This document shows, piece after piece, positions 1 to 64,000 of a DNA stretch of 64,000 nt. A model generated the notes under the pieces. That model worked only from the letters and a program-made list of their open reading frames with translations. It made no database searches and was not told where the DNA came from. The stretch is taken from the NCBI RefSeq assembly GCF_900110215.1, contig NZ_FOCX01000002.1:1-64000 (forward strand), in the 5' to 3' direction. A program made the position numbers and the translations under genes. Numbering within the stretch: position 1 is the first letter of the stretch; each line of letters starts with the position of its first letter. Origin of the DNA: Halorientalis persicus (GTDB taxonomy: Archaea > Halobacteriota > Halobacteria > Halobacteriales > Haloarculaceae).

Positions 1-2
1 CC

Positions 3-203
3 CCTGTCGAAGAGGGCGAACAGCGTACCGTCGAAATCGAAGACATTGGCGAACAGGGCGACGGTATCACCAGAGTCGAGCGTGGCTTTGTCGTCATTGT
101 CCCCGACACCGAACAGGGCGAGCGTGTCACTGTCGAGATTACCGATGTACGTCAGAACGTCGCCTTTGCCGAGGTCGTCAAGCGAGTGAGTTATTACGAG
201 TAG
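3..203 (+). CDS. TRAM-domain protein, 3' part only
   Basis: The first 66 readable codons, entering from the left edge and ending at a TAG, encode a complete TRAM-type beta-barrel. It begins PVEEGEQ, has the alternating IEDIGEQGDGI and VPDTEQGERV strands typical of haloarchaeal TRAM proteins, and ends near VKRVSYYE. TRAM domains bind RNA, and in haloarchaea they occur as small stand-alone proteins or at the end of tRNA-modifying enzymes. The N-terminus lies outside the window, so I cannot tell which form this is. The gene stands at the edge of an accessory region and may belong either to the element or to its insertion neighbourhood. Confidence 0.85.
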   Translation, partial: PVEEGEQRTVEIEDIGEQGDGITRVERGFVVIVPDTEQGERVTVEITDVRQNVAFAEVVKRVSYYE

Positions 204-273
204 TCCAACGCCGACGAACTCACTCCCACGAACACCGACGAATCGGCTTTTGGTCGCTGTCCGGGGTGAATCA

Positions 274-516
274 CTATTCTTCGAGGGTCACATCGCCGTC
301 TCCGGTAACGGTGACAGTGTACTCACAGAACCGGAACGTCACCAAACCACTTCTACTACCCTGACCGGCGAAGAGAGCGTCTAACGCGTCGGTGTCAACC
401 ACGTTGTGCAACGTTTCGGGCAGGTCTTCGGGTTCGGTGCCTCTCTCTTGGGCTACGGCCTCAATGACCTTATGGCTCAAGGAGTCTTCAGTTGGGGTTG
501 GTTGTGAGTGGTTCAT
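274..516 (-). CDS. HalOD1 output-domain protein (80 aa)
   Basis: This small acidic protein matches the haloarchaeal HalOD1 output domain. It has an N-terminal helix SHKVIEAVAQERG, a DLPETLHNVVDTDALDALF segment, and a closing beta pair VTFRFCEYTVTVTGDGDVTL. HalOD1 is usually the output module of two-component or bacterio-opsin activator-like regulators, and in haloarchaeal elements it often occurs alone. Here it is the whole protein. The ATG at 516 is chosen because the domain begins directly after it; the frame stays open upstream, but that part looks like non-coding shadow. It is divergent from the helix-turn-helix gene at 689. Molecular role: unknown, probably regulatory by analogy. Confidence 0.75.
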   Translation of the reverse strand: MNHSQPTPTEDSLSHKVIEAVAQERGTEPEDLPETLHNVVDTDALDALFAGQGSRSGLVTFRFCEYTVTVTGDGDVTLEE

Positions 517-688
517 GAGTGAATAGTATCGTGGAAGTGTCCCATAACCGCCATATTCTGCCTTACTTCGCCAGTCGGAAAAGACTTCATATTGGACTCT
601 ACAGCCACTCTTTCCCATTTTTGTCGATGTGCATATTAGATTCTCCGGGGCGCGAGTTGTCATTCGCCCGATTGTGCAAGGCGACATT

Positions 689-928
689 ATGGCCGGTCGC
701 AACCCGAGTACGTCTATTGACGAGGTTTTAGCAGTCTTCGAGGATAACCCCGATACGTGCGAGCCGTTCACAGCACCACAAATCGCGGAACAACTTGCTA
801 CCGACGTTCATCGGAACACGGCACGCAACTACCTACAGGACTTGGAATCGCTCGGTGAACTCCGGACGAAGAAGGTCGGGGCCAGTCGGGTATGGTGGCG
901 ACCGTGCGATAAGAAATCCCGGCAGTAG
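689..928 (+). CDS. winged helix-turn-helix DNA-binding protein (79 aa)
   Basis: A 79-residue protein with one winged-helix fold. Helix 1 is SIDEVLAVFEDN, the helix-turn-helix is FTAPQIAEQLATDVHRNTARNYLQDLESLGEL, and the wing is RTKKVGASRVWW. This layout is typical of the small MarR/ArsR-like regulators encoded by haloarchaeal plasmids and viruses. The ATG at 689 is preferred over an in-frame ATG at 629 because the fold starts here and the upstream codons look unrelated. It is divergent from the HalOD1 gene and heads a rightward run of small genes. It may control its own element; the target is unknown. Confidence 0.7.
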   Translation: MAGRNPSTSIDEVLAVFEDNPDTCEPFTAPQIAEQLATDVHRNTARNYLQDLESLGELRTKKVGASRVWWRPCDKKSRQ

Positions 929-984
929 GACTCGGAAGCCGCATACGCGAAATCACTACTTACGTGTACCTCTTACTTTCCCCC

Positions 985-1368
985 ATGCCCTTCCGGCTCT
1001 CCGAAGACGAAATCCCGGACGAGAAACCACACCAAGACAGCGACTTCCTCGAATGGGCCATCCATGAGAAGGGCCTGTCGTCCCGAACCATAGCGTTCGA
1101 GTTGGGAGTGGAAGTGAGTCGCGTGACGGTTCATGCCGAGCGCTTGGGGGTACTCCGACCGTGGCGTCACGAGCCGACACTACGCCGCCTGTACGTCGAG
1201 GAAGGGCTGTCAGCGGACGAGATAGCGGCCCGCGACGAGTTTGATTGCTCCCCTGTGACCGTCCGGAAAGGGCTTGCTCGATTTGACCTGATAGACGGCG
1301 ACCCTGACGAAATTACCTACGGTCGCCTTGACGAACTCGGCAGTGAGTCGCCCGCGCCGACGGCATAA
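985..1368 (+). CDS. double helix-turn-helix protein (127 aa)
   Basis: This protein seems to hold two successive helix-turn-helix units. The first is WAIHEKGLSSRTIAFELGVEVSRVTVHAERLGV at about residues 22-54, and the second is LYVEEGLSADEIAARDEFDCSPVTVRKGLARFDL at about 66-99. Tandem units of this kind resemble sigma-like or resolvase-like DNA-binding modules that recognise a site as two half-sites. There is no catalytic domain. The start at the ATG 985 follows a pyrimidine-rich stretch; an in-frame start at 964 is possible but would add seven residues outside the fold. It lies 56 nt after the wHTH gene and is probably a second regulator of the element. Confidence 0.65.
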   Translation: MPFRLSEDEIPDEKPHQDSDFLEWAIHEKGLSSRTIAFELGVEVSRVTVHAERLGVLRPWRHEPTLRRLYVEEGLSADEIAARDEFDCSPVTVRKGLARFDLIDGDPDEITYGRLDELGSESPAPTA

Positions 1369-1425
1369 TTCGGGAACACATGACGAGGCCGAGGTATTAT
1401 TTCAGTTCCCGATTACCTTCCGACT

Positions 1426-1596
1426 ATGGTTTCCCGCGAGAATCAGGTCATTGTCGCCTTCGGGCTGTTGGCAATCGTCCTTCTCTACGCCAGTTCAACG
1501 CTCACGAACCTTCCGACGTGGGTGAATATCGCAGTCTTGCTTATCGTCGGTGTCATTCTCCCGCAAGTAATCAATAATGCGAGAAGTAAGTCATGA
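1426..1596 (+). CDS. tiny two-segment membrane protein (56 aa)
   Basis: A 56-residue protein made almost entirely of two hydrophobic segments (about residues 7-22 and 31-48) joined by the short polar loop SSTLTNLPTW, with a positively charged end (NARSKS). No family was recognised. Its stop codon overlaps the start of the next gene in an ATGA arrangement at 1593-1596, which implies translational coupling. Paired tiny membrane proteins are common in haloarchaeal pleomorphic viruses and plasmids, but I see no spike-protein gene nearby, so a viral role is only a guess. Confidence 0.55.
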   Translation: MVSRENQVIVAFGLLAIVLLYASSTLTNLPTWVNIAVLLIVGVILPQVINNARSKS

Positions 1597-1796
1597 ACCT
1601 GTTGACCGCATACAACGGCCTGCTGATTCGTGTCGGCCTGTATCTTCTCGTGTTTTGGCCGACCGTTGGGTACTACGTCTACTCGGATTCGGAGAAGCGA
1701 GGTTTGGCGAACTCGAAACTCCGAGGTGTCGCGTTAGGCTTCCTTGGAATCCTCGGCTTGCTTATTCACCTTGCTCTCGTTCAGCGTCGAGAGTGA
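1593..1796 (+). CDS. tiny membrane protein coupled to the previous gene (67 aa)
   Basis: The protein has two hydrophobic segments: LLIRVGLYLLVFWPTVGYYVY near the N-terminus and GVALGFLGILGLLIHLALV near the C-terminus. They are separated by a charged loop (SDSEKRGLANSKLR), and the tail is QRRE. Its start ATG shares four bases with the stop of the upstream membrane-protein gene, so the two are almost certainly translated together and may form a complex. No known domain is apparent. Length and context suit an accessory protein of a mobile element. Confidence 0.55.
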   Translation: MNLLTAYNGLLIRVGLYLLVFWPTVGYYVYSDSEKRGLANSKLRGVALGFLGILGLLIHLALVQRRE

Positions 1797-1919
1797 CACA
1801 CCCAGAAGCAGAATCAGGGTATGTGGGCTGTTGCATGATTCCCTGAAAAAACTACTAAAGAGCCGTACCGTGACGAACCCGCCACGAGCGCCCTCTTCGA
1901 GCGACTGTCACCGGCCCTA

Positions 1920-2090
1920 ATGGCCCCACTCTCGCACTCGAAGCCCGACGCCGACAAGTGGGTCACGCTCTCGAAGGCGACCGTCACGACCGGCTACGCG
2001 GCCAGTACGAGCCGCTATACCGCTTCACAGCACCGTGAAACTACTGCCGAATCACCCCCTCTGAAAATGACTGTCAGAGGGGGGGAGTGA
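1920..2090 (+). CDS. possible small protein or gene remnant (56 aa)
   Basis: From the ATG at 1920 a 56-codon frame runs to a TGA at 2088-2090, starting MAPLSHSKPDADKW. The frame is open back to 1839 (28 further codons), and that upstream part also reads like protein (DEPATSALFERLSPAL). G/C at third positions and acidic, Thr/Ala-rich residues are in keeping with haloarchaeal coding sequence. I recognise no family. It could be the remnant of a larger gene cut off by the GC-skewed DNA that follows. Confidence 0.25.
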   Translation: MAPLSHSKPDADKWVTLSKATVTTGYAASTSRYTASQHRETTAESPPLKMTVRGGE

Positions 2091-2191
2091 CCACTCGTGC
2101 GAATTTCACCCCACCGGGGGTCCCCTCTGCGACCGCCGTGGTGACGCCGACTACGCTCGTTGCACCCCCATCCCCGGCCCCCGGCTGGCCC

Positions 2192-2209
2192 GGTCCCCCT
2201 CCGGGGACC
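2192..2209. repeat. perfect inverted repeat in C-rich DNA
   Basis: GGTCCCC (2192-2198) and GGGGACC (2203-2209) are separated by CTCC. Flanking CTGG and CCAG, less closely aligned, could lengthen the stem. Strong hairpin potential in single strands. Confidence 0.6.
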
Positions 2210-2300
2210 AGCCCCGGACTCCCCCGGCGGTCCCCCGGCACCCTGCCAGCCCACCCGGCCCCGTAGAGGCTCCCCGGCTCCCCCCGTCTCTGACACCGCT

Positions 2301-2314
2301 CACAGGTGCCTGTG
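2301..2314. repeat. palindrome CACAGG-TG-CCTGTG
   Basis: Six-base perfect arms around a two-base centre, within the stretch without clear genes. It could be a protein-binding dyad. No second copy was noticed nearby. Confidence 0.5.
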
Positions 2315-2413
2315 ACTGCCGTGTGACGACAGGGGGTAGGTGGGGGCAGTCGGGTGGGTCCCCGGCTCCCCGGTCCCGGTCGCGTCGGTGGTGTCGTAGC
2401 TGGCGGAGTGAGT

Positions 2414-2647
2414 ATGGCACAAATGACAGAAGTTTATCAGAAAGCTCCGTTTTCGGGGGTCGAACTCGGAATGAAAGCGTTTCTGAAAGAGAATCGAACC
2501 CCGTCAGGGGGTTCGGGGTTCGTTCATCCCCTGACTTGGAATGGCATGGGGAGTTCACTCACCACCGACGAAGTGATTCCGACACCTCAAACCGAGAGTC
2601 CTCACTGCCAAATAACTCTTGATAATACGACCTCCGGCTTCTATTAA
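2414..2647 (+). CDS. doubtful small open frame (77 aa)
   Basis: From the ATG at 2414 (MAQMTEVYQKAP) a 77-codon frame runs to TAA. It overlaps the nested inverted repeats at 2495-2535, its second half is rich in Thr/Ser/Pro with no recognisable fold, and neither composition nor neighbours support it strongly. I list it only because the first 35 residues read plausibly. The stretch may be non-coding. Confidence 0.18.
   Translation: MAQMTEVYQKAPFSGVELGMKAFLKENRTPSGGSGFVHPLTWNGMGSSLTTDEVIPTPQTESPHCQITLDNTTSGFY
2495..2535. repeat. nested inverted repeats
   Basis: CGAACCCC (2495-2502) can pair with GGGGTTCG at 2508-2515 or at 2515-2522. GTCAGGGG (2503-2510) pairs with CCCCTGAC (2528-2535). The two stems are mutually exclusive in part, so the segment could adopt alternative folds. 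Confidence 0.6.
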
Positions 2648-2732
2648 CGGTTCCGAACGCACCCTCTAATAACAACTATGAGTAGGTCTGTTCGGGCGCT
2701 ATAATATATTCTGATACGGTTATCACTGTAAG

Positions 2733-4529
2733 TTATTCACTCTCGTCCCACACATACGCCGCCGCGTCGGGAAGGTCGTCGTACTTGGTCACGAATCCAT
2801 TTTCTGCGAGTGCCTCGGCCTTCTTCCGGGCGTTTCGCTTCTTAACACCTGTCTCGGTGGCTATTTCGCCCACTTTCCCACCTTCAGTACCCTCGTCCTG
2901 AAGGTACCCGGCTACCTCTCGGGCGTCTTCACTGAATAGAACGAGGTGTGCCGCTTCACTCGGCACCCAATCGGGAAGCGCCGCCGTGTTCACGTAGACC
3001 GTCGTGGGTTCGGTGTCGCGCCCGAACCGAAGCACGTCCTGAAGCGTCTGCCGCTTCATGTGTCGGTGAATCTTGTTGCCGAACTCGCCGTAACTCTTCG
3101 CCGTCCCTCGCTTACTGTTTGACGCGACTGCCTCACCCGCATATGCGCCCCACTTCTTGATGTAGGGGTCGCCGTAATGCCGAGAGCCGGAGACGAACCC
3201 GAGGTGCTTGTCTGCGAAGCCTTGGTAACTCAAGACGTTGCTGAAGTTCCGAGGGGTATCAACGTAGTCGAACAACTCACCGTCGTTGTACTCCGGGTAC
3301 ACGTTGTCAATCGCCTTCTTGCTCGTGATGAAGCCGGGTTTCTCGCCTTCTTTCCGGTGTATCCAATGCAAGATTTGCGTGTCTTTCGGAGCTGTGATAC
3401 TCCCATTCCGGTTGTTCTGGTAGGGCTTCAGGTCGTCATTCGTCCTGATTATGGTGTGATTCAACACGTCCGAGACGTACTTTCGCTTCTCGCGGTCTTC
3501 GAGAACGTCACGGTGTGTTAGGTCAAGCCCGGTTGCTATTCGCCACATGGCGGGCGTCGGCGTACCGTCTAAACCGAGGAACCCGTCGGCAATGTCGAAA
3601 TTGGGTGGGTTTAGAAGGTACATCGTGTTTTCGTCGGGGTCACGCACACAGATAGCGTTAGAGTTGACACCTGACGCGTTGATTCCAAACAAGTCAGCCC
3701 AATCCGAGACAGGTAGCCGTTCCCACCCATTTCCTAACTCATGCCCGGCCAGTAGCGCGAATGTCAGCGTCGGAGCGAGCGCATGGTACTCTTCATTCGG
3801 GGATTCGAGGACGTTACTGGTGTCTTGATACAGTCCGTGTTCTCCATACCAATCAAGCGCGTCAGCACACCTATTGTCGTCGGGCTGTGCGTTCAGCACG
3901 TCCTGATAACTGTCGTAGCGTAGGGTGACGCTCTGAAGGAAGCGGTCAACGACCTGTTGCGGGTTCTTGAACTCGGTTTCAAACTCACTCACCGAGAACT
4001 CGTCTTTGACGACGAAGCGCCCCTTCAGGTACTCGTCTCGGTAGGCATGGCTCGGGTCGCCAATCAGAACGTCGGGTGCCGACGGGTCGAAGTTAAGCAG
4101 GTCAAGATACCTACAGTCCCCGCCGCACCGTATATCGTCAAGTCGCTCATGGATTTCCCGACCGCCGACACCGTTCTTGTAGGACTTCACTGCCCGACCG
4201 TCGTAGTGGTCTTGGTCGCTCCTATCGAACGCAGGGCAGTATTTGTGCGGGGTCGGGATACGCTTGTGAGTGAGTCCAAACTTGTCGCAGAAGGCTTCAG
4301 CGTCACTCTTGAGATAGTCTCGGGACGCGAGATAGAGTAACGGCGTCTCGGTCTTGCTGGCGATTTTCAGGGCCGAATAGGATTTACCTGCGACCGGCAG
4401 GGCTTCGAGTAGCACGTCCCCGTGTCCATTGTAGATTCCTCTGATTGCACGTTCCACGCGGCGTCGAACGCCTTCCAAGGTGGGTGGCCGATACGGTGGA
4501 TTCTTACTGATAGCGTTCCTACTTTGCAT
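2733..4529 (-). CDS. degenerate SF2-helicase-like ATPase with C-terminal winged helix
   Basis: The start chosen is the ATG at 4529 (598 aa); a GTG at 4547 would add six residues. A P-loop of the form AxxxxGKS (ALPVAGKS) lies at about residues 45-52. A Walker-B-like FVVKDEF follows at about 175, and a motif-III-like LGLDGTPTPAMW at about 315. Later come GFVSGSRHYGDPYIKKWGAYAG and a QTLQDVLRFGRD segment placed like the final helicase motif. The last 60 residues form a winged helix (VGEIATETGVKKRNARKKAEALAENGF in pieces). Such proteins occur in haloarchaeal integrated plasmids and may drive replication; I infer that role. The gene is divergent from the PQQ-nuclease gene and lies beside structured GC-skewed DNA, which could be its origin. 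Confidence 0.6.
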   Translation of the reverse strand: MQSRNAISKNPPYRPPTLEGVRRRVERAIRGIYNGHGDVLLEALPVAGKSYSALKIASKTETPLLYLASRDYLKSDAEAFCDKFGLTHKRIPTPHKYCPAFDRSDQDHYDGRAVKSYKNGVGGREIHERLDDIRCGGDCRYLDLLNFDPSAPDVLIGDPSHAYRDEYLKGRFVVKDEFSVSEFETEFKNPQQVVDRFLQSVTLRYDSYQDVLNAQPDDNRCADALDWYGEHGLYQDTSNVLESPNEEYHALAPTLTFALLAGHELGNGWERLPVSDWADLFGINASGVNSNAICVRDPDENTMYLLNPPNFDIADGFLGLDGTPTPAMWRIATGLDLTHRDVLEDREKRKYVSDVLNHTIIRTNDDLKPYQNNRNGSITAPKDTQILHWIHRKEGEKPGFITSKKAIDNVYPEYNDGELFDYVDTPRNFSNVLSYQGFADKHLGFVSGSRHYGDPYIKKWGAYAGEAVASNSKRGTAKSYGEFGNKIHRHMKRQTLQDVLRFGRDTEPTTVYVNTAALPDWVPSEAAHLVLFSEDAREVAGYLQDEGTEGGKVGEIATETGVKKRNARKKAEALAENGFVTKYDDLPDAAAYVWDESE

Positions 4530-4740
4530 TGTCGTAGCCTCTTCCACGACAGGGGAAGGACGACCTTGGCCGGACGACCCTTCCCTCTTCCTCGCAACCG
4601 AACGGATAGCGGTGCGTGTCGTGTGGTTGGTTCACCTACTTTCTCGGAACACAAAAACGGTCGCACAGGCGTACCTCAAGGCTTCACGCGAGCGTGTAGA
4701 AGTTTCGCGCTGGTAGGGCTATTGGAATCACACATACACC

Positions 4741-4777
4741 CTATTTAAGGTTGACTTGCTAATCAGTCATAAATATC
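4741..4777. promoter_or_regulatory. divergent promoter region of the PQQ-nuclease gene
   Basis: Two A/T-rich TATA-like elements stand out: CTATTTAAGG at 4741-4750 and CATAAATATC at 4768-4777. The second lies about 35 bases before the ATG at 4810, suitable for a short-leader transcript of the + strand gene. The first reads CTTAAATAG on the other strand and might serve the helicase-like gene, with a leader of about 200 bases. Confidence 0.4.
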
Positions 4778-4809
4778 ATATCGCTCCGTCCGAAGTTAGT
4801 TATATACCA

Positions 4810-7572
4810 ATGCCAGAGGATTTCTCTCGAAGGTCTATTTTGGGGTTATTCGCCTCTGGAGTATCGCTTGCTGATATTTCGCCAGCACAACGGAGCAATG
4901 AACTGTCCGGCCCTTCGCTTGCGTCGGACTGGCCCGAATTTAGAGGGAACAAACAGAATACAGGAGTCAAATCGTCGGACGTAGGGCCTTCGGATTTCCC
5001 TCTTGAGTTGGCATGGTCGTTTGACGGTGGTAGTAAGATAGATAACCCAAATGAATACGAAGAAGGGTATACATATCACCGGGTTATCACTCCGTCACCA
5101 TCAGTCGTTGGCGGGACTGTTTATGCACCTGTGTATCAAGGGGGTGTATTCGCGTTAGACGCAAAGACTGGGAGAGATATTTGGGAATATGACATGGACT
5201 CATACGGGAGATTATTCTCTTCACCAGTGGTCCATAGAGATTCACTCTACGTTGGTTCAACAAATCAATATGCGGCAACAATTAAAATCCAATCTTCTTC
5301 CGGCACCGTGAGCTGGACCGAAGGCGATAATCTGGATAATAGCAAAGAGAGTTCGCCAAAATATATGCAATCAGATGGTTCTGGGTTTGTGATTATCGGT
5401 GGTAGTGATGAAGATGGAACTGGCTATCATGCCTACGATTCAGAGACCGGCGAAAAATCCTTTTCAATAGTTCCCTCTGTGTCTTCAGGACTTTTCAGTG
5501 CTACTTCCACTCCTGCCCATGATTCTGGATACTTGTATACCTCTATTGACCAAGGAATTGGGAAATTTGAAATAAATGAGGGTGGGGCCAGAACGGTCTG
5601 GGAAAATAGAGAAGTAGACCATATCATTTCTTCACCAGCAATAAAGAATGGTTCAATATATTTCGGGGATGATAGTGGAAATATCGTTAGTGTTGATTCA
5701 GATTCCGGGAATATAGAGTGGGTGAAAAATCCCGAACAGTACAATTCTTGGATAGTATCTTCACCTGCTGTAGATTCAGATTCGCTATATATTGGAGTTA
5801 GCGGTGATGAAAGTGGTACTCTCTATGCTCTCGATACAGAGCAAGGTGAGGTTCAGTGGGAAAAACAAGGACTGCGAGAGTTGATTTCGTCCCCTATCGT
5901 ATACGATAATACTGTATTTATAGGCTCTAAAAACGGGAATGTCTATGCATTGAATAAGCAGAATGGGGGAACACGCTGGCAATATGACGTTGGTACGCCA
6001 ATTTCATCTTCGCCAGTCATTGCTGGAGAATATTTGTTTGTTACTGACAATAAAGGGGTCGTCCACGCCTTTGGGCCTAAAGGGTCAAGAGCCTACACGT
6101 TGATACAACGGGCTAAACAAGCACGAGGATACTTTGGAGTAAAACGTTCTGTCTCAAACTTTCTTGGTCGAGATAACCTACTTCGTAGAGCCGAACAGGC
6201 GTACAATCAGGCCAAGTACGAAGAATCTGAACGACTTGCCAGAAAGTCTATAAACAAAATAGAAACTGCGGATGATATAATCACGGGTACCGTTGTCAGC
6301 AGTACAGGGATTGCCTCAATAGTTGGTGGTAAAAAAGGATTTGATAGGTACAAGTGGCATAAGGTCAAACAGGAATATCGGGATTTAATTTCGAGGTCTG
6401 AAGACATATTCAATTCGTATCCGGGAGAGACTGAATCACTATCTAATGGAATCAGAACAGTAGACCCGAGTAACTATGATTCTATTGAGCAGGCTGAAGA
6501 GGAAATTAATAGTGTGACCAATAGTTTAGAGAGCATATCAAAGATAAATGATAAATATAGAGAAATTGAAAATAGGTTAGAATCTGTGGGTAATGGTGAG
6601 TATGAGAACCCACTCAAGAACACAATTGAGGACGTTCAACAGAGTGACTTCTTGCAGATAGGTAGTTATGAATCGGAAATAAAGAAGTCAAAAAAGATAG
6701 TAGATGGCATCGAGAAAAAAGAGAAATTACTGGACGATATTGAGGATGATTCCGGAATTGTCTCTAAAAGTCATTTTTATACCGCTATAGAAAGGACAGA
6801 CCCGTATACGAAGCCTGATTCCGCTATCGAACATACAAATAAAATTCGAGAACTACGTAGTTGCTCTATCGAGTTGAATAAAATCCAACAATGGAACAGG
6901 AGAGTCCCAACCGAAGCGACAAAGAATAAGATAATCCAAGAATTAGAATCTACGCCTGATTCAATCGCTATTGGTAAGATTAGGCAAGAAGTTGAAAAAC
7001 ATCAGCGCCTCCGTGACCGAGTCAAGAATATCCGGGATTTCCTACGAAGCGTTGATATAAGTCAAACTGATATTGTGGAGAGCGAGGCTCAAGAGAAAAT
7101 ACAATCCGCAATCACCGAAGGCGACCCCGAAATAATAAGAGAGTTGAACAATCGAATAGAGCGTATTTCTAACACGGTCTGGGAACCTAATGATTTGTTT
7201 GAGTATTCACCCTACCAGTTTGAAAGACTCGTGGCTCAATTGTGGGAGAACTACGGGTATTCGACTCAAGTATCTTCCAAGAGTGGAGACGAGGGTGTTG
7301 ATGTATATGCTAAAAATGGCGATGAAATCGTAGCAATTCAGGTTAAGCAGTATACACCCGGCAAGAGTAAAGTCACCCCATCGACTGTTAGGGAAATGGC
7401 AAGTCCTTTAGCAAAAGGGAATGCCACTCATTCAGTTATTGTGACCAGTAGCACGTTCACGAAGAATGCTGTCCAAGAAGCACAGTCATATGGAGAGAGA
7501 ATGAAGTTGATTGGCCAACAGGGGTTATTAGAAATGCTTACTGATTCCTATATCCAACCGCCGAGAGACTAA
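4810..7572 (+). CDS. PQQ-type beta-propeller fused to an Mrr-type endonuclease domain
   Basis: A 920-residue multi-domain protein. Residues 1-27 look like a Tat leader (SRRSILGLFASGV, then a probable cleavage region). Residues about 40-424 are PQQ/BamB-like propeller blades (WPEFRGNKQNTG, then repeated GxVYALN, WxxxxG and SSPxV elements). Residues 450-485 are TPR-like, 490-508 form one possible membrane segment (IITGTVVSSTGIASIVGG), and about 510-790 are long charged helices. Residues 796-920 are an Mrr catalytic domain: YQFERLVAQLW, then GDEGVDV with D831, then IQVKQY with Q844 and K846. If the leader and membrane segment are real, the propeller is outside and the nuclease inside. The coding DNA is clearly more A/T-rich than its neighbours, pointing to transfer. 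An ATG at 4810 is preferred over a TTG at 4756. Confidence 0.8.
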   Translation: MPEDFSRRSILGLFASGVSLADISPAQRSNELSGPSLASDWPEFRGNKQNTGVKSSDVGPSDFPLELAWSFDGGSKIDNPNEYEEGYTYHRVITPSPSVVGGTVYAPVYQGGVFALDAKTGRDIWEYDMDSYGRLFSSPVVHRDSLYVGSTNQYAATIKIQSSSGTVSWTEGDNLDNSKESSPKYMQSDGSGFVIIGGSDEDGTGYHAYDSETGEKSFSIVPSVSSGLFSATSTPAHDSGYLYTSIDQGIGKFEINEGGARTVWENREVDHIISSPAIKNGSIYFGDDSGNIVSVDSDSGNIEWVKNPEQYNSWIVSSPAVDSDSLYIGVSGDESGTLYALDTEQGEVQWEKQGLRELISSPIVYDNTVFIGSKNGNVYALNKQNGGTRWQYDVGTPISSSPVIAGEYLFVTDNKGVVHAFGPKGSRAYTLIQRAKQARGYFGVKRSVSNFLGRDNLLRRAEQAYNQAKYEESERLARKSINKIETADDIITGTVVSSTGIASIVGGKKGFDRYKWHKVKQEYRDLISRSEDIFNSYPGETESLSNGIRTVDPSNYDSIEQAEEEINSVTNSLESISKINDKYREIENRLESVGNGEYENPLKNTIEDVQQSDFLQIGSYESEIKKSKKIVDGIEKKEKLLDDIEDDSGIVSKSHFYTAIERTDPYTKPDSAIEHTNKIRELRSCSIELNKIQQWNRRVPTEATKNKIIQELESTPDSIAIGKIRQEVEKHQRLRDRVKNIRDFLRSVDISQTDIVESEAQEKIQSAITEGDPEIIRELNNRIERISNTVWEPNDLFEYSPYQFERLVAQLWENYGYSTQVSSKSGDEGVDVYAKNGDEIVAIQVKQYTPGKSKVTPSTVREMASPLAKGNATHSVIVTSSTFTKNAVQEAQSYGERMKLIGQQGLLEMLTDSYIQPPRD

Positions 7573-7611
7573 ATGTGGGTTTTAGTTGGATTTTGTCAGT
7601 TCTAAATGGGT

Positions 7612-8727
7612 TTAAAATGCTTCTTGAAGCACCTTATTTCGATACTTTTTATCAACTGCCACCCGGTGAACAAGTGGCTCATGCGAGTCCTGATATGGCG
7701 ACCCACTCGCTCGCTCTAACTCGTCGTAGACTGCGCTAATCCACGCTCGACGGAACGACTGTGATACCATTCTCTCCGGCTTTCCGGTGAACTCGACCCA
7801 ATGCGGTGTCTCGTCCGTGTCTTCCCCGGAGAGGGCATTGAACGCCATGTGTTCGTCGGCAGTTTCGATTAGTTCGTCCACGTTCTCGGTGTCGGCACCA
7901 ACGATGAACCCGGTCGTCGGTTCGCCCGAAAAGAGCGCACCGAGGACGTAGCGATTGTTGATGGATACGACGATTCGGTCGTCTTGGGCGATGGATGTGA
8001 CCAGCCGCGCGTCGTCTTCAGCAAGACCAGTCACGGCTATCAGGTCGTTCAGCAGGTCGAAGAAGTCAGTCGCCCATTCTCGATTCGAGGCTTGTTGAAC
8101 GCGATGTACCAGCGTCTCGTGCGCCTCTTCGTCAGCGTCAATGTCTTCGGTGGTAAGTTCGGTGTCCTCTACGAAGGTCGCGCTCACTCGTGGGGCGTCC
8201 GAGGAAAGCGAGGTACCGGACTCGGTATGGGTCGTTGGTGTAGAGGAAGACGATTCCACGAACTCATCCAATTCCCCGCTATCGACAGGGCCGCTTTCAG
8301 ACCAGAGGCGGTCGAACCACTCGTTCAGTTCGTCTACCCTTTCGTCGTCGGTGAACCGAACCCCTATCTCTGTCCGACCGACCACGCCCTTCTCCGTGAG
8401 GTTGGCCGAGCCGACGACAGCCGTATCGTCGGATATGATGGCCTTCGCGTGAACATCGGGGAAGTGGTGAATCCGCTCGCGGTTGGTCGCTATCAACTCG
8501 TGTATCTCGCCCCGCGTACTGCCACCGAACGTTCCAATCCACGCTTCCACATCGGTCAATATCCGCCAATCGTCAGCAGAGGTGAGAACGCTTTTCAGGT
8601 AGCTCGGGCCAATATACGGACAAACAATTCGTACTTGCTTGGCGTCTGCTGTTTCGCGGATTGCTTTATCGAACGGCGATTTCGCTCGCGTATAGCCTTC
8701 TTCGGAATGGTATAGCAGACCGGGCAT
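7612..8727 (-). CDS. phospholipase-D-fold (HKD) nuclease-like protein
   Basis: 371 residues. The N-terminal 150 form a PLD-like domain with a single HKD motif: H93 and K95 in DVHAKAI, then GSANLT with S107 and N109. Before it comes the strand VRIVCPYIGPSYL typical of the fold. A Ser/Thr-rich acidic linker (about 155-200) leads to a C-terminal domain of about 170 residues that I do not recognise. Single-HKD proteins dimerise to form one active site, and many are nucleases, for example in restriction and DISARM-like defence systems. The gene begins two bases after the stop of the Mrr-like gene, so both are surely one operon. It converges on the PQQ-nuclease gene with a 39-base gap. Confidence 0.75.
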   Translation of the reverse strand: MPGLLYHSEEGYTRAKSPFDKAIRETADAKQVRIVCPYIGPSYLKSVLTSADDWRILTDVEAWIGTFGGSTRGEIHELIATNRERIHHFPDVHAKAIISDDTAVVGSANLTEKGVVGRTEIGVRFTDDERVDELNEWFDRLWSESGPVDSGELDEFVESSSSTPTTHTESGTSLSSDAPRVSATFVEDTELTTEDIDADEEAHETLVHRVQQASNREWATDFFDLLNDLIAVTGLAEDDARLVTSIAQDDRIVVSINNRYVLGALFSGEPTTGFIVGADTENVDELIETADEHMAFNALSGEDTDETPHWVEFTGKPERMVSQSFRRAWISAVYDELERASGSPYQDSHEPLVHRVAVDKKYRNKVLQEAF

Positions 8728-8729
8728 AC

Positions 8730-9572
8730 CTAATCGTTGTTATCTACTTCTTCTACGAATGTGCGAAGGGCTTCGGTCAGGGACACGAACTCGTGGGTAT
8801 CTCCCAATTCGTCTTTCAAGGTCAAGTCCGCGTCGTCAAGTAAGTCCGTGGTATACTCGATAGTTCCCGAAGAGTATGTGACTCGATAGTCCACAGAAGC
8901 GAGTTGATAGAACTCGCCCTGAATCAGCAACAATGATTCCTCGAACTCTTCTGTATATTCACCTTCATCCACCGAATTGAGCCGTTGGTTCAACCGGTCA
9001 AGTAGAGTTTCGCCCGTCGGTTCTCTATCGAGGGTGTATATCATGCTGTTCTGTGGAGTGAAAGTCGCCTCTAATTCTCTCCCCTCTTGTTCCTCTTCCA
9101 CCGCACGAACATCCATGTCGAGGACTTCAATTCTTGGTTGGTTCACAGTCAAATCTATGTTGACCTGCCGAATCCGGTCTTCAAGGTCAATATCAGGGAT
9201 TATTTGTCGTAGTGTCCACAACTCAATTCCTGACCCTTCTGCCCTCTCTTTTGCTCCGCTCTGAAAGCCATTCTTCGAGACAACGACTCCCTTATCGGCG
9301 TCGGAATTATCCAAGACGCCAACCAAACTGTCTACAACTTCTTTTTTAATCGCCCTGCCTTGGAACTTGCACTCAATGAGAGTCGTAACGGTATATCGCC
9401 CTCGTTTATCCCACACTACTACATCCATCTCCTTCGTGCCGCCCGAGTGAACCGGATATTCGTATTCGTGTTCTACTTCAACATCCTCGCCAAGAGCGTG
9501 TAGACCAGCGACGATTTTCTGATACGACTTCCAATCAAGGTTTGACCATTCTGTCTTTTCCGGGTCTACCAT
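8730..9572 (-). CDS. Mrr-like restriction endonuclease-fold protein
   Basis: 280 residues, first gene of a two-gene operon. The N-terminal 130 form an Mrr/PD-(D/E)XK nuclease domain. Helix WKSYQKIVAGLHALG is followed by D50 in KEMDVVV, then E67 and K69 in LIECKF, then KGVVVSKNGFQSGAKERA and the strand IELWTL. This matches endonucleases that cut methylated or foreign DNA, and VSPR-like relatives. The other 150 residues are of unknown fold and rich in beta strands. There is no methyltransferase gene beside it, so a classical restriction-modification pair is excluded within this window. It could be a methylation-dependent enzyme or work together with the PLD protein. Confidence 0.75.
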   Translation of the reverse strand: MVDPEKTEWSNLDWKSYQKIVAGLHALGEDVEVEHEYEYPVHSGGTKEMDVVVWDKRGRYTVTTLIECKFQGRAIKKEVVDSLVGVLDNSDADKGVVVSKNGFQSGAKERAEGSGIELWTLRQIIPDIDLEDRIRQVNIDLTVNQPRIEVLDMDVRAVEEEQEGRELEATFTPQNSMIYTLDREPTGETLLDRLNQRLNSVDEGEYTEEFEESLLLIQGEFYQLASVDYRVTYSSGTIEYTTDLLDDADLTLKDELGDTHEFVSLTEALRTFVEEVDNND

Positions 9573-9627
9573 ACGTTACCAATCTGATGGAATGATAAAA
9601 AGTCATGTCGTCAGCCGCAACAGCGCT

Positions 9628-9900
9628 TCACGGCCTACTCCTATCCACGGTCTTGACACCGACCAGCCGCCCGGCCCACCAGACAGCCTCGACAATCACC
9701 TCGTCGGCACCGTCAGTGGGTAGTCCAATAGTACGACTTCCGCAATCGCACATCACGCGTCGGACGACCCACCCGTCGGCGTCGTAGTAGGTCGCGTAGA
9801 CGACGGCTATGTCACCCGTCCGAATCCGATGGTTGCCCTTATCGCAGATGTTGCCCACCTGAACGCCGTTCAGCGCCGCCGCCGGAGACGGTCGGGTCAT
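9628..9900 (-). CDS. small conserved-looking protein, last gene of the SWIM operon (90 aa)
   Basis: The start ATG at 9900 overlaps the stop of the upstream zinc-ribbon gene (ATGA), so this 90-residue protein is translationally coupled as the third gene of an operon. It contains a beta-rich core (RTGDIAVVYATYYDADGWVVRRVMCDCGSR), and the CDC pair might bind metal with C30 (GNICDKG). No family was recognised with confidence. Such short proteins usually accompany SWIM-finger proteins in haloarchaeal elements. Confidence 0.6.
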   Translation of the reverse strand: MTRPSPAAALNGVQVGNICDKGNHRIRTGDIAVVYATYYDADGWVVRRVMCDCGSRTIGLPTDGADEVIVEAVWWAGRLVGVKTVDRSRP

Positions 9901-10034
9901 TGGCCCACCTCCAGCGATGAGTAGGCGACGTTGCACTCATCACAGGCCCATCCGCGCTGGCCGGTCACACAGTCCAACAGTGCGCCGTATTCGAGGGCCG
10001 CGCCGCAACGGGGACACGTAGGGGCGTCCATCAT
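9897..10034 (-). CDS. zinc-ribbon mini-protein (45 aa)
   Basis: A 45-residue protein with two CxxC knuckles, CPRC near residue 7 and CDEC near residue 31, separated by about 20 residues, forming one zinc ribbon. It begins with MM at 10034, its start sharing bases with the stop of the SWIM gene, and ends overlapping the next start. Probably a nucleic-acid or protein-binding accessory of the operon; no enzymatic part is present. Confidence 0.6.
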   Translation of the reverse strand: MMDAPTCPRCGAALEYGALLDCVTGQRGWACDECNVAYSSLEVGQ

Positions 10035-10525
10035 TCGTCGTCCTCCGTGGCATTCGGGTTCGGCGTCTCGAAGCCGTCCCTGTAGCACGGCCAGCAGGAA
10101 AGACCCTCGAAGTGCGGGCTACAGTCGCAGTCCTCGGGCCGGTCGTCGTCGCCGTCGTCGGCACCGAACTCTGCGAGGGTCACACCACCGTCAGTCACGG
10201 CGACCTTTGGCGTCTCTTCCACGTGTTCCCCGAGTTGCGCGTCTACCTCGTCGGCGTCAACCCACGCGGGGATAGCCCATTGACCGGTGGCGAATCGAAC
10301 TCGACGCTCATGTTTACAGAGTTCGCCGTCGTCGAGATTGTACTGCTTGTCCGGGCAGGTACAGCGCCCTTCGAGGGCGTCCACACGGTACTCTGACCCG
10401 CTCTCGGTCGTCACCGAGTACACGTCGCCCCCGAGGGGTAGGACGCTCATGTACTCCGTCAGGGCGCGTACATCGCGCTGTTCGAGGTCGGTACTCTCAT
10501 GCCTCTCGGCAGACGTAGTTTGCAT
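10031..10525 (-). CDS. SWIM zinc-finger protein (164 aa)
   Basis: The centre of the protein carries a SWIM finger: CTCPDKQYN followed by GELCKHERRV gives CxCx(n)CxH at about residues 54-72. It comes after an N-terminal strand SVTTESGSEYRVDALEG. The C-terminal part contains a second cysteine cluster (EDCDCSPH, LSCWPCYRDG). SWIM fingers bind DNA or proteins, and short SWIM proteins are hallmarks of haloarchaeal plasmids and proviruses. The ATG at 10525 is chosen; a GTG at 10549 would lie within the leader hairpin. First gene of a three-gene operon with ATGA overlaps. Confidence 0.75.
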   Translation of the reverse strand: MQTTSAERHESTDLEQRDVRALTEYMSVLPLGGDVYSVTTESGSEYRVDALEGRCTCPDKQYNLDDGELCKHERRVRFATGQWAIPAWVDADEVDAQLGEHVEETPKVAVTDGGVTLAEFGADDGDDDRPEDCDCSPHFEGLSCWPCYRDGFETPNPNATEDDE

Positions 10526-10537
10526 TGGTCTTCGCTC

Positions 10538-10566
10538 CTGAAGACCCACTGCCTGCCTGTCTTCAG
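10538..10566 (-). promoter_or_regulatory. leader hairpin upstream of the SWIM operon
   Basis: CTGAAGAC (10538-10545) and GTCTTCAG (10559-10566) are a perfect 8-base inverted repeat around 13 bases. It lies 13 bases before the start of the SWIM gene and probably within its transcribed leader, where it could control translation or bind a protein. Confidence 0.45.
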
Positions 10567-10633
10567 CAGGCGGGCTTTTCGGGAAATCGCCCCGAAGAGA
10601 CAGTGAGCCTCTATTATAACTACGTTCTATAAT

Positions 10634-10658
10634 CTTATTATTCTTGGGTATTAATAAG
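10634..10658. promoter_or_regulatory. A/T-rich dyad and promoter candidate
   Basis: CTTATTA (10634-10640) and TAATAAG (10652-10658) form a perfect 7-base inverted repeat. Just left of it are the similar words CTATTATAA and CTATAATC. This A/T island is the most likely promoter and operator area for the leftward SWIM operon. The rest of the gap 10526-10874 holds the leader hairpin and nothing else I recognise. Confidence 0.4.
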
Positions 10659-10874
10659 TGGTGCAGGATTACCGAAGTGAATTAGAGTGCGCTCACACAG
10701 TCGCACAGCGCCGCAGAATACACGTTAGAAACGACGGTAATACCACTCGCTTCGACGCCGACCACGCTCACGACCCTGCTGACGCCCACTCGCAAGCCGT
10801 TGGCGACGAACCAGACACCGGAACGCAAGCGAATATGAAGCCCTTTGGTCTGACATACCGAAGACCTAACCAGA

Positions 10875-11435
10875 ATGCGGCTTCCCCGGTCGTCGCGTGC
10901 TGTCACCCCTGTTGTCTCGAATGTCCTGCTGGTAGCGATAGTGGTGGTGCTGGCGGCGACGATTTCAGTCCTCGCGCTCGGTTTTACAGAGGAAACGACG
11001 GAAACGGGACCCGTTGTCGGACAGTCTTCCGGAACACTCGAATCGAACGGCGAAGGAAGTGACAACGGCTTTGTTCGGATTCGACACGTGGCGGGCGACC
11101 CGATTCAAACTTCGAACATGGAAGTCGTCGTTGACGCGACCGCCGCCTGCGGGAAACACGGTCGGCTGGTGAATCTCCCCGTCGATGGGGCCGGAGGAAA
11201 CGCGATTGGTGAGAACAACATCGAGGGCGACGATATTTTCGATGAACGCCCGCCCTATCTCGGTGGTCCCGACAAGAGCGCCCTACACGAACCAGAATAC
11301 GCGTCGGGCGAAGCCATTCTGTTCCGTATTCCCAATTCCGACTGTCCACTTCAGAACGGCGACCAAGTAACCGTTCGTGTCGTCCACACGCCGACGAGCT
11401 CGGTCGTAATCGAAGAGACGTTGACCGCGACGTAG
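10875..11435 (+). CDS. archaeal type IV pilin-like protein (186 aa)
   Basis: The N-terminus has the haloarchaeal prepilin pattern: a short basic leader, then SRAVTPVVSNVLLVAIVVVL with a 20-residue hydrophobic helix, followed by a secreted globular part. It is of the DUF1628/pilin-N class processed by the prepilin peptidase PibD. The globular domain holds two cysteines (DATAACGKHG, NSDCPLQ) that may form a disulfide. No assembly ATPase or membrane platform gene is nearby, so it must rely on pilus machinery elsewhere. Presence inside an accessory region suggests element-borne surface modification. Confidence 0.75.
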   Translation: MRLPRSSRAVTPVVSNVLLVAIVVVLAATISVLALGFTEETTETGPVVGQSSGTLESNGEGSDNGFVRIRHVAGDPIQTSNMEVVVDATAACGKHGRLVNLPVDGAGGNAIGENNIEGDDIFDERPPYLGGPDKSALHEPEYASGEAILFRIPNSDCPLQNGDQVTVRVVHTPTSSVVIEETLTAT

Positions 11436-11446
11436 ACGGCCCGGAT

Positions 11447-11716
11447 TCAATTCTCGTCGTCCGGTTCGAGTTCGTTAAGATTCAGTTCGCCAGCGAGGTA
11501 CGCTTCACCCTCGTCAGTAATGATATAGACGCCGTTACCATAGTCCTCAATCAACCCATAGTCCGCAAGTATCTTGCACCGCTTGTGAACGTAGGAGCGA
11601 GTGAAGTGAATATTCTCGTGTTTCGCCATTTGTGTTGGGCTTCCGCTCTTGTGTTCTTGTAGATACTCTAAAATTCGGTCGTCTACTTGGGTAAACCACT
11701 CCGCAGGGAGGCGCAT
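11447..11716 (-). CDS. phiH1-repressor-like winged helix protein (89 aa)
   Basis: An 89-residue winged helix of the type known from the repressor of halovirus phiH1. It opens with WFTQVDDRILEYLQEH, continues with SYVHKRCKILADYGLIEDYGNG as recognition helix and turn, then YIITDEGEAYLAGEL as wing and tail helix. The start at ATG 11716 gives the usual length of the family. It is divergent from the Tat lipoprotein gene, and the shared upstream region carries a direct repeat. Likely represses itself and/or the neighbour; the target is inferred from position only. Confidence 0.75.
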   Translation of the reverse strand: MRLPAEWFTQVDDRILEYLQEHKSGSPTQMAKHENIHFTRSYVHKRCKILADYGLIEDYGNGVYIITDEGEAYLAGELNLNELEPDDEN

Positions 11717-11737
11717 TGTTCGCCGGAAGGCGGCGTC

Positions 11738-11778
11738 AAGCGATAGCACCGCCGAATAGTGACCTGAAGAAGCGATAG
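11738..11778. repeat. direct repeat AAGCGATAG, possible operator pair
   Basis: AAGCGATAG occurs at 11738-11746 and 11770-11778, 32 bases apart, between the divergent repressor-like and lipoprotein genes. The spacing of about three helical turns would place both copies on one face of DNA. Confidence 0.35.
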
Positions 11779-11825
11779 TGATTATAGGAAACAATAAGTT
11801 CCTGCCGTTTGTTTGCCAGCTTGTT

Positions 11826-12284
11826 ATGGAACTGAATCGGAGACGGTACCTCGCTACGATTGGTGCGACTGTCAGCGGCCTCGCGCTTGCTGGCTGTTCA
11901 GAGAGCGAATCCGGCGACTTCGAGGACGGCAACGGTGGCGGCACCAGTACGTCCGGAGACAGTGGCTCAAACGGAAACAGCGGAGACGGGTCCTCGAAAG
12001 ACGTGGAACTGCTGAATCACGAGATGGTCCGCGAGAATGAGGGCGAAATGAGCGAGACGGTCAAGGTCGTCGGAGAAGCCGAGAACGTCAGTGGCGGTGA
12101 ACTCTCATACGCGGAAGTCGAGGTGAAGTTCTACGAGGGCGATACGCTGGCCGAGTCGTTCATGGATAACATCAACGGCTGGTCAGCAGGCGAGACGTGG
12201 GCGTTCGAGGTACAGTACCCCGGAATCGGTGAAGACGCCGCCGTGATTGACGACTACGAGATTCGGGCTGGCACGTCACTGTAG
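11826..12284 (+). CDS. Tat lipoprotein with FxLYD-like domain (152 aa)
   Basis: The N-terminus NRRRYLATIGATVSGLALAGC is a Tat signal ending in a lipobox, so the mature protein should be lipid-anchored outside at the cysteine. A Gly/Ser/Asp-rich spacer follows (about residues 25-60). The C-terminal 90 residues resemble FxLYD domains: a strand VKVVGEAENVSGGELSYAEVEV, then VKFYEGDTLAES and a final DDYEIR. Role unknown. It forms a divergent pair with the phiH1-repressor-like gene, which suggests switchable expression. Confidence 0.7.
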   Translation: MELNRRRYLATIGATVSGLALAGCSESESGDFEDGNGGGTSTSGDSGSNGNSGDGSSKDVELLNHEMVRENEGEMSETVKVVGEAENVSGGELSYAEVEVKFYEGDTLAESFMDNINGWSAGETWAFEVQYPGIGEDAAVIDDYEIRAGTSL

Positions 12285-12341
12285 ACGCCCTACCTTTTCC
12301 GGTCGTACACAACAACCCGTAGTGGTGACTGTTCGGTCGGT

Positions 12342-12470
12342 GGTCAATGAACGGAACTCCCTATTCTACGAAACCCTCCATTCCAATTTCGACCGCACAA
12401 ATTCGAGATTTTCATTGACCGTTCTATTGTAATTCGCCACATTGGACGGTTTTAATTCGATATTTTCATT
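12342..12470. repeat. cluster of direct and inverted repeats upstream of a zinc-ribbon gene
   Basis: GGTCAATGAA (12342-12351) is exactly inverted at 12411-12420. AATTCGAGATTTTCATT (12400-12416) recurs at 12454-12470 with one change. The cluster ends about 15 bases before a TATA box and may be an operator array. Confidence 0.45.
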
Positions 12471-12484
12471 ATATCGGCTAATAA

Positions 12485-12490
12485 TTTATA
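12485..12490 (+). promoter_or_regulatory. TATA box of the zinc-ribbon gene
   Basis: TTTATA lies 27-32 bases before the ATG at 12517, the spacing expected for a leaderless haloarchaeal transcript. Confidence 0.5.
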
Positions 12491-12516
12491 CATCCGGCAG
12501 TTCTACTGGTGTATGT

Positions 12517-12822
12517 ATGCTACCTGAACACTCGAAGCCCGGCGATACGATAGTACAGTGCAACGACTGTGGACATCTGTGGCCCTACAGCGGTAGCAAC
12601 GAACTGGCCGTCTGTCCCAAGTGTGGATTGAATACCAGAGTGATGGCTAATCAACGAGGAATGGTTCTTTCGTCCGACGAGCGCACTTGTATCGAAATCG
12701 ACCAGTACAGCCAGACCGTCCGGAGGGCGCTTTCCCTCGGATTGAAACAAGGTGACAGAGACTATCGCAAAGGAATCGCTGACGCGTTCCCGACGAAGGG
12801 TGGTGAGTATTGTGGGATTTGA
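12517..12822 (+). CDS. zinc-ribbon protein (101 aa)
   Basis: The N-terminal half holds two zinc knuckles, CNDC at about residues 15-18 and CPKC at about 33-36, forming a zinc ribbon. The C-terminal half is helical and polar (CIEIDQYSQTVRRALSLGLK). The ATG at 12517 suits the TATA box at 12485; an in-frame upstream start at 12442 would precede the promoter. Its end overlaps the next mini-gene by 20 bases. Function unknown, perhaps nucleic-acid binding. Confidence 0.6.
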   Translation: MLPEHSKPGDTIVQCNDCGHLWPYSGSNELAVCPKCGLNTRVMANQRGMVLSSDERTCIEIDQYSQTVRRALSLGLKQGDRDYRKGIADAFPTKGGEYCGI

Positions 12823-12916
12823 AGCGCAGTGCCCGTTTTGTGGGACCGCAGTGGGCGAATACGACCGAGAGTGCTGGAAGTGTGACGCAACGCTATCGCC
12901 GCCGAACAACGAGTGA
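12803..12916 (+). CDS. zinc-ribbon mini-protein (37 aa)
   Basis: A GTG at 12803, inside the end of the preceding gene in another frame, opens a 37-codon frame ending TGA at 12914. The product has CPFC and CWKC knuckles spaced by 14 residues, a compact zinc finger. The 20-base overlap suggests coupled translation. The regular cysteine pattern is what makes this more than a chance frame. Confidence 0.5.
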   Translation: MSIVGFEAQCPFCGTAVGEYDRECWKCDATLSPPNNE

Positions 12917-13184
12917 AGTCGAGAGCCATATACTCGTTTGACTAACTCCCACCAGCCGAGGTGCGGAACGAGCGCCCGGATTGGAACTCGGTGAGTTCGG
13001 AGATACCATCTTCAAGCTCTTCCACATTTTAAAAGAAATGGTGACAGTAGGAACTGATGGGCATGGAGGCGTGTATGAAGCTACGGAACGAGACGTTCTG
13101 GTAGAGGGTTCCGCTACCGGACCTTCCCGATTTGATGTACCATTCGGGGATGGATGCCCTGCCTATGTGTAGAAATACACAGGC
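12917..13184. other. junction between accessory and core DNA
   Basis: No gene seen. Two hairpins are present: GAACTC-GGT-GAGTTC at 12984-12998 and TGTGTA-GAAA-TACACA at 13166-13181. The second sits directly after the stop of the leftward gene at 13185 and may be its terminator. Gene content changes here from element-like small genes to core genes, so the element's right end probably lies in or near this gap. No duplicated attachment sequence or tRNA was found. Confidence 0.4.
13166..13181 (-). terminator. stem-loop after the gene at 13185
   Basis: TGTGTA and TACACA pair around GAAA, four bases beyond the stop codon. Flanking GCC and GGC could extend the stem with a bulge. There is no marked T-run, so terminator function is uncertain. 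Confidence 0.35.
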
Positions 13185-13784
13185 TTAATCCGATATGAAC
13201 TTGTTGTCCCGCCAGTTGACGCCGTTTGCCCCGTCGTCTTCCTTGGGCTCTTCGACGACGTTGACGGAGGCGGGTCGGTCCTCGCCGTCGACGATGCGGG
13301 TCGCGTGGAGTTCGCCGTCGACCGCCACGACGGCGGTCAGCGTCCCCTTCTCGGCGATCTCGGCGATACCGCAGAGTACCTCGAACATCGGGTACTGCAG
13401 CGCGGTATTCTGGAGAACGGTTTCGCGGTCGCCCTTGAAACAGGCGTATTCGACGAGTTCTGACTCGATTTCCTCTTCTTCTTCCTCGAGTGTGCCCCAC
13501 TGCGGGCCGCCACCGCCACTGCCGCCACCGGGGCCACCCGGTCGGTCTTCGGGCTCTTCCTCGTACACCCTGTTTTCCGTGATGCTTGCTTTCAACTGTG
13601 CTGTCGGCGTGTACTTGCTCATGCTCTCGTCGGCAGCCACAGCACTGATTATCAGTGTGTTGTTGCGACGAGTGATGTCGATGTCCTCCATCTCCACCGG
13701 GAGATCGGGGTCTTCGAAATACTCGTACACGTCTTCGAGCGGCAATTCGAGTGTCGAATGGAGTCTGAATACACGGCTTGTCAT
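13185..13784 (-). CDS. conserved-type haloarchaeal protein of unknown function (199 aa)
   Basis: A 199-residue soluble protein with an N-terminal alpha/beta part (TSRVFRLHSTLELPLEDVYEYF, then MEDIDITRRNNTLIISAVA), a glycine-rich hinge GPGGGSGGGGPQWG, an acidic stretch EEEEEEIES, and a C-terminal domain ending NKFISD. No catalytic motif or known domain was recognised. A TATA-like CATATATG at about 13846-13853 puts the transcript start shortly before the ATG at 13784, favouring this start over an open frame reaching 13907. It looks like a core gene, the first one right of the accessory region. Confidence 0.7.
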   Translation of the reverse strand: MTSRVFRLHSTLELPLEDVYEYFEDPDLPVEMEDIDITRRNNTLIISAVAADESMSKYTPTAQLKASITENRVYEEEPEDRPGGPGGGSGGGGPQWGTLEEEEEEIESELVEYACFKGDRETVLQNTALQYPMFEVLCGIAEIAEKGTLTAVVAVDGELHATRIVDGEDRPASVNVVEEPKEDDGANGVNWRDNKFISD

Positions 13785-14025
13785 GATTTGAATGAGTGGC
13801 GGTCGGCTGACACCGGGTCTGTTCGTCGGGATATACGCACCCCAGTCATATATGGCCTGTCCTTCGTGTGACCTATGGAGAGTATGATCCGTGGTAACGG
13901 CACCCACGAGACCGCTACGGATAGTTTGCGGCGGTTCCGGATTCGGGGGTTCCGTGACACGAGGGCACGATAACCGATAGGTAACCAGAGAGTTTAGTGT
14001 CGCCCCTCCCTACAGACGAATACCA

Positions 14026-15057
14026 ATGAGCGAGGAACACGAGTACGAGGTCGTCGTCGTCGGCGGCGGCCCCGCGGGGCTGACCGCGGCGCTGTACACG
14101 ACACGACTGGGTCACGACACCGCCGTCATCAACCGCGGCGGCGGCCGGGCAGCGATGATGCAGGACACCCACAACGTCATCGGGATCACCGAGGAGACGT
14201 CGGGCAACGAGTTGCTCCAGACGGCCATCGAACAGATCGAGGGGTACGGTGCGGACTACCACCGCGACTTCGTGACCGACGCCGAACACCTCGACGACGG
14301 CCGGATCCGGCTGGAGGCGGGCGACGTGACGGCCGTCACCGACCGCGTCGTCCTCGCGACCGGGTTCAGCGACGACCGCCCGGACCCACCGCTCCCGCGG
14401 ACGGGCGCTGGCCTGCATTACTGTCTGCACTGTGACGCGTATATGTTCGTCGACGAGCCCGTCTACGTGATGGGCCACGGCGAGAGCGCGGCGAAAGTCG
14501 CGATGATCATGCTCAACTTCACCGACGAGGTGGACATCTTGACTCGGGGCCACGAGCCCGAGTGGAGCGACGAGACCGCCAAACAGCTCGCCGCACATCC
14601 CATCGAGGTGTACGATTCGGACATCCAGGCCATCGAGAAAGAAGACGACGGCTGGCTCAAGGGCTTCGTGTTCGAGGACGGGACCTACGAGGAGTACCGC
14701 GGCGGCTTCGCCATGTACGGCTCGGACTACAACAACGACCTCGCCGAGCAACTCGGCGTCGAGTTGAACGACGACGGGACGATCGCAGTCGACGACCACG
14801 GGGCGACGAGCGTCGACGGTGTCTACGCGGTCGGCGACGTGGTGCCCGGCCACAACCAGATCCCCGTCGCGATGGGGCAGGGGGCAAAGGCCGGTATCGA
14901 CATCCACTACGGCCTGCGGCGGTTCCCCATGTCGCTCGACGAGATCGAAGCCCAGGGCGGGATCGACGCCGACGACGCGCCGGCGGTCTCGGACGACCTC
15001 CGGGCGTCGGCACAGGCCCATCGGGGCGAGGGCGAAGAGGCGAGCGCGGACGACTGA
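14026..15057 (+). CDS. FAD-dependent thioredoxin-reductase-like oxidoreductase
   Basis: 343 residues with a dinucleotide-binding start VVVVGGGPAGLTAALY, a second nucleotide-binding segment VYVMGHGESAAKVAM, and the closing FAD motif GVYAVGDVVPG. A CLHC pair (about residues 132-135, YCLHCDAY) occupies the place of the redox-active cysteines of thioredoxin reductase, although the family normally has CAxC. The C-terminal 30 residues are an acidic tail. It probably passes electrons from NAD(P)H to a thioredoxin-like or small disulfide substrate in the cytoplasm. Transcribed alone, from a TATA-like element about 33 bases before the ATG. Confidence 0.8.
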   Translation: MSEEHEYEVVVVGGGPAGLTAALYTTRLGHDTAVINRGGGRAAMMQDTHNVIGITEETSGNELLQTAIEQIEGYGADYHRDFVTDAEHLDDGRIRLEAGDVTAVTDRVVLATGFSDDRPDPPLPRTGAGLHYCLHCDAYMFVDEPVYVMGHGESAAKVAMIMLNFTDEVDILTRGHEPEWSDETAKQLAAHPIEVYDSDIQAIEKEDDGWLKGFVFEDGTYEEYRGGFAMYGSDYNNDLAEQLGVELNDDGTIAVDDHGATSVDGVYAVGDVVPGHNQIPVAMGQGAKAGIDIHYGLRRFPMSLDEIEAQGGIDADDAPAVSDDLRASAQAHRGEGEEASADD

Positions 15058-15083
15058 CGGTCGGCCGACCGCAGGGAGGCCGG

Positions 15084-15161
15084 CGAACGTGCGAGCGGCG
15101 ACGAATGGAGCCGCGAGTCGGACGGCCCGACTGAAAGGAGAGCCGCCGAACGAGCGAGCGG
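15084..15161. repeat. pair of near-identical 15-mers
   Basis: CGAACGTGCGAGCGG (15084-15098) and CGAACGAGCGAGCGG (15147-15161) differ by one base. They lie between two co-directional genes. Similar G/C repeats are frequent between haloarchaeal genes; meaning unknown. Confidence 0.4.
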
Positions 15162-15228
15162 AGATGGAGAAACCGAGAGACAGCCACTAGGCGAAGCTAT
15201 TATTCCGGTTCCGTCCGGGTATCGGGCC

Positions 15229-16719
15229 ATGTCCACAGCGTTCCGATCCGCGACCGATCTCGCAGAGGCGATCCGAGCGGGTGAAGTGTCGCCGGTCGAA
15301 CTGGTCGAGACGTACCTCGACCGCATCGACGACCACAACGACGAGCTGAACGCCTACGTGAACGTACTGAAACAGCGGGCCCGCGAGCAGGCCCGAGAGG
15401 CCGAGCAGGCCGTCGAGGCGCGCGCAGACCGGTCGAGCGGGGAGAGTACCGACCCGCGAGACGGCGAGGACCTCGGTCCGCTGCACGGGGTCCCTGTCGC
15501 GATCAAGGACCTTCACATGGAGATCGAGGGCGTCCCGCACACCATGGGACTCGCGCCGCTGGCCGACAACGTGGCCGAGGAGTCGAGCCTGATCGTCGAG
15601 CGACTGGAAGAAGCCGGCGCGATCCCGCTCGGGACCACCAACACGCCCGAGTTGGGCCACACGATGCAGACGTACAACGAGTTGGTCGGACCGACGGCGA
15701 CGCCGTTCGATCTCGACTACAACGCCGGCGGGTCCTCCGGCGGGTCGGCGGCGGCGCTGGCCGCGGGATTGGCCCCACTGGCGACCGGCTCGGACGTGGG
15801 CGGTTCGCTCCGAAACCCGGCGTCGTGCTGTCACGTGGTCTCGGTGAAGCCGACCTTCGGCCTCGTCCCGAAGGACAACCGACCCGACGCATTCAGTTCC
15901 ACGACACCGGTCGGGGTCGTCGGGCCGATGGCTCGCACCGTCGACGATCTCGCGCTCATGCTCTCGGTGCTGGTGGGTCAGGACGACAGCGACCCGTTCA
16001 GCGTCGTCGCGCCCAGAGACGACTACACGGACGCGACCGACCGTGACGCCAGCGAGTTCGACGTTGCGTTCACGCCGGACCTGGACACCTTCCCGGTGGC
16101 CGACACCGTCGCGTCGATCTGTCGTGACGCCGTCGACGCGCTGGCCGAGGCGGGCGCGACTGTCTCCGAAGTCGACGTGGACGGTCCCGACAAGGGGACG
16201 CTGAACTACGCGTACGGCACCGAGGCGACCCCGCTGTTCGCCGTCATGGCAGGCTATCTGGAGGCGGAGTACGGCATCGACGTGGCCGGCGACGACGCCG
16301 ACGACCTCTCCAGTTCGTTCGTCCAGACCGTCGGGATGGGCGAGGGGTACGACGCCGTCGACTACCTGGGGACCAACGAAGTCCGGACGGAGCTGTACGA
16401 CGCGGTCGAGGCCGTACTGGACGACCACGACGCGCTGGTGATGCCGACGCTCTCGACGCCGCCGCTGACCCACGACGAGCCCTACCCCTCGGAGATCGAC
16501 GGCGAGCGGGCCGGCGGCCTCCCGATGGACTGGGGCCTCACCTGGCCGTTCAACATGACCGGCCATCCGGTCGTGGCCGCCCCGGCCGGTCTCACCGACG
16601 ACGGGTTGCCGGTGGGCCTCCAGATCGTCGGGTCGCGGTACGCCGAGGACGACCTGCTGGGGATCGCCGCGGCGCTCGAAGACGCCAATCCGTGGGCCGA
16701 GGACTATCCGGACGCGTAA
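15229..16719 (+). CDS. amidase-signature family hydrolase
   Basis: 496 residues, usual length for the amidase signature family. The Ser-cisSer-Lys triad is visible: lysine of VPVAIKDLHM near residue 93, the GGSSGGSAAA glycine-serine loop near 167-176, and the nucleophile S193 in GSDVGGSLRNP. Such enzymes hydrolyse amides such as aryl or short-chain amides; GatA of the Glu-tRNA amidotransferase is a relative. No gatB or gatC is adjacent, and the long variable C-terminus is unlike GatA, so I call it a general amidase. Substrate unknown. Probable TATA element around 15194-15203. Confidence 0.85.
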   Translation: MSTAFRSATDLAEAIRAGEVSPVELVETYLDRIDDHNDELNAYVNVLKQRAREQAREAEQAVEARADRSSGESTDPRDGEDLGPLHGVPVAIKDLHMEIEGVPHTMGLAPLADNVAEESSLIVERLEEAGAIPLGTTNTPELGHTMQTYNELVGPTATPFDLDYNAGGSSGGSAAALAAGLAPLATGSDVGGSLRNPASCCHVVSVKPTFGLVPKDNRPDAFSSTTPVGVVGPMARTVDDLALMLSVLVGQDDSDPFSVVAPRDDYTDATDRDASEFDVAFTPDLDTFPVADTVASICRDAVDALAEAGATVSEVDVDGPDKGTLNYAYGTEATPLFAVMAGYLEAEYGIDVAGDDADDLSSSFVQTVGMGEGYDAVDYLGTNEVRTELYDAVEAVLDDHDALVMPTLSTPPLTHDEPYPSEIDGERAGGLPMDWGLTWPFNMTGHPVVAAPAGLTDDGLPVGLQIVGSRYAEDDLLGIAAALEDANPWAEDYPDA

Positions 16720-16740
16720 GAAAGGGCGGCGGTCGGCGGA

Positions 16741-17679
16741 TTAATCCGCGGTCGCGCTCGACTCGCCGTCGTCGAGTTTGACGAGTTCCTCGACGCCGGG
16801 GATCTCGGCGTCTTCCTCGGTGATGATGTCGATCCGGCGCATGAGTTTGTCGCGGGCGTACTCCACGAGCGGGACGGGGTTGACGTTCTCCTCGAAGTCG
16901 GAGACGGTACCCGCGATGTGGGGCATCAGATCCATCAGCACGTCCTGGACGACGGACTCGTCGACCTCGCCGGACTGGACGTAGCCCCGGACCTTCTGCA
17001 TCCCGAAGCCGACGTGGCGACCCTCGTCGGACCGGATCTTGGCGATACCGTTGACCAGCCCGTTCGAGTCGGGCCAGTCACCCAGCGCGATCTCGTCGCT
17101 CCCCTTGTCGCTGAACGCCGACGTGATTCCGTAGTAGCCGGTCTGAGCGAGGACGGACTCGACGCCCAGATGATAGTGACAGTACGCACGAACGCGGTTC
17201 TCGGGCGTGTCCTCTTCGAGCAGACGATTCATCGCGTCCTCGGTCTTGTCGAAGACGGCGATGTAGTCGTCGTTGAAGTAGCGCTGATCGGTCGGCTGTG
17301 TCACTTCCAGTCCGAGTTCCTCGGCGACCGGATTGAACACCTCACGCCAGTAGCGGTCGAAAAACTGCGTGTGCTTTGCCTCCTCGTAGATCTGGCTGGA
17401 GATGAACATCTGGTCGTTGATGTCCGAAAGCACCATCGCCAGCGGCATCAGGTCCTCCGTGACGGCCTCCTCGCCCGCGCCGAAGCGGGCGACGGCCATC
17501 CGACTCTCCTCCATCTCGCTCTCGGTCGGCTCGTACTCCAGGAACTTCTCTTTGTCTTCCTCCAGCCCCTCGATTTCGTACGGGTCCCAGTGTCGATAGA
17601 CGGCGTTCTTGAAATACCCCTGTGCGAACGACTCCGGGTCCAGGCGCATATCCCGGGAAGTGTCCTCCACCTGTGTCAT
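16741..17679 (-). CDS. R2-like ligand-binding oxidase (R2lox)
   Basis: 312 residues, length and motifs of R2lox, a Mn/Fe ferritin-like protein related to the ribonucleotide reductase small subunit. Metal ligands are E70 (in GAGEEAVT), E100 and H103 (YEEAKH), E174 (GVESVL), and E219 and H222 (SDEGRH). The valine and tyrosine that form the family's ether crosslink are also present, V73 and Y169. The class binds a fatty-acid-like ligand and performs two-electron oxidation; its physiological role is not settled. No large reductase subunit gene is nearby, supporting R2lox rather than NrdB. ATG 17679 fits the family's N-terminus; longer frames upstream are non-coding. Confidence 0.85.
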   Translation of the reverse strand: MTQVEDTSRDMRLDPESFAQGYFKNAVYRHWDPYEIEGLEEDKEKFLEYEPTESEMEESRMAVARFGAGEEAVTEDLMPLAMVLSDINDQMFISSQIYEEAKHTQFFDRYWREVFNPVAEELGLEVTQPTDQRYFNDDYIAVFDKTEDAMNRLLEEDTPENRVRAYCHYHLGVESVLAQTGYYGITSAFSDKGSDEIALGDWPDSNGLVNGIAKIRSDEGRHVGFGMQKVRGYVQSGEVDESVVQDVLMDLMPHIAGTVSDFEENVNPVPLVEYARDKLMRRIDIITEEDAEIPGVEELVKLDDGESSATAD

Positions 17680-17764
17680 GATCCACAGTACAGTTGGTAG
17701 TACACCACATAGCCTCGTTGCAAGAGACTTTAGGCAATTTAAAACAGGGCTGTATAACGGGTGT

Positions 17765-18523
17765 TTAAGTACCATCCGTCGTGTCACGTTCGGCCGCCAG
17801 TGATCGAGACACGTACAACTCCTGTAGCGAGTCGTGGTCGCCGAGATCGATGGCGGGGCGGGTCTCGTCGAGGAGAATTTCACCGTCGTGGAGGACGGTG
17901 AGGTGGTCGATCACGTCCTCGAACGCCCCGAGATGGTGCGTCGAAACGACGACGGCGTGGCCCTCGTCGCGGTAGTCGGCCAGCAGATCGAGGAGTTTGG
18001 ATTTCGACACGTCGTCGAGGTCGCCCATGGGTTCGTCCAGACAGACCACGGGCGAGCGGTTCAGCAGGGACAGGGCCAGGTCGAGTTTCTTCGCGAACCC
18101 ACCCGAGAGGTCGCCGGCCCGCCGGTCGCGGACACGGTCGAGTCGGAGCGTCGAACAGATCTCCTCGCGCCAGGCGTCGTCGTCGGCCCCGGTCAGCGCG
18201 GCGAACACGTCCAGATTCTCCGCGACGGTCAGATCCCGGTAGAAATTGGCTCGCTGGAACCCCGGACCGATCCCCTCGGGCGGCGCGTCGACCGTCCCGC
18301 TCGACGGCCGGGTCAACCCGAGCGCGATCCGGAATAGCGTCGTCTTGCCCGAGCCGTTCGGGCCGACGAGCGCGTGGATCGTCCCCGGCACGACCGCCAG
18401 ATCGACGCCGGATAGCGCCGTCACGTCGCCGTAGGACTTGCTGACGCCGCGCAGTTCGAGGATCGGGTCCTGTTCGGCCCCATCGTCGCCGCCGGTCTCG
18501 CCGTCGTCGGTGGATCGCATCAT
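17765..18523 (-). CDS. ABC transporter ATP-binding protein
   Basis: 252 residues with all ABC ATPase motifs: Walker A GPNGSGKTT, signature LSGGFAKK, Walker B VVCLDEPMGDLDD and switch histidine STHH. It is the second gene of an operon; its start (MM at 18520-18523) overlaps the permease stop. With that single ABC-2-type permease it should form an exporter whose substrate cannot be deduced. The signature LSGGFAKK is slightly unusual because LSGGQ/M is more common, but this is seen in ABC-2 export ATPases. Confidence 0.9.
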   Translation of the reverse strand: MMRSTDDGETGGDDGAEQDPILELRGVSKSYGDVTALSGVDLAVVPGTIHALVGPNGSGKTTLFRIALGLTRPSSGTVDAPPEGIGPGFQRANFYRDLTVAENLDVFAALTGADDDAWREEICSTLRLDRVRDRRAGDLSGGFAKKLDLALSLLNRSPVVCLDEPMGDLDDVSKSKLLDLLADYRDEGHAVVVSTHHLGAFEDVIDHLTVLHDGEILLDETRPAIDLGDHDSLQELYVSRSLAAERDTTDGT

Positions 18524-19590
18524 ATCGTTCGTTTGTACCGTTCGATGGACAGTTTCAACACGAGCAGAGACACGGCGGTGAACCCGACGAGTCCGAGGAC
18601 GTAATCCCCGTACATCGCCAGGGGCGTGTCCTTCAGCGTCAGGCTCCGGGTGACGATCATCGAGTAGTGCAGCGGAATCAGGCGCGCGATCTCCCGGCGC
18701 ACCGAGGAGAAAAAGCCCACCGGGTAGACCAGATTGGAGAAAGTGATCGCTGCCAGCAGGACGGCGACGTTGAGGAATCGCCCGACGGTGTCGAAGTTCG
18801 TGAGTATCATGATCGAGGTGCTGATCGCCGCCAGATAGACGAAGGTTAACAGCAGGACCGCGATGGCTCCCGGCGCGAACAGCGTCACCGAGTAATTCAG
18901 GTATGCAGCGGCCGCACCGAAGGCGACGGTCGGGACCAGCATGAGGACGGCGAAGTAGCCGATCTTCGTCGCCACGACGGCGTCCAGCGAGGACTCGACG
19001 CGCAGGCGGTCCAGTACGTCGCGTTCCCGCGCGAGGTTGTAGGGCAGATACGTGAACGCGAACAGCATGACGATCCCGAGCAGGAAGACGGGAAGCAGAT
19101 ACTCAGAGAGGGAGTGGGTGCCGCCGACGACCTCGCGCCGGACGGTCACGTCGGCGTCGAACTCCCGGTCCAGAGACGCGCCGGCGATGCCCTGGATCGC
19201 CTTCGACGGTTGCTCGAACGGGACCATACTCCCGTCGACGATCAGCGTGAACGTGGCGTTTTGCGCCCCCTCGTCGTACAGCCCCGGTGGGACCGCCAGC
19301 ACGGCGTAGACCCGTTCGCGTTGCAACGCCCGCCGGGCGGCCGAGGTGTTCTCGTACACTCGGGGCTCGGAAAACAGCGTCAGTCCGCCCTCGACGAGCG
19401 CGATCTCGTCGTCCGTGACCGACTCGTTCTCGGCGACGACGCCGACCGGTGCGTCTTCGGGGATCACGGTGCCGAAGGCGGCCGTCGTCGTCGCGAAGAA
19501 GGCCGGCAGGACCAAGAGCAGAAAGCAAAGCGTCACCAGCCGATGTCGCGACCAGACGACCTCCTTTCGCAACAGCGACAGAATGTCCAT
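18520..19590 (-). CDS. ABC-2 type transporter permease
   Basis: 356 residues. One membrane segment lies near the N-terminus (LVTLCFLLLVLPAFFA). A large outside domain of about 150 residues follows, then about five more segments in the C-terminal half (LLPVFLLGIVMLFAFTY and others). This is the CcmB/DrrB/NatB-like ABC-2 architecture with a big extracytoplasmic loop, as in NatB or lipid and antibiotic exporters. The ATG at 19590 gives MDILSLLRKEVV, a typical permease start. Stop overlaps the ATPase start (ATGATG), so the two are coupled. Confidence 0.85.
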   Translation of the reverse strand: MDILSLLRKEVVWSRHRLVTLCFLLLVLPAFFATTTAAFGTVIPEDAPVGVVAENESVTDDEIALVEGGLTLFSEPRVYENTSAARRALQRERVYAVLAVPPGLYDEGAQNATFTLIVDGSMVPFEQPSKAIQGIAGASLDREFDADVTVRREVVGGTHSLSEYLLPVFLLGIVMLFAFTYLPYNLARERDVLDRLRVESSLDAVVATKIGYFAVLMLVPTVAFGAAAAYLNYSVTLFAPGAIAVLLLTFVYLAAISTSIMILTNFDTVGRFLNVAVLLAAITFSNLVYPVGFFSSVRREIARLIPLHYSMIVTRSLTLKDTPLAMYGDYVLGLVGFTAVSLLVLKLSIERYKRTI

Positions 19591-19654
19591 CGACGGCGGG
19601 CTATCGAATCGGGGGGACTTGAGATTGACGGGGACCGGAACCGCGATCCTCGTT

Positions 19655-20815
19655 CTACCGTGGGGCCGGGATCGCGTATGACCCCGAGTCACTCTCCGCG
19701 CCAGGGCCGGGACCGGACGACGGACCGCCAGCGGTCGTCTCGCCGCGCTGGCCGAACGACCCGAGGAGCCGGGCGAACGGTTCGACGGTGGACTGGATCG
19801 CCTCGGCGACGGTGTCGCTGTCGACTTCGATCCGCATGACGGCGTCGGCCCCGTCCTGGTTCACCTCGACGGAATCGTAGACAGAGACGACACTCTCGTT
19901 GGTGGCGTTGTTCTTGGCCCTGACGACGCCGGCGTCGACCAGGTTCGTCAGGTCGCCGGCCGTGTCCTCGCCGTTCGTTCCGAACCGGGTCTCGAACCCG
20001 ATGGCGTCACCGTCGGTGTAGTACGAACCGGCGACAGTGTGGGTGTCCTCGAAGAGATCACGCACCTGCTCGCGGGAGTAACCGCCGGCGGTCCCGGGGA
20101 GCGTGCTGTCGTTGATGTCGGATTTCTCCAGCGAAGTGGCGAACTGAATGTATCCGTCCCGGGTGTTCCGGTAGGTTTCCCGGAGGTCGCCCGAGACCGG
20201 GTCGGACGCACCGCGGTCGACGTCGATGGCGTCCTCGACCGCCGCCTCGGTGCCCATGACGTACAGACCCTCGCCGAGCACGCCGAGGAGTTCCGCCTGC
20301 CCGTCGTCCGCTGACTCGTTGACGTATACCGTGTAGCCCTCGTAGGTCGTCTCCGACAGGTCGCTGTCGTTCCGGACGGTCTCGACGAACTCCGAGTTGT
20401 CCCACGCCGAATCGACGACGACACCGTAGTACTCGTCGCCCGATTCGTTGCCGGCCGTCGACCCGTAGATCATGACGCTGTGCAGTTTCGAGAGCGCGAG
20501 TTCGTCCTCGCCGGTCTCGTTGTCGTACTCGGCCATCAGTTCTCCGTAGTCCGCGGGCCCTTCGTAGGACGCCTGGGCCGCGAACGGTTCCAGCGTGGCG
20601 TTGATCATACGCTTGGTCGTCGGATCGGAGACGACACTGGGGTCGACGTACACCACGGTATCGGCCTCGCCTGGCACGCGGTCGATCATCTCGTCGCCGC
20701 CGTCGAGAACGGGGAGGAAGCCACCGAGGGCGAGCGCCGTCAGGACGGTGCCCCCGGCGAGGAACACGCCGACGATCTTCAGCTTGTTCGCCAGTACCGT
20801 CTCGGCGAGCGCCAT
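19655..20815 (-). CDS. membrane-anchored surface protein of unknown family (386 aa)
   Basis: A single hydrophobic segment near the N-terminus (KLKIVGVFLAGGTVLTALALGGFLPVL) anchors a large acidic domain outside the cell; no lipobox or Tat motif is visible. The domain starts with MIDRVPGEADTVVYVDPSVV and contains repeated alpha/beta elements. The C-terminal end is a Gly/Pro/Ser-rich tail (GGPSSGPGPGAESDSGSYAIP in pieces). I know this arrangement only from uncharacterised haloarchaeal proteins. It lies upstream of the ABC-2 exporter genes on the same strand with a 64-base gap, so it could be co-transcribed with them. Confidence 0.6.
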   Translation of the reverse strand: MALAETVLANKLKIVGVFLAGGTVLTALALGGFLPVLDGGDEMIDRVPGEADTVVYVDPSVVSDPTTKRMINATLEPFAAQASYEGPADYGELMAEYDNETGEDELALSKLHSVMIYGSTAGNESGDEYYGVVVDSAWDNSEFVETVRNDSDLSETTYEGYTVYVNESADDGQAELLGVLGEGLYVMGTEAAVEDAIDVDRGASDPVSGDLRETYRNTRDGYIQFATSLEKSDINDSTLPGTAGGYSREQVRDLFEDTHTVAGSYYTDGDAIGFETRFGTNGEDTAGDLTNLVDAGVVRAKNNATNESVVSVYDSVEVNQDGADAVMRIEVDSDTVAEAIQSTVEPFARLLGSFGQRGETTAGGPSSGPGPGAESDSGSYAIPAPR

Positions 20816-20968
20816 CACACCACCTCCGCCGACCGCACAGTCCGGGCGCGGTCGGCCCGCGGTGGGCGACAGGACACGCGAGTATCCAAAAGCATACTTA
20901 CATATCCCCGACAACAGGATAAAGAAGTTTTCGGCGATTCCAGAGGCGAGACGGGCCTCGACGGCGGC

Positions 20969-22657
20969 TTAGTCGTGACGGCCCTTGAGCGAGTGCTTGT
21001 CGGTCTTGCCCACGTCGGTCGTCGGGACTTCGTCGACGATGTTGATCTCCTCGGGCATGGCCTGTTTCGGCACTTTGCCTTCGAGGTGGTCACGGATGTC
21101 GTCCTCGGTGAGGTCGCCGTCGTAGTTCGGGTCGGGTTCGACGTAGACGACGACGATCTCGCTGCCGGGCCGGTCAGGGTCGGGTGCGCCGATGGTCGCC
21201 GGGCGGTGGACGCCCGGATGCGAGAACAGAACCTCGTCGACCTCCTCGGAGTAGACCTTCAGCCCGGAGACGTTGATCATGTTCTTGACGCGATCGACGA
21301 TGTAGAAACGACCTTTGGCGTCGATCTTGGCCACGTCGCCGGTCGCGACGAACCCGTCCTTGTCGAACGGGGACTTGCTCTCGTCGAGGTAGCCCTTCAT
21401 CCGCTGGGGGCCGTTGAGGTACATCTCGCCTTCGAGTTCCTCGTCGATGGCTTTCTGGAGCGGGATCTCCTCGCCGCTGTCCACGTCGACGAGTTTGACC
21501 TCGGTATCGGGCACCGGCACGCCGATGGTCGGCATATCGAACCCTTCCTCGCGGGTGTCCTCACCCAGCAGCATATCCTGCAGTCCGCGTGTGTTGAAGT
21601 GGGTGACCGGCGACATCTCCGAGAGCCCGAATCCCTGAGAGACGCCCTTGGATTTCTCCTCGAACTGCTCTTTGGTCTCGGTGGCCAGCGGCGCGGACCC
21701 GGAGAGGCCGACCACGTCCTGGTCGAGGTCCTCGTTGACGATCTCCATGAACTGCGTCGGGACGCCGAGCATGATGAGGGGTTCCCGTTCCTCGATCAGG
21801 TCGACCATCATCTCCGTGTCCCGGGCGTCGGGCACCATCAGAATCTCCAGCCCGAGTTCGATCAGCGAGTGCTGGACCGAGTAGCCGTAGGCGTGGTACA
21901 TCGGCAGCGCCATCACGGCACCCTCGTCGCCGCGCATCATGTCCGCCATCCGAGACTGGGCGGCGTTTGCCTGCAAGGCGTTGGCCACCAGATTCCGGTG
22001 AGTGAGCTGACAGCCCTTCGGGAGGCCGGTCGTGCCACCCGTAAAGAGCAGGGTGTGCACGTCCTCCGCCACGTCGAATTCGACCTCGGGCGGGTTCGGC
22101 TCGGTCGACTCGATCACGTCCGAGAGCCACTCGACGCCCGCCACGTCCTCGTGGTCCTCGGGCGGACTCTCGCCGTAGTCGTCGACAGTGGTGAGGATGA
22201 CGTTGTCCAGATCCAGTTCCTCTTTCAGGCTCATGATGAGGTCGCGGTGTTTGTCCTGCCCGATGAGGACCTCGGGCTCGCCCTGTTCGAGCCGGTAGAT
22301 CAGGTCCTCCTCGGCGTCGAGGAAGTCGTTCGGGATGTGGACCCCCCCGGCCCGGGAGATGGCGTTCTCCGCGAGGACGAACTGGATCGAGGTCGGCAAC
22401 ACGGTGGCCACGCGACTGCCCTTCTCGACCCCCCGGTCGCGAAGCGCCGTGGCCAGCCGTTCGACGTCGTCGACCAGTTCCGGATACGTGTACTTCCGGC
22501 CCAGCTGGACGAGCCCCTGCTCGGGGTACTCCTCGGCCGAATCATAGAGGAACTGGTGAACCGGCTGGTCGGGGTACGGTTCGAGCGACTCCGGCACGCC
22601 GAACTGCTCGTACTCGACGAACCACGGTTTCTCGGGTAGCTCGGTTGCGTCTGACAT
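20969..22657 (-). CDS. long-chain acyl-CoA synthetase-like AMP ligase
   Basis: 562 residues of the ANL superfamily. The phosphate-binding loop LLFTGGTTGLPKG is near residues 206-218, followed by the adenine-binding GFGLSEMSP, the FVATGDVAKID hinge motif and the C-terminal catalytic lysine segment (PTTDVGKTDKHSLK). It activates a carboxylic acid, probably a fatty acid, with ATP and CoA in the cytoplasm. Chain length cannot be read from the sequence. An enoyl-CoA hydratase is encoded in the same window at 29916. A TATA-like element lies at 22684-22690. Confidence 0.88.
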   Translation of the reverse strand: MSDATELPEKPWFVEYEQFGVPESLEPYPDQPVHQFLYDSAEEYPEQGLVQLGRKYTYPELVDDVERLATALRDRGVEKGSRVATVLPTSIQFVLAENAISRAGGVHIPNDFLDAEEDLIYRLEQGEPEVLIGQDKHRDLIMSLKEELDLDNVILTTVDDYGESPPEDHEDVAGVEWLSDVIESTEPNPPEVEFDVAEDVHTLLFTGGTTGLPKGCQLTHRNLVANALQANAAQSRMADMMRGDEGAVMALPMYHAYGYSVQHSLIELGLEILMVPDARDTEMMVDLIEEREPLIMLGVPTQFMEIVNEDLDQDVVGLSGSAPLATETKEQFEEKSKGVSQGFGLSEMSPVTHFNTRGLQDMLLGEDTREEGFDMPTIGVPVPDTEVKLVDVDSGEEIPLQKAIDEELEGEMYLNGPQRMKGYLDESKSPFDKDGFVATGDVAKIDAKGRFYIVDRVKNMINVSGLKVYSEEVDEVLFSHPGVHRPATIGAPDPDRPGSEIVVVYVEPDPNYDGDLTEDDIRDHLEGKVPKQAMPEEINIVDEVPTTDVGKTDKHSLKGRHD

Positions 22658-22683
22658 CTACGTTTATTTCTCATCCCCCGTGG

Positions 22684-22690
22684 CTTAAAT
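22684..22690 (-). promoter_or_regulatory. TATA-like element of the acyl-CoA ligase gene
   Basis: Reads ATTTAAG on the - strand, about 27-33 bases before the ATG, fitting a leaderless transcript. Confidence 0.45.
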
Positions 22691-22775
22691 CCGCATGATT
22701 AGCCACCAACGACTGCCCGTTTACCGGATACCCCTGACTTTTTCGGCGTTTCAATGACGATCGGGGGGGAACCTG

Positions 22776-23123
22776 TCAGCCCGAGAAGGTTGCGCCGATC
22801 ACGACGAGGTTCCAGGTCGTCAGTCCCACGCCGAGAACCGAGAGCGCGAGCGGCACGCCGACGTTGTGCGGGTGGTCGACGGAGCGCCAGACGGCGTACG
22901 CGACCGCGAACGCGACGATCTTGAGTCCGACGAGTCCCAAGAGCCCGTACGCGCCCGCCGCCCACCCGACGACCGGACTTCCCTCGGCGACGGGACCGGC
23001 CAACTGCGTCGTCGCCGTCGTGAGCACGTCACCGATCCCGTAGAAGGTGATCGACAGCCACCAGAGCCAGGACCGCATCTCGACGAACCCGTCGAGGGGT
23101 GACACGACCGCCGAATTCTCCAT
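22776..23123 (-). CDS. small membrane protein (115 aa)
   Basis: Three or four hydrophobic segments, including WLWWLSITFYGIGDVLTT, GAYGLLGLVGLKIVAFAVAY and a final one around LALSVLGVGLTTWNLVVIG. The pattern GIGDVLTT...VGLKIVAFA resembles DUF5658-like haloarchaeal membrane proteins, though I am unsure of that assignment. Transcribed leftward between the acyl-CoA ligase and ferredoxin genes, with its own spacing of about 60 bases to the latter. Confidence 0.65.
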   Translation of the reverse strand: MENSAVVSPLDGFVEMRSWLWWLSITFYGIGDVLTTATTQLAGPVAEGSPVVGWAAGAYGLLGLVGLKIVAFAVAYAVWRSVDHPHNVGVPLALSVLGVGLTTWNLVVIGATFSG

Positions 23124-23187
23124 CGCTACCCTACCGAGGCAAAGCGGAGCCGAATACCTTTGGATCGGCTCAGCGGGACAGGGACCG

Positions 23188-23514
23188 TCAGTCGTCGGCG
23201 GCCGCGCCAGTCGTCCCCTCGACCTCCTCGTCGATGCTGGGCGGGTACTGCCCGCGATCCAGCACGAGGTCGGACTGCGGTCGCGCCATGCAGGTCAGGG
23301 CGTACTCCTCTTTCTCCTCGTCGGTGAAGCCGTGGGCCGCCGGCTGTGTGACCTCTCCTTCGACGATCTTGGCCGAGCAGGCCAGACACATTCCCACCCG
23401 GCAGGAGTACTCCTGAGCGATCCCCTCCTCGATGCACCGGCGGAGGATCGTCTCTTTCTCCGAGACCGTGATCTGCTCTCCCGTCCCCACGAATTCGACG
23501 GTGTAATCGGTCAT
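23188..23514 (-). CDS. plant-type [2Fe-2S] ferredoxin
   Basis: 108 residues. The cluster ligands are visible as CRVGMCLACSAKI (CxxxxCxxC) in the middle plus a fourth cysteine in ALTCMARP, the standard arrangement of plant-type ferredoxins. The acidic N-terminal extension found in main haloarchaeal ferredoxins is missing, so this is a shorter paralogue. It is divergent from the geranylgeranyl-reductase-family gene, which makes it a candidate electron donor of that enzyme (inference). TATA-like CTTTATCC complement lies about 35 bases before the ATG. Confidence 0.88.
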   Translation of the reverse strand: MTDYTVEFVGTGEQITVSEKETILRRCIEEGIAQEYSCRVGMCLACSAKIVEGEVTQPAAHGFTDEEKEEYALTCMARPQSDLVLDRGQYPPSIDEEVEGTTGAAADD

Positions 23515-23624
23515 GCTCCTCGATTGGGCACCACCTATCAAAGGTCTTTATCCCACAATCCGTCCCATCGGAAAGGACAGGACGGGAATAAAGAGTTTTC
23601 TCGGTGGGGCAATCAGGGGCGGAC

Positions 23625-25037
23625 ATGGCTACACAGGAGTCCGACACCGACGATTCGAGCGTCGGTGGCGGGACCCGGACGTACGACATCGTCGTAGTGG
23701 GGGCGGGCACGTCAGGGTGTTACGCGGCCGCGACCGCCGCACGCGAAGGGCTCGACGTCGTCATCGTCGAGCGCAAGTCCGAGCAGGAAGCCGGACACAT
23801 CGCGTGCGGGGACGCACTGAAAGGGGCGGACAAGTTCCCGGACAGCATTCCGAAATCCCAGATCGAACCGGCCTTTACCAACACCGTCGTGGATCACGGG
23901 CGCTTCGAGATTCCCTCGGAGGACGCGGTGCTCGACATCCCTGTGCCGGGCGAACTCGCCGTCATCGACCGCTGGGAGTACGGCCGCCTGCTGATCGAGG
24001 GTGCCGAGAAGGCGGGCGTCGAATTCCACTACGACACGGTCGTCAAAGACGTGCGTCAGGACGAGACCGGGCGCGTGACCGGCGTCGACGCGATGCGCCA
24101 GGGCGAGCCGATCACCTACGAGGCCGACGTGACCATCGACGCCGCGGGTGCGCTGTCGATCCTGCAGGACAACGCCGACCTCTCGGCGGCCACCTTCGAC
24201 ACCAACGTCCAGTACTCGCAGTTCTCCTCGGGCTACCGCGAGATCATCGAGGTCGACGAGCCCGTAGACTGGTCCGACGCCCTCGTGTTCAAGCCGACCA
24301 AGCGCGCGTCGGGTTACCTCTGGTACTTCCCGCGGACCGCCACGGAGATCAACGTCGGTCTGGGGTTCCAGATGAACGAGGAGCCGATGCAACTGGTCGA
24401 GGACCTCAGAGCGGACATCGAGAACCGGCCGGAGTTCCAGAACGCCCGCGTCACGGACAAACTCGGCGCGGCGCTGCCGACCCGCCGGCCCTACGACTCG
24501 GCGGTCGCGCCCGGCTTCCTCGCGGTCGGCGACGCCGCCGGCCACGTCAACCCGACGACGGGCGGTGGCATCGCCGGCGCGGCCTACGCCGGGCAGTACG
24601 CGGCCGAAGAGGCCATCGACGCGATCAGCGACGGCGACCTCGGCGAGGGCGCGCTCTGGGAGTACAACAGCCGCATCATGGATCACTTCGGCGGGCGCTA
24701 CGCCGCCCTGGACGTGTACAACATCTTCACGACCGCCTACGATCTGGACGACCTGATGGCGCTTTTGGCGGCGATGCCGGGCGAGCAACTCGCGGAAGCG
24801 CTCTACGAGGGGTCGACCGACATCAGTCTGCCCCTGAAGGTCAAGACGGCGATCAAGACCTTCGGCCACTGGAAGACGATCTACGATCTCTACCAGACGA
24901 AGAACCTCGCCGACCGACTGCTCTCTCACTACGATGACTACCCCAGTTCCCCCGACGGGTTCGAGTCCTGGCGCGCCGACCGGGACGACGTGATGGACGA
25001 GATCTACGAGACGACCGGGGCCGAACCGAAGTACTGA
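23625..25037 (+). CDS. geranylgeranyl reductase family FAD protein
   Basis: 470 residues. FAD-binding motif VVVGAGTSGCYAA near the N-terminus, the conserved IACGDALKG segment, and GFLAVGDAAGHVNPTTGGGI near residue 300 identify the geranylgeranyl reductase family. In archaea these flavoproteins saturate the double bonds of the membrane lipid chains (digeranylgeranylglycerophospholipid reductase) or act on isoprenoid quinones. The C-terminal 100 residues contain helices usual in this family. Haloarchaea have several paralogues, so the exact substrate is open. It is divergent from a ferredoxin gene. TATA-like AATAAAGAG stands about 30 bases before the ATG. Confidence 0.85.
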   Translation: MATQESDTDDSSVGGGTRTYDIVVVGAGTSGCYAAATAAREGLDVVIVERKSEQEAGHIACGDALKGADKFPDSIPKSQIEPAFTNTVVDHGRFEIPSEDAVLDIPVPGELAVIDRWEYGRLLIEGAEKAGVEFHYDTVVKDVRQDETGRVTGVDAMRQGEPITYEADVTIDAAGALSILQDNADLSAATFDTNVQYSQFSSGYREIIEVDEPVDWSDALVFKPTKRASGYLWYFPRTATEINVGLGFQMNEEPMQLVEDLRADIENRPEFQNARVTDKLGAALPTRRPYDSAVAPGFLAVGDAAGHVNPTTGGGIAGAAYAGQYAAEEAIDAISDGDLGEGALWEYNSRIMDHFGGRYAALDVYNIFTTAYDLDDLMALLAAMPGEQLAEALYEGSTDISLPLKVKTAIKTFGHWKTIYDLYQTKNLADRLLSHYDDYPSSPDGFESWRADRDDVMDEIYETTGAEPKY

Positions 25038-25206
25038 GGCCGCGAGACCCGCTCTCCGTCGGTATTACTTAAACCCCCGTCGATCAATCGCTCAAGATTT
25101 ATCAGTCCGAACGAGAAACAGATGAGACACAACGGGGACGGTACCTACGTGGGCACGTGGTGCTGTGCGGGTTCGACGGTGGGTTCCGTCCCGGTGGGGG
25201 ACAACG

Positions 25207-25746
25207 ATGAACGCAAAAGCACTATTCACGGACGAATCGGCCGTGTCACCGGTCATCGGCGTCGTGCTGATGGTCGCGATCACCGTGTTGCTGGCAGCGA
25301 CGGCCGCAACCTTCTTCCTGAGTATCGGGCAGCAAAACGACACGACGAAGCCCAACGCGGCGATCGTCTTCGACTACGAGCAGGACACCAGCACGATCAA
25401 CGGGGACGAGTATCGCAACGACAACCTGCAGGTCGGCCACGATAGCGGCGAAACGATCGAGGCGAAGAACCTCGACGTGGTGATCCAGAGCGCGAAGACG
25501 TACGAGAAAACATCACCGTCCAACGTCGACGAGAACGGCCTCAACGAGCGGTTCCAGTGGGACGAGTTCGACTCGAAGATCAACGACAACGACGAGGTCT
25601 CCGGCGGCGAGAGCGTGACGCTGAAAGCGGACAGCGAGCCGATCCCGGATCAGGACGCACTCAACCTCGAAGGTTCGACGGTCAAGGTCGTCTGGGACGA
25701 TCCGGGGAGCAAGTCGACGTTCACGCTGAACACCTGGACGAACTGA
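25207..25746 (+). CDS. archaeal type IV pilin-like protein (179 aa)
   Basis: The prepilin start is evident: a short leader MNAKALFTDESA, the processing region SPVIGVVLM, and a hydrophobic helix (VAITVLLAATAATFFLSIG), followed by a secreted acidic domain. It belongs to the same DUF1628-type class as the protein at 10875 but has a different globular part. Its leader before the ATG is long (about 120 bases) and contains T/A-rich DNA near 25090. No pilus assembly genes are adjacent, so it is an orphan pilin. Confidence 0.78.
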   Translation: MNAKALFTDESAVSPVIGVVLMVAITVLLAATAATFFLSIGQQNDTTKPNAAIVFDYEQDTSTINGDEYRNDNLQVGHDSGETIEAKNLDVVIQSAKTYEKTSPSNVDENGLNERFQWDEFDSKINDNDEVSGGESVTLKADSEPIPDQDALNLEGSTVKVVWDDPGSKSTFTLNTWTN

Positions 25747-25775
25747 GGCCGCGACCGCTTTTCCGATTTTTCGAC

Positions 25776-27056
25776 TCAGGGAGCCTCGCGTCCGAGGTGC
25801 GTGATCGTGTCGGCCAGCACGGCGACGCCGACGGGCAGGGAGTCCTCGTCCACGTCGAACGTCGCGGTGTGGTGGCCGCCGGGGTGGTCGGTGCCGACAC
25901 AGACGAACGCGGCCTTGCCGCCCCGATCCTGGACGTGGCGCATGAGGTAGGTCGCGTCCTCGCTGCCACCCAGGTCGTCGTGGCGCAGGACCGACTCGAC
26001 GCCCTCGGTGCGGCCGGCGACGGCTTCGACCACGTCGACGAGTTCGGGGTCGTTCTCGGCGCTGGGGGCCTGGCCGCTGGTGTCGATCCCGACCTCGCAG
26101 TCGTGCATGGCGGCGGCCTGATCGAGCACTCGGTCGGCGCGGTCGCGCATATACTCCATCAGCGCGGTGGTCTCGCCGCGGACCTCGCCCTCGATGTAGG
26201 CCTGTTCGGGGACGATGTTCGCGGCGGTTCCGCCGCCCACGTCGCCGGCGTTGACGCGGGTCGCGCCGTCCTCGTGGCGGGGGATCGCGTAGAGATTCTG
26301 GACGGCGGTGGCCATCGCCTGGACGGCGTTGCGGCCCTCCGCCGGGTGGCCGCCGGCGTGGGAGCCTTCGCCCCCGAACTCGGCGCGGAAGTGACTCACC
26401 GCGAGAAAACCCTCGATACCCGCGACGACCTGGCCGGTCGGATGATCGAGACCGATGTGGAGCGCCAGCAGATAGTCCACGTCGTCGATGTGGCCGCTCT
26501 CGGCCATCGGGGCCGCGCCGCCGACCACCTCCTCGGCGGGCTGGAAGAGCACGTTGAGTCGGCCGGCGAAGTCCCGATCCGAGAGGGCCTCGAGGACGCC
26601 CAGCCCGATGGTCGCGTGGGCGTCGTGACCGCAGGCGTGCATCGCGCCGGTCTCCGAGCGGAAGCCCGCGGCCGCAGGGTGGTGGTCGGGGTCGTCGGAC
26701 TCCTCGCGGGGCAGACCGTCGATGTCGACCCGGAGGGCGACGGTGGGGCCCGCTCGGTCCCCGTCGAGAACGGCGATCGCACCGGTGTGGCCGCCGTCGA
26801 GGCGGTCGAGGCGGTCGGGGTCGACGCCGGCGTCGCGGGCGCGGTCGCGCCACGCGTCGAAATCGGCATCGGCGGGCAGGCCCATCCGGGCGTCGGCGTC
26901 GAGTGCGTCGGGGCCGACGAACAGGTCGTCGACGCCGATCCGGTCGAGTTCCTCGACGATCCGGGCGGTGGTCCAGAACTCCCGCCAGGCGGGTTCGGGG
27001 TGGCGGTGAAACTCGCGGCGGAGCGAGACGAGGCGGTCGCGGTCGACGGGGTGCAT
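25776..27056 (-). CDS. M20 family amidohydrolase/peptidase
   Basis: 426 residues. Typical features of M20 aminoacylase/IAA-amidohydrolase-type enzymes are REFHRHPE at the N-terminus, HACGHDAHAT with metal-binding histidines, LFQPAEE with the catalytic glutamate pair, and late HHTATFDVDED. It cleaves an amide bond of an N-acylated amino acid or similar compound using metal ions. It carries an Asp-rich insertion in the first 100 residues (about 50-90) that breaks the usual start of the fold. ATG 27056 rather than the GTG two codons upstream. Followed downstream by a gap and the pilin in convergent orientation. Confidence 0.85.
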   Translation of the reverse strand: MHPVDRDRLVSLRREFHRHPEPAWREFWTTARIVEELDRIGVDDLFVGPDALDADARMGLPADADFDAWRDRARDAGVDPDRLDRLDGGHTGAIAVLDGDRAGPTVALRVDIDGLPREESDDPDHHPAAAGFRSETGAMHACGHDAHATIGLGVLEALSDRDFAGRLNVLFQPAEEVVGGAAPMAESGHIDDVDYLLALHIGLDHPTGQVVAGIEGFLAVSHFRAEFGGEGSHAGGHPAEGRNAVQAMATAVQNLYAIPRHEDGATRVNAGDVGGGTAANIVPEQAYIEGEVRGETTALMEYMRDRADRVLDQAAAMHDCEVGIDTSGQAPSAENDPELVDVVEAVAGRTEGVESVLRHDDLGGSEDATYLMRHVQDRGGKAAFVCVGTDHPGGHHTATFDVDEDSLPVGVAVLADTITHLGREAP

Positions 27057-27088
27057 ACCCACACGAGCACCGCGGCGGACTTAAGGAA

Positions 27089-27412
27089 TCAGTTCATCTG
27101 GCGGCGCTGTTCGATCTCGGCGGAGACGTGGACGCCGTCGGGGAAGTCGCCTTCGGCGACCGAGCGGGCGAACTCGTCGTGGCCGACGATCTCGATGGTC
27201 CGGGTGTAGACGGTGTAGGTCCAGGGCTGGAAGCGGTCGCCGTCGTCGGCGAGGCGTTTGCACTGGGGGACGTTGAGGTCTCGCGTCGGCTCTGCGTGTG
27301 GCCCTTTCAGTTCGACGCCCTTGCGTGCGGCGGTCTCCTTGATCGTGGTGACCACGTCCTCGAGGCGGTGGCGATCGCCGCTTTCGAGCGTGAGCTTCGT
27401 GACGAACGGCAT
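27089..27412 (-). CDS. uS10-like ribosomal protein paralogue (107 aa)
   Basis: 107 residues matching the ribosomal protein S10 fold: FVTKLTLESGDRHRLEDVVTTI, then GVELKGPHAEPTRDL, and VYTRTIEIVGHDEF near the end. Genuine archaeal S10 is encoded with elongation factor genes. This copy stands alone between an M20 hydrolase and a NUDIX gene, and it resembles the second S10-like protein many haloarchaea carry (uS10/mL48-type). Its role is not known; ribosome association is an inference from the fold. Confidence 0.78.
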   Translation of the reverse strand: MPFVTKLTLESGDRHRLEDVVTTIKETAARKGVELKGPHAEPTRDLNVPQCKRLADDGDRFQPWTYTVYTRTIEIVGHDEFARSVAEGDFPDGVHVSAEIEQRRQMN

Positions 27413-27524
27413 ATATCTCGTCGAGCACGGCGACGGGCAAAAACCCATCTCTCCGGCATCGCCCCGACCCGGGACCGTGATCCCTCCGATATTCTCTTAA
27501 GTACTGGTCGAATATCGTAGGGTA

Positions 27525-27950
27525 ATGATAGAGGCCACGAGCGCGGGAGCCATCCTCTTTCGCGATACGCGTGGCCGCAGGGAGTACCTCCTGCTCAAGA
27601 GCCGCCCCGGCGACTGGGAATTCCCCAAGGGCGGTGTCGAAGGCGAGGAGGAACTCCAGCAGACTGCGATACGCGAAGTGAAAGAGGAGGCCGGAATCAT
27701 GGATTTCCGGCTCTTGGACGGCTTCCGGGAGGATTACGACTACGTGTTCGAGGCGAACGGCAAGACGATTCACAAGACAGTCCACCTGTTCATCGCCAAA
27801 TCGTTCGAGGCGAGCGCGGAACTGTCGAACGAACACCGCGATATGCAGTGGCGCGACTACGAGCAGGCCGTAAACACCGTCACGCAGGACGGTCCCCGCG
27901 AGATCCTGGAGCAAGCCCACGAGTTCCTGAACGAGGAAACCGAGTTCTAG
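27525..27950 (+). CDS. NUDIX hydrolase, diadenosine-tetraphosphatase type
   Basis: 141 residues. A perfect Nudix box starts GGVEGEEELQQTA and continues REVKEEAGI, with the GDWEFPKGG lead-in seen in bis(5'-nucleosyl)-tetraphosphatases. A later HLFIAKSFE segment completes the fold. It would hydrolyse dinucleoside polyphosphates or a similar nucleoside diphosphate-X compound in the cytoplasm. A TTCTTAAGT element is about 26 bases before the ATG, fitting leaderless transcription. The downstream neighbour on the same strand is 48 bases away. Confidence 0.88.
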   Translation: MIEATSAGAILFRDTRGRREYLLLKSRPGDWEFPKGGVEGEEELQQTAIREVKEEAGIMDFRLLDGFREDYDYVFEANGKTIHKTVHLFIAKSFEASAELSNEHRDMQWRDYEQAVNTVTQDGPREILEQAHEFLNEETEF

Positions 27951-27998
27951 GTCGCTCGGGGCGACAACGGTTTGAGCCATCGGTCCACAGAGGACCGT

Positions 27999-29063
27999 GT
28001 GTCGACCGAACCCGAGTTCGTCTTCGAGTTACGGGTCTGCCAGTGGGCCGAACGCTGCTGGCCGCCCGGCGGCGATCGCGACCCCGACACTGCCGTCCTC
28101 GTCGCGCGCCAACTTGGGACGAAGTACCGACGGTGGGACACCATCGTCGTCGAGGCCGACCGGACCGCCCTCCGCGAGCGGGCCGCGTTCGGTGCCGAGG
28201 GACTGCACTCGGACCTGCTGGGCGTCGTCCGCCACGCGCCCGCCGACTGGGCGTGGTACCGGGACGCGCTCCCGGACCCGGGCTACCCCTGGCAGTACGT
28301 CCGCGAGGCAGTCCACGACGCCGCCGACAGGGACCTGATCGAGAAACGGCGGGCCGGCTCGGGTCGGATCGAGTTGCGCCGCCACCAGCCCTATCCCGAG
28401 TGGATCGAGCGGATCGTCGCCATCGAGAACAAGCCGGACCTCGATCGGTCCGCGGCCCGGACTCTCGCCCCGCAACTCGAACGCGACGTGGCGCTGGGGC
28501 TGGCCGACGAGGTGTGGGTGGCGACGGCCCGCGAGGGTGGCACCGTCGAGCCCGCGCTGCTGGAGGACGTGCCCGTCGAGGCGGGCATCCTGACGGTCGA
28601 TCCGACGGCCAACGCGCAGGCAGGCGAGACGGCGGTCGACGTTGCCTGGAACCCCCGGACGCTCGCGCCCGAGGAACCCGGAACGCGGATCACCGAACGA
28701 CCGACGGGGAGCGGCCGGGACGCCTCCGCGGCGCGCTTCGAGTACGCCGACCCCGAGTGGAAAGTCGGCAAGCGCCGCGAGATCGCCGAACGGGCCTACG
28801 GCCGGGGCTGGCGAGCCTACGCGGACACGATGCGGCCGGACTGCCGGCACTTCCGGCTCCGGACCGAGACCGGCGACGCGCTTCCGTGGTGCGACGAGAA
28901 AGCGTGTCACCAGACCGCCAGCGAGTGCGCCGGCTCCTGTCCGGAGTTCTCGCCGGAGCCGCCGACCTGGCGACAGCGGGACTGGCCCATCGAGGGCGGG
29001 CCCGGGAAGGCCATCAAACGCCTGCTCGACGAACAGCGCCGGCGTCGGCGGCCGGGGCTGTAG
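27999..29063 (+). CDS. DUF5787-like haloarchaeal protein, possible nuclease
   Basis: 354 residues starting with GTG at 27999 (a TTG at 27972 is an alternative). The beginning FVFELRVCQWAERCWPPG matches my memory of the DUF5787 family. A strand with IVAIENKPDLD, followed by LEDVPVEAGIL, resembles the core of PD-(D/E)XK enzymes (E-x-K). The C-terminus carries four or more cysteines (ALPWCDEKACHQTASECAGSC in part), as in an Fe-S or zinc site. The combination of an E-x-K strand with a cysteine cluster recalls Cas4/RecB-like nucleases, but that is inference. Confidence 0.65.
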   Translation: MSTEPEFVFELRVCQWAERCWPPGGDRDPDTAVLVARQLGTKYRRWDTIVVEADRTALRERAAFGAEGLHSDLLGVVRHAPADWAWYRDALPDPGYPWQYVREAVHDAADRDLIEKRRAGSGRIELRRHQPYPEWIERIVAIENKPDLDRSAARTLAPQLERDVALGLADEVWVATAREGGTVEPALLEDVPVEAGILTVDPTANAQAGETAVDVAWNPRTLAPEEPGTRITERPTGSGRDASAARFEYADPEWKVGKRREIAERAYGRGWRAYADTMRPDCRHFRLRTETGDALPWCDEKACHQTASECAGSCPEFSPEPPTWRQRDWPIEGGPGKAIKRLLDEQRRRRRPGL

Positions 29064-29162
29064 AACACGACAGCGATCCGTCGCGTGCGGGACTTTATCA
29101 CACTGGCCGTCGTACCTGACACATCTCGCTCGCTGGCGCGGGCCGGCGTGCCGGGAGTGACC

Positions 29163-29288
29163 ATGAAAATCGAATGCGAGAACTGTGGCCGGAAGGTGAC
29201 AGTCGGGAGAGAGGGACAGGAGTCACGCGCGCCGATGCGGTACTGCCGTCGGTGTGGTGACGAACTCCCACAGCACGAGGAGCTCTGA
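29163..29288 (+). CDS. zinc-ribbon mini-protein (41 aa)
   Basis: 41 residues with two zinc knuckles, CENC at positions 5-8 and CRRC at 28-31, plus a short acidic tail with two histidines... one in QHEEL. A single-finger protein of unknown role; the ATG at 29163 is directly before the first knuckle. Tiny zinc proteins like this are common and often overlooked in haloarchaea. Confidence 0.65.
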   Translation: MKIECENCGRKVTVGREGQESRAPMRYCRRCGDELPQHEEL

Positions 29289-29346
29289 CGGGGACGACCC
29301 GCCGGGTCGGTGTCTCCGAGCCGGAGCCGCGCGCGGGCCGGTCCCG

Positions 29347-29823
29347 TCAGTCCAGTTCTTCGACGGTGAACTCCTCGCGAGCCATCGCCAGCCGGAAGGT
29401 CGGGACCGTCCGCTGGATTCGCTCGGCGATGCCCTTATCCGAGAGGCTCCGGAGGGCGGACCGCACGTCGTCGACCGCGGCGTCGTGGCCGGCGTCCCGG
29501 AGGGCGTGGAGGACCGAGACGACGCTCTGTGAGCGGTCCTCGGGCCCGGCCAACACCTCGATCACGGCGGCCTGGAGCGGCGGGACGCGGAGGACGCGCT
29601 CGCCCTCGGGGTCGTCGGCACCCACGAGCGCGGCGGCGTCCTCGGTGGCACAGATCAGGCTGTTCTCGTCGCGATAGTAGTACTCTTTCAGTTCGTTCTC
29701 GAGGTACTGGTGGACCTCGCTACCGCTCTCCAGGTCCCACCGATCCTGGAGTTCGGCGTTTTTCGTCGGCTGGAGCGCGACGACGTCCGCGAGTCGCTCG
29801 CGGGCCTCCTCCGAAAGCGTCAT
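29347..29823 (-). CDS. DUF5797-like winged-helix protein (158 aa)
   Basis: 158 residues. N-terminal winged helix (ERLADVVALQPTKNAELQDRW, then SEVHQYLENELKEYYYRDENSLI) and a second one in the C-terminal half (VVSVLHALRDAGHDAAVDDVRSALRSLSDKGI in pieces). I recognise the start as the haloarchaeal DUF5797 family. It is likely a DNA-binding regulator; the target is unknown. Divergent from the enoyl-CoA hydratase gene, so regulation of that gene is possible. Confidence 0.7.
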   Translation of the reverse strand: MTLSEEARERLADVVALQPTKNAELQDRWDLESGSEVHQYLENELKEYYYRDENSLICATEDAAALVGADDPEGERVLRVPPLQAAVIEVLAGPEDRSQSVVSVLHALRDAGHDAAVDDVRSALRSLSDKGIAERIQRTVPTFRLAMAREEFTVEELD

Positions 29824-29915
29824 CGCCCGTCGCTACACCGAGGACGTATTTTGGTGTTCTGCATCGGACCGAAGGCCGGGCCAGCGCTTATCTCCACGCC
29901 CGCCGGAGGGTGGGT

Positions 29916-30689
29916 ATGGACTGGGATACAGTCACACTGGACCACGAGGACGGCATCACGACCCTCACCGTCGACCGCCCCGACCGCCTGAACGCGCTCA
30001 ACGTCGAAACTCTGGACGCGCTGGACGAGGCACTCGACGAGGCCGAGGACCTCGACACGCGGGTCCTGATCGTCACGGGCGCGGGCGAGGACGCCTTCGT
30101 CGCGGGCGCGGACATCGCCTACATGAAAGACATGGGCGTCGAGGCAGCCAAAGAGTACGCCGAGAAAGGCCACCACGTCATCGATCGGGTGGACACGTTC
30201 CCTGCGCCGGTGATCGCGGCGGTCAACGGCTACGCGTTCGGGGGCGGCTGTGAACTCGCGCTGGCGGCCGATATGCGCGTCGCCAGCGAGCGCGCCGTGC
30301 TGGGACAGACGGAGATCGACCTCGGGATCGTCCCGGGCTGGGGCGGCACCCAGCGGCTCGCCCGCCTCGTCGGCGACGAGAACGCCCGTCGGCTCGTCTT
30401 CTTCGGCGAGCGCGTCGACGCCGAGGACGCCGACCGCCTCGGACTCGTCGGCGACGTGGTCGCCCACGACCAACTGGACTCGTTCGTCCGCGACATGGCC
30501 GACGACCTCGCCGAAAAGCCCGCCTTCGCACTGCAAACGGCCAAAGAGGCACTCAACCAGGTCCACCGGATGCACCTGGACGCCGGCCTCCAGTACGAAC
30601 AGCGCGTCTGGAGCGGTCTGTTCGGCCACCCCGATCAGCGTGAAGGGATGGAAGCGTTCGTCGAAGATCGCGAGCCGGAGTTCCGATGA
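29916..30689 (+). CDS. enoyl-CoA hydratase/isomerase family protein
   Basis: 257 residues, usual crotonase length. The oxyanion-hole segments are present: AFVAGADIAYM and NGYAFGGGCELALAADM. The glutamate usually needed for water addition appears in ERAVLGQTEIDLGIVPGWGGTQRL (around residue 137). It would hydrate trans-2-enoyl-CoA in fatty-acid degradation or a similar path. It stands upstream of an SDR gene on the same strand, 66 bases apart. The ATG at 29916 is followed at once by a fold-typical strand. Confidence 0.88.
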   Translation: MDWDTVTLDHEDGITTLTVDRPDRLNALNVETLDALDEALDEAEDLDTRVLIVTGAGEDAFVAGADIAYMKDMGVEAAKEYAEKGHHVIDRVDTFPAPVIAAVNGYAFGGGCELALAADMRVASERAVLGQTEIDLGIVPGWGGTQRLARLVGDENARRLVFFGERVDAEDADRLGLVGDVVAHDQLDSFVRDMADDLAEKPAFALQTAKEALNQVHRMHLDAGLQYEQRVWSGLFGHPDQREGMEAFVEDREPEFR

Positions 30690-30755
30690 TTGGGCGGCCG
30701 TCCGGATTGCCCCAGCCGCCACGTTTAGACGGCTGAGACCCTGCTGTTTTCGCGT

Positions 30756-31514
30756 ATGTCGACGACACCCCACGACCTCGACGGCGACGTCGCACTCGTA
30801 ACTGGCGCGTCCTCCGGTATCGGACGCGCGACCGCAAAGACACTGGCCGACGCCGGCGCGGCGGTCGCGGTCACCGCCCGCCGAACCGACCGGATCGAGA
30901 CCCTCGCCGAGGAAATCGAAGACGAGGGCGGCGAGGCCCTGGCGATCACGGCCGACGTGACCGAGACCGACGACGTCGAGCGGATGATCGAACAGACCCG
31001 CGAGGAACTCGGCGGCCTCGACGTGCTGGTCAACAACGCGGGCGTCATGCTGCTCGCGCCCGTAATCCGGGCCGATCTCGAGGACCTCCAGCAGATGCTC
31101 GACGTAAACCTGATGGGGTTGATGGCGGCCACCCGGAAGGCCCTGCCCGGGATGCTCGAACAGGACAGCGGGCACATCGTCAACATCTCCTCGGTCGCGG
31201 GTCGCCGCGCCAACGAGACCTCGGGTGGCTACGCCGCAACGAAGTTCGGCGTCAACGCCTTTTCGGAGTCGCTCCGGAAAGAGACCGCAGACAGCGGCGT
31301 CCGCGTGACCGTGATCGAACCCGGCGCGGTCGACACGGAACTGGGCCAGCACATCCCCGACGAACAGGTTCAGGAACGCATGGCCGAGATGGTTCAGGAC
31401 ATGACCGTCCTCCAGCCCGAGGACATCGCGGCCGCGATCCGCTACGCCGTCACCCAGCCGCCACGGGTGAGCGTCAACGAACTGCTGGTGCGCCCGACCG
31501 ACCAGCAGTCCTGA
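30756..31514 (+). CDS. short-chain dehydrogenase/reductase
   Basis: 252 residues, classical SDR. The cofactor loop TGASSGIG is at residues 16-23, NNAG at about 93-96, the catalytic serine is in NISSVAG (about 145), and Y159 and K163 are in GYAATKFG. TARRTDR after strand 2 suggests NADP(H) preference. Substrate unknown; members with NVNLMG and YAATKFGV are often annotated as oxidoreductases. It stands 66 bases downstream of the enoyl-CoA hydratase gene and may be transcribed with it. A TATA-like GTTTAGA lies about 32 bases before the ATG, which would also allow independent expression. Confidence 0.88.
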   Translation: MSTTPHDLDGDVALVTGASSGIGRATAKTLADAGAAVAVTARRTDRIETLAEEIEDEGGEALAITADVTETDDVERMIEQTREELGGLDVLVNNAGVMLLAPVIRADLEDLQQMLDVNLMGLMAATRKALPGMLEQDSGHIVNISSVAGRRANETSGGYAATKFGVNAFSESLRKETADSGVRVTVIEPGAVDTELGQHIPDEQVQERMAEMVQDMTVLQPEDIAAAIRYAVTQPPRVSVNELLVRPTDQQS

Positions 31515-31559
31515 GCCGCCCGGCACACCTAAATGACGTGCAGTCTAGAATTTCAATTG

Positions 31560-31934
31560 ATGACTGACGAGCAGTATCAAGAGCTCCTCCAACTGGTGCG
31601 TGGGCGCGCAGGCGAGGCTTTCCGTGCCGCGCTGAAGTACGACCAGCACGACTGTACGATGCTGTACATCCGTGACGACGTGGCGACACAGGAACTGCGG
31701 GACGCGCTCGATACGCTCGTCGACCGGGCGCGGAACAGTGGTCCGGTCGCCAAGACGGACGTGTACCGGGGTATCGGCGAGACGCAGGCGATCGTCGAAC
31801 TCCACGAGCGGGCGGCCCTGATCCACCTCCGGGAGACGTCGAACCGGGGCGTGATCGTGTCGCTCGACCGGGACATCGCACAGGGACTCGGCAACTTCGT
31901 CACCCGCTGTAACGGCGTGCTGTCAGGGAACTGA
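31560..31934 (+). CDS. conserved-type haloarchaeal protein (124 aa)
   Basis: 124 residues of mixed alpha/beta character without membrane segments (LLQLVRGRAGEAFRAALKY, then TMLYIRDDVATQELRDALDTLV, and AIVELHERAALIHL). The strand-helix order is reminiscent of roadblock/longin-like small regulatory proteins, but no defining motif is visible. The ATG at 31560 is preferred because codons from 31533 onward look like leader. It lies rightward, converging on the Mut7-C gene with a 27-base gap. Confidence 0.6.
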   Translation: MTDEQYQELLQLVRGRAGEAFRAALKYDQHDCTMLYIRDDVATQELRDALDTLVDRARNSGPVAKTDVYRGIGETQAIVELHERAALIHLRETSNRGVIVSLDRDIAQGLGNFVTRCNGVLSGN

Positions 31935-31961
31935 ACGTAGCCACGACGACGGCCCACAGCG

Positions 31962-32465
31962 TCACAGCCCCGCCAGCGTCTCGGCCACATCCGCCCAGTG
32001 GCTCCCTCTCCAGAAACACTGCCCACAGTCCACACACCGCCAGACATCGGTCTCGGAAGGGTTGGGTGCGTACCCAGGTGTCGACTCCCCACCGTCGACG
32101 GCCGTGAGGACGCCGTTACACCGGCTACACCGCACCGGCCGATCCGGGAGTTCGAGCCGAAACCCCGCCTCGCGGAGATCCCGCAACTGCTCGACGGGTT
32201 CCCGTGCCGTCAGCAGGACGGAATCGTCGGTCCGGGCCGCCAGTCCCCGGTCCCTGGTCAGCAGGGTGCGCTCCTCCGCCCGCGAGAGCGTCAGGATGGG
32301 GTCGTCGTCCTCGATCCCCCGGTCCAGCGCGTAGGCGGCGTCGTACCCGCACATCCGCAGATACGTGGCGAGTTTGCCCAGCATCACGTCCAGCACGAGG
32401 CGGTCGTGGGCGCGTTCCGGGCCCTCTCGGGAACCGTCGGCCGGACTGGGCGGTCGACCCGTCAC
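31962..32465 (-). CDS. Mut7-C PIN-like RNase domain protein with zinc ribbon
   Basis: 167 residues beginning at a GTG that overlaps the polX stop (GTGA at 32462-32465). The N-terminal part LVLDVMLGKLATYLRMCGYDAAYAL, then ILTLSRAEERTLLTRDRGLAAR, is the Mut7-C form of the PIN fold with catalytic acidic residues (D of LDVMLGKL, E of AEERT, D of TRDRGL). The C-terminal part is a zinc ribbon (CSRC, CVDCGQCFW). Such proteins are presumed RNases. Cotranslation with DNA polymerase X is conserved in my memory of haloarchaeal genomes, but the functional link is unknown. Confidence 0.85.
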   Translation of the reverse strand: MTGRPPSPADGSREGPERAHDRLVLDVMLGKLATYLRMCGYDAAYALDRGIEDDDPILTLSRAEERTLLTRDRGLAARTDDSVLLTAREPVEQLRDLREAGFRLELPDRPVRCSRCNGVLTAVDGGESTPGYAPNPSETDVWRCVDCGQCFWRGSHWADVAETLAGL

Positions 32466-34204
32466 AGTCCCAGGAACTCGCGGACGCCGTCGGCGCCGCG
32501 GGCGTTTACCACGTCGTCGGCTTCGGCCCAGCCCCGGCGTGCGGTGTGGACGCCGTAGCGGACGTACTCCAGCGTCCCGGGCTGGTGGGCGTCGGTGTCG
32601 ATGGCGATACTCGCCCCGGCTTCGACGGCCGGCTTGACGAGACTCCCCTGGAGGTCCAGCCGCCGCGGGTCGCTGTTGACCTCCAGTGCCACCCCCGCGT
32701 CCGCGGCGGCCCCGGCGAGTCGCTCGATGTCCACGTCCAGCCCGTCGCGCTGGTTGAGCATCCGGCCAGTCGGGTGGCCGAGCACGTCCACTTCGGGGTG
32801 TTCGACGGCGGTCACGAGCCGGTCGGTCCCGTCGCCGTCGAGGCCGGCGTGGGGCGCTGCCACGACCACGTCGAGGGCGTCGAGCACGTCGTCGGCCACC
32901 GAGACCGAGCCGTCGGCCCCGACGTTGGCCTCGACACCCGCAAACAGGTCGACTTCGACCTCGTCGTCGACCGCCCGGATGGCCTCGATCTGCTCGCGCA
33001 GGTCCGCGTCGGAGAGACCGACGCCGCCGACCATCCCCGGTCCGGTGGCGTGGTCGGTGATCGCCAGGTAGTCGTGGCCGAGCGCGGCCGCGCCCTCGGC
33101 CATCTCCCGGATCGTGTTGCCCCCGTCGGACCACTCGGTGTGGGTGTGGAGGTCGCCGCACACGTCGCCGATTTCGAGCAGGTCCGGCAACGCACCGTCG
33201 GCAGCGGCCGCGATCTCGCCGCGGTCCTCGCGGAGCTCCGGCGGGATCCAGTCGAGATCCAGCGCGTCGTACATCTCGTCCTCGGTCGTGCCGCCGACGC
33301 GCTCGCCGACCCGCTGGCCGGAATCGGAGTTCTCGACCTCGGACACGTCGAAGATACCGTACTCGTTCATCTTCAGATCGCGGTCGATGGCCCGGTTACG
33401 CAGCGTGACGTTGTGGTCCTTGCTCCCGGTGAAGTACTGGAGCGCGGCCCCGAACTCGTTCTCGGCGACCACGCGGAGGTCGATGCGGAAGTCGTCGACT
33501 CGGAGGCTGGCCTTGCTCTCGCCGGCCTCGATCACCATGTCGGCGGCCTCCCAGTCCGCGAACGCGGAGACCACGGCGTCGGCGTCGTCGCTCCCGACCA
33601 GCACGTCCACGTCGCCGATTGTCGGCCGCCAGCGTCGGATCGAGCCCGCGAGTTCCACCTCGGCGGCCGCGTCGACGCCGGACAGAAAGTCACGGACGCG
33701 GTCGCCGTAGGGCCTGGCCTCGCCGAGCAGTTCCCGCTCGTGGGCCTCGCGAGCGAACTCGATCCCCTCGCGGATGTTCTCCTCCGTCTTCTCGCCGAAG
33801 CCCGAGATTTCCTGGATCTCGCCGTTCTCGGCGGCCGCCCCCAGTTCGTCGAGCGTGGTGATCCCCAGCGCGTCGTAGAGGGTGCCCACCGTTTTCGGGC
33901 CGACACCTTCGACGCTCGTGAGCGCGGCCATGTCCACGGGGAGTTCGTTGCGGAGGTCGTCGAGTTCCTCGATGCCGCCGGTCTCGAAGTACTCGACGAC
34001 CTTCGCGGCGATGGCGTCACCGACGCCCTCGATCTCTTTGACGGCGTCTTCCCCGTCGGCCGCGAGGTGTTCGACGGCGGCGGGGTGGCCGCGGATGTTC
34101 TCGGCCGCACGGCGGTACGCGCGGGGTTTGTACTCGATGTCTTTCGCTTCGAGCAGGTCGGCGAACTCCTCCAGGAGGCTCGCGACCTCCGCGTTGCGGC
34201 TCAT
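32462..34204 (-). CDS. polX: DNA polymerase X with PHP domain
   Basis: 580 residues, the standard length of bacterial/archaeal PolX. An N-terminal helix-hairpin-helix region (IEGVGDAIAAKVVEYF and VEGVGPKTVGTLYDAL) leads to the nucleotidyltransferase core (GSIRRWRPTIGDVDVLVGS, with the metal-binding aspartates of GDVDVLV). The C-terminal PHP phosphoesterase has metal ligands in DLHTHTEWSDG, DYLAITDHA and AAPHAGLDG. It fills short gaps in base excision repair; the PHP part supplies 3'-5' exonuclease or phosphatase activity. First of a two-gene operon with the Mut7-C gene. Confidence 0.93.
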   Translation of the reverse strand: MSRNAEVASLLEEFADLLEAKDIEYKPRAYRRAAENIRGHPAAVEHLAADGEDAVKEIEGVGDAIAAKVVEYFETGGIEELDDLRNELPVDMAALTSVEGVGPKTVGTLYDALGITTLDELGAAAENGEIQEISGFGEKTEENIREGIEFAREAHERELLGEARPYGDRVRDFLSGVDAAAEVELAGSIRRWRPTIGDVDVLVGSDDADAVVSAFADWEAADMVIEAGESKASLRVDDFRIDLRVVAENEFGAALQYFTGSKDHNVTLRNRAIDRDLKMNEYGIFDVSEVENSDSGQRVGERVGGTTEDEMYDALDLDWIPPELREDRGEIAAAADGALPDLLEIGDVCGDLHTHTEWSDGGNTIREMAEGAAALGHDYLAITDHATGPGMVGGVGLSDADLREQIEAIRAVDDEVEVDLFAGVEANVGADGSVSVADDVLDALDVVVAAPHAGLDGDGTDRLVTAVEHPEVDVLGHPTGRMLNQRDGLDVDIERLAGAAADAGVALEVNSDPRRLDLQGSLVKPAVEAGASIAIDTDAHQPGTLEYVRYGVHTARRGWAEADDVVNARGADGVREFLGL

Positions 34205-34240
34205 TACCGGGTCCTTCGGCGGCCCGGGGTATCAAAGTGT

Positions 34241-34690
34241 TCAGCGGCCGCGACCCACACCCACGCCGCTGTCGTCGTCCTCGTGGCCCAGCGCTTTCTT
34301 GAGGAACTTCGTCCAGCGCTTCTGGTCCTGAGTGTCCTTGAGTTCGGCCTCCTGTTCGAGGTTCGTCGGGCCGAGGTTCTCCAGCGCGTTCAGCGCGCGG
34401 TCGATGCCGATGATCGCCTGGGCGATCTGCTCGCCCTCCTCGAAGGTGATGTCGTCCTCCTCGATCCGTTGCTTGCGCTGGAGTCGCTCCCGGCGGAGGT
34501 TCTTCTTGGCCTGCTCGACCCGCTCGCGCTCGCCTTTCGGAACCGTGTCCCGGCGCTTGATTTCGAAGACGAAGGTGCTGAGGTCGATGGAGTCGCCCTG
34601 CACCTCGATCTCGTCGGGGATGTCCGCGCCGACGGTCGCCCCCTCGCGCTCGATCCGTTCGAGCAGTTGTTTGCGCTGGAACTCCTGCAC
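34241..34690 (-). CDS. DUF5788-like haloarchaeal protein (149 aa)
   Basis: 149 residues starting with GTG at 34690 (VQEFQRKQLLERIEREGATVG); an upstream TTG at 34717 would add nine residues unlike the family. The protein has an N-terminal helix, a beta section (EVQGDSIDLSTFVFEIKRRD), and a long helical, highly charged middle (RERVEQAKKNLRRERLQRKQRI). The family is known to me as DUF5788, without function. It lies upstream of polX on the same strand with 36 bases between, so it may be its operon partner. Confidence 0.7.
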   Translation of the reverse strand: MQEFQRKQLLERIEREGATVGADIPDEIEVQGDSIDLSTFVFEIKRRDTVPKGERERVEQAKKNLRRERLQRKQRIEEDDITFEEGEQIAQAIIGIDRALNALENLGPTNLEQEAELKDTQDQKRWTKFLKKALGHEDDDSGVGVGRGR

Positions 34691-34799
34691 GATTGCTACT
34701 GGGGCCGGGACCGACAAAACGTTCTCGGACGCTCGCGGCCCGAGCGGCCGTCGGAACGGTGGGGAAGACCTTTCCGGAGGCGTGCCCTACCCCGGCACA

Positions 34800-35774
34800 A
34801 TGGCGAAGTGCGACGCGTGTGGGAAAGAGGAAAATATGCCGTATCAGTGTCGCCACTGCGGGGGGACGTACTGCGGCGACCACCGCCTCCCCGAGAACCA
34901 CAGTTGTCCGGGGCTGGAAAACTGGAACGACCCCAGCGGCGTCTTCGACAGCGGCTTCGACGACACCGTCGACGGCAGCGGCGGTGGCGGCTGGGGCGGA
35001 TCCTCGAATTCGAGCGGCGGTGTGCTGGCGAAACTCGGACTCGACACGGGCCCCGGGAGCGTGTTCAGCTACTTCCGCGGGAACATGACGTTCCTGTTTC
35101 TGGGACTGATGTGGATCACGTTCGCGTTCCAGTTCCTCGTGTTCCCGGCGCTTGGGTTCGGACTGCGGAGTCAGGTCTGGGCTGCGGTGTTCACCATCTC
35201 TACCCAGCATCCCGAGTACGTCTGGACGTGGGTGACGAGCATCTTCTCCCACGGTGGGTTCGGCCACATCGCCGTCAACAGCATCGTGATTTACTTCTTC
35301 GGACGGATCGTCGAGAAGTACGTCGGGTCGCGGGATTTCGCCCTGTTGTTCCTGGGCAGCGGTATCCTCGCCGGGCTCGGACAGCTTCTCATCTTCACCG
35401 TTCAGGGCGTGCCCGGTAGCGCGCTCGGTGCCAGCGGGGCCGCACTGGCGATCATGGGCGTACTGACGGTCCTCAATCCGCAGTTGCGGGTCTACCTGTG
35501 GTTCCTGCTTCCGATCCCGATCTGGGTCCTCACGGTCGGGTTCGCCGGGATCAGCATCCTCGGTATCTTCGGCATCAACGTCCCGGTCTTCGGCGGGGGG
35601 AACGTCGCCGACGGGGCGCACCTCGCCGGCCTCGTGATCGGTCTCGTCTACGGCCAGCGGGTCAAAGACAAGATCAGTGCCCCCGGCCAGCTCCAGTTCG
35701 GCGGCGGGATGGGTCGCGGTCCGGGCGGCCCGGGCGGCCCCGGCGGTCCGGGTGGTCCCGGCGGCCGATTCTGA
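34800..35774 (+). CDS. rhomboid protease with AN1-type zinc finger
   Basis: 324 residues. Residues 1-37 form an AN1-like zinc finger (CDACGKEENMPYQCRHCGG in parts, then YCGDHRLPENHSCPG). A Gly/Ser hinge (GSGGGGWGGSSNSSGG) leads to six membrane segments with rhomboid features: HGGFGHIAVNS, the nucleophile serine in GASGAALAI, and the catalytic histidine in DGAHLAGL. The C-terminus is a repeated GPGG tail. It would cut membrane proteins within the bilayer. The AN1 finger on the cytoplasmic side may bind substrates or ubiquitin-like SAMPs (inference). Followed three bases later by the endonuclease V gene. Confidence 0.88.
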   Translation: MAKCDACGKEENMPYQCRHCGGTYCGDHRLPENHSCPGLENWNDPSGVFDSGFDDTVDGSGGGGWGGSSNSSGGVLAKLGLDTGPGSVFSYFRGNMTFLFLGLMWITFAFQFLVFPALGFGLRSQVWAAVFTISTQHPEYVWTWVTSIFSHGGFGHIAVNSIVIYFFGRIVEKYVGSRDFALLFLGSGILAGLGQLLIFTVQGVPGSALGASGAALAIMGVLTVLNPQLRVYLWFLLPIPIWVLTVGFAGISILGIFGINVPVFGGGNVADGAHLAGLVIGLVYGQRVKDKISAPGQLQFGGGMGRGPGGPGGPGGPGGPGGRF

Positions 35775-35777
35775 CAG

Positions 35778-36578
35778 ATGGAGCCCGTCCATCCCGAGTT
35801 CGTCCCCGACGCGGATCTCGACCGCGACGAGATGGAAGCGCTCCAGTGCGACATCGCTGACGCCGCGGTCTTCGAAGACGACTTCGAGTTCGATCCGGAG
35901 CGAGTCTGTGCCGACCGGGAGACCGGCCAGCGGGCACTCGTCGAAACGGACAGCAGTAGCGACGGTGGCCCCGTCGTCGTCGGCGTCGACCAGGCCTTCC
36001 TCGACGACGACCGCGCCGTGTCGGCGCTGGTCGCACTGCAGGACGGCGAGGTCATCGAGCGCGCTCACGCCGTCGCGCCGACCGAGATTCCGTACATCCC
36101 CGGCCTGCTCTCCTTCCGTGAGGGCGGCGCGATCCTCGCGGGCTTCCGAGAACTCTCGGTCGAACCCGACCTCGCATTCTTCGACGGGAGCGGCCGCATC
36201 CACTTCCGCGAGGCGGGGCTGGCGACACACGTCGGTGTGACCCTCGATCTGCCGAGCATCGGCGTCGCCAAGAATCTGCTCTGTGGGCGACCCGTCGCGT
36301 CGACGGACGGGCTGTCCGAGGGCGAGCGAGTCGGTATCGAGGCCAACGAGGACGTGACCGCGGCCGACGGGACGGTGATCGGCCACGCCGTCCAGTCCCG
36401 GCAGTACGACTCGCCAAACCGGTACATCAACCCCCTGATCGTCAGCCCGGGCCACCGCGTCGGGGCCGAGACGGCCGGCGACCTCGTGCTGGCCTGTTCG
36501 GCCGGCTACAAGCTCCCCGAACCGACCCGGCTTGCCGATCAGTACGCCGACGATCTGAAAGGCGAGATCGCGGACTGA
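35778..36578 (+). CDS. nfi: endonuclease V
   Basis: 266 residues of the endonuclease V family, which cleaves DNA near deoxyinosine. Visible motifs are the metal-binding VVVGVDQAFLDD (first aspartate), the PYIPGLLSFREG helix with its wedge, the second acidic strand AFFDGSGRIHFREAGLATH, and GVAKN with the conserved lysine. An N-terminal extension of about 60 residues before the core is longer than in the Escherichia coli enzyme. Its ATG follows the rhomboid stop by three bases, so the two are co-transcribed, although no functional link is evident. Confidence 0.9.
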   Translation: MEPVHPEFVPDADLDRDEMEALQCDIADAAVFEDDFEFDPERVCADRETGQRALVETDSSSDGGPVVVGVDQAFLDDDRAVSALVALQDGEVIERAHAVAPTEIPYIPGLLSFREGGAILAGFRELSVEPDLAFFDGSGRIHFREAGLATHVGVTLDLPSIGVAKNLLCGRPVASTDGLSEGERVGIEANEDVTAADGTVIGHAVQSRQYDSPNRYINPLIVSPGHRVGAETAGDLVLACSAGYKLPEPTRLADQYADDLKGEIAD

Positions 36579-36582
36579 GGGG

Positions 36583-37359
36583 TCACTCGCGTTCGCGGAC
36601 GTGCGGTTCCGGCATCAGGTCCTCGAAGGGCTGGTCGTCGAGCCAGTCACAGAGTTTCACCAGCTGGTCGCTGGCGGCCTCGAACAGCTCCTCGCCTTTC
36701 TTGGGGGTCGCGTCGGTCTGGTCGCCAAGCACGCCGTTTTCGGTGTTGTCCGCGGCGTCGTAGAAGGTTTTCGCGCCGTGGACGCCCATCTCGTCCCACT
36801 CGGTCAGGCCGCCGTCGCGGGCGTCTTCGAGGCGGTCGTCGTGGACGAGTTCGTTCGCGATGTGCATGATCATCGCGGTCTCCTTGGGGCCGCCGTGGGG
36901 GCCGTTGCGTTCGAAGAGGTCGTCGACGAGGTCCGGGATGGACTCGTCCCACATCCACTCGATGGCGTAGGCCGTTTCCGTCTCGTGGAGGCGGCGGCCG
37001 ACCTCCTGCAGGTGTTCGACGTTGCCGCCGTGGGCGTTGACGTAGACGATGCGGTCGATGCCGTGGTAGGAGAGGTTGCGGGAGAAACTCTCGACGTAGT
37101 CCCGGAAGACGGGCGCGTCGACCCACATCGTGCCGTGGAACTGGCGGTGGTGGGGCGAGACGCCGACGTTGATCGTCGGGGTACAGAGATAGCCGGTTCG
37201 CTCGGCGGCCTCGCGGGCCAGCGCCTCGGCGATCATGTGGTCGGTCCCCTCGGGGAGGTGGGGGCCGTGCTGTTCGGTCGAGCCCAGGGGGACGATGGCC
37301 AGCGACTCCTCCTCGAAGTACGTGCCCAGATTGGGCCACGTCTCGTCTGCGAGGTACAT
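36583..37359 (-). CDS. creatininase-family amidohydrolase
   Basis: 258 residues. The family's metal-binding motifs are LGSTEQHGPHLP with glutamate and histidine, GTDHMIAEA, VYVNAHGGN, and WMWDES... followed by GGPKETAMIM. Members hydrolyse creatinine, mycofactocin precursors, or the riboflavin/F420 intermediate formyl-aminopyrimidine (archaeal ArfB). Since haloarchaea make F420 and riboflavin by the archaeal route, ArfB is a reasonable guess, but substrate residues cannot be judged by eye. It converges on the endonuclease V gene with a gap of four bases. Confidence 0.8.
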   Translation of the reverse strand: MYLADETWPNLGTYFEEESLAIVPLGSTEQHGPHLPEGTDHMIAEALAREAAERTGYLCTPTINVGVSPHHRQFHGTMWVDAPVFRDYVESFSRNLSYHGIDRIVYVNAHGGNVEHLQEVGRRLHETETAYAIEWMWDESIPDLVDDLFERNGPHGGPKETAMIMHIANELVHDDRLEDARDGGLTEWDEMGVHGAKTFYDAADNTENGVLGDQTDATPKKGEELFEAASDQLVKLCDWLDDQPFEDLMPEPHVRERE

Positions 37360-37476
37360 CCTGTCGGTATCAGGCGGGCCGCCCCCAATAGCCTGCCCAT
37401 TCGCGCGTCGGTCGGAGGCCCGTGCGGGCAGGAGAAATACTCACAATTTAACAGCGACCCGGGCGAGGCGACCGGT

Positions 37477-38304
37477 ATGGAAGACAAGACGGTGCTGATC
37501 ACGGGGGCGTCGTCCGGTATCGGCCGCGCGACGGCACAGACGTTCGACGACGAGGGGTGGACGGTCTACGCCACGGCGCGTGACACGGCCGACATCGAGG
37601 ACCTGGCCGAGGCAGGCTGTGAGACACAGGAACTCGACGTGACCGAGCCCGAACACGTCGAGGCCGCTATCGAGCGCGTCGTCGAAGACGAAGGGCGACT
37701 GGACTGTCTCGTGAACAACGCCGGCTACGCGCAGTTCGGCCCGCTGGAGGACGTGCCGACCGACCGCGTCCACGACCAGTTCGACGTGAACGTCTACGGC
37801 CCGCACCGGCTGATCCGCGAGGCCCTGCCCCATATGCGCGAGCAGGGGGAGGGGACCATCGTCAACGTCTCCTCGGTCGCGGGCCGGATCGCCACGCCAG
37901 GCATGGGCGTCTACAACGGCTCGAAGTTCGCTCTCGAAGGGCTGACCGACGCACTCCGGGGCGAGGTCGACGACTACGGCCTCGACGCGGTGCTGATCGA
38001 ACCCGGACCCGTCGACACCAACTTCGACGACCGCGCCGACGAGGAGCTGGAGAACGGCACCGAGCGCTCGGGGGCCTACGACTCTATCTACGCCTTCTAC
38101 GAGGAGGGCCAGACCTTCGGCGGGGCGAGCGCGCTGTCGGTCCCGCCGACGGACGTGGCCGAGACCATCCTGGAGGCGGCCTGTTCGCCCGATCCGGAGC
38201 CGCGCTACCCGGTCGGGCAGGTCGCAAAATACTCCTCGCTGCTGCGATTCGTTCCGGACCGCCTGCGCGACGGGGTGTACCGGTTGGCGAAGAAACTCGC
38301 GTGA
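37477..38304 (+). CDS. short-chain dehydrogenase/reductase
   Basis: 275 residues. Cofactor loop TGASSGIG at residues 9-16, NNAGY, NVSSVAG with the catalytic serine, and YNGSKFALEG with tyrosine and lysine. The start VLITGASSGIGRATAQ and the YATARDT turn suggest NADP(H). A 40-residue C-terminal extension (PVGQVAKYSSLLRFVPDRL) is characteristic of the retinol- or steroid-dehydrogenase-like branch. Its stop overlaps the GTG start of the glycerate kinase gene, so these two are coupled in an operon. Confidence 0.88.
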   Translation: MEDKTVLITGASSGIGRATAQTFDDEGWTVYATARDTADIEDLAEAGCETQELDVTEPEHVEAAIERVVEDEGRLDCLVNNAGYAQFGPLEDVPTDRVHDQFDVNVYGPHRLIREALPHMREQGEGTIVNVSSVAGRIATPGMGVYNGSKFALEGLTDALRGEVDDYGLDAVLIEPGPVDTNFDDRADEELENGTERSGAYDSIYAFYEEGQTFGGASALSVPPTDVAETILEAACSPDPEPRYPVGQVAKYSSLLRFVPDRLRDGVYRLAKKLA

Positions 38305-39629
38305 TCGACGACCGCGACGACCTCACACGGACCCCCGCTCACGATCTGGCGCTGTCCTGCGTCGAGGCAGGCATCGACGCCGCCCGTCCCGAGCGGGTCG
38401 TCCGCGACTCGCTCACGGTCGATGGCGACCAGCTCCGGGTCGCCGGGGACGTGATCGACCTCGGCGCGTTCGAGCGCGTGGTCGTCATCGGCGGCGGGAA
38501 GGCCGCGGCGGGGGTCGCGGCCGCACTGGAGCCGATCCTCGATGACCGACTCGACGGCGGCGTGGTGGTCACCGACGACCCCGTCGAAACCGAGCGGGTC
38601 ACCGTCCGCGAGGGAGACCATCCGGTCCCGAGCGAGCGCGGCGTCGAGGGCGCGCGAGCGGTCCGAGCGGCCGCCGCCGATGCGGACGCGGACGCGCTGG
38701 TCCTGGCGGTCCTGACCGGCGGCGGGAGCGCGCTCCTGCCCGCGCCGGCCGACGGCCTCGCGCTCTCGGACCTCCAGGAGGTAACCGAATCACTGCTCTC
38801 GGCTGGCGCGCCCATCGAGGCGGTCAACGCCGTCCGGAAACACTGCTCGGCGATCAAGGGCGGTCAGTTGGCCCGCGCGGCCGCCCCTGCCACGGTGATC
38901 TCCCTGCTGTTCTCGGACGTGGTCGGCGACGACCCATCGGTGATCGCCAGCGGACCGACCGTTCCGGACCCGACGACGTTTGCCGACGCTCGACGCGCCC
39001 TCGACGACTACGGCGTGACGCCGCCGACGGCGGTCGACGAGCGGATCGAGCGGGGCGTGGCCGGCGGTATCGCAGAGACCCCGGACGCCGACGATCCGAT
39101 TTTCGAGCACGGTCGGACGCACGTCCTCGCGAACGGGCGGACAGCCATCGACGCGGCCCGGACGGTGGCCGCCGACGCCGGATTCACGCCGCTGGTTCTC
39201 GCCGCAGGCATCGAGGGCGAGGCCCGCGAAGTGGCACGAACACACGCGGCGGTGGCCAGGGAGAGTTGCGAGAGCGGCGACCCCGTCGACCCGCCAGCGG
39301 TCGTCCTCTCGGGTGGCGAGACGACGGTCACGGTCGACGGCGACGGTCGCGGCGGCCCCAACTGCGAGTTCGGGCTGAGCGCGGCCCGGTCGCTCCCCCC
39401 TGGTACTGTGCTCGCGGCGGTCGACACGGACGGCCGGGACGGGAAGAGTGGGACGGCCGGCGCGCTCGTCGACGCCGACACGGTCGTGGACGACGCGGCC
39501 GCGGATCGGGCGCTCGCGGACAACGACACGGCAACGTTCCTCGACGAGCGGAACGCCCTGCTCCGGACGGGGGCGACGGGGACGAACGTCAACGACCTGC
39601 ACGTACTGGTCGTGCCGGGCCGGGAGTGA
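38301..39629 (+). CDS. glycerate 2-kinase (MOFRL family)
   Basis: 442 residues beginning with GTG that overlaps the SDR stop (GTGA). The family hallmarks VVVIGGGKAAAGVAAAL, VLTGGGSALLPAPADG, NAVRKHCSAIKGGQLA and the C-terminal MOFRL part PNCEFGLSAARSL, then AVDTDGRDGKSGTAGA, are all present. It phosphorylates glycerate, usually to 2-phosphoglycerate, connecting sugar or glyoxylate breakdown to glycolysis. Haloarchaea using the semi-phosphorylated Entner-Doudoroff route mainly phosphorylate 2-keto-3-deoxygluconate, so this enzyme would salvage glycerate. Neighbouring SDR may make or use the same compound (inference). Confidence 0.88.
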   Translation: MIDDRDDLTRTPAHDLALSCVEAGIDAARPERVVRDSLTVDGDQLRVAGDVIDLGAFERVVVIGGGKAAAGVAAALEPILDDRLDGGVVVTDDPVETERVTVREGDHPVPSERGVEGARAVRAAAADADADALVLAVLTGGGSALLPAPADGLALSDLQEVTESLLSAGAPIEAVNAVRKHCSAIKGGQLARAAAPATVISLLFSDVVGDDPSVIASGPTVPDPTTFADARRALDDYGVTPPTAVDERIERGVAGGIAETPDADDPIFEHGRTHVLANGRTAIDAARTVAADAGFTPLVLAAGIEGEAREVARTHAAVARESCESGDPVDPPAVVLSGGETTVTVDGDGRGGPNCEFGLSAARSLPPGTVLAAVDTDGRDGKSGTAGALVDADTVVDDAAADRALADNDTATFLDERNALLRTGATGTNVNDLHVLVVPGRE

Positions 39630-39685
39630 GAGCGGCGACGGGCGGGTTTCGGGCGACTTTTTGTCCGGCGGCCCCGAGTCGAGGT

Positions 39686-39862
39686 ATGGACTTCGATCTG
39701 TCGACGGCGGTGCTGGCACTGCACGTGCTCGTGGGGACGGTGTTCGTCGGGCTGGGCGTCCAGAACTTCGTCAACGGCCGGCAGATCGGACTCGTCCTGA
39801 ACGGCTTGCTGGGCCTGCTGATCGTCGGGATGGGCGTCGGTGTCTCGCGGCTGGTCGACTAG
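39686..39862 (+). CDS. small two-segment membrane protein (58 aa)
   Basis: 58 residues with two hydrophobic helices, VLALHVLVGTVFVGLGV and IGLVLNGLLGLLIVGMGVGV, connected by NFVNGRQ. No family known. Its stop TAG at 39860 overlaps the stop of the oppositely oriented Get3-like gene (shared CTAG). Third rightward gene after the SDR and glycerate kinase genes. Confidence 0.6.
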   Translation: MDFDLSTAVLALHVLVGTVFVGLGVQNFVNGRQIGLVLNGLLGLLIVGMGVGVSRLVD

Positions 39863-40983
39863 TCGAGACAGGCCGCGACGACCCGCAACAGGTTCTCCCC
39901 GCGCACCTCGTCGGCGAACAGCGGAACGCGTTTCACGTCGTGGCCCCGGAACAGGTCCTGGGCTTCTTTGAGTGCCTTCTGCTGGACCTGCCACCGCCGC
40001 TGGCAGAACTCACAGTCCTCTAGATCCGGCGAGACGAACCAGTCGCCTTCCACGTCGGCCACGTCGGTCAAGTCCTGCATGACGCGGTTGACGACGACGG
40101 TCTCGACGGGCACCCCGAACGACTCCAGTCGGTCGAGCAACCGCTGGGACTCCATCACGCTCAGCTCCTCTGGCACCATCACGATCCGGAAGTCCGTCTT
40201 CGCCGGATCGCGCAACACGGCCCGGAGTCGCTCGATCCGCTCGCGAAGCACCTCCAGGTCCTCCATGTCAGCGCCCTGCTCGTCGTCACCGCCGCCGAAC
40301 GGCAGGGAGTCGAACAGGCCGCTGAGTCGCTGTCGCAGTTTCAGCAGGCGGCCCATCATCGAGTCGAGCAGTTCGGGCAGTTCGAGCAGTCTGAGGGTGT
40401 GACCCGTCGGTGCGGTGTCGACGATCACCCGGTCGAAGCGCTCGTCGTCCATGTACTCCAGCAGGAGTCGCATCGCGGCCGCCTCGTCCATCCCGGGCAT
40501 CGGCCCGGCGAGGGGGTCGGCAGCCGCGGCCGCATCGCCCTCGGCGTCGGGCCCCGCTCCACCGACCGGACCCGCACCACCTGCCTGCTCACCCTGTCCA
40601 CCCATGCCGCCCATCGGCCCGCCACCGCCGAGCAGTTGTCCGAGTCCACCCATCCCGCCGAGGCCACCTTCGGAATCGAAGGGGCCGTCGCCGACGGCCT
40701 CCTCGGGGTCGATCTCGGCGGCGTACAGCGGGATGTCCTCGCGGATGCGTTCGGGGTCCGCGGGGATGTCCGTCTCCAGGGTGTCCGACAGCGAGTGAGC
40801 GGGGTCGGTCGAGACGACGAGCGTGGCGGTGCCGTCGCGAGCGCTGGCCAGCGCGGTCGCGGCCGCCATGGTCGTCTTGCCGACGCCACCTTTCCCGCCG
40901 TAGAGGACGTAGTCGGCCGCGTCGACGCCTGTCGGGACGGCCGTCTCGTCGATCTCCTCGACGGCCTCGACCTCGAGATCCAT
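39859..40983 (-). CDS. Get3/ArsA-like ATPase with glycine-methionine-rich insert
   Basis: 374 residues. The deviant Walker A GGKGGVGKTT at residues 29-38, switch I STDPAHSLSD, switch II VIVDTAPTGHTLRLL and the A-loop-like VVVNRVM mark the ArsA/Get3 family. CEFC near the C-terminus fits the zinc-binding CxxC of Get3. Instead of the usual helical insert, residues 101-166 are a low-complexity, Gly- and Met-rich stretch (GGLGGMGGLGQLLGG, GGPMGGMGG). In Get3 the corresponding area binds hydrophobic tails of membrane proteins, so the insert may be a flexible client-binding part. Role in tail-anchored protein delivery is inferred; arsenite export is less likely since no arsB is near. Confidence 0.85.
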   Translation of the reverse strand: MDLEVEAVEEIDETAVPTGVDAADYVLYGGKGGVGKTTMAAATALASARDGTATLVVSTDPAHSLSDTLETDIPADPERIREDIPLYAAEIDPEEAVGDGPFDSEGGLGGMGGLGQLLGGGGPMGGMGGQGEQAGGAGPVGGAGPDAEGDAAAAADPLAGPMPGMDEAAAMRLLLEYMDDERFDRVIVDTAPTGHTLRLLELPELLDSMMGRLLKLRQRLSGLFDSLPFGGGDDEQGADMEDLEVLRERIERLRAVLRDPAKTDFRIVMVPEELSVMESQRLLDRLESFGVPVETVVVNRVMQDLTDVADVEGDWFVSPDLEDCEFCQRRWQVQQKALKEAQDLFRGHDVKRVPLFADEVRGENLLRVVAACLD

Positions 40984-41072
40984 ATCTACGGGTTCGTCGG
41001 GGGACTTGTGTACCCGTCGGTCCGGCGTGGTGGCTGACGGAAGTCGACGGGCGACGAAAAGGGGAAACCGCG

Positions 41073-41228
41073 TCAGGACCGCGAGGAGCGAGCCTCGCGG
41101 ACGTCGTTGCCGTCCCTGATCTTGTCCTCACAGTTGGGACAGACACGCGGTGCGTCGAGAGTCTCGGGCGTGAACACCCGGACGTACGCCTCAGTCACGA
41201 AAGAACCGCAGTTCTGACACTCAGGCAT
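41073..41228 (-). CDS. zinc-ribbon mini-protein (51 aa)
   Basis: 51 residues. Knuckles CQNC at positions 4-7 and CPNC at 30-33 form a zinc ribbon, with a beta hairpin between (SFVTEAYVRVFTPETLDAPRV in parts). The C-terminus is charged (DGNDVREARSS). I associate it with the haloarchaeal DUF7563-like family. Single gene located between the helicase and Get3 genes on the same strand. Function unknown. Confidence 0.7.
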   Translation of the reverse strand: MPECQNCGSFVTEAYVRVFTPETLDAPRVCPNCEDKIRDGNDVREARSSRS

Positions 41229-41294
41229 CCGACTGAAAGCGGGGAATCACGCCACATATGCTTTCTGAAACGAAGTCGGGAGGCGAGCACTGGG

Positions 41295-43808
41295 TCACTC
41301 GGGCACGTCGTGGTCGCGCCAGAACGAGTCGAACTGCGGACCGAGGAAATCGGGCGTCATCCGGACGAATTCGCTGCGCTCGGCGGGCGAGAGGTACTCG
41401 TGGACCGAGTGGACGGCGTCCTCGGTGTAGCGCTCGCCGACGAGCATCCGGACGCCCACCTCGTCGGCCCCACGGATGACGCGCCCGATGGCCTGTCGCG
41501 CGCGCCGGACCGCAGGCACGGTCAGGGCGTACTCGAAGGCCACGTCGTCGCCGAACGCGCGCCCGTAGGCGGCCTGGACAGCGCGGACGCGCGGCGAGCC
41601 GATGTTGACCAGCGGGACGCCGACGACCGCACAGGCGTGGAGTTTGTCCCCGTCGTAGTCGACGCCCTCCGTGAGCGTCCCGCGCGTGCTGGTGACCAGC
41701 ACCTTCCCCGGACCGGCGAAAAACTCCCGCTTCAGGTCGTCGGTCGCCTCGTTACTCGAACTCTCGTCCACGAGGACGTCCTTCTCGACCACGTCCCGGA
41801 GGTAACTGCCAGCCCAGGCGGCCTCCCGGTAGTTCGGCATGGCGATCATCACGTTGCCGGGACTACGCGCCACGGTCCGGAGGACCTGTTCGTACTCGTC
41901 GCGGGTGCGGTTGCCGTGGTCCCGGACCGGGTCGCCGCGGTTGCGGGCGGTGTAGGCCGTCGCGTCGACGAGCCAGCTCGCCCGGTTCTCCTCGGGGAAG
42001 GTGAGCCCGTACGATCGCGTCTCGACCGGGCGGCCCGGATCGTCCTCGGAGGCCGCCAGCCCGCCGGTCCCGGACCGTTCGAGGGCGTCCAGCCCGGAGA
42101 CGCGGGTGAACACGTCGAGCGGTTCCAGCGTCGCGCTCATCAGGACGCCGCCGCCGAGTTCGTCGAAGATCGTCCGGAGGGCCTGGGCGGGCATACAGTC
42201 GTACAGCAGGAGACCGGCGGTGTAGACCTCCTGCCAGGGAGTGGCGGTCGCACCCGTCTCCGAGGGGGAGTGTTCGAGTTCGATCTCCCGAAACGCGGTC
42301 GCGTGATCGCGTTCGTACCAGTTGCCCATCACCGCCCCCACGGCGGCCGCGACGCATTGCCGGGACTCGCCGAGTTCGTCCAGCGTCGTCTCGACGGCGG
42401 TCCCGACCGCCGCGAGCGAGCGCCACAGGTCGCCACCGTACCCCTCCCGTTCGGCCCACTCGGTGAGGTCGTCGATCTCCTCCGTTTCGGGGTCACGAAG
42501 CGGGACCTCCATGTCCTCCTCGGGCAGTGATCGGAGGTCCTGCTCCCAGCCGCGGCCAAACTCCGAATCGAGGTGGGTGGTCACCCGCTCGTCGAGCCAG
42601 CCCACCACGTCGTCGTAGAAGTCCCGCGCCGCCTCGACGGCCGCGGCGGGCACGTCGTGGCTGGCCAGCCGGTCGTCGACCTCGCGTTCGTGGTCGCGGC
42701 TCTGGCCCCGGAGCTGGAGCAACTGGTTGCAGTCGTTGCGTGCTCGCACCAGGGTGTGCCGGCCCACCCGATCCGAGAGCAGGTCCCGGACCCGCCCCTC
42801 TAACCTGTGGGCCTCGTCGACGATCACGAAGGTGCTCTCGTCCAGCACCTGCGAGAGCAGAGGCCGTGAGTCGGGATCGAACAGATGGTTGTAGTTGCCG
42901 ATCACCACGTCGGCCTCGCCGAGCAGGACACCCATCGCGCGGTGGGGACAGGTACCGTGGGCGACGGATTCGGGCAGGAACTCCTCGCTGGTGAGCACGT
43001 TGTCTTCGCCGTCGCTGAAGTCGACGGGCGAGCCCTTGTCGCGAGCGTACCAGTCTGCCTCGAACGGGCAGTACAGCGGCGGATCGTCGCCGTCGGCCAT
43101 CTCCTCCGGGGCCCGGGGCTGTTCGCGCCGGTACGGCGACTCGACGCCGGCCGTCTCCAGTCGGTCGTCGGCCATCGTGTTGAACTGCTCGGGGTCCCGG
43201 CGGGCCGCCTTCGCGAGGTCGGCCCCGCGTTTCGGGTCCCACCACTGGTCCTCGCCGTCCACGTCGCCGCCGACCGCCGCGTCGGCCGCGGCCCCGCTGT
43301 GGCCGTCGGTCCCGCCGTCGGCCTCGACGAGTCGGGCGGTGTCCTCCCGGAGGTCCTCACAGCGGTCGTGGACGCTCGCGTCCCGGGGAAAGAGGTCCTC
43401 GCGGCCGTAGGGACAGAGGTCGCGTTTGCCCACGAGGGCGATACCGTCCAGCGGGTCGTCCAGCCCCGAGTTGACGACCCGGAGGTCCTCGACGAACTGG
43501 TCGAGTTGCTGTTTGACCGGCGTGACGACGACGACGTGCTCGTAGTCGTCCTCGCGGACGAGCGTCGTCGCGGCGGTCAGCGCGGCCATCGTCTTGCCCG
43601 TCCCACAGGGGCCTTCCATCGCGAGGTAGCCGTTCTTCCGGCCGACCTCGATGGCCGCCTCGACGGCGTCGGGCTGGTTCTCGTAGGGCACGTCGTAGCC
43701 GAAGTACGGCCGCCAGGGTGGGTCCTCGGCGTCGTCCCCGTCCCCGTCGCTCTCGGCAGTCGCCGACACCGATCCGGTTTCGGTCCCGGTTCCCTCGCGG
43801 TCGCTCAT
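41295..43808 (-). CDS. XPD/Rad3-like Fe-S DNA helicase
   Basis: 837 residues from the ATG at 43808. Helicase motifs: the P-loop EGPCGTGKTMAAL at about residues 65-77, VDEAHRL (DEAH box), VLMSATLEPLDVF (motif III), and QAIGRVIRG (motif VI). Between motifs I and II four cysteines are placed like the Fe-S cluster of XPD: DLCPYG, DRCEDL, LYCPFEA and GTCPHR. Asp/Gly-rich segments interrupt the domain, as is common in haloarchaeal versions. It would unwind DNA 5' to 3' in nucleotide excision repair or a related process. The N-terminal 30 residues are a disordered acidic tail. Confidence 0.88.
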   Translation of the reverse strand: MSDREGTGTETGSVSATAESDGDGDDAEDPPWRPYFGYDVPYENQPDAVEAAIEVGRKNGYLAMEGPCGTGKTMAALTAATTLVREDDYEHVVVVTPVKQQLDQFVEDLRVVNSGLDDPLDGIALVGKRDLCPYGREDLFPRDASVHDRCEDLREDTARLVEADGGTDGHSGAAADAAVGGDVDGEDQWWDPKRGADLAKAARRDPEQFNTMADDRLETAGVESPYRREQPRAPEEMADGDDPPLYCPFEADWYARDKGSPVDFSDGEDNVLTSEEFLPESVAHGTCPHRAMGVLLGEADVVIGNYNHLFDPDSRPLLSQVLDESTFVIVDEAHRLEGRVRDLLSDRVGRHTLVRARNDCNQLLQLRGQSRDHEREVDDRLASHDVPAAAVEAARDFYDDVVGWLDERVTTHLDSEFGRGWEQDLRSLPEEDMEVPLRDPETEEIDDLTEWAEREGYGGDLWRSLAAVGTAVETTLDELGESRQCVAAAVGAVMGNWYERDHATAFREIELEHSPSETGATATPWQEVYTAGLLLYDCMPAQALRTIFDELGGGVLMSATLEPLDVFTRVSGLDALERSGTGGLAASEDDPGRPVETRSYGLTFPEENRASWLVDATAYTARNRGDPVRDHGNRTRDEYEQVLRTVARSPGNVMIAMPNYREAAWAGSYLRDVVEKDVLVDESSSNEATDDLKREFFAGPGKVLVTSTRGTLTEGVDYDGDKLHACAVVGVPLVNIGSPRVRAVQAAYGRAFGDDVAFEYALTVPAVRRARQAIGRVIRGADEVGVRMLVGERYTEDAVHSVHEYLSPAERSEFVRMTPDFLGPQFDSFWRDHDVPE

Positions 43809-43943
43809 TGCGAGAAGGTGGGGGCGTCCTCGGGTATGAACCCCCGGATTCCGGCTCGGGGCGGCCGTCGTCGATCCGGACAGTGTTTCCAGACCAGCAA
43901 CGGCGCTGCCGGTCTTACACGACCGGTGGGCGTACGGTCGTGT

Positions 43944-45032
43944 ATGAATCGACGACGATTCGTGACAGCGCTCGGGGCCGCCGGGGCCGCCGCACTCGCC
44001 GGCTGTACCCGGGGCGACGAGAGTGCCGACGGAACGACCGAGATGGCGACGGACGCGGGGACCACCACGTCGACGGCGGACGGTTCGGAATCCGGGTCGA
44101 ACGGCGCCCCGACGAGCGTCGTCGAGACGTTCATAACCCGAACCGTCGAGGGCGACCGGGAGGGGGCCATCGCGCTCTTGCATCCGGACCACCCGATGCA
44201 CCCGGACAACGTCGAGGGTGACCAGGCGTTCCGGCTCGATCCGGCCGTCGAGCGCGTCGAGCGCGTCGAGACCGAGGTCCGGACGCGAAACGCCAGCGCC
44301 GCGGACGCCCGGTCGATCACCGGTGTGAACTGGGTCTTCGAGGACGGCGAACTGGCGTCCGTGCTCGAAGGGCGTGACGCGGCGGTCGTCTCGGCGCGAA
44401 CGGTCGGCAGCACCGCCGTGGAGTACCGGTCACTCGTCGTCACCGCCGACGGGGAGTGGCGGATCCTCTGGCAGGGCGTCGAGACCGATGCGGCGTCCGA
44501 CCCGCCGGCGCTCCGCCCACGAGTCGTCGATACGGTGAGCGTCACGGACGACGGCGGGAGTGCCGACGTCCGGTTCGCCGAGTCGGCCCCAGCGGGGACC
44601 GTAACCGTCGCATCGACGAGCGCGGGTGACGAAGTCGCCACTGACACGCCGGCGGATGCGGGATCGGTGACCGTCGACCTCGATCCAGACGGGGACGAGA
44701 TCGTCGTGACTGCGACCGTCGACGGCGAGACGCGACCGGTCTACCGGGAACGAACCGGTGCCATGCGCATCGTCGACGAGATCCGCGTCCAGGTCCCCGA
44801 GAACGCGAACAACCCGTGGGGGACGACCGCACGGGTGGTGACCGCCGAGTTCGAGAGCGACGGGTCGCTGCGGGCCGAGTCGACGCGTGCCGGGGGCGAG
44901 AACGCCATCGACCCGGCGGGAGCGGCCAATTACATCGTCGTCCAGATCCACGACGGCGGCGACGAGGTCGTCGTGACCCTGACCGAAGACGGCGAGACCG
45001 AGGAAGTCCACCGGGAGCGCGTCGCCCCCTGA
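43944..45032 (+). CDS. Tat lipoprotein of unknown function (362 aa)
   Basis: Starts MNRRRFVTALGAAGAAALAGC, a Tat signal followed by lipobox cysteine, so the protein is exported folded and lipid-anchored. A Thr/Ser/Asp-rich spacer follows. The next about 120 residues (VVETFITRTVEGDREGAIALLHP) resemble an NTF2-like/SnoaL cone. The rest consists of beta repeats with DGGSADVRFAES and VTVDLDPDGDEIVVTATVDG, which look like small all-beta units. No catalytic motif seen. It is divergent from the helicase gene. Confidence 0.72.
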   Translation: MNRRRFVTALGAAGAAALAGCTRGDESADGTTEMATDAGTTTSTADGSESGSNGAPTSVVETFITRTVEGDREGAIALLHPDHPMHPDNVEGDQAFRLDPAVERVERVETEVRTRNASAADARSITGVNWVFEDGELASVLEGRDAAVVSARTVGSTAVEYRSLVVTADGEWRILWQGVETDAASDPPALRPRVVDTVSVTDDGGSADVRFAESAPAGTVTVASTSAGDEVATDTPADAGSVTVDLDPDGDEIVVTATVDGETRPVYRERTGAMRIVDEIRVQVPENANNPWGTTARVVTAEFESDGSLRAESTRAGGENAIDPAGAANYIVVQIHDGGDEVVVTLTEDGETEEVHRERVAP

Positions 45033-45045
45033 TCGGCGTAACCGG

Positions 45046-46152
45046 CTACCCGTCGGAGAAGTAGTCGGCCAGGCGCTCGGCGGCTTCGGGCGCGCGCGGC
45101 GTCACCAAGGCGAACCGGAACCAGTCGGCACGCGACTCGCCGAAGGCCGCGCCCGGCATCCCGGCGACGCCAGCCTCGTCGATCAGTCGCTCGACGTTCT
45201 CCATGGTGCCCGAGAAGTCCGGGAAGCGAGCCATGACGTAGAAACTCCCATCGGGCGTGGTGTACTCGGCCCCGGCCTCGTCGAGGGCGTCGGTAAACGC
45301 GTCGACCCGCGAGCGGAGCATCGCACGGTTCTCAGCGTAGTAGTCCGGCGGCGTCTCCCTGAGTGCTCGCCAGACCGCGTACTGGGCCGGCCGACTGCAC
45401 GTCACGTTGGTCAGCATATGCCGCGTCCGGAAGCGGTCGACCAGCCAGTCGGGGACGACAGCGTACCCCACCCGGAAGCCCGTGATCGCCATGGACTTCG
45501 AGACGGCGTTGGTGACGATCCGGTGCTCGGAGTCGACCGCGAGCGCGCTGGTGAAGGTGCCACTGTAATCGAAGTGGTCGTACACCTCGTCGCTCACAAG
45601 CAGGGCGTCGTAGGTCTCGGCCACGTCGACCAGTTTCCGGATCGTCGCCTCGGGATAGACCGCCCCGGTGGGATTGTTCGGGCTGTTGACGACGATGAGT
45701 GCGGTGTCGTCGCTGGCGACCTCGCGGACCGCGTCGGGGTCGAGTCGGCCGTCGTCCTCGACCGCCACGTACCGGGCTCGCCCGCCCAGCAGGTTCGTCC
45801 GCCCGGCGTAGTAGGGGTAGACCGGATCGGTCAGGATGACCTCGTCGCCCGCCCCCCGGGCGAGCCCCTCGGCCATCGCGAGGTGGTTGGCCTCGCCGGC
45901 ACCGTTGGTGACCAGCACCTGGTCGCGGTCGACGTTGCGCCGGGCGGCGATCTCCTCGCGTAACTCCAGCAGGCCCTCGCTGGCGGGATACTGGAACTGT
46001 TCGGGGTCGCCGTCGGCGTACTCGATCAATCCCTCCCGGAGCGCCCCCGGTGGTTCCCAGTCCGGATTGCCACTCACCATGTCGATGACGTCCCCCGCCG
46101 CGGCGTCGGCGTACTGCATGACACGGAAAAATTGCGGCCGCTCGTAGTCCAT
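45046..46152 (-). CDS. PLP-dependent class I/II aminotransferase
   Basis: 368 residues. The substrate arm DMVSGNPDWEPP, the cofactor-binding NGAGEANHLA, NSPNNPTGAVYP (Asn-Pro motif), SDEVYDHFDYSG with the aspartate for PLP, and the Schiff-base lysine in NAVSKSMAITGFRVGY are all present. Such enzymes transaminate aspartate, aromatic amino acids or alanine; the specificity cannot be decided by eye. The ATG at 46152 corresponds to the family's N-terminus. Divergent from the CinA gene with a 103-base gap. Confidence 0.88.
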   Translation of the reverse strand: MDYERPQFFRVMQYADAAAGDVIDMVSGNPDWEPPGALREGLIEYADGDPEQFQYPASEGLLELREEIAARRNVDRDQVLVTNGAGEANHLAMAEGLARGAGDEVILTDPVYPYYAGRTNLLGGRARYVAVEDDGRLDPDAVREVASDDTALIVVNSPNNPTGAVYPEATIRKLVDVAETYDALLVSDEVYDHFDYSGTFTSALAVDSEHRIVTNAVSKSMAITGFRVGYAVVPDWLVDRFRTRHMLTNVTCSRPAQYAVWRALRETPPDYYAENRAMLRSRVDAFTDALDEAGAEYTTPDGSFYVMARFPDFSGTMENVERLIDEAGVAGMPGAAFGESRADWFRFALVTPRAPEAAERLADYFSDG

Positions 46153-46255
46153 ACGTTCGCTGGGTCCGGGTCGCTCCTGTGTCTTTCCCACTGCGGTCGA
46201 TCCGCGAATCGTCGCCACCGCCGGCTTCAAGCGCTCCGCCACCGACCCTCTGCCC

Positions 46256-46774
46256 ATGCACGAGTTCGGCTCCGACCCGCCCATCGAGGAGACCGTCGGT
46301 GATCGGCTCCGCGAGGCCGACCACACCGTCGCCATCGCCGAGGGCTGTACCGGCGGGCTCGTCGCGACGCTGTTGACGGCCGCGCCGGGAGCCAGCGACT
46401 ACCTCGACCGGGCGCTGGTCCCCTACTCCTACGATTCCCTGCGGGAACTGCTCGCCCTCGACCGCGAACTGCTCGACGACCACGGCGTCGTCAGCGGGCC
46501 GGTCACCCGCGACCTCGCCCGGGCCGTCCGCGATACTGCGGGCACGACCTGGGGGCTCGCGACCGCCGGCGTCGCGGGTCCGGAGGGTGGCACGTCCGAG
46601 AAACCCGTCGGCACCGCCTTCGTCGCCGTCGCCTACGCCGGCGAGTGGGGCAGTAGCACCTCGACGGCCAGCGTCGACCGATACGAGATCGACGGGAACC
46701 GCGCGACGGTCCGCGAACGGATCGCACGGTTGGCGCTGTCGGAACTCGACGATCACGTCGCCGAGCGGACGTGA
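46256..46774 (+). CDS. CinA-family nicotinamide-nucleotide amidase
   Basis: 172 residues forming the stand-alone CinA C-terminal domain. Conserved parts are VAIAEGCTGGLVATLL, DYLDRALVPYSYDSLREL, HGVVSGPVTRDLA and GVAGPEGGTSEKPVGT. The usual family text is AESCTGG; here AEGCTGG has glycine instead of the catalytic serine, a possible sign of reduced or changed activity. The enzyme deamidates nicotinamide mononucleotide in NAD recycling. It is followed by the membrane-protein gene at 46820 with 45 bases between. Confidence 0.8.
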   Translation: MHEFGSDPPIEETVGDRLREADHTVAIAEGCTGGLVATLLTAAPGASDYLDRALVPYSYDSLRELLALDRELLDDHGVVSGPVTRDLARAVRDTAGTTWGLATAGVAGPEGGTSEKPVGTAFVAVAYAGEWGSSTSTASVDRYEIDGNRATVRERIARLALSELDDHVAERT

Positions 46775-46819
46775 CGGGACGGGAAAGCCTTTGAGGGGGC
46801 CGGACCTGCCACCGCACGG

Positions 46820-47314
46820 ATGAACAAAGAGGGCCACGTCCTGAATGCCGTTCTCCTGAGCATCGGCCTGGGGTACATTCTCGAACCGGCCGGTGACTTG
46901 GGGACGTTCCGCACCATCGCCGAAGTGACGATTCCGGTGACGCTGGGTGCGCTCTTTCCCGACGTCGACACAGCCTTCGGCCGTCACCGGAAGACGCTTC
47001 ACAACTTCCTCGTGCTGGGCATCTTCCTGGCCTATCCGTTCGTGTTCGAGAACCTCCAGTTCGTCTGGCTGGGCGTGTTGACCCACTACATTCTGGATCT
47101 GGTCGGGAGCAAGCGCGGGCTCGCACTGCTGTACCCGTGGGACAGGGAGTTCAATCTGCCCGTGGGCGTCGCGACCTCCAGCAAGTACGCCAACCTGGCG
47201 ACGCTGATCATCACGGGGGTCGAGTTGCTCATCATCGGCCTGCTGGTCTTTTACGCCCCCGCGTACGTTCCCCAGGAACTGATCGACCACGGGACGACGG
47301 CGCTTGGAATGTGA
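46820..47314 (+). CDS. YdjM-type membrane-bound metal-dependent hydrolase
   Basis: 164 residues with four hydrophobic segments. Metal-binding signs of the family are GHVLNAVLL near the start, FPDVDTAFGRHRKTLHN, and THYILDLVGSKRG, with His and Asp on the same membrane face. These match the YdjM/DUF457 family of presumed membrane-bound hydrolases, whose substrate is unknown. It converges on the PHP-domain gene, with only one base between the stop codons. Confidence 0.82.
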   Translation: MNKEGHVLNAVLLSIGLGYILEPAGDLGTFRTIAEVTIPVTLGALFPDVDTAFGRHRKTLHNFLVLGIFLAYPFVFENLQFVWLGVLTHYILDLVGSKRGLALLYPWDREFNLPVGVATSSKYANLATLIITGVELLIIGLLVFYAPAYVPQELIDHGTTALGM

Positions 47315-47315
47315 C

Positions 47316-48089
47316 TCAGTAGCGGCGTGCGTCGTCGAACTCGTCGCGGTACGCGATGTGGCCGGGATGGGTCGGCTCGGTGCCCTGCAGGTAGATCCGG
47401 TCGAACTTCTTGTACGTGTTCTCCCAGAGCAGGTGCGCGAACTCGGCTTTGCACCGCAGCGCGTGCGAGAGCCCGTCGCGGTGGAAGATCCGACGCGGCG
47501 CGCCAGCCTGCAACGCGGTCACGAGATCCGCGGTGCTGTCGATCGGTTCCTCGAACGTCGTCCAGACCTCGCCGACGGTCTGTGGGAGGTGGGCGTACGA
47601 CGACGCGAACGCCGGCAGGTCGGTCTCGCGGGCAATCTCGCGGGCGCGTCGGTTGTCCCGATCCAGATGCTTCGGGTTGTACACTTCCACGGCGTCGATC
47701 CGGTCGCGATACTCCCGGATCTGGTCACGGTCGAGACTCACCGTCAGAAACTCCGGATGGGGCACGACGACGGCGGCGTTCTGCCGGCGGAGTTCGGCCA
47801 TCGTGCCGTCGAGGGTGAGAAAGTCCGGCACCGGGTCGGTGAGGCCGATGGCGAGGACGTGCCGACGGGACCGCCAGTCCCCGGTGAACAGTTCACGACC
47901 CGGAATCACGAGCAACTCCTCGTCGGAGTATTTCCGGGCTCGCTCTTCGATGTCCGGTAAGCGCTCGAAGTGGGGTGCGTACACGAGCGCGTCCAGGCCT
48001 CGCGCTTTGGCCCGCCGAACCACCTCGTCGTCGAGGATCTTCACGTGCATATCGACCCGGAACCCATCGTCGGTCGCCCTACCGGCCAT
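47316..48089 (-). CDS. PHP-domain phosphoesterase-like protein
   Basis: 257 residues. The PHP fold is evident, but the usual HxH start is replaced by FRVDMHVKILDD, in which D and H remain. Later ligands are VYAPHFERLPD, VVVPHPEFL, and SYAHLP. Haloarchaea have several stand-alone PHP proteins of this sort, thought to be phosphatases or phosphodiesterases. The protein keeps a conserved IFHRDGLSHALRCKAEFA near the end, characteristic for this branch but not understood. Start chosen at ATG 48089, which has no longer reasonable alternative. Divergent from the zinc-protein gene at 48189. Confidence 0.75.
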   Translation of the reverse strand: MAGRATDDGFRVDMHVKILDDEVVRRAKARGLDALVYAPHFERLPDIEERARKYSDEELLVIPGRELFTGDWRSRRHVLAIGLTDPVPDFLTLDGTMAELRRQNAAVVVPHPEFLTVSLDRDQIREYRDRIDAVEVYNPKHLDRDNRRAREIARETDLPAFASSYAHLPQTVGEVWTTFEEPIDSTADLVTALQAGAPRRIFHRDGLSHALRCKAEFAHLLWENTYKKFDRIYLQGTEPTHPGHIAYRDEFDDARRY

Positions 48090-48156
48090 ACTCGTGCTGG
48101 GGTTTCGTCGGTCGGGCCATATGGATTCTGGTTTCACGCGGCAAGCCCTGGCGAAC

Positions 48157-48167
48157 GTTTTTATCCG
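48157..48167 (+). promoter_or_regulatory. TATA element GTTTTTATCCG
   Basis: The 11-mer begins 32 bases before the ATG at 48189 and contains a TTTTTAT box. The same 11-mer precedes the gene at 48577 at 33 bases. Confidence 0.6.
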
Positions 48168-48188
48168 TTGCCCGACTGCATCAGGTCG

Positions 48189-48494
48189 ATGCCACATTGG
48201 GAGTGTGCGATCGAGGGCGACACGGAGCGGTTCGACCGCGTCGAGGACCTCATCATCCACCAGGCGACCGAACACGACCGCATCGAGTGTCAGGTCTGTG
48301 GGACCGTCCTCCCGGACGGCTACTTCGCGATCCGCCACGCCTTCGACGAACACAGCCGCGCCGAGTACGTCCGCGCCTACGACGCCACCAGCGACGAGGT
48401 GCGCCGCCGCGAGAAAGTCAAGGAAGCCATCGAGGACTCCGCCGACATCAACGAAGTCATCGACCGCCTCGAAGGCAACGGCACCAGGGCCTGA
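48189..48494 (+). CDS. small C2H2-like zinc protein (101 aa)
   Basis: 101 residues. One likely metal site is made by CQVCG (about residue 35) with histidines in IRHAFDEHSRAEY; an additional C/H pair at the N-terminus (MPHWECAIEG) may take part. The C-terminal helix is rich in Arg and Glu. The family appears haloarchaeal and unnamed. Leaderless transcription is likely because the TATA element lies 32 bases upstream. Confidence 0.7.
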   Translation: MPHWECAIEGDTERFDRVEDLIIHQATEHDRIECQVCGTVLPDGYFAIRHAFDEHSRAEYVRAYDATSDEVRRREKVKEAIEDSADINEVIDRLEGNGTRA

Positions 48495-48543
48495 GACAGT
48501 CCCCCTCGACCGGGCGATTTTCTGGTCCGGAAAAGCCGCGCCT

Positions 48544-48554
48544 GTTTTTATCCG
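48544..48554 (+). promoter_or_regulatory. TATA element GTTTTTATCCG, second copy
   Basis: Identical to the 11-mer at 48157-48167, here 33 bases before the ATG at 48577. Confidence 0.6.
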
Positions 48555-48576
48555 CGTCGCCGCCCACGCGTCGACT

Positions 48577-48972
48577 ATGCCTTCCCACTCGGCCGACACC
48601 CAACGTTCGCTCTGGGACCGCGCGACCGCCCAGCGCAACGTCGCCATCTACGCCGCCATCCTCGTAGCCGTCCCGGTCGCCTACGGCTTTCACCTCGCGT
48701 TCGACGGCGAAGGGGCCGACTTCCTCCTGTTGCTGACGCTGGCCGTCGGCGTCCCGACCAGCTACAACACCTACTGGCCGAGCTACGACCGGACCTGGAA
48801 GGCCGTCGCGTGGGTCATCGTGGCCGCCGCCGCCGCGACCGCGGCGTTCACCGGCCTCTTCGTCGCCGGGACCAAGCTACTCGCACTCTCGCCGTTCCCC
48901 GCCAGCATCGGTGCGTTCCTCGTCACGTCCCTCGGCGGACAGTTGCTACTGGCGCGCTGGAAAGGGTACTGA
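48577..48972 (+). CDS. small membrane protein (131 aa)
   Basis: 131 residues with four hydrophobic segments (NVAIYAAILVAVPVAYGF, FLLLLTLAVGVP, AVAWVIVAAAAATAAFTGLFVAG, IGAFLVTSLGGQLLL). The first 20 residues are soluble. No family was recognised. It carries the same promoter word as its upstream neighbour, so it is likely expressed independently under the same conditions. Converges on spt5 with a hairpin in the gap. Confidence 0.68.
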   Translation: MPSHSADTQRSLWDRATAQRNVAIYAAILVAVPVAYGFHLAFDGEGADFLLLLTLAVGVPTSYNTYWPSYDRTWKAVAWVIVAAAAATAAFTGLFVAGTKLLALSPFPASIGAFLVTSLGGQLLLARWKGY

Positions 48973-48987
48973 CCGTAATCGAAAAAG

Positions 48988-49012
48988 CTGCGACTCGCTG
49001 CGCTCGTCGCAG
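48988..49012. terminator. stem-loop between convergent genes
   Basis: CTGCGAC (48988-48994) pairs with GTCGCAG (49006-49012) around 11 bases, in the gap between the membrane-protein gene and spt5. It may terminate both transcripts. A/T runs beside it are weak. Confidence 0.35.
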
Positions 49013-49061
49013 TTGCTATCGTTCTTCGAAGTCCCTGCGAGCGGAGGAACAGCGGAACGCC

Positions 49062-49499
49062 CTATCGCTCCTCAGAGTCCAGCACCCGAATCTGGTCACC
49101 ACGCACGGTGACCGGAATCGGCACCGTCGCCTCGTACAGTTCGACGGTGACCTGGTCTTTGGACTCGTCGATCCGCTGGACCTGGGCCTTCTCGCCTTTG
49201 AACGGGCCGGCGATGAGTTCGACGATGTCACCCTCCGCGATCCCCTCCACGTCGGGTTTCGGCGAGAGGAAGTGTTCGACTTCGGCGATGGAACTTTTTC
49301 CCTGCACGACGCCGCGCATATGCGGAATCTCGTCGGAGATGCGCTCGAAGACGGCGTCGTCGTCGGCCTCGACCATCACGTAGCTGGTGAGGCTGTCGGG
49401 GGCGAGGGCCGCGTGGATCGACGGCTCCTCGCGGTTCATGATCATGTCCGCGACGGTGCGTTCCTGACTGGCCGTGGTTTTGACAGCGTAGATACCCAT
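49062..49499 (-). CDS. spt5: transcription elongation factor Spt5
   Basis: 145 residues, the archaeal Spt5 (NusG homologue) length. The NGN domain occupies residues 1-85 ([39 protein letters not shown]). A KOW domain follows with [25 protein letters not shown]. It pairs with Spt4 to bind RNA polymerase and keep elongation processive, and it couples to ribosomes. It follows secE by one base and ftsZ1 is further upstream, a gene order well known in haloarchaea. Confidence 0.95.
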
Positions 49500-49500
49500 G

Positions 49501-49677
49501 TTAGACGGGGGGGCTCGTGATGAAGCTCATCAGCAGGAAAATGATGAATCCCAGCAGGCCGACCAGGACGATCCCGGCTCCCGCGATCTTGGCGATCTGG
49601 GAGAACTCTTCCCACGACGGCGTGCTGGCGAGTTTCAGCACCCGAACGTAGGAGGTGAGGTCGTACGGTACTTGCAT
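49501..49677 (-). CDS. secE: SecE/Sec61-gamma subunit of the protein translocase
   Basis: 58 residues. A short amphipathic N-terminal helix with the conserved [16 protein letters not shown] leads to one membrane helix ([18 protein letters not shown]). This is the archaeal SecE form, which clamps SecY. The gene is too short for most length cut-offs. It ends one base before the spt5 start, so both are co-translated or co-transcribed. It has a pyrimidine-rich spacer of 86 bases after ftsZ1. Confidence 0.93.
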
Positions 49678-49763
49678 ACCCCGGTGTAGCCCCTGCCCCT
49701 TTTTCTATCTATTGGTGCAGAGCGGAAACAGAAACGGAAACGCGGCGAACGAGGACCGCGAGA

Positions 49764-50921
49764 CTACTCGACGTAGTCGATGTCGTCGCCGAGGTTCTCG
49801 GCGGCCTGTTCGACCTCGGTCTCGTTTTTGCCGTAGATCTGCGGGCTCTCGACGCCAGTGACGACGATCATGGTCTCCATCTTGCCCTCGAAGTCCTGGT
49901 TGACCGACGCGCCCCAGATGATCCGCGCGTCGGGGTCGATCCGATCGTAGATCTCCTCGACGACGCCCTCCGCTTCCTCGATGGACATATCGGGCCCACC
50001 GACGACGTTGACCAAGGCGGAGTTGGCACCGTCGAACTCCACGTCCAGGAGTGGCGATCGCAGCGCCGATCTGATGGAGTCCTGGGCCTTGTTCTCCGAA
50101 TCGGACTCCCCGAGGCCGATCATGGCGACGCCACCGTTCTCCATGATCGTCCGAACGTCGGCGAAGTCGACGTTGACGAGGCCGGGCTTGGTGATCAGTT
50201 CGGTCATGCCCTTGACCGAGCGCATCAGCACGCGGTCACAGATCTTGAACGCGTCCTGCAGGGGCATCGAGGGCGCGTAGTCGAGCAGACGGTCGTTCGG
50301 CACGACGATCACGGTGTCGGACACCGCGCGCAGGCGCTCCAGCCCGGCGTCGGCGTTGGCCCGCCGGCGCTCACCCTCCGCGGTGAACGGGATCGTCACG
50401 ATGGCGATTGTCAGCGCGCCCGCTTCCTGTGCGGCCTGGGCGACCACCGGGGCCGCGCCGGTGCCCGTCCCACCACCGAGGCCCGCGGTGACGAACACCA
50501 TGTCAGAGCCGTCGATGGACTGCTGGATGTCCTCGATGTTCTCCTGGGCGGCCTCCTCGCCGATCTTGGGGACCGACCCCGCGCCGCGGCCGCCGGTGCG
50601 TTTCTTGCCGATCAGAATCTTCGTGTCGGCCTTCACCTCGTCGGCGAGGTGCTGGGCGTCCGTGTTGGCGGCGACGAGTTTCGCGCCGTGGATCCCTTCT
50701 TCCATCATCCGGGTCACGGTGTTCCCGCCCGCCCCGCCACAGCCGACCACGGTGATCTTCGTTTCGAGATCCTTGACGACGCTGGCCAGTTCCTCGTCGG
50801 ACATCTGGCCCGACGTGGAGACGTCCTCGGTGGCCGTCGTTCCGCCCGTCTCGGTCTCCTGGGGTGCCTGTGCCGACTCCTCCTCACTTTCCTCCATGGC
50901 GTCGTTAATAATGGAGTCCAT
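49764..50921 (-). CDS. ftsZ1: cell division protein FtsZ1
   Basis: 385 residues with the tubulin signature [11 protein letters not shown], the GTP-binding [12 protein letters not shown], the synergy-loop aspartates in [11 protein letters not shown], and the T7-type NVDFADV region. The N-terminal 50 residues are an acidic tail. Neighbouring secE and spt5 identify the FtsZ1 (rather than FtsZ2 or CetZ) locus of haloarchaea. FtsZ1 forms the mid-cell ring that guides FtsZ2 and division. A TATA-like AATTAAT on the - strand at about 50949-50955 is about 30 bases before the ATG. Confidence 0.94.
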
Positions 50922-51017
50922 ATTTAAAGGGGAAATTGCAGAGCAGGATTAATTATCTTTCCCCTCCTGTCAGCCGCCCGTCATACGTTACGTTCGGCCC
51001 GTTAGAAGCGGATTAAA

Positions 51018-52388
51018 TCACAGGGAGAAGCGATCTTCCCGTTCGGAGCGGACCCGGTCGGGTGGGATGGTGCGTCCGTTCACCTCGACAGGTTCGCCCG
51101 CGGACAGGCGGCCGAACTTCGGGCCTTCCGGGACGCCCAGCGTCTTCGCTTTCTCCGGGTCGAACGTCTCTTCCCGGGCGATAACGGCGTCCTCGCGGCG
51201 CTCGACCGAGTCGTACGCCGTCCGGAGTAGGTCGACGATACCGTCGACGGTCATCGCGAAATCTCCACGGGAAGTGACGGCCGCGCGGCCCGCGACCCGG
51301 TTCCCGTTCTCCTCGGTCTCGAAGGCCAGGGCGCGGGCCGCGACGAGTTCCCGCGTGCGCTCCTGGTCGATCCCCTGCGCTCTGTCGAGCAACTCGGCGG
51401 GGAGCGCCACGGTCTCGAACTCCGCGTCCGGATCGGCATCGGTGGCTGGCTCGCCGAACCGCAGTCCGTCGTCGACAGCGGTGACTGCGTCTTCCAGCCG
51501 ACCCGCGAGCGCGATCGGGACGCCCGTGACCTCGCGCACCCACGTCTCGCCGACGACGCGGTGGCCCAATCCCTCGATTACGGCTTCGAGGTTGGGACGG
51601 TCGCCCTCGACCACGGCGTGCGTCGCCGCGCTCTCCTCGAAGGCCGCGTCCACGAGGTCGCGATTCGCGGCAGGGTCGCCCATCGCGTCCAGCCCCCAGT
51701 CGGCGGCGAGGTGGCCGACGCCCCAGTCGGTCTCCTCGACGATCCGCGTGAACCGCGGCGCGTAGTGACCGCCGCCGAACCCGACGAGATGACGGCGGGC
51801 GATCGCCCCGTCGGCGCCGTTCGTCTCCGGTTCCGGGTCGGCGTCGGGCGCGACCCCACGCAGATCGAGGATGGCCCGTGCGACCGCTTCGGCGGCCGCC
51901 GGATCGCCCCACTCGGACTCTCCGCTCCCGACCTCGACGAACATCGAGGGCACGCCCACGTCGGTCGGGCCGTGATGGGTACACTCCATCCCGACCTCGT
52001 AGTCCTCGGGTGCGTGGGCGGCCAGCGCGTCGAGGACGCGGCTGTGAGCGTGCGGACAGGCTCGTGCGAGTGCGTCGTCCTCGCCGCCGTGTTCGGCCGG
52101 CCCGAAGTTGCCCGTGTGGTGGGCCGTCAGCAACGGGCCGGTCTCGCCGCTGTGCCGGGACGCGAAGACGAGCAAATCGAGGTCAGCGGGAAAGGCGTCG
52201 GCCGCGTCGGCCAGGTGGAGGTGCCACGCGTCGAACTCGCGGAGCTGTGCCCCGTCGGTCCGGTAGGCAGGGCCCGCGGCGTCGGGGTGGTCGGGACACT
52301 CGACCGCCGACCAGTCGGACAGGTCCCGGAGGTGGTCGCCGACGTGTTCGGAAGCACGATCCGCGCGGGAGACGACGATTCCGAGCAT
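51018..52388 (-). CDS. dtdA: D-aminoacyl-tRNA deacylase
   Basis: 456 residues, archaeal DtdA (GEK1-like) with a C-terminal extension. Conserved pieces include [44 protein letters not shown] and [11 protein letters not shown] with metal-binding histidines. The enzyme frees D-amino acids wrongly charged to tRNA. The last about 170 residues beyond the core are a haloarchaeal addition that includes [10 protein letters not shown], a motif often found at the end of this family. Its start overlaps by one base the stop of the upstream ion-exchanger gene (TGATG). Confidence 0.92.
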
Positions 52389-53773
52389 CAGTCCGCTCGC
52401 TCCATGTAGACGGGCTCGCGACCGACGGCGGTCCGGACCGCGTCACCGGCCAGCCCGAACAGCCGACGGAGCGCGTGCCGGCGTTTGACGAACAACAGCG
52501 TCCCGCCGACGAGGTAGACGGCCGTGTACGCGAGCAGGAGGTCGTGGCTCGTGATGGGCAACTCGATCAGACTCCTGATGAGGGCGAACTCGATCAGTAC
52601 CTGGGAGATGAACAGCCCGAACAGGACGACGGCCTCCCGGATCGAGATCTCGAGGTTACAGAGGATCGCCAGCGCGAAAAAGGACTGACCGGCGGTGATC
52701 CAGATCTCGGCGGACTGGCGGGCGTCGAACGGGAGCGTCCCGACCGACCCGAGCGCAATCGAGTAGACGACGGCGATGGTCCCGATCAACAGCGTCCACT
52801 GGTTGAGCTTCGAGGAGATCAAGGCGTTGAACCCGGCCGTCGAGCGGGCCTTGTTGACCAGCACCGCGACGACGATCAACTCGGGCGACTCGCTGGCCAG
52901 CGGCGCGACCCACTGGATCATGAAGAACTCGGGAATCCCGTTCTGGATGCCGATGACTTCGAGGCCGTGGGCGAACGGCTCGACCGCGATGAAGATCATC
53001 GCCCCCGAGTAGCCAAAGAGCGTGAGCACGGCCAGCGGTCGCCACGGGAGCGACCACCCCTGGAGATACTTCGGCACGCCGACGGTGTGTTCGCTCTGTT
53101 CAACGTCGGATTTGAGGACCAGTCCGATGTAGGCGACGTAGAGGCCGACCAGCAAGAGCGTATCGAGCAGGTCGATGCCGCCACCCAGCGGCACCGCGAA
53201 CGCCCACGCGGTCGCCAGGAAGAGGAACGTAATCTCCGTGGCGATGTCCTCGTCGAGCTGGACGGCGTCGCCGAGCCACCCGTCGCGGTTTACGACCGCC
53301 GGGTCCCGCGTGTCGAACGACCGCCAGACGGTGAACGCGGCGATGCCGGCCCAGCCGATCCCGATGAGGATGCGGTTGGCACCGGTCATGTTGGCGATGG
53401 CGAGATTGGCGTCGTGACACGCGGCGGCGACCGGCGTCGCCTGCGCCTCGATCTGGGCGGAGCTGAGGGCCGAACACGCCTCGGCCGTCGCGCCGCCAGC
53501 GCCGGCACTCCAGGCATACAGCGCGTCGACGGCGTACTCGGGGGCGACCGCCAGCACCGCCAGCACCGCGATGGCGAACGCCCGTGGCACGTCCTTCTCG
53601 GCGGTCTCGGCACCCCAGGCGAGCAGGAACGACGCGCCGAGGATCGCCACGCCGCTGACGACGACCTCCGCGACGATTCCCACGCCGGCCCCGGTGAGAA
53701 AGACCGCGACCCACGGTGCCGTCAGGGCGACCGCGACGGCGACCGCCACGAGCGGATGGCGAAGTCGAGTCAC
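52388..53773 (-). CDS. sodium/calcium exchanger-family membrane protein
   Basis: 461 residues with about eleven hydrophobic segments. Two alpha-repeat regions contain the acidic ion-binding residues: [17 protein letters not shown] in the first half and [20 protein letters not shown] in the second, the latter a classical CaCA SESPE motif. It would exchange Ca2+ (or K+) for Na+ or H+. Starts with GTG at 53773; no ATG matches the N-terminus. The middle loop (about 175 residues) is longer than in YrbG-type proteins. Operon with dtdA, one-base overlap. Confidence 0.82.
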
Positions 53774-53896
53774 TACCCCAGCGGAGACGGCACCAGCACG
53801 AAAGCTTTGCCAATTCGTGCGGCCGCGTTCGCGTGCAGTGAGCGCGACCGGACCGGGAGCGGTGCGATTATGCCGACCCCACGACTCGCCACCGGT

Positions 53897-54694
53897 ATGG
53901 ACGTGTACGGACTGATCGGGAACCCGGTGGGACACTCGCTGTCGCCGCCGATGCACGAGGCGGCCTACGAGGAACTGGGGATCGACGCCCGCTACGTCAC
54001 CTTCGAGCCACCCGCGGACGCCGGCGCGACAGGGGTCGAATCGGCCGCAACCCTGGGGGTATCGGGGCTGAACGTCACGATCCCGTTCAAGCAGGACGTG
54101 CTGGACGCCGTCGAGCCGGCTCCGCTGGCCGAGCGCATCGGCGCGGTCAACACCGTCGACTTCGCCACCGATCCGCCGACCGGTTACAACACCGACGCCG
54201 TCGGTGCGACCCGCGCACTCCGGGACCACGACGTGGCACTGGAGGGGACCGCGGTCGTCGTCGGTGCCGGCGGCGCGGGCCGGGCAGTCGCGTTCGGCCT
54301 CGCCGACGAGGGGATGACCGTCGACATCGCGAACCGAACCGAGGCGAAGGCCCACGACCTGGCCGAGGAGGTGCCCGACGCGACGGGGCACGGTCTCGAC
54401 GCGCTCGACGAACTCGTCGCCGCGGCCGACGTACTGGTCAACTGCACGAGCGTCGGGATGAAAGCAGACCGGTCGCCGGTTCCAGCCGAGGCCCTGCACG
54501 CCGACCTCGGTGTGTTAGACGCCGTCTACGACCCCATCGAGACCCGACTCCTGCGGGACGCGGCCGAGGCGGGTGCGACGACGGTCGACGGCGCGTGGAT
54601 GTTGCTGTACCAGGGCGTCGAGGCCTTCGAGCGATGGACCGGCGAAGACGCGCCTGTCGAAAAAATGAACCGCGTTTTGCGGGAGCGTCTTTAA
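53897..54694 (+). CDS. aroE: shikimate 5-dehydrogenase
   Basis: 265 residues. The substrate half has [18 protein letters not shown] and [11 protein letters not shown] (with the catalytic lysine), NTD in GYNTDAVGA, and the NADPH half has [26 protein letters not shown] and [16 protein letters not shown]. It reduces 3-dehydroshikimate to shikimate, a step to chorismate. The chorismate-using pabB-pabA-pabC genes follow less than 1 kb away on the same strand, with one HHH-protein gene between. Confidence 0.93.
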
Positions 54695-54719
54695 GTAGGC
54701 GGGTTGACTATATCGGACC

Positions 54720-55331
54720 ATGGGGCTGTTCAAGATACTGAAGTCGGTCATCGGACTCGGCAGTTCCGGGTCTCGCTCGACGTCCGGAACAGCCGAGCCC
54801 GGGCGCGAGAACGTCGACGTGACAGTCGAACACGAACCCGAACCGGACACCACGTCCGAAGATGCAGTAAAGGGCACTGGCGAGGAGACGACCACCGAGG
54901 CCGCATCGAGTCCGGCCACCGAACCGGCCGGCGAGAGTGACGGCGCGACCGAACCCGAAGCCGAGGCCGACGAATCGGACTCCGAGGTCGAACCCGAGGA
55001 CGAGGAGACCACGGAGCCCGAAGTCGAGGCCGAGATCGACGATACCGAGACGGCGACAACGGAGTCCGATACCGAGGACACCGACGAACCGGACGCCGAA
55101 GCCGAGGGATCCGACGACGCTGAACCCGAAGTCGAGGTCGAGAACGCCGACGCGTCGACGGACACGATCAAAGGCATCGGCCCGTCCTACGCGGAGACGC
55201 TGTCGGCGGCCGGAATCGAGACGGTCGGTGACCTCGCGGCGGCCGACGCTACCGACATCGCCGGCGAGACCGATCTCTCGGAGAAACGCGTGGGTCGCTG
55301 GGTCGCCCGCGCTCGCGGCGAAGACGAGTAG
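54720..55331 (+). CDS. helix-hairpin-helix protein with a long acidic linker (203 aa)
   Basis: 203 residues in three zones: an N-terminal hydrophobic helix (GLFKILKSVIGLGSS), a 120-residue stretch consisting almost only of Glu, Asp, Thr, Ser, Ala and Pro, and a C-terminal helix-hairpin-helix pair (IKGIGPSYAETLSAAGIETVGDL, then SEKRVGRWVARA). The HHH unit normally binds DNA without sequence preference. The linker would be fully extended and negative. Haloarchaea have several such proteins, some fused to ribosomal or topoisomerase parts. Located between aroE and pabB. Confidence 0.78.
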   Translation: MGLFKILKSVIGLGSSGSRSTSGTAEPGRENVDVTVEHEPEPDTTSEDAVKGTGEETTTEAASSPATEPAGESDGATEPEAEADESDSEVEPEDEETTEPEVEAEIDDTETATTESDTEDTDEPDAEAEGSDDAEPEVEVENADASTDTIKGIGPSYAETLSAAGIETVGDLAAADATDIAGETDLSEKRVGRWVARARGEDE

Positions 55332-55373
55332 AACCACAAAACGGTTACTCCTGTATCCGCTCTCTCTCGGTAG

Positions 55374-56963
55374 ATGACGACGCCGACGGTCGTGACCGAC
55401 GGGACCACCTTCCACAGCGTCGCCGAGGGCGTTGCGCCCGGCACGCGCGTACCCGTCGAAGTCAGGGTCACAGTCGAGGACCCCTTCACGGCCTACCGGC
55501 GTGCCCGCCCCGGCGACAGTCCGGACGAAGTGACCAACGAGTCCCCGGACGGCGTCTACCTCGAAACCACGGGTGGCCAGTCCGGGTGGGGCTACTTCGG
55601 CGTCGATCCCGTCGACTGGGTGACCATCGGCCCCGACGACGAATCGGCGCTGTCTGCACTGGGAGACCGTCTCGACGCCGAGTCGCTGGCCCGCGGGGAC
55701 TGTGAGGTGCCCTACCCCTGCGGTGCAGTCGGGTGGCTCTCCTACGATCTCGTCCGGGAACTGGAGGATCTGCCGAGCGACGCCGAGCGCGACCGCGGCC
55801 TCCCACGGGTACAGGTGGCCCTGTACGACCGCCTGGCCGCGTGGGAGGAACCGCGCGAGGACGCCGGGACGACGCTCCGGGTGACCGCCTGTCCGCGGGT
55901 CGACCCCCACGGCGAGCGGGGGCGACCAGCCGCCGAGGCCTACAACCACGGGCTGGCGCGGGCCGAAGAGTTGACCGAGCGGGCGACGACGGGCGATCCG
56001 TCGGTCGGGTCGCCGCCGGTCGAGGCCCGCGAAGCCCGGTTCGAGAGCGACTGCGGGCGGACGACCTTCGCCGACCGCGTTCGCCGGGTCAAGGAGTACG
56101 TCCGTGACGGTGACACGTTCCAGGCGAACGTCTCCCAGCGACTGACGGCTCCGGCGGCGGTCCACCCGGTCGACGCGTTCGACGCGCTCCGGCAGGTCAA
56201 CCCCGCACCCTACTCCGCGCTCGTGGAGTTCCCGGGCGTCGATCTGGTGAGCGCCAGCCCGGAACTCCTGCTGGAGCGGGACGGCGACGAACTGGTGACC
56301 GAACCCATCGCCGGCACCCGTCCCCGAGGCGAGACCGAGGTCGAGGACGCCGAACTGGAGCGGGAGCTCCGGGCCGACGAGAAAGAGCGCGCCGAACACG
56401 CCATGCTGGTGGATCTGGAGCGCAACGACCTCGGGAAGGTCAGCGAGTTCGGGAGCGTCGCGGTCACCGACTACCGGCGCGTCGACCGCTACAGCGAGGT
56501 GATGCACCTCGTCTCGGAGGTCCGGGGTCGCCTGCGAGCGGGTGCGGATCTGGCGGACGCCATCGCGGCGGTGTTCCCCGGCGGGACGATCACCGGTGCA
56601 CCCAAGCCACGGACCATGGCGATCATCGACGAAGTCGAAACCACGCGTCGCGGCCCCTACACCGGCAGTATCGGTATCCTCGGGTTCGACGGCCGGGCGA
56701 CATTGAACATCGTCATCCGGACGCTCGTGCGCCACGGCGACGAGTACCACCTCCGAGTCGGTGCGGGAATCGTCCACGACTCCGACCCCGAACGGGAGTA
56801 CGAGGAGACACTGGACAAGGCCCGGGCGCTGGTGACGGCGGTCGACGAGGCGTTGGGTCGGCAGGGCGATCTTGCCGTCAAGGCCGCGACCGACGGGGGT
56901 CCCGTGAGTAGGACGAACGAGACCTCGTCGGACCACCGATCCGAGGAGGGCAAACGCCGATGA
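55374..56963 (+). CDS. pabB: chorismate-binding component I, probably PabB
   Basis: 529 residues of the anthranilate/aminodeoxychorismate synthase component I family. Signatures: [22 protein letters not shown], the PIAGTRPRG motif near residue 312, and [20 protein letters not shown]. The PIAGT wording with alanine is seen in TrpE and in some PabB proteins. The downstream pabA and pabC genes, overlapping ATGA-style, make aminodeoxychorismate synthase for p-aminobenzoate (folate precursor) the better guess. Chorismate plus ammonia from PabA gives the aminated product. Confidence 0.85.
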
Positions 56964-57601
56964 CACTCACCGTCCTCGTGATCGACAACTACGACTCCTT
57001 CGCCTACAACCTCGTCCAGTACGTGGGCGAGGTGGTGACCGATCCGTCGTGGAGCGTCGTGGCCGAGTCGGGAGCCGGCGAGGTGATCGTCCGCCGGAAC
57101 GACGCGATCACGCTCGAGGAGATCCGCGACCTCGATCCGGACGGCATCGTCGTCTCGCCGGGCCCGGGAACGCCGGCGGACGCGGGCGTGTCGGTGCCGA
57201 TCTTCGCGGACCTCGATCTCCCGACGCTCGGCGTCTGTCTCGGACATCAGTCGCTGTGTGCGGCCAACGGCGCACCCGTCGGCCACGCCGAGGCGGTCGT
57301 CCACGGCAAGCCCTCGACGGTCGAACACGACGGGCGAGGCCTGTTCGCCGACCTCCCCGAGCGCTTCGAGGTGGGCCGATACCACTCGCTGGCCGTCGAA
57401 CGCGAGGCCCTGCCCGACGTGCTGGACGAGACCGCCTGGACCGTCGATAGCAGTACGGAACCGCGGGTCGTCATGGGCGTGCGCCACCACGACCGGCCCC
57501 ACTACGGCGTGCAGTTCCACCCCGAGAGCATCCTGACCGACACCGGCAAGCGACTGATCGCAGCTTTCTGTGAGCAATGTCAGACTACAGCTACCACGTA
57601 G
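56960..57601 (+). CDS. pabA: glutamine amidotransferase component II (PabA-type)
   Basis: 213 residues, class-I glutamine amidotransferase. [17 protein letters not shown] opens the protein, [13 protein letters not shown] follows, and the catalytic cysteine is in [10 protein letters not shown], with histidine and glutamate in [11 protein letters not shown]. It supplies ammonia to the component at 55374, whose stop it overlaps by four bases. TrpG is an alternative name, but the pabC gene downstream favours PabA. An insertion of about ten residues appears after the first strand ([12 protein letters not shown]). Confidence 0.87.
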
Positions 57602-58461
57602 ACGGCGAGATCGTCCCAGCCGAGAACGCGACCGTCAGCGTCCGCGACCGCGGGTTCATGTACGGCGACGCGGCTTTCGAGACCCTGCGCGCCTACGGCG
57701 GCGCGGTATTCGCGTGGGACGCCCACGAGGCCCGGCTCCGGAACACCTGCGACCTGCTGGGCTTCGCCGAGGCCGTCCCTGACGACCTCCGCGAGCGCGT
57801 GCAGGCGACCCTCGACGCCAACGACCTCGACGACGCCTACGTCCGACTCTCGGTCTCCAGGGGCGTCCAACCCGGCAAGCTGACGCCGGATCCCGACGTA
57901 GACCCGACGGTGGTCGTGCTCGTGAACGACCTCCCGCGGGGCGGCGTCGAGGGGACGACGCCGTGGGACGACCCGGCCGTGGTCCAGACGGTCAAGACCC
58001 GGCGGACGCCCGACGCGGCGACTCCGGCGGCGGCGAAGACCCACAACTACCTCAACGGCATCCGCGCCAGACTGGAACTCCGGCGGGCCGAGACCGACGA
58101 CTTCCGCGCCGACGAGGCCCTCCTCCGGACGTTCGATGACGCCGTCGCGGAGGGGGCGACGAGCAACGTCTTCTTCGTCGACAGCGGCGTCCTCAAGACG
58201 CCCAGCGAGGACTGTGACATCCTCCCCGGGGTGACCCGGGACGTGGTGATGGACCTCGCTCGCGAGGAGGAGTTCCCTGTCGAACCCGGGCGTTACGAGG
58301 TGTCCGACCTCCGAGACGCAGACGAGGCCTTCCTGACGAACACGACGTGGGAGATTCGACCCATCGCCAGCGTCGACGGCATCGCGGTTGGGACCGGCCC
58401 GATGACGAAACTGCTCTCGCGGCTGTTCGACGAGCGGGTGGAGCGGCGACACTACGAGTGA
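57577..58461 (+). CDS. pabC: aminodeoxychorismate lyase-like class IV aminotransferase
   Basis: 294 residues. Class IV (branched-chain aminotransferase fold) features include VSVRDRGFMYGDAAFETLRAY, the Schiff-base lysine K154 in AAAKTHNYLNGIR, and the phosphate loop near GATSNVFFVDSG. A typical PabC frees pyruvate from aminodeoxychorismate. The gene starts inside the end of pabA, a 25-base overlap, so it is coupled. It could in principle be a branched-chain or D-amino-acid aminotransferase, but the operon context argues for PabC. The last gene of this operon. Confidence 0.85.
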   Translation: MSDYSYHVDGEIVPAENATVSVRDRGFMYGDAAFETLRAYGGAVFAWDAHEARLRNTCDLLGFAEAVPDDLRERVQATLDANDLDDAYVRLSVSRGVQPGKLTPDPDVDPTVVVLVNDLPRGGVEGTTPWDDPAVVQTVKTRRTPDAATPAAAKTHNYLNGIRARLELRRAETDDFRADEALLRTFDDAVAEGATSNVFFVDSGVLKTPSEDCDILPGVTRDVVMDLAREEEFPVEPGRYEVSDLRDADEAFLTNTTWEIRPIASVDGIAVGTGPMTKLLSRLFDERVERRHYE

Positions 58462-58462
58462 C

Positions 58463-58657
58463 TCACTGCCCGCCGAAGGTGGCGTCGTCCAGCACTGTCT
58501 CGACCAGCATGAGGACGTAGACCGCCCCGGCGACGACGACCGCAGCCGGCCAGTCGAGGCCGAGTGGCAGGTAGAACAGCGCCCCCGCCAGCGTGGCGGC
58601 GAACCCGCCGAGCGCGAGCGCGAACCCGAACTTCGCCCGGCGAGTAAGATCGCCCAT
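58463..58657 (-). CDS. small two-segment membrane protein (64 aa)
   Basis: 64 residues with two hydrophobic segments (FGFALALGGFAATLAGALFYLPLG and PAAVVVAGAVYVLMLVETVL). Its ATG lies one base after the stop of the upstream oxidoreductase gene, so it is the second gene of an operon. It converges on pabC with a one-base gap. Family and role unknown. Confidence 0.62.
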   Translation of the reverse strand: MGDLTRRAKFGFALALGGFAATLAGALFYLPLGLDWPAAVVVAGAVYVLMLVETVLDDATFGGQ

Positions 58658-58658
58658 C

Positions 58659-59711
58659 CTACACCACGTCTTCGCGTTCGACGCCGGGCAGGTCGAGGAC
58701 GAGATCCGGACCGTAGGCCCCCGCGGGCGTCTGGTAGCCGGCCGGCGCGTCGCCGTCGAGGACGCGCTCGGCGATCTCCAGCGACGACTCGACGGTCAGC
58801 TTGTAGGTCTCGGGCGTCTCCAGCCGGGAGACCGCGCGGCCCCCGTCCTCGTCGGTCACCTCGCCCCAGACGTAGCCCCGACCGCGCTCGCGGGTCCGCT
58901 CGCCGGGACCGGTCACGGCGGTGTCGATGACCTGCTGGAGCGTCGACTTGACGGGGCCGATGTCGAGCAGTGGCGCGACCGGGCGGGTCCCGCGCATCGC
59001 CCAGATGGCCGGTTCCGGCGCGGCCATGTACACCTCGATGTTCGGGATGCCGGTCGTGTGGTACCCCGTCACCACGTCGCCCCAGGGGATGGTCACGGCC
59101 GAGCGCTCGCCCGACCCGAAGTCGATCTTGCGAGTTCGGTAGGCGGCCGGCACGGATTCGAGCAGGCCGTCCCGGCGGACGTACCCCCCATCGCCCGCGT
59201 AGTTCAGCATGGTCTTCATCGTTCCCGGCGAGATGTCCGCGAGGCCTTTGAACCCGAGCGCGAGGTGGGTCGCGTCGGGGAGGCGCTCGGCGAGGTGGGC
59301 GGCCAAACAGTCGGTCGGCACCACGTCGAAGCCGACGCCGGACATGAGCATGACGCCAGCGTCGGCCGCCCGCTCGTCGTAGCCCGCGACGGCCTGGAAC
59401 ACGTCGATCTCGCCCGTGATGTCGAGATAGTGCGTGCCGGTCTCGGTGGCGGCCTCGACCATCGGCTCGTAAGTCTCGACGAACGGCCCGGCACAGTTCA
59501 GGACGACATCGACCGGATCGAGGGCGTCGGTGACGGCCGAGTGGTCGTCGAGACCGAACGCGACCGTCTCGCAGTCGAGTTCGGCGGCCTGCTCGGAGAG
59601 CTTGCGCTCGTTGCGGCCGGCCAGTACCGGGTCGATCCCCCGTTCGACGGCTTCCTCGGCGATCAGTTCCCCCGTGTACCCGTAGGATCCGTAGATCAGC
59701 AACTCGACCAT
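58659..59711 (-). CDS. saccharopine-dehydrogenase-like NAD(P)-binding protein
   Basis: 350 residues. The N-terminal Rossmann part LLIYGSYGYTGELIAEEAV has the GSYGYTG motif of the trans-acting enoyl reductase/saccharopine dehydrogenase-like family. VLNCAGPFVETYEPMVEAA and HYLDITGEIDVF continue the family pattern. Its relatives in actinobacteria reduce polyketide or phthiocerol intermediates; haloarchaeal members are uncharacterised. In haloarchaea a role with isoprenoid or fatty-acyl compounds is conceivable but not supported here. Confidence 0.78.
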   Translation of the reverse strand: MVELLIYGSYGYTGELIAEEAVERGIDPVLAGRNERKLSEQAAELDCETVAFGLDDHSAVTDALDPVDVVLNCAGPFVETYEPMVEAATETGTHYLDITGEIDVFQAVAGYDERAADAGVMLMSGVGFDVVPTDCLAAHLAERLPDATHLALGFKGLADISPGTMKTMLNYAGDGGYVRRDGLLESVPAAYRTRKIDFGSGERSAVTIPWGDVVTGYHTTGIPNIEVYMAAPEPAIWAMRGTRPVAPLLDIGPVKSTLQQVIDTAVTGPGERTRERGRGYVWGEVTDEDGGRAVSRLETPETYKLTVESSLEIAERVLDGDAPAGYQTPAGAYGPDLVLDLPGVEREDVV

Positions 59712-59831
59712 ACCTGGCCGTCGCGGGCGGCACCCGTTAAGCTAGCGCCCCAATTGTCACGTTCGCTTTAACTGCCGCCGCGAATCACCTCGAACCGAGG
59801 CGTTGAAACCCGCGACGGTACAGAATCCGAC

Positions 59832-60278
59832 ATGGACGAGGATAGCCGGATCGCGGCCGTCGACGACGTGCCGACGGATTCGACCTTCCTGTTCCGGGTC
59901 CGAGATCGTGAGACAGACGAGCAGAAGGAGGCGATCATCGTCCGGGTCACGGAGGGCGGTGACGGCGAGGGAGACCCGGGAGAACTGGCTTGCTGGCTCA
60001 ACTACTGCCAGCACTTCACGCACATCAAACTCGACAAGGGGTCGGGCGCGCCGATGCGGGACGGCGAAGTGGTCTGTGCCAACCACGGCGCGTACTTCGA
60101 GACCGAGTCCGGGCTGTGTACCTACGGCCCCTGTGAGGGCGCGTACCTGCAGGCCGTCGAGATTGGCATCGCCGACGGGGCCGTCTACCTGACCGACGAG
60201 GACTACGCCTTCGTCGGTGTCGGGCCAGGTGAGCAGGACGAGCTCGATCTGTCATCGAAGTCGAACTACGAGTTCTGA
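59832..60278 (+). CDS. Rieske-type [2Fe-2S] protein (148 aa)
   Basis: 148 residues. The two ligand pairs of a Rieske cluster can be seen: CQHFTH in the first and CANHGAYF in the second, followed by GLCTYGPCEGAYL. A typical Rieske has CxH...CxxH; here CQH and CANH fit. It has no membrane anchor, so it resembles the soluble ferredoxin components of oxygenases or nitrite-reductase-small-subunit-like proteins. Extra cysteines near 95-102 are usual. Its end overlaps 13 bases of the convergent membrane-protein gene. Confidence 0.82.
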   Translation: MDEDSRIAAVDDVPTDSTFLFRVRDRETDEQKEAIIVRVTEGGDGEGDPGELACWLNYCQHFTHIKLDKGSGAPMRDGEVVCANHGAYFETESGLCTYGPCEGAYLQAVEIGIADGAVYLTDEDYAFVGVGPGEQDELDLSSKSNYEF

Positions 60279-60763
60279 CTCGGCTGTCGGCGCTGGTTCG
60301 TCCGGAGGCCGCGCGTGGTTCCCACGAGGACCATCAGCGCCCCGACGACCGCCAGCAGGACCGACCCGAGCAGGGCGAAAAGCGAGTTTCCGAAATCGAT
60401 GCCGGCGGCCAGCAGTGTCGGTGGGCCGACCGCGAAGACCGCGCCCAGAAGGACGGAGATCCGCTGGGTTCTGGTGAACGCCTGCTCGCGAAGGAGCAGT
60501 CGGGACGACCGCCCGGGAACCGCCAGTCCCGCGGCGGTGATCGTCATCCCACCGACGATCCCCACGATCGACGTAACCAGGGTGTCCATACCCCACCCGG
60601 GCGTTCGGCCGCGCTGACTCGGAATGTCCGGTTCCTGCTGGCCTCCTTCCAGGACCGCGGTCAGCAGTTGCGGAAACGCGAGCGTCACGATGCCGGTCAG
60701 CAAGACCGCGATCCCCACAGCCACCAGTGCCGTCCGCACGACGGCGCCCACTGTTCCGCGCAC
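60266..60763 (-). CDS. membrane protein with four segments (165 aa)
   Basis: 165 residues starting with GTG at 60763. Hydrophobic segments are ALVAVGIAVLLTGIVTLAF, LVTSIVGIVGGMTITAAGLAV, ISVLLGAVFAVGPPTLLAAG and FALLGSVLLAVVGALMVLVG. No known family or motif. The tail RGLRTNQRRQPSQNS is basic and would stay in the cytoplasm. Because its 3' end overlaps the Rieske gene's 3' end, antisense effects between both are possible. Confidence 0.65.
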   Translation of the reverse strand: MRGTVGAVVRTALVAVGIAVLLTGIVTLAFPQLLTAVLEGGQQEPDIPSQRGRTPGWGMDTLVTSIVGIVGGMTITAAGLAVPGRSSRLLLREQAFTRTQRISVLLGAVFAVGPPTLLAAGIDFGNSLFALLGSVLLAVVGALMVLVGTTRGLRTNQRRQPSQNS

Positions 60764-60872
60764 GTTCCCCTCATCCCCGTTGAACGACCTATAGTTTGCT
60801 ACTTTCGAGTCCCGTGTCGGTCTCGATACCCGACCCGCGAGAGCATCCCGCTCCCGTCGGGATCGACAGGCG

Positions 60873-61169
60873 TTACTCGATACGGAAGGTCGGTTCGTCG
60901 ACGCTCTCGCTTTTACACTCCGGACAGCGGCCGGGTCGGTTCAGGAGGTCGTCGAAGTCGTCGAACCCGCAGTCGCGACAGGTCGGCGGCGCGACGAGCA
61001 ACTGCTCGTCGGTGTGTTCGAGCGACTGGGCGATGTGTTCGACGTGGCTGATCGCCGCACTCGCCTCGATCTCGAACTCCCGGGCGATCGCCCCGGCGGG
61101 CATCGCCCCTTCACGGAGCCGATCGGCCACGCGCTGGCGGGTCGTCTTGTCCGTCTTCGCCTCGCGCAT
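60873..61169 (-). CDS. small HTH and zinc-ribbon regulator (98 aa)
   Basis: 98 residues. A helix-turn-helix spans the first 50 residues (TRQRVADRLREGAMPAGAIAREFEIEASAAISHVEH in pieces). It is followed by a zinc ribbon with CRDCG at about 64-68 and CPEC at about 82-85. This combination is widespread in archaea as a presumed transcriptional regulator. The gene stands alone and divergent from the nucleotidyltransferase gene. Target unknown. Confidence 0.8.
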   Translation of the reverse strand: MREAKTDKTTRQRVADRLREGAMPAGAIAREFEIEASAAISHVEHIAQSLEHTDEQLLVAPPTCRDCGFDDFDDLLNRPGRCPECKSESVDEPTFRIE

Positions 61170-61289
61170 AGCGGTCGTTTGCGTGGGACTACCATACCTC
61201 TTCTGGACGATGCAAGCGACTGCGGAGGGACAGTGCCCAATCGTGCGGGCTCCAAAAAGAACTTAGCCCCATGGAGTGACGCTCCGAAC

Positions 61290-62255
61290 ATGGAAGCAGT
61301 GGTTCTCGCCGGGGGCTACGCGACGCGGCTGTGGCCGGTCACGAAACACAGGCCGAAGATGCTCCTCCCGGTGGGGGAAACGACCGTCATCGATCGCATC
61401 CTCACGCAACTGGAGACCGACGACCGCATCGACGATGTCTACGTCAGCACCAACGAGCGGTTCGCGCCGGACTTCGAGGCGCACATCGAAGCGGAGGGCT
61501 ACGAGAAGCCCCAGCTCTCCATCGAGGAGACGACGGAAGAAGACGAGAAGTTCGGCGTCGTCGGCGCGCTGGCCCAGCTGGTCGAGCGCGAGAACGTCGA
61601 CGACGACCTGCTCGTCGTTGCCGGTGACAACCTGATGGGCTTCGATACCTCGGAGTTTCTGGACTATTTCGAGGAGAAAGGCGCGCCGACACTGGCCGCG
61701 TACGACGTTGGCACTCGCGAGAAGGCCAAGTCCTACGGCCTCGTCGAACTGGCGGGCGAGCAGGTCGTCGACTTCCAAGAGAAGCCCGACGATCCCAACA
61801 GCACCCTGGTCTCGATCGCCTGCTACGCGTTCCCCGCCGAGAGCATCCGCTTTTCGGAGTATCTCGACGGCGAGAACAACCCGGACGAACCGGGCTGGTT
61901 CATCCAGTGGCTCCAGTCCCGCGAGGACACCTACGCCTTCGCCTTCGACGACGCCTGGTACGACATCGGGACCCCCGAGAGCTACCTCGAAGCCGTCGCC
62001 TGGGAACTCGACGGCGGCCGCCTGATCGCCGAGAGCGCGACCATCGAGGGCTCGGAGATCGGCGAGAACGTCCACATCCTCCCGGGTGCCGAGGTGATCG
62101 ACTCGACCGTCGAGTCCGCCGTCGTCTTCTCCGACGCCACCATCGAGGACTGTGAGATCCGGGACTCGATCATCGACAAGGAGACCCACGTCGAGAACCT
62201 CGACCTCGCGGGCGCGCTGATCGGCGCGCACACCCAGATCACGAACGGCAACTGA
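61290..62255 (+). CDS. sugar-phosphate nucleotidyltransferase
   Basis: 321 residues. N-terminal catalytic half has VVLAGGYATRLWPVTKHRPKMLLPV, the nucleotide-binding signature, then VVAGDNLMGFD with the metal-binding aspartate and WYDIGTPESYLEA. The C-terminal half is a left-handed beta-helix beginning around GGRLIAESATIEGSEIGENV (hexad repeats). The form resembles glucose-1-phosphate thymidylyltransferase/UTP transferase proteins of haloarchaea, which feed protein N-glycosylation or polysaccharide pathways. The nucleotide used cannot be told by eye. Own promoter near 61258. Confidence 0.87.
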   Translation: MEAVVLAGGYATRLWPVTKHRPKMLLPVGETTVIDRILTQLETDDRIDDVYVSTNERFAPDFEAHIEAEGYEKPQLSIEETTEEDEKFGVVGALAQLVERENVDDDLLVVAGDNLMGFDTSEFLDYFEEKGAPTLAAYDVGTREKAKSYGLVELAGEQVVDFQEKPDDPNSTLVSIACYAFPAESIRFSEYLDGENNPDEPGWFIQWLQSREDTYAFAFDDAWYDIGTPESYLEAVAWELDGGRLIAESATIEGSEIGENVHILPGAEVIDSTVESAVVFSDATIEDCEIRDSIIDKETHVENLDLAGALIGAHTQITNGN

Positions 62256-62279
62256 CGAACCGGTCGCCTCTTTATCCGC

Positions 62280-63002
62280 TCACTCCAGCCAGGCGTCCTC
62301 GATCTCGATGTACCCTCGTGACCCCTCCCAGACGGTGTCGTAGTCGAGTCGGATCGGCCGATCCATGTGTGGCCCGTCGGTCACCAGCGTCTCGAACTCG
62401 CCGCCCTCGCCGAGGATGTGGACGCCGTACTCGTCGTGGAGGGCTTCGAGGTCCGCCAGCGCGTCCCGGTCGAGCGTCCGGCCGAGCCAGGACTCGTCCA
62501 GTCCGTAGGCCGCAACCTGGATGATCCGGATCTCGAAGCCCGCATCGAGCATCGCGTCGGCGAGGTCACGGGGGTCTTCCTGCCAGAGCGGCGCGAACAG
62601 ATCGGCCCCGAGCCGGTCGGCCATCGCCTCGATCCGACTGGTCTGGTACTCGCTCTCGACCGCGCCCGCGGTCAGCCCGGCGATGCCGCCGTCGAGTTCC
62701 GCGTTCAGTTCGCGGAGGGCAACCTCAAGCGGTTCCAGTTCCGCGTCGCCCTGCTCGCCCGCGTCGGTCGCCGCGGCCGCCTCGAAGTCGTCGGGATGCA
62801 CGTCGACCAGCGGGATGTCGACGCTCTCCGCGGCCAGCGCTGCGAGATCGGTCGCCGGGACGTGGTACATATAGGAGTCGCCCTCGGGGTGGACGGTGAC
62901 GAGTCGCTCGACCGCCAGTCCCGCTTCGAGCGCGCGGTACAGCGCCCACGAGGAGTCCTTGCCGCCCGAGAAGAGACTGACCCACGCGCCGTCGTCTGCC
63001 AT
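62280..63002 (-). CDS. dph6: diphthine-ammonia ligase
   Basis: 240 residues of the PP-loop ATPase family. SLFSGGKDSSWALYRALEAG carries the PP-loop SGGKDS. HVPATDL, AVESEYQTSRIEAMADRLG and LFAPLWQEDP are hallmarks of the Dph6/DUF71 family. It amidates diphthine on elongation factor 2 using ATP and ammonium, the last step of diphthamide synthesis. Start at ATG 63002. It converges on the nucleotidyltransferase gene and follows the DUF373 gene on the same strand after 44 bases. Confidence 0.88.
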   Translation of the reverse strand: MADDGAWVSLFSGGKDSSWALYRALEAGLAVERLVTVHPEGDSYMYHVPATDLAALAAESVDIPLVDVHPDDFEAAAATDAGEQGDAELEPLEVALRELNAELDGGIAGLTAGAVESEYQTSRIEAMADRLGADLFAPLWQEDPRDLADAMLDAGFEIRIIQVAAYGLDESWLGRTLDRDALADLEALHDEYGVHILGEGGEFETLVTDGPHMDRPIRLDYDTVWEGSRGYIEIEDAWLE

Positions 63003-63046
63003 ATCGGCGGTTGTCGGCGGCCGCGTAAATCCACACCGGTCCGCAG

Positions 63047-64000
63047 TCACTGCTGTTCGGCGAGTTCCTCTTCGAGGTCGGACTCGTTGAAGTACGAGGA
63101 AAAGCGCACCCCGACCAGCGAGACGAAGATGCCCGCGAGGATAAAGAGCAACAGGCGGACCCGGGGTTCCAGTGTCATTCCCTGGATCGAGACGGCACCG
63201 AAATCCATCGCGGGCATCTCGAACGACGAAAACACGCCCGCGCTCTCCAGGAAGAACGCCGAGAAACCGCGAACCACGAGCCCGACCGCGACCGCACCGA
63301 ATGGGAGATTGACGTAGGCGCTACGCACCCGGTCGTCACGGATGATCTCGTCGAGCAGGCGGCCAGTGGAGCCGGCAAAGGCCGCCGCGGTCAGCCACGG
63401 GATCGCGTCGAAGGCAAAGCGCATCGCGAGGATGAAGGGCGCGTCGTTCCCGGTCGCCGACACACCGATGGCACCTGCGAACACGCCGATCAGTGCCAGT
63501 CCGACGGCCACGACGTAGGTGACGAGTGACACTCGCCCGGAATAGAGGGCGTTCTGGACCTGACCTGGCAAGGAAGCCAGCACGGAGTCGATACCCAGCC
63601 CCTTGTAGAGGAAGAAGACGCCGATGACGGCGGTGATGGCACCGGCCGCGACGGCGGGGCTGTCCGCGAGCGTCATCAGGGCCGGGAACGCGAGCATGGC
63701 GACGCCGACCGGAACGAGGACCGTCTTCCGGAGTTCCTCGTCGGCGAGGAACTGTTTGAGCAGGTAGTAGGTGGATTCGATGTCGCGGGCCTGCCGGACG
63801 ACGACCCGATCCACCGCGTCCACGCGCACGCGACTCTCGACGATGGGCACCAGCCGTTCGTCCTCGGCGCTGTCGACGACCACGACCGCCGATTCGAGGT
63901 CGTGCTCGTCGACCAGCTGTTCGGTCTGGCGCGCGACCGCGCGGTCGGCCGAAACGGAGTCACCGGCCGCCGAGAGCACCGCGACCACCGCGTCCTCGCC
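63047..64000 (-). CDS. DUF373-family membrane protein, N-terminus outside window
   Basis: The C-terminal 318 residues are visible, and the frame stays open at the right edge of the window, so the start lies beyond. A soluble beginning (VVAVLSAAGDSVSADRAVARQ, VVVVDSAEDE, YYLLKQFLADEELRKTV in pieces) precedes about seven membrane segments. This is the DUF373 arrangement found across archaea: N-terminal TOPRIM-like part, then a membrane part. Function is not known. Ends with an acidic helix ESDLEEELAEQQ. Confidence 0.85.
   Translation of the reverse strand, partial: GEDAVVAVLSAAGDSVSADRAVARQTEQLVDEHDLESAVVVVDSAEDERLVPIVESRVRVDAVDRVVVRQARDIESTYYLLKQFLADEELRKTVLVPVGVAMLAFPALMTLADSPAVAAGAITAVIGVFFLYKGLGIDSVLASLPGQVQNALYSGRVSLVTYVVAVGLALIGVFAGAIGVSATGNDAPFILAMRFAFDAIPWLTAAAFAGSTGRLLDEIIRDDRVRSAYVNLPFGAVAVGLVVRGFSAFFLESAGVFSSFEMPAMDFGAVSIQGMTLEPRVRLLLFILAGIFVSLVGVRFSSYFNESDLEEELAEQQ

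What the first reader, a model, noticed from the sequence alone, without database searches (positions are those of the whole stretch)
4810..7572. Propeller-to-nuclease fusion that may span the membrane
One gene joins a Tat-type leader, a PQQ/BamB-like propeller, one possible membrane segment (residues about 490-508), a 280-residue helical stalk and an intact Mrr nuclease core (D831, Q844, K846). I do not know a described system with a propeller on the outside linked to a DNA-cutting domain inside. Such a layout could sense an external signal, for example virus adsorption, envelope damage or a ligand, and release a nuclease within. The coding DNA is far richer in A/T than the surrounding genes, which fits recent transfer. 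The topology is inferred; the domains are seen directly.
Basis: partly seen in the sequence, partly recalled or inferred. Interest (0 to 1): 0.85.

Follow-up and report, generated by a model that had tools for sequence, protein, structure and literature searches.

The report
Outside-in propeller-tethered DNA-cutting protein
In a salt-loving archaeon, one gene joins a sensor-like propeller that is marked for export to the cell surface, a membrane-crossing segment and a DNA-cutting domain that should sit inside the cell; divergent relatives in other haloarchaea keep the same layout, which looks like a surface-triggered defence against invading DNA.

Summary
The 920-residue protein (4810-7569, +) has a Tat leader, a PQQ/BamB-type propeller (Pfam 4e-34), a hydrophobic segment at 490-507, a helical stalk and an Mrr nuclease core (1e-24) with D831, Q844 and K846. 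It is a family, not a one-off: 8 of 392 haloarchaeal genomes carry intact copies (7 divergent proteins, about 21% identical, plus a near-copy), and one copy is decayed. Twin arginines, D831 and K846 are invariant. Averaged over the seven, the strongest hydrophobic segment falls exactly at 490-506 (P=0.0005) and is followed by positive charges, indicating C-terminus inside. Four members add an intact J domain, which should need cytoplasmic Hsp70. Related stalk-Mrr proteins carry other membrane modules. Several copies lie among methylases, helicases, integrases or plasmid genes; two have ordinary neighbours. The window's gene was recently exchanged with another family.

Best explanation: an exported propeller receptor tethered through the membrane to a DNA-cutting domain, probably for defence. 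Architecture and catalytic residues are shown by sequence; topology is strongly inferred; trigger and cleavage are untested. Nearest known: a propeller-Mrr fusion in reversed order, a membrane-anchored coiled-coil nuclease, and Zorya. A new variant of a known kind.

The parts
4742..4748 (+). TATA-like box (TATTTAA), possible promoter; favours the ATG at 4810 over the TTG at 4756
   Evidence: sequence; weak, consensus only
4810..4887 (+). Tat-type leader, residues 1-26 (MPEDFSRRSILGLFASGVSLADISPA); RR at residues 7-8
   Evidence: RR and L11 invariant in 8 full-length members; propeller proteins of the same genome are also RR-led, one with a lipobox
4900..6099 (+). PQQ/BamB-type beta-propeller, residues 31-430 (proposed outside)
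   Evidence: PF13360 4.3e-34; PDB BamB and designed propellers
6100..6276 (+). helical segment between propeller and membrane, residues 431-489, with invariant A461 and Y470
   Evidence: alignment A4; helix in single-sequence model of low confidence
6277..6330 (+). membrane segment, residues 490-507, IITGTVVSSTGIASIVGG
   Evidence: strongest segment of the family-averaged hydropathy, P=0.0005
6331..7194 (+). positively charged cytoplasmic start (508-527) and helical stalk, residues 508-795
   Evidence: K/R 38 against D/E 18 in the 20 residues after the segment over 7 members; stalk profile A2 finds the family
7195..7569 (+). Mrr nuclease domain, residues 796-920; D831 (7300-7302), Q844 (7339-7341), K846 (7345-7347)
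   Evidence: PF04471 1.4e-24; model pLDDT 91, MspJI/AspBHI fold, LlaBIII nuclease domain by profile
7612..8727 (-). adjacent PLD-family protein, weakly DrmC-like (371 aa); kept next to the gene in G378
   Evidence: PF13091 7.8e-13; DrmC equivalog model below its cut-off, PADLOC DrmC hits; 86.5% identical in G378
8730..9572 (-). second Mrr-like nuclease (280 aa), absent from the G378 copy
   Evidence: PF04471 8e-13; not in L056
2733..4547 (-). 604-aa protein with a possible Walker-A motif (LPVAGKS), 89% identical in G378; no family match

Best explanation
The gene encodes a single-chain membrane receptor-nuclease. The Tat leader exports the folded propeller to the cell surface; the segment at 490-507 stops transfer and leaves the stalk and the Mrr (PD-(D/E)xK, D-QxK) nuclease in the cytoplasm. 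The propeller binds something at the envelope (for example a virus particle, an incoming mating or conjugative partner, or damaged envelope), and the stalk passes this inwards by clustering or release, so that the nuclease dimerises and cuts DNA near the entry site or the cell's own DNA. Its most likely role is defence against viruses or mobile elements. Shown: domain order, conserved leader, aligned hydrophobic segment, positive-inside bias, intact catalytic residues, several distant members, mobility. Inferred: topology in the living cell, nuclease activity, trigger, defence role.
For: Seven divergent full-length members with the same order; RR, D831 and K846 invariant; hydrophobic segment co-aligned, P=0.0005, and followed by K/R excess; J domain after the nuclease in four members (PF00226) with HPD intact in all four, which fits cytoplasm only; sister stalk-Mrr proteins anchored by unambiguous membrane segments, one kind with an ectodomain between two of them, whose reading frame is coding (pN/pS about 0.15); Mrr fold match to MspJI and AspBHI. 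Context: DUF1156/HmaB methylases, DrmD/HmaA-like helicase and TmtA (G082), HKD-Snf2 and IIG-like protein on a contig with conjugation genes (G031), integrase and DrmMI/IIG methylase (G320), integrase and KAP NTPase (G484); 98% identical copy in another family; decayed copy in G464; patchy, 8 of 392 genomes.
Against: The membrane segment is weakly hydrophobic in most members. The G487 member lies among apparent core genes including a uvrA-like gene, and the G052 member among ordinary plasmid genes with only an HNH neighbour. No member has been tested. No ligand is known, and the propeller is the least conserved part.
Confidence: 0.55

Rival explanations
1. Membrane-tethered restriction enzyme without signalling: the propeller and membrane segment only hold the nuclease at the envelope (or stabilise it), and the Mrr domain acts constitutively on modified or foreign DNA as it enters.
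For: Membrane-anchored Mrr proteins with no large ectodomain are common in haloarchaea; the domain fold is that of modification-dependent enzymes MspJI and AspBHI.
Against: A pure anchor would not need a conserved 400-residue exported propeller; no modified-base recognition domain was found in the protein.
Confidence: 0.25
2. Housekeeping or stress role: the protein links envelope state to chromosome processing or repair at the membrane, with J-domain chaperone control in some members, and is not a defence system.
For: G487 and G052 members lie among ordinary genes; Holliday-junction resolvases share the wider fold; J domains suggest chaperone regulation.
Against: Present in about 2% of genomes, with mobile or defence context in several, a decayed copy and recent transfer between families: not the pattern of a housekeeping gene.
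Confidence: 0.1
3. Wholly cytoplasmic or wholly exported protein: either the leader is not used, or the entire chain is secreted (for example a DNase for scavenging or competition).
For: The membrane segment is marginal in several members.
Against: RR is invariant over very divergent members; C-terminal J domains and the K/R-rich flank need a cytoplasmic C-terminus; homologous stalk-Mrr proteins have strong membrane segments.
Confidence: 0.1

Closest known systems
Propeller-Mrr phage defence protein of E. coli (one of the PD systems of PMC9519451)
   Same: One chain with an Mrr-family nuclease and a beta-propeller; validated anti-phage activity
   [quoted passage not shown] no exported leader or trans-membrane layout is described in the passages read. 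Here the order is reversed, with a Tat leader, a membrane segment and a long stalk
Membrane-anchored DUF4041 coiled-coil nuclease (same paper)
   Different: Described without an ectodomain; a different central domain
Zorya (ZorAB membrane complex with ZorD Mrr-like or ZorE HNH nuclease; PMC11890865)
   Same: Couples an envelope-embedded complex to a cytoplasmic nuclease; the ZorD model matches the Mrr region of this protein
   Different: Multi-protein ion-driven motor with separate nuclease; no propeller; no ZorA or ZorB model matched the neighbours scanned
MspJI, AspBHI and LlaBIII nuclease domains
   Same: Same Mrr-type fold and, for LlaBIII, an aligned D...QxK core
   Different: Soluble enzymes with DNA-recognition modules; no membrane part
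AfsK-type propeller Ser/Thr kinases
   Same: Propeller combined with a signalling output; this propeller also matches the AfsK model, far below its cut-off, and propeller kinases neighbour an Mrr gene in Halomicrobium plasmids
   Different: Output is a kinase, not a nuclease

Membership tests
Mrr catalytic domain (PF04471) | Sequence profile over the curated cut-off | tested here: met
   86.8 bits against cut-off 21
Mrr catalytic domain (PF04471) | D...(E/Q)xK active site on the PD-(D/E)xK fold | tested here: met
   D831, Q844, K846; D and K invariant in 8 members; model matches MspJI and AspBHI
Mrr catalytic domain (PF04471) | DNA cleavage activity | not testable with these tools
   needs purified protein
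Type IV modification-dependent restriction enzyme | A modified-base recognition domain (SRA-like or similar) in the chain | tested here: not met
   Pfam finds only propeller and Mrr domains
BamB | Passes the BamB equivalog model; outer-membrane lipoprotein | tested here: not met
   141.9 bits against cut-off 285.2; no lipobox in the leader
E. coli propeller-Mrr PD system | Order Mrr then propeller | tested here: not met
   Order is propeller then Mrr, with leader and membrane segment; PADLOC matched only Mrr-region models
Zorya | ZorA and ZorB, and a SNF2-type helicase joined to the Mrr domain in ZorD | tested here: not met
   No helicase domain in the protein; none of the four window proteins scanned matched ZorA or ZorB
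Tat substrate | Twin arginine followed by a hydrophobic stretch at the N-terminus | tested here: met
   RR invariant in 8 of 8 and family-mean hydrophobic peak at 10-26; export itself not tested
Single-pass membrane protein, N-out C-in | Hydrophobic segment with positive-inside flank | tested here: met
   on the family; weakly hydrophobic in single members; no dedicated topology predictor was available

The most novel reading that the evidence does not exclude
A one-protein, outside-in immune receptor in archaea: an exported propeller recognises virus adsorption or a mating partner at the surface and, through one membrane helix and a stalk (chaperone-gated by a J domain in some members), switches on a DNA-cutting domain inside, with the sensor part exchanged for other membrane modules in sister proteins.
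Probability: 0.4. Interest if true: 0.85.

Novelty: new variant of a known kind. Interest (0 to 1): 0.68.

Why it matters
Most known restriction-like defences act on DNA once it is inside. A receptor that links the outer cell surface directly to a nuclease in one chain would be a simple way to couple detection of entry to DNA destruction, and would give archaea, whose antiviral repertoire beyond CRISPR and restriction is little explored, a testable surface-sensing immune system. The family is small, modular and easy to delete or mutate, and at least one member sits on a sequenced plasmid of a cultured strain (Halomarina sp. BCD28), where the public record calls it only 'restriction endonuclease'.

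Tried and rejected
Structure prediction of the whole protein from its single sequence failed (pLDDT 40) and was not used for fold searches. Two genome-collection scans and four viral-contig scans found no further full-length member, only Mrr domains. tblastn in plasmids with the window protein listed only matches to the propeller; a relative as query recovered one full-length plasmid-borne member, already known as G052. No phage record holds the stalk plus Mrr. Fast divergence of the propeller as a sign of an arms race was considered and rejected: between the two near-identical copies the first propeller blades differ mostly at synonymous sites (pS 0.24, pN 0.04), which fits recombination of an older allele. 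A single origin of the propeller fusion is neither shown nor excluded by the Mrr tree. The phylum-wide draw of 393 genomes gave no match outside the window's own genome. Paper searches found no description of this architecture, within an open-access library only. Laying the whole genome in the Python box was not available.

Full report
What is there. The window lies in a Haloarculaceae genome (G000, contig 51): other members of family f1 have contigs of exactly the same length as plasmids of Halomicrobium, Halomarina and Halorientalis, and a genome listed as the same genus has the contig length of the Halorientalis marina plasmid, so the host is probably a Halorientalis. The reported gene is a clean 920-residue frame from ATG 4810. 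Pfam finds a PQQ_2 propeller (4.3e-34) and an Mrr_cat domain (1.4e-24), both far over their curated cut-offs. The propeller's solved relatives include BamB and designed PQQ-type propellers. The nuclease domain, modelled with an alignment of twelve sequences at pLDDT 91, matches MspJI, AF1548 and AspBHI, and by profile the nuclease of LlaBIII.

It is a family. A search with stalk and Mrr in 146 genomes of the family, a stalk search in 392 genomes of the order, and a stalk-profile search in 392 genomes of the class gave full-length relatives in G082, G031, G052, G320, G484 (two copies) and G487, a 98% identical copy in G378, and a decayed copy in G464. Intact copies are in 8 of 392 genomes of the class. 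Apart from the G378 copy they are only about 21% identical to the window's protein, yet all have leader, propeller, stalk and Mrr in the same order. R7, R8, D831 and K846 are invariant; Q844 is E in one member. Four of the seven divergent members also end in a J domain with its HPD motif. One member, on a Halomarina plasmid, is annotated simply as restriction endonuclease.

Topology. The window's own hydrophobic segment would not convince alone (KD 1.20). Averaged over the seven divergent members it is the strongest hydrophobic segment of the whole protein, exactly at 490-506, and slightly stronger than the leader. Circular shifts of the rows never reached it (P=0.0005). The 20 residues after it hold 38 K/R and 18 D/E over the seven members, against a whole-protein average of roughly 13 and 23 for the same length. 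The flank therefore points inside. J domains work with Hsp70 in the cytoplasm (general knowledge), which places the C-terminus there too. Sister proteins with a stalk and Mrr have unambiguous membrane segments (L045, L046, L047, L048, L058). In L047 and L048 an ectodomain lies between two segments, and that part of the frame, which the public annotation leaves out, is under purifying selection. Propeller proteins elsewhere in the same genome also carry Tat leaders.

Context and mobility. The G082 member is flanked by DUF1156/HmaB methylases, with a DrmD/HmaA-like helicase and TmtA further out; G031 has relaxase and TraG-like genes, a transposase, and an HKD-Snf2 and a IIG-like protein further out; G320 has an integrase and a DrmMI/IIG-like methylase; G484 has an integrase and a KAP NTPase; G052 has an HNH nuclease among ordinary genes; G487 has core genes. 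DUF1156 genes occur about 0.5 per genome in the family, so the flanking pair in G082 is unlikely by chance. In the window the gene stands beside a PLD-family protein and a second Mrr-like nuclease. The block 2488-8712 is shared with G378, a member of another family: the 3' two thirds of the gene is 99-100% identical, while the flanks are near 88% and the first propeller blades 92-96%. Synonymous differences follow the same mosaic.

Interpretation. The simplest reading is a surface receptor joined to a DNA-cutting effector in one chain. Domain order, catalytic residues and the family-wide membrane signal are shown by sequence. Topology is inferred strongly, nuclease activity and triggering more weakly. 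Defence is favoured over housekeeping by rarity, mobility, decay and neighbours. The validated E. coli propeller-Mrr and membrane-anchored nuclease systems (PMC9519451) and Zorya (PMC11890865) make the parts familiar; the exported propeller with the nuclease inside is, as far as the searches reached, new.

Noticed in passing
L047:8314-10359 and L048:9738-11783: Membrane-anchored Mrr proteins (681 aa) with an ectodomain between two membrane segments; the public annotation of the first starts 228 codons later and drops this part, though it is under purifying selection.
   Followed up: partly
L051-L053 (Halomicrobium genomes; L052 = plasmid pLC1Hm-01): An Mrr nuclease gene sits beside several propeller Ser/Thr kinases (three genomes), with a ParA-like and a chaperonin-family gene nearby; a possible multi-protein counterpart.
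   Followed up: partly
window 8730-9572: A second Mrr-like nuclease next to the gene is missing from the otherwise matching block of G378: an insertion or deletion within the island.
   Followed up: no
L022-L036 and L054: Many haloarchaeal Mrr proteins carry membrane segments after the nuclease domain; membrane-bound Mrr seems to be a general haloarchaeal theme.
   Followed up: no
window 2733-4547: 604-aa protein with a possible Walker-A motif and no match over cut-off in Pfam, NCBIfam, PADLOC or PHROGs, conserved beside the gene in two families.
   Followed up: partly
L078 and L079 (G484 C4 and C5): Two contigs of one genome carry the same propeller-Mrr gene with equal scores, either a duplication or an assembly artefact.
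   Followed up: no
L081 8171-10912: A decayed propeller-Mrr-DnaJ gene in pieces.
   Followed up: partly
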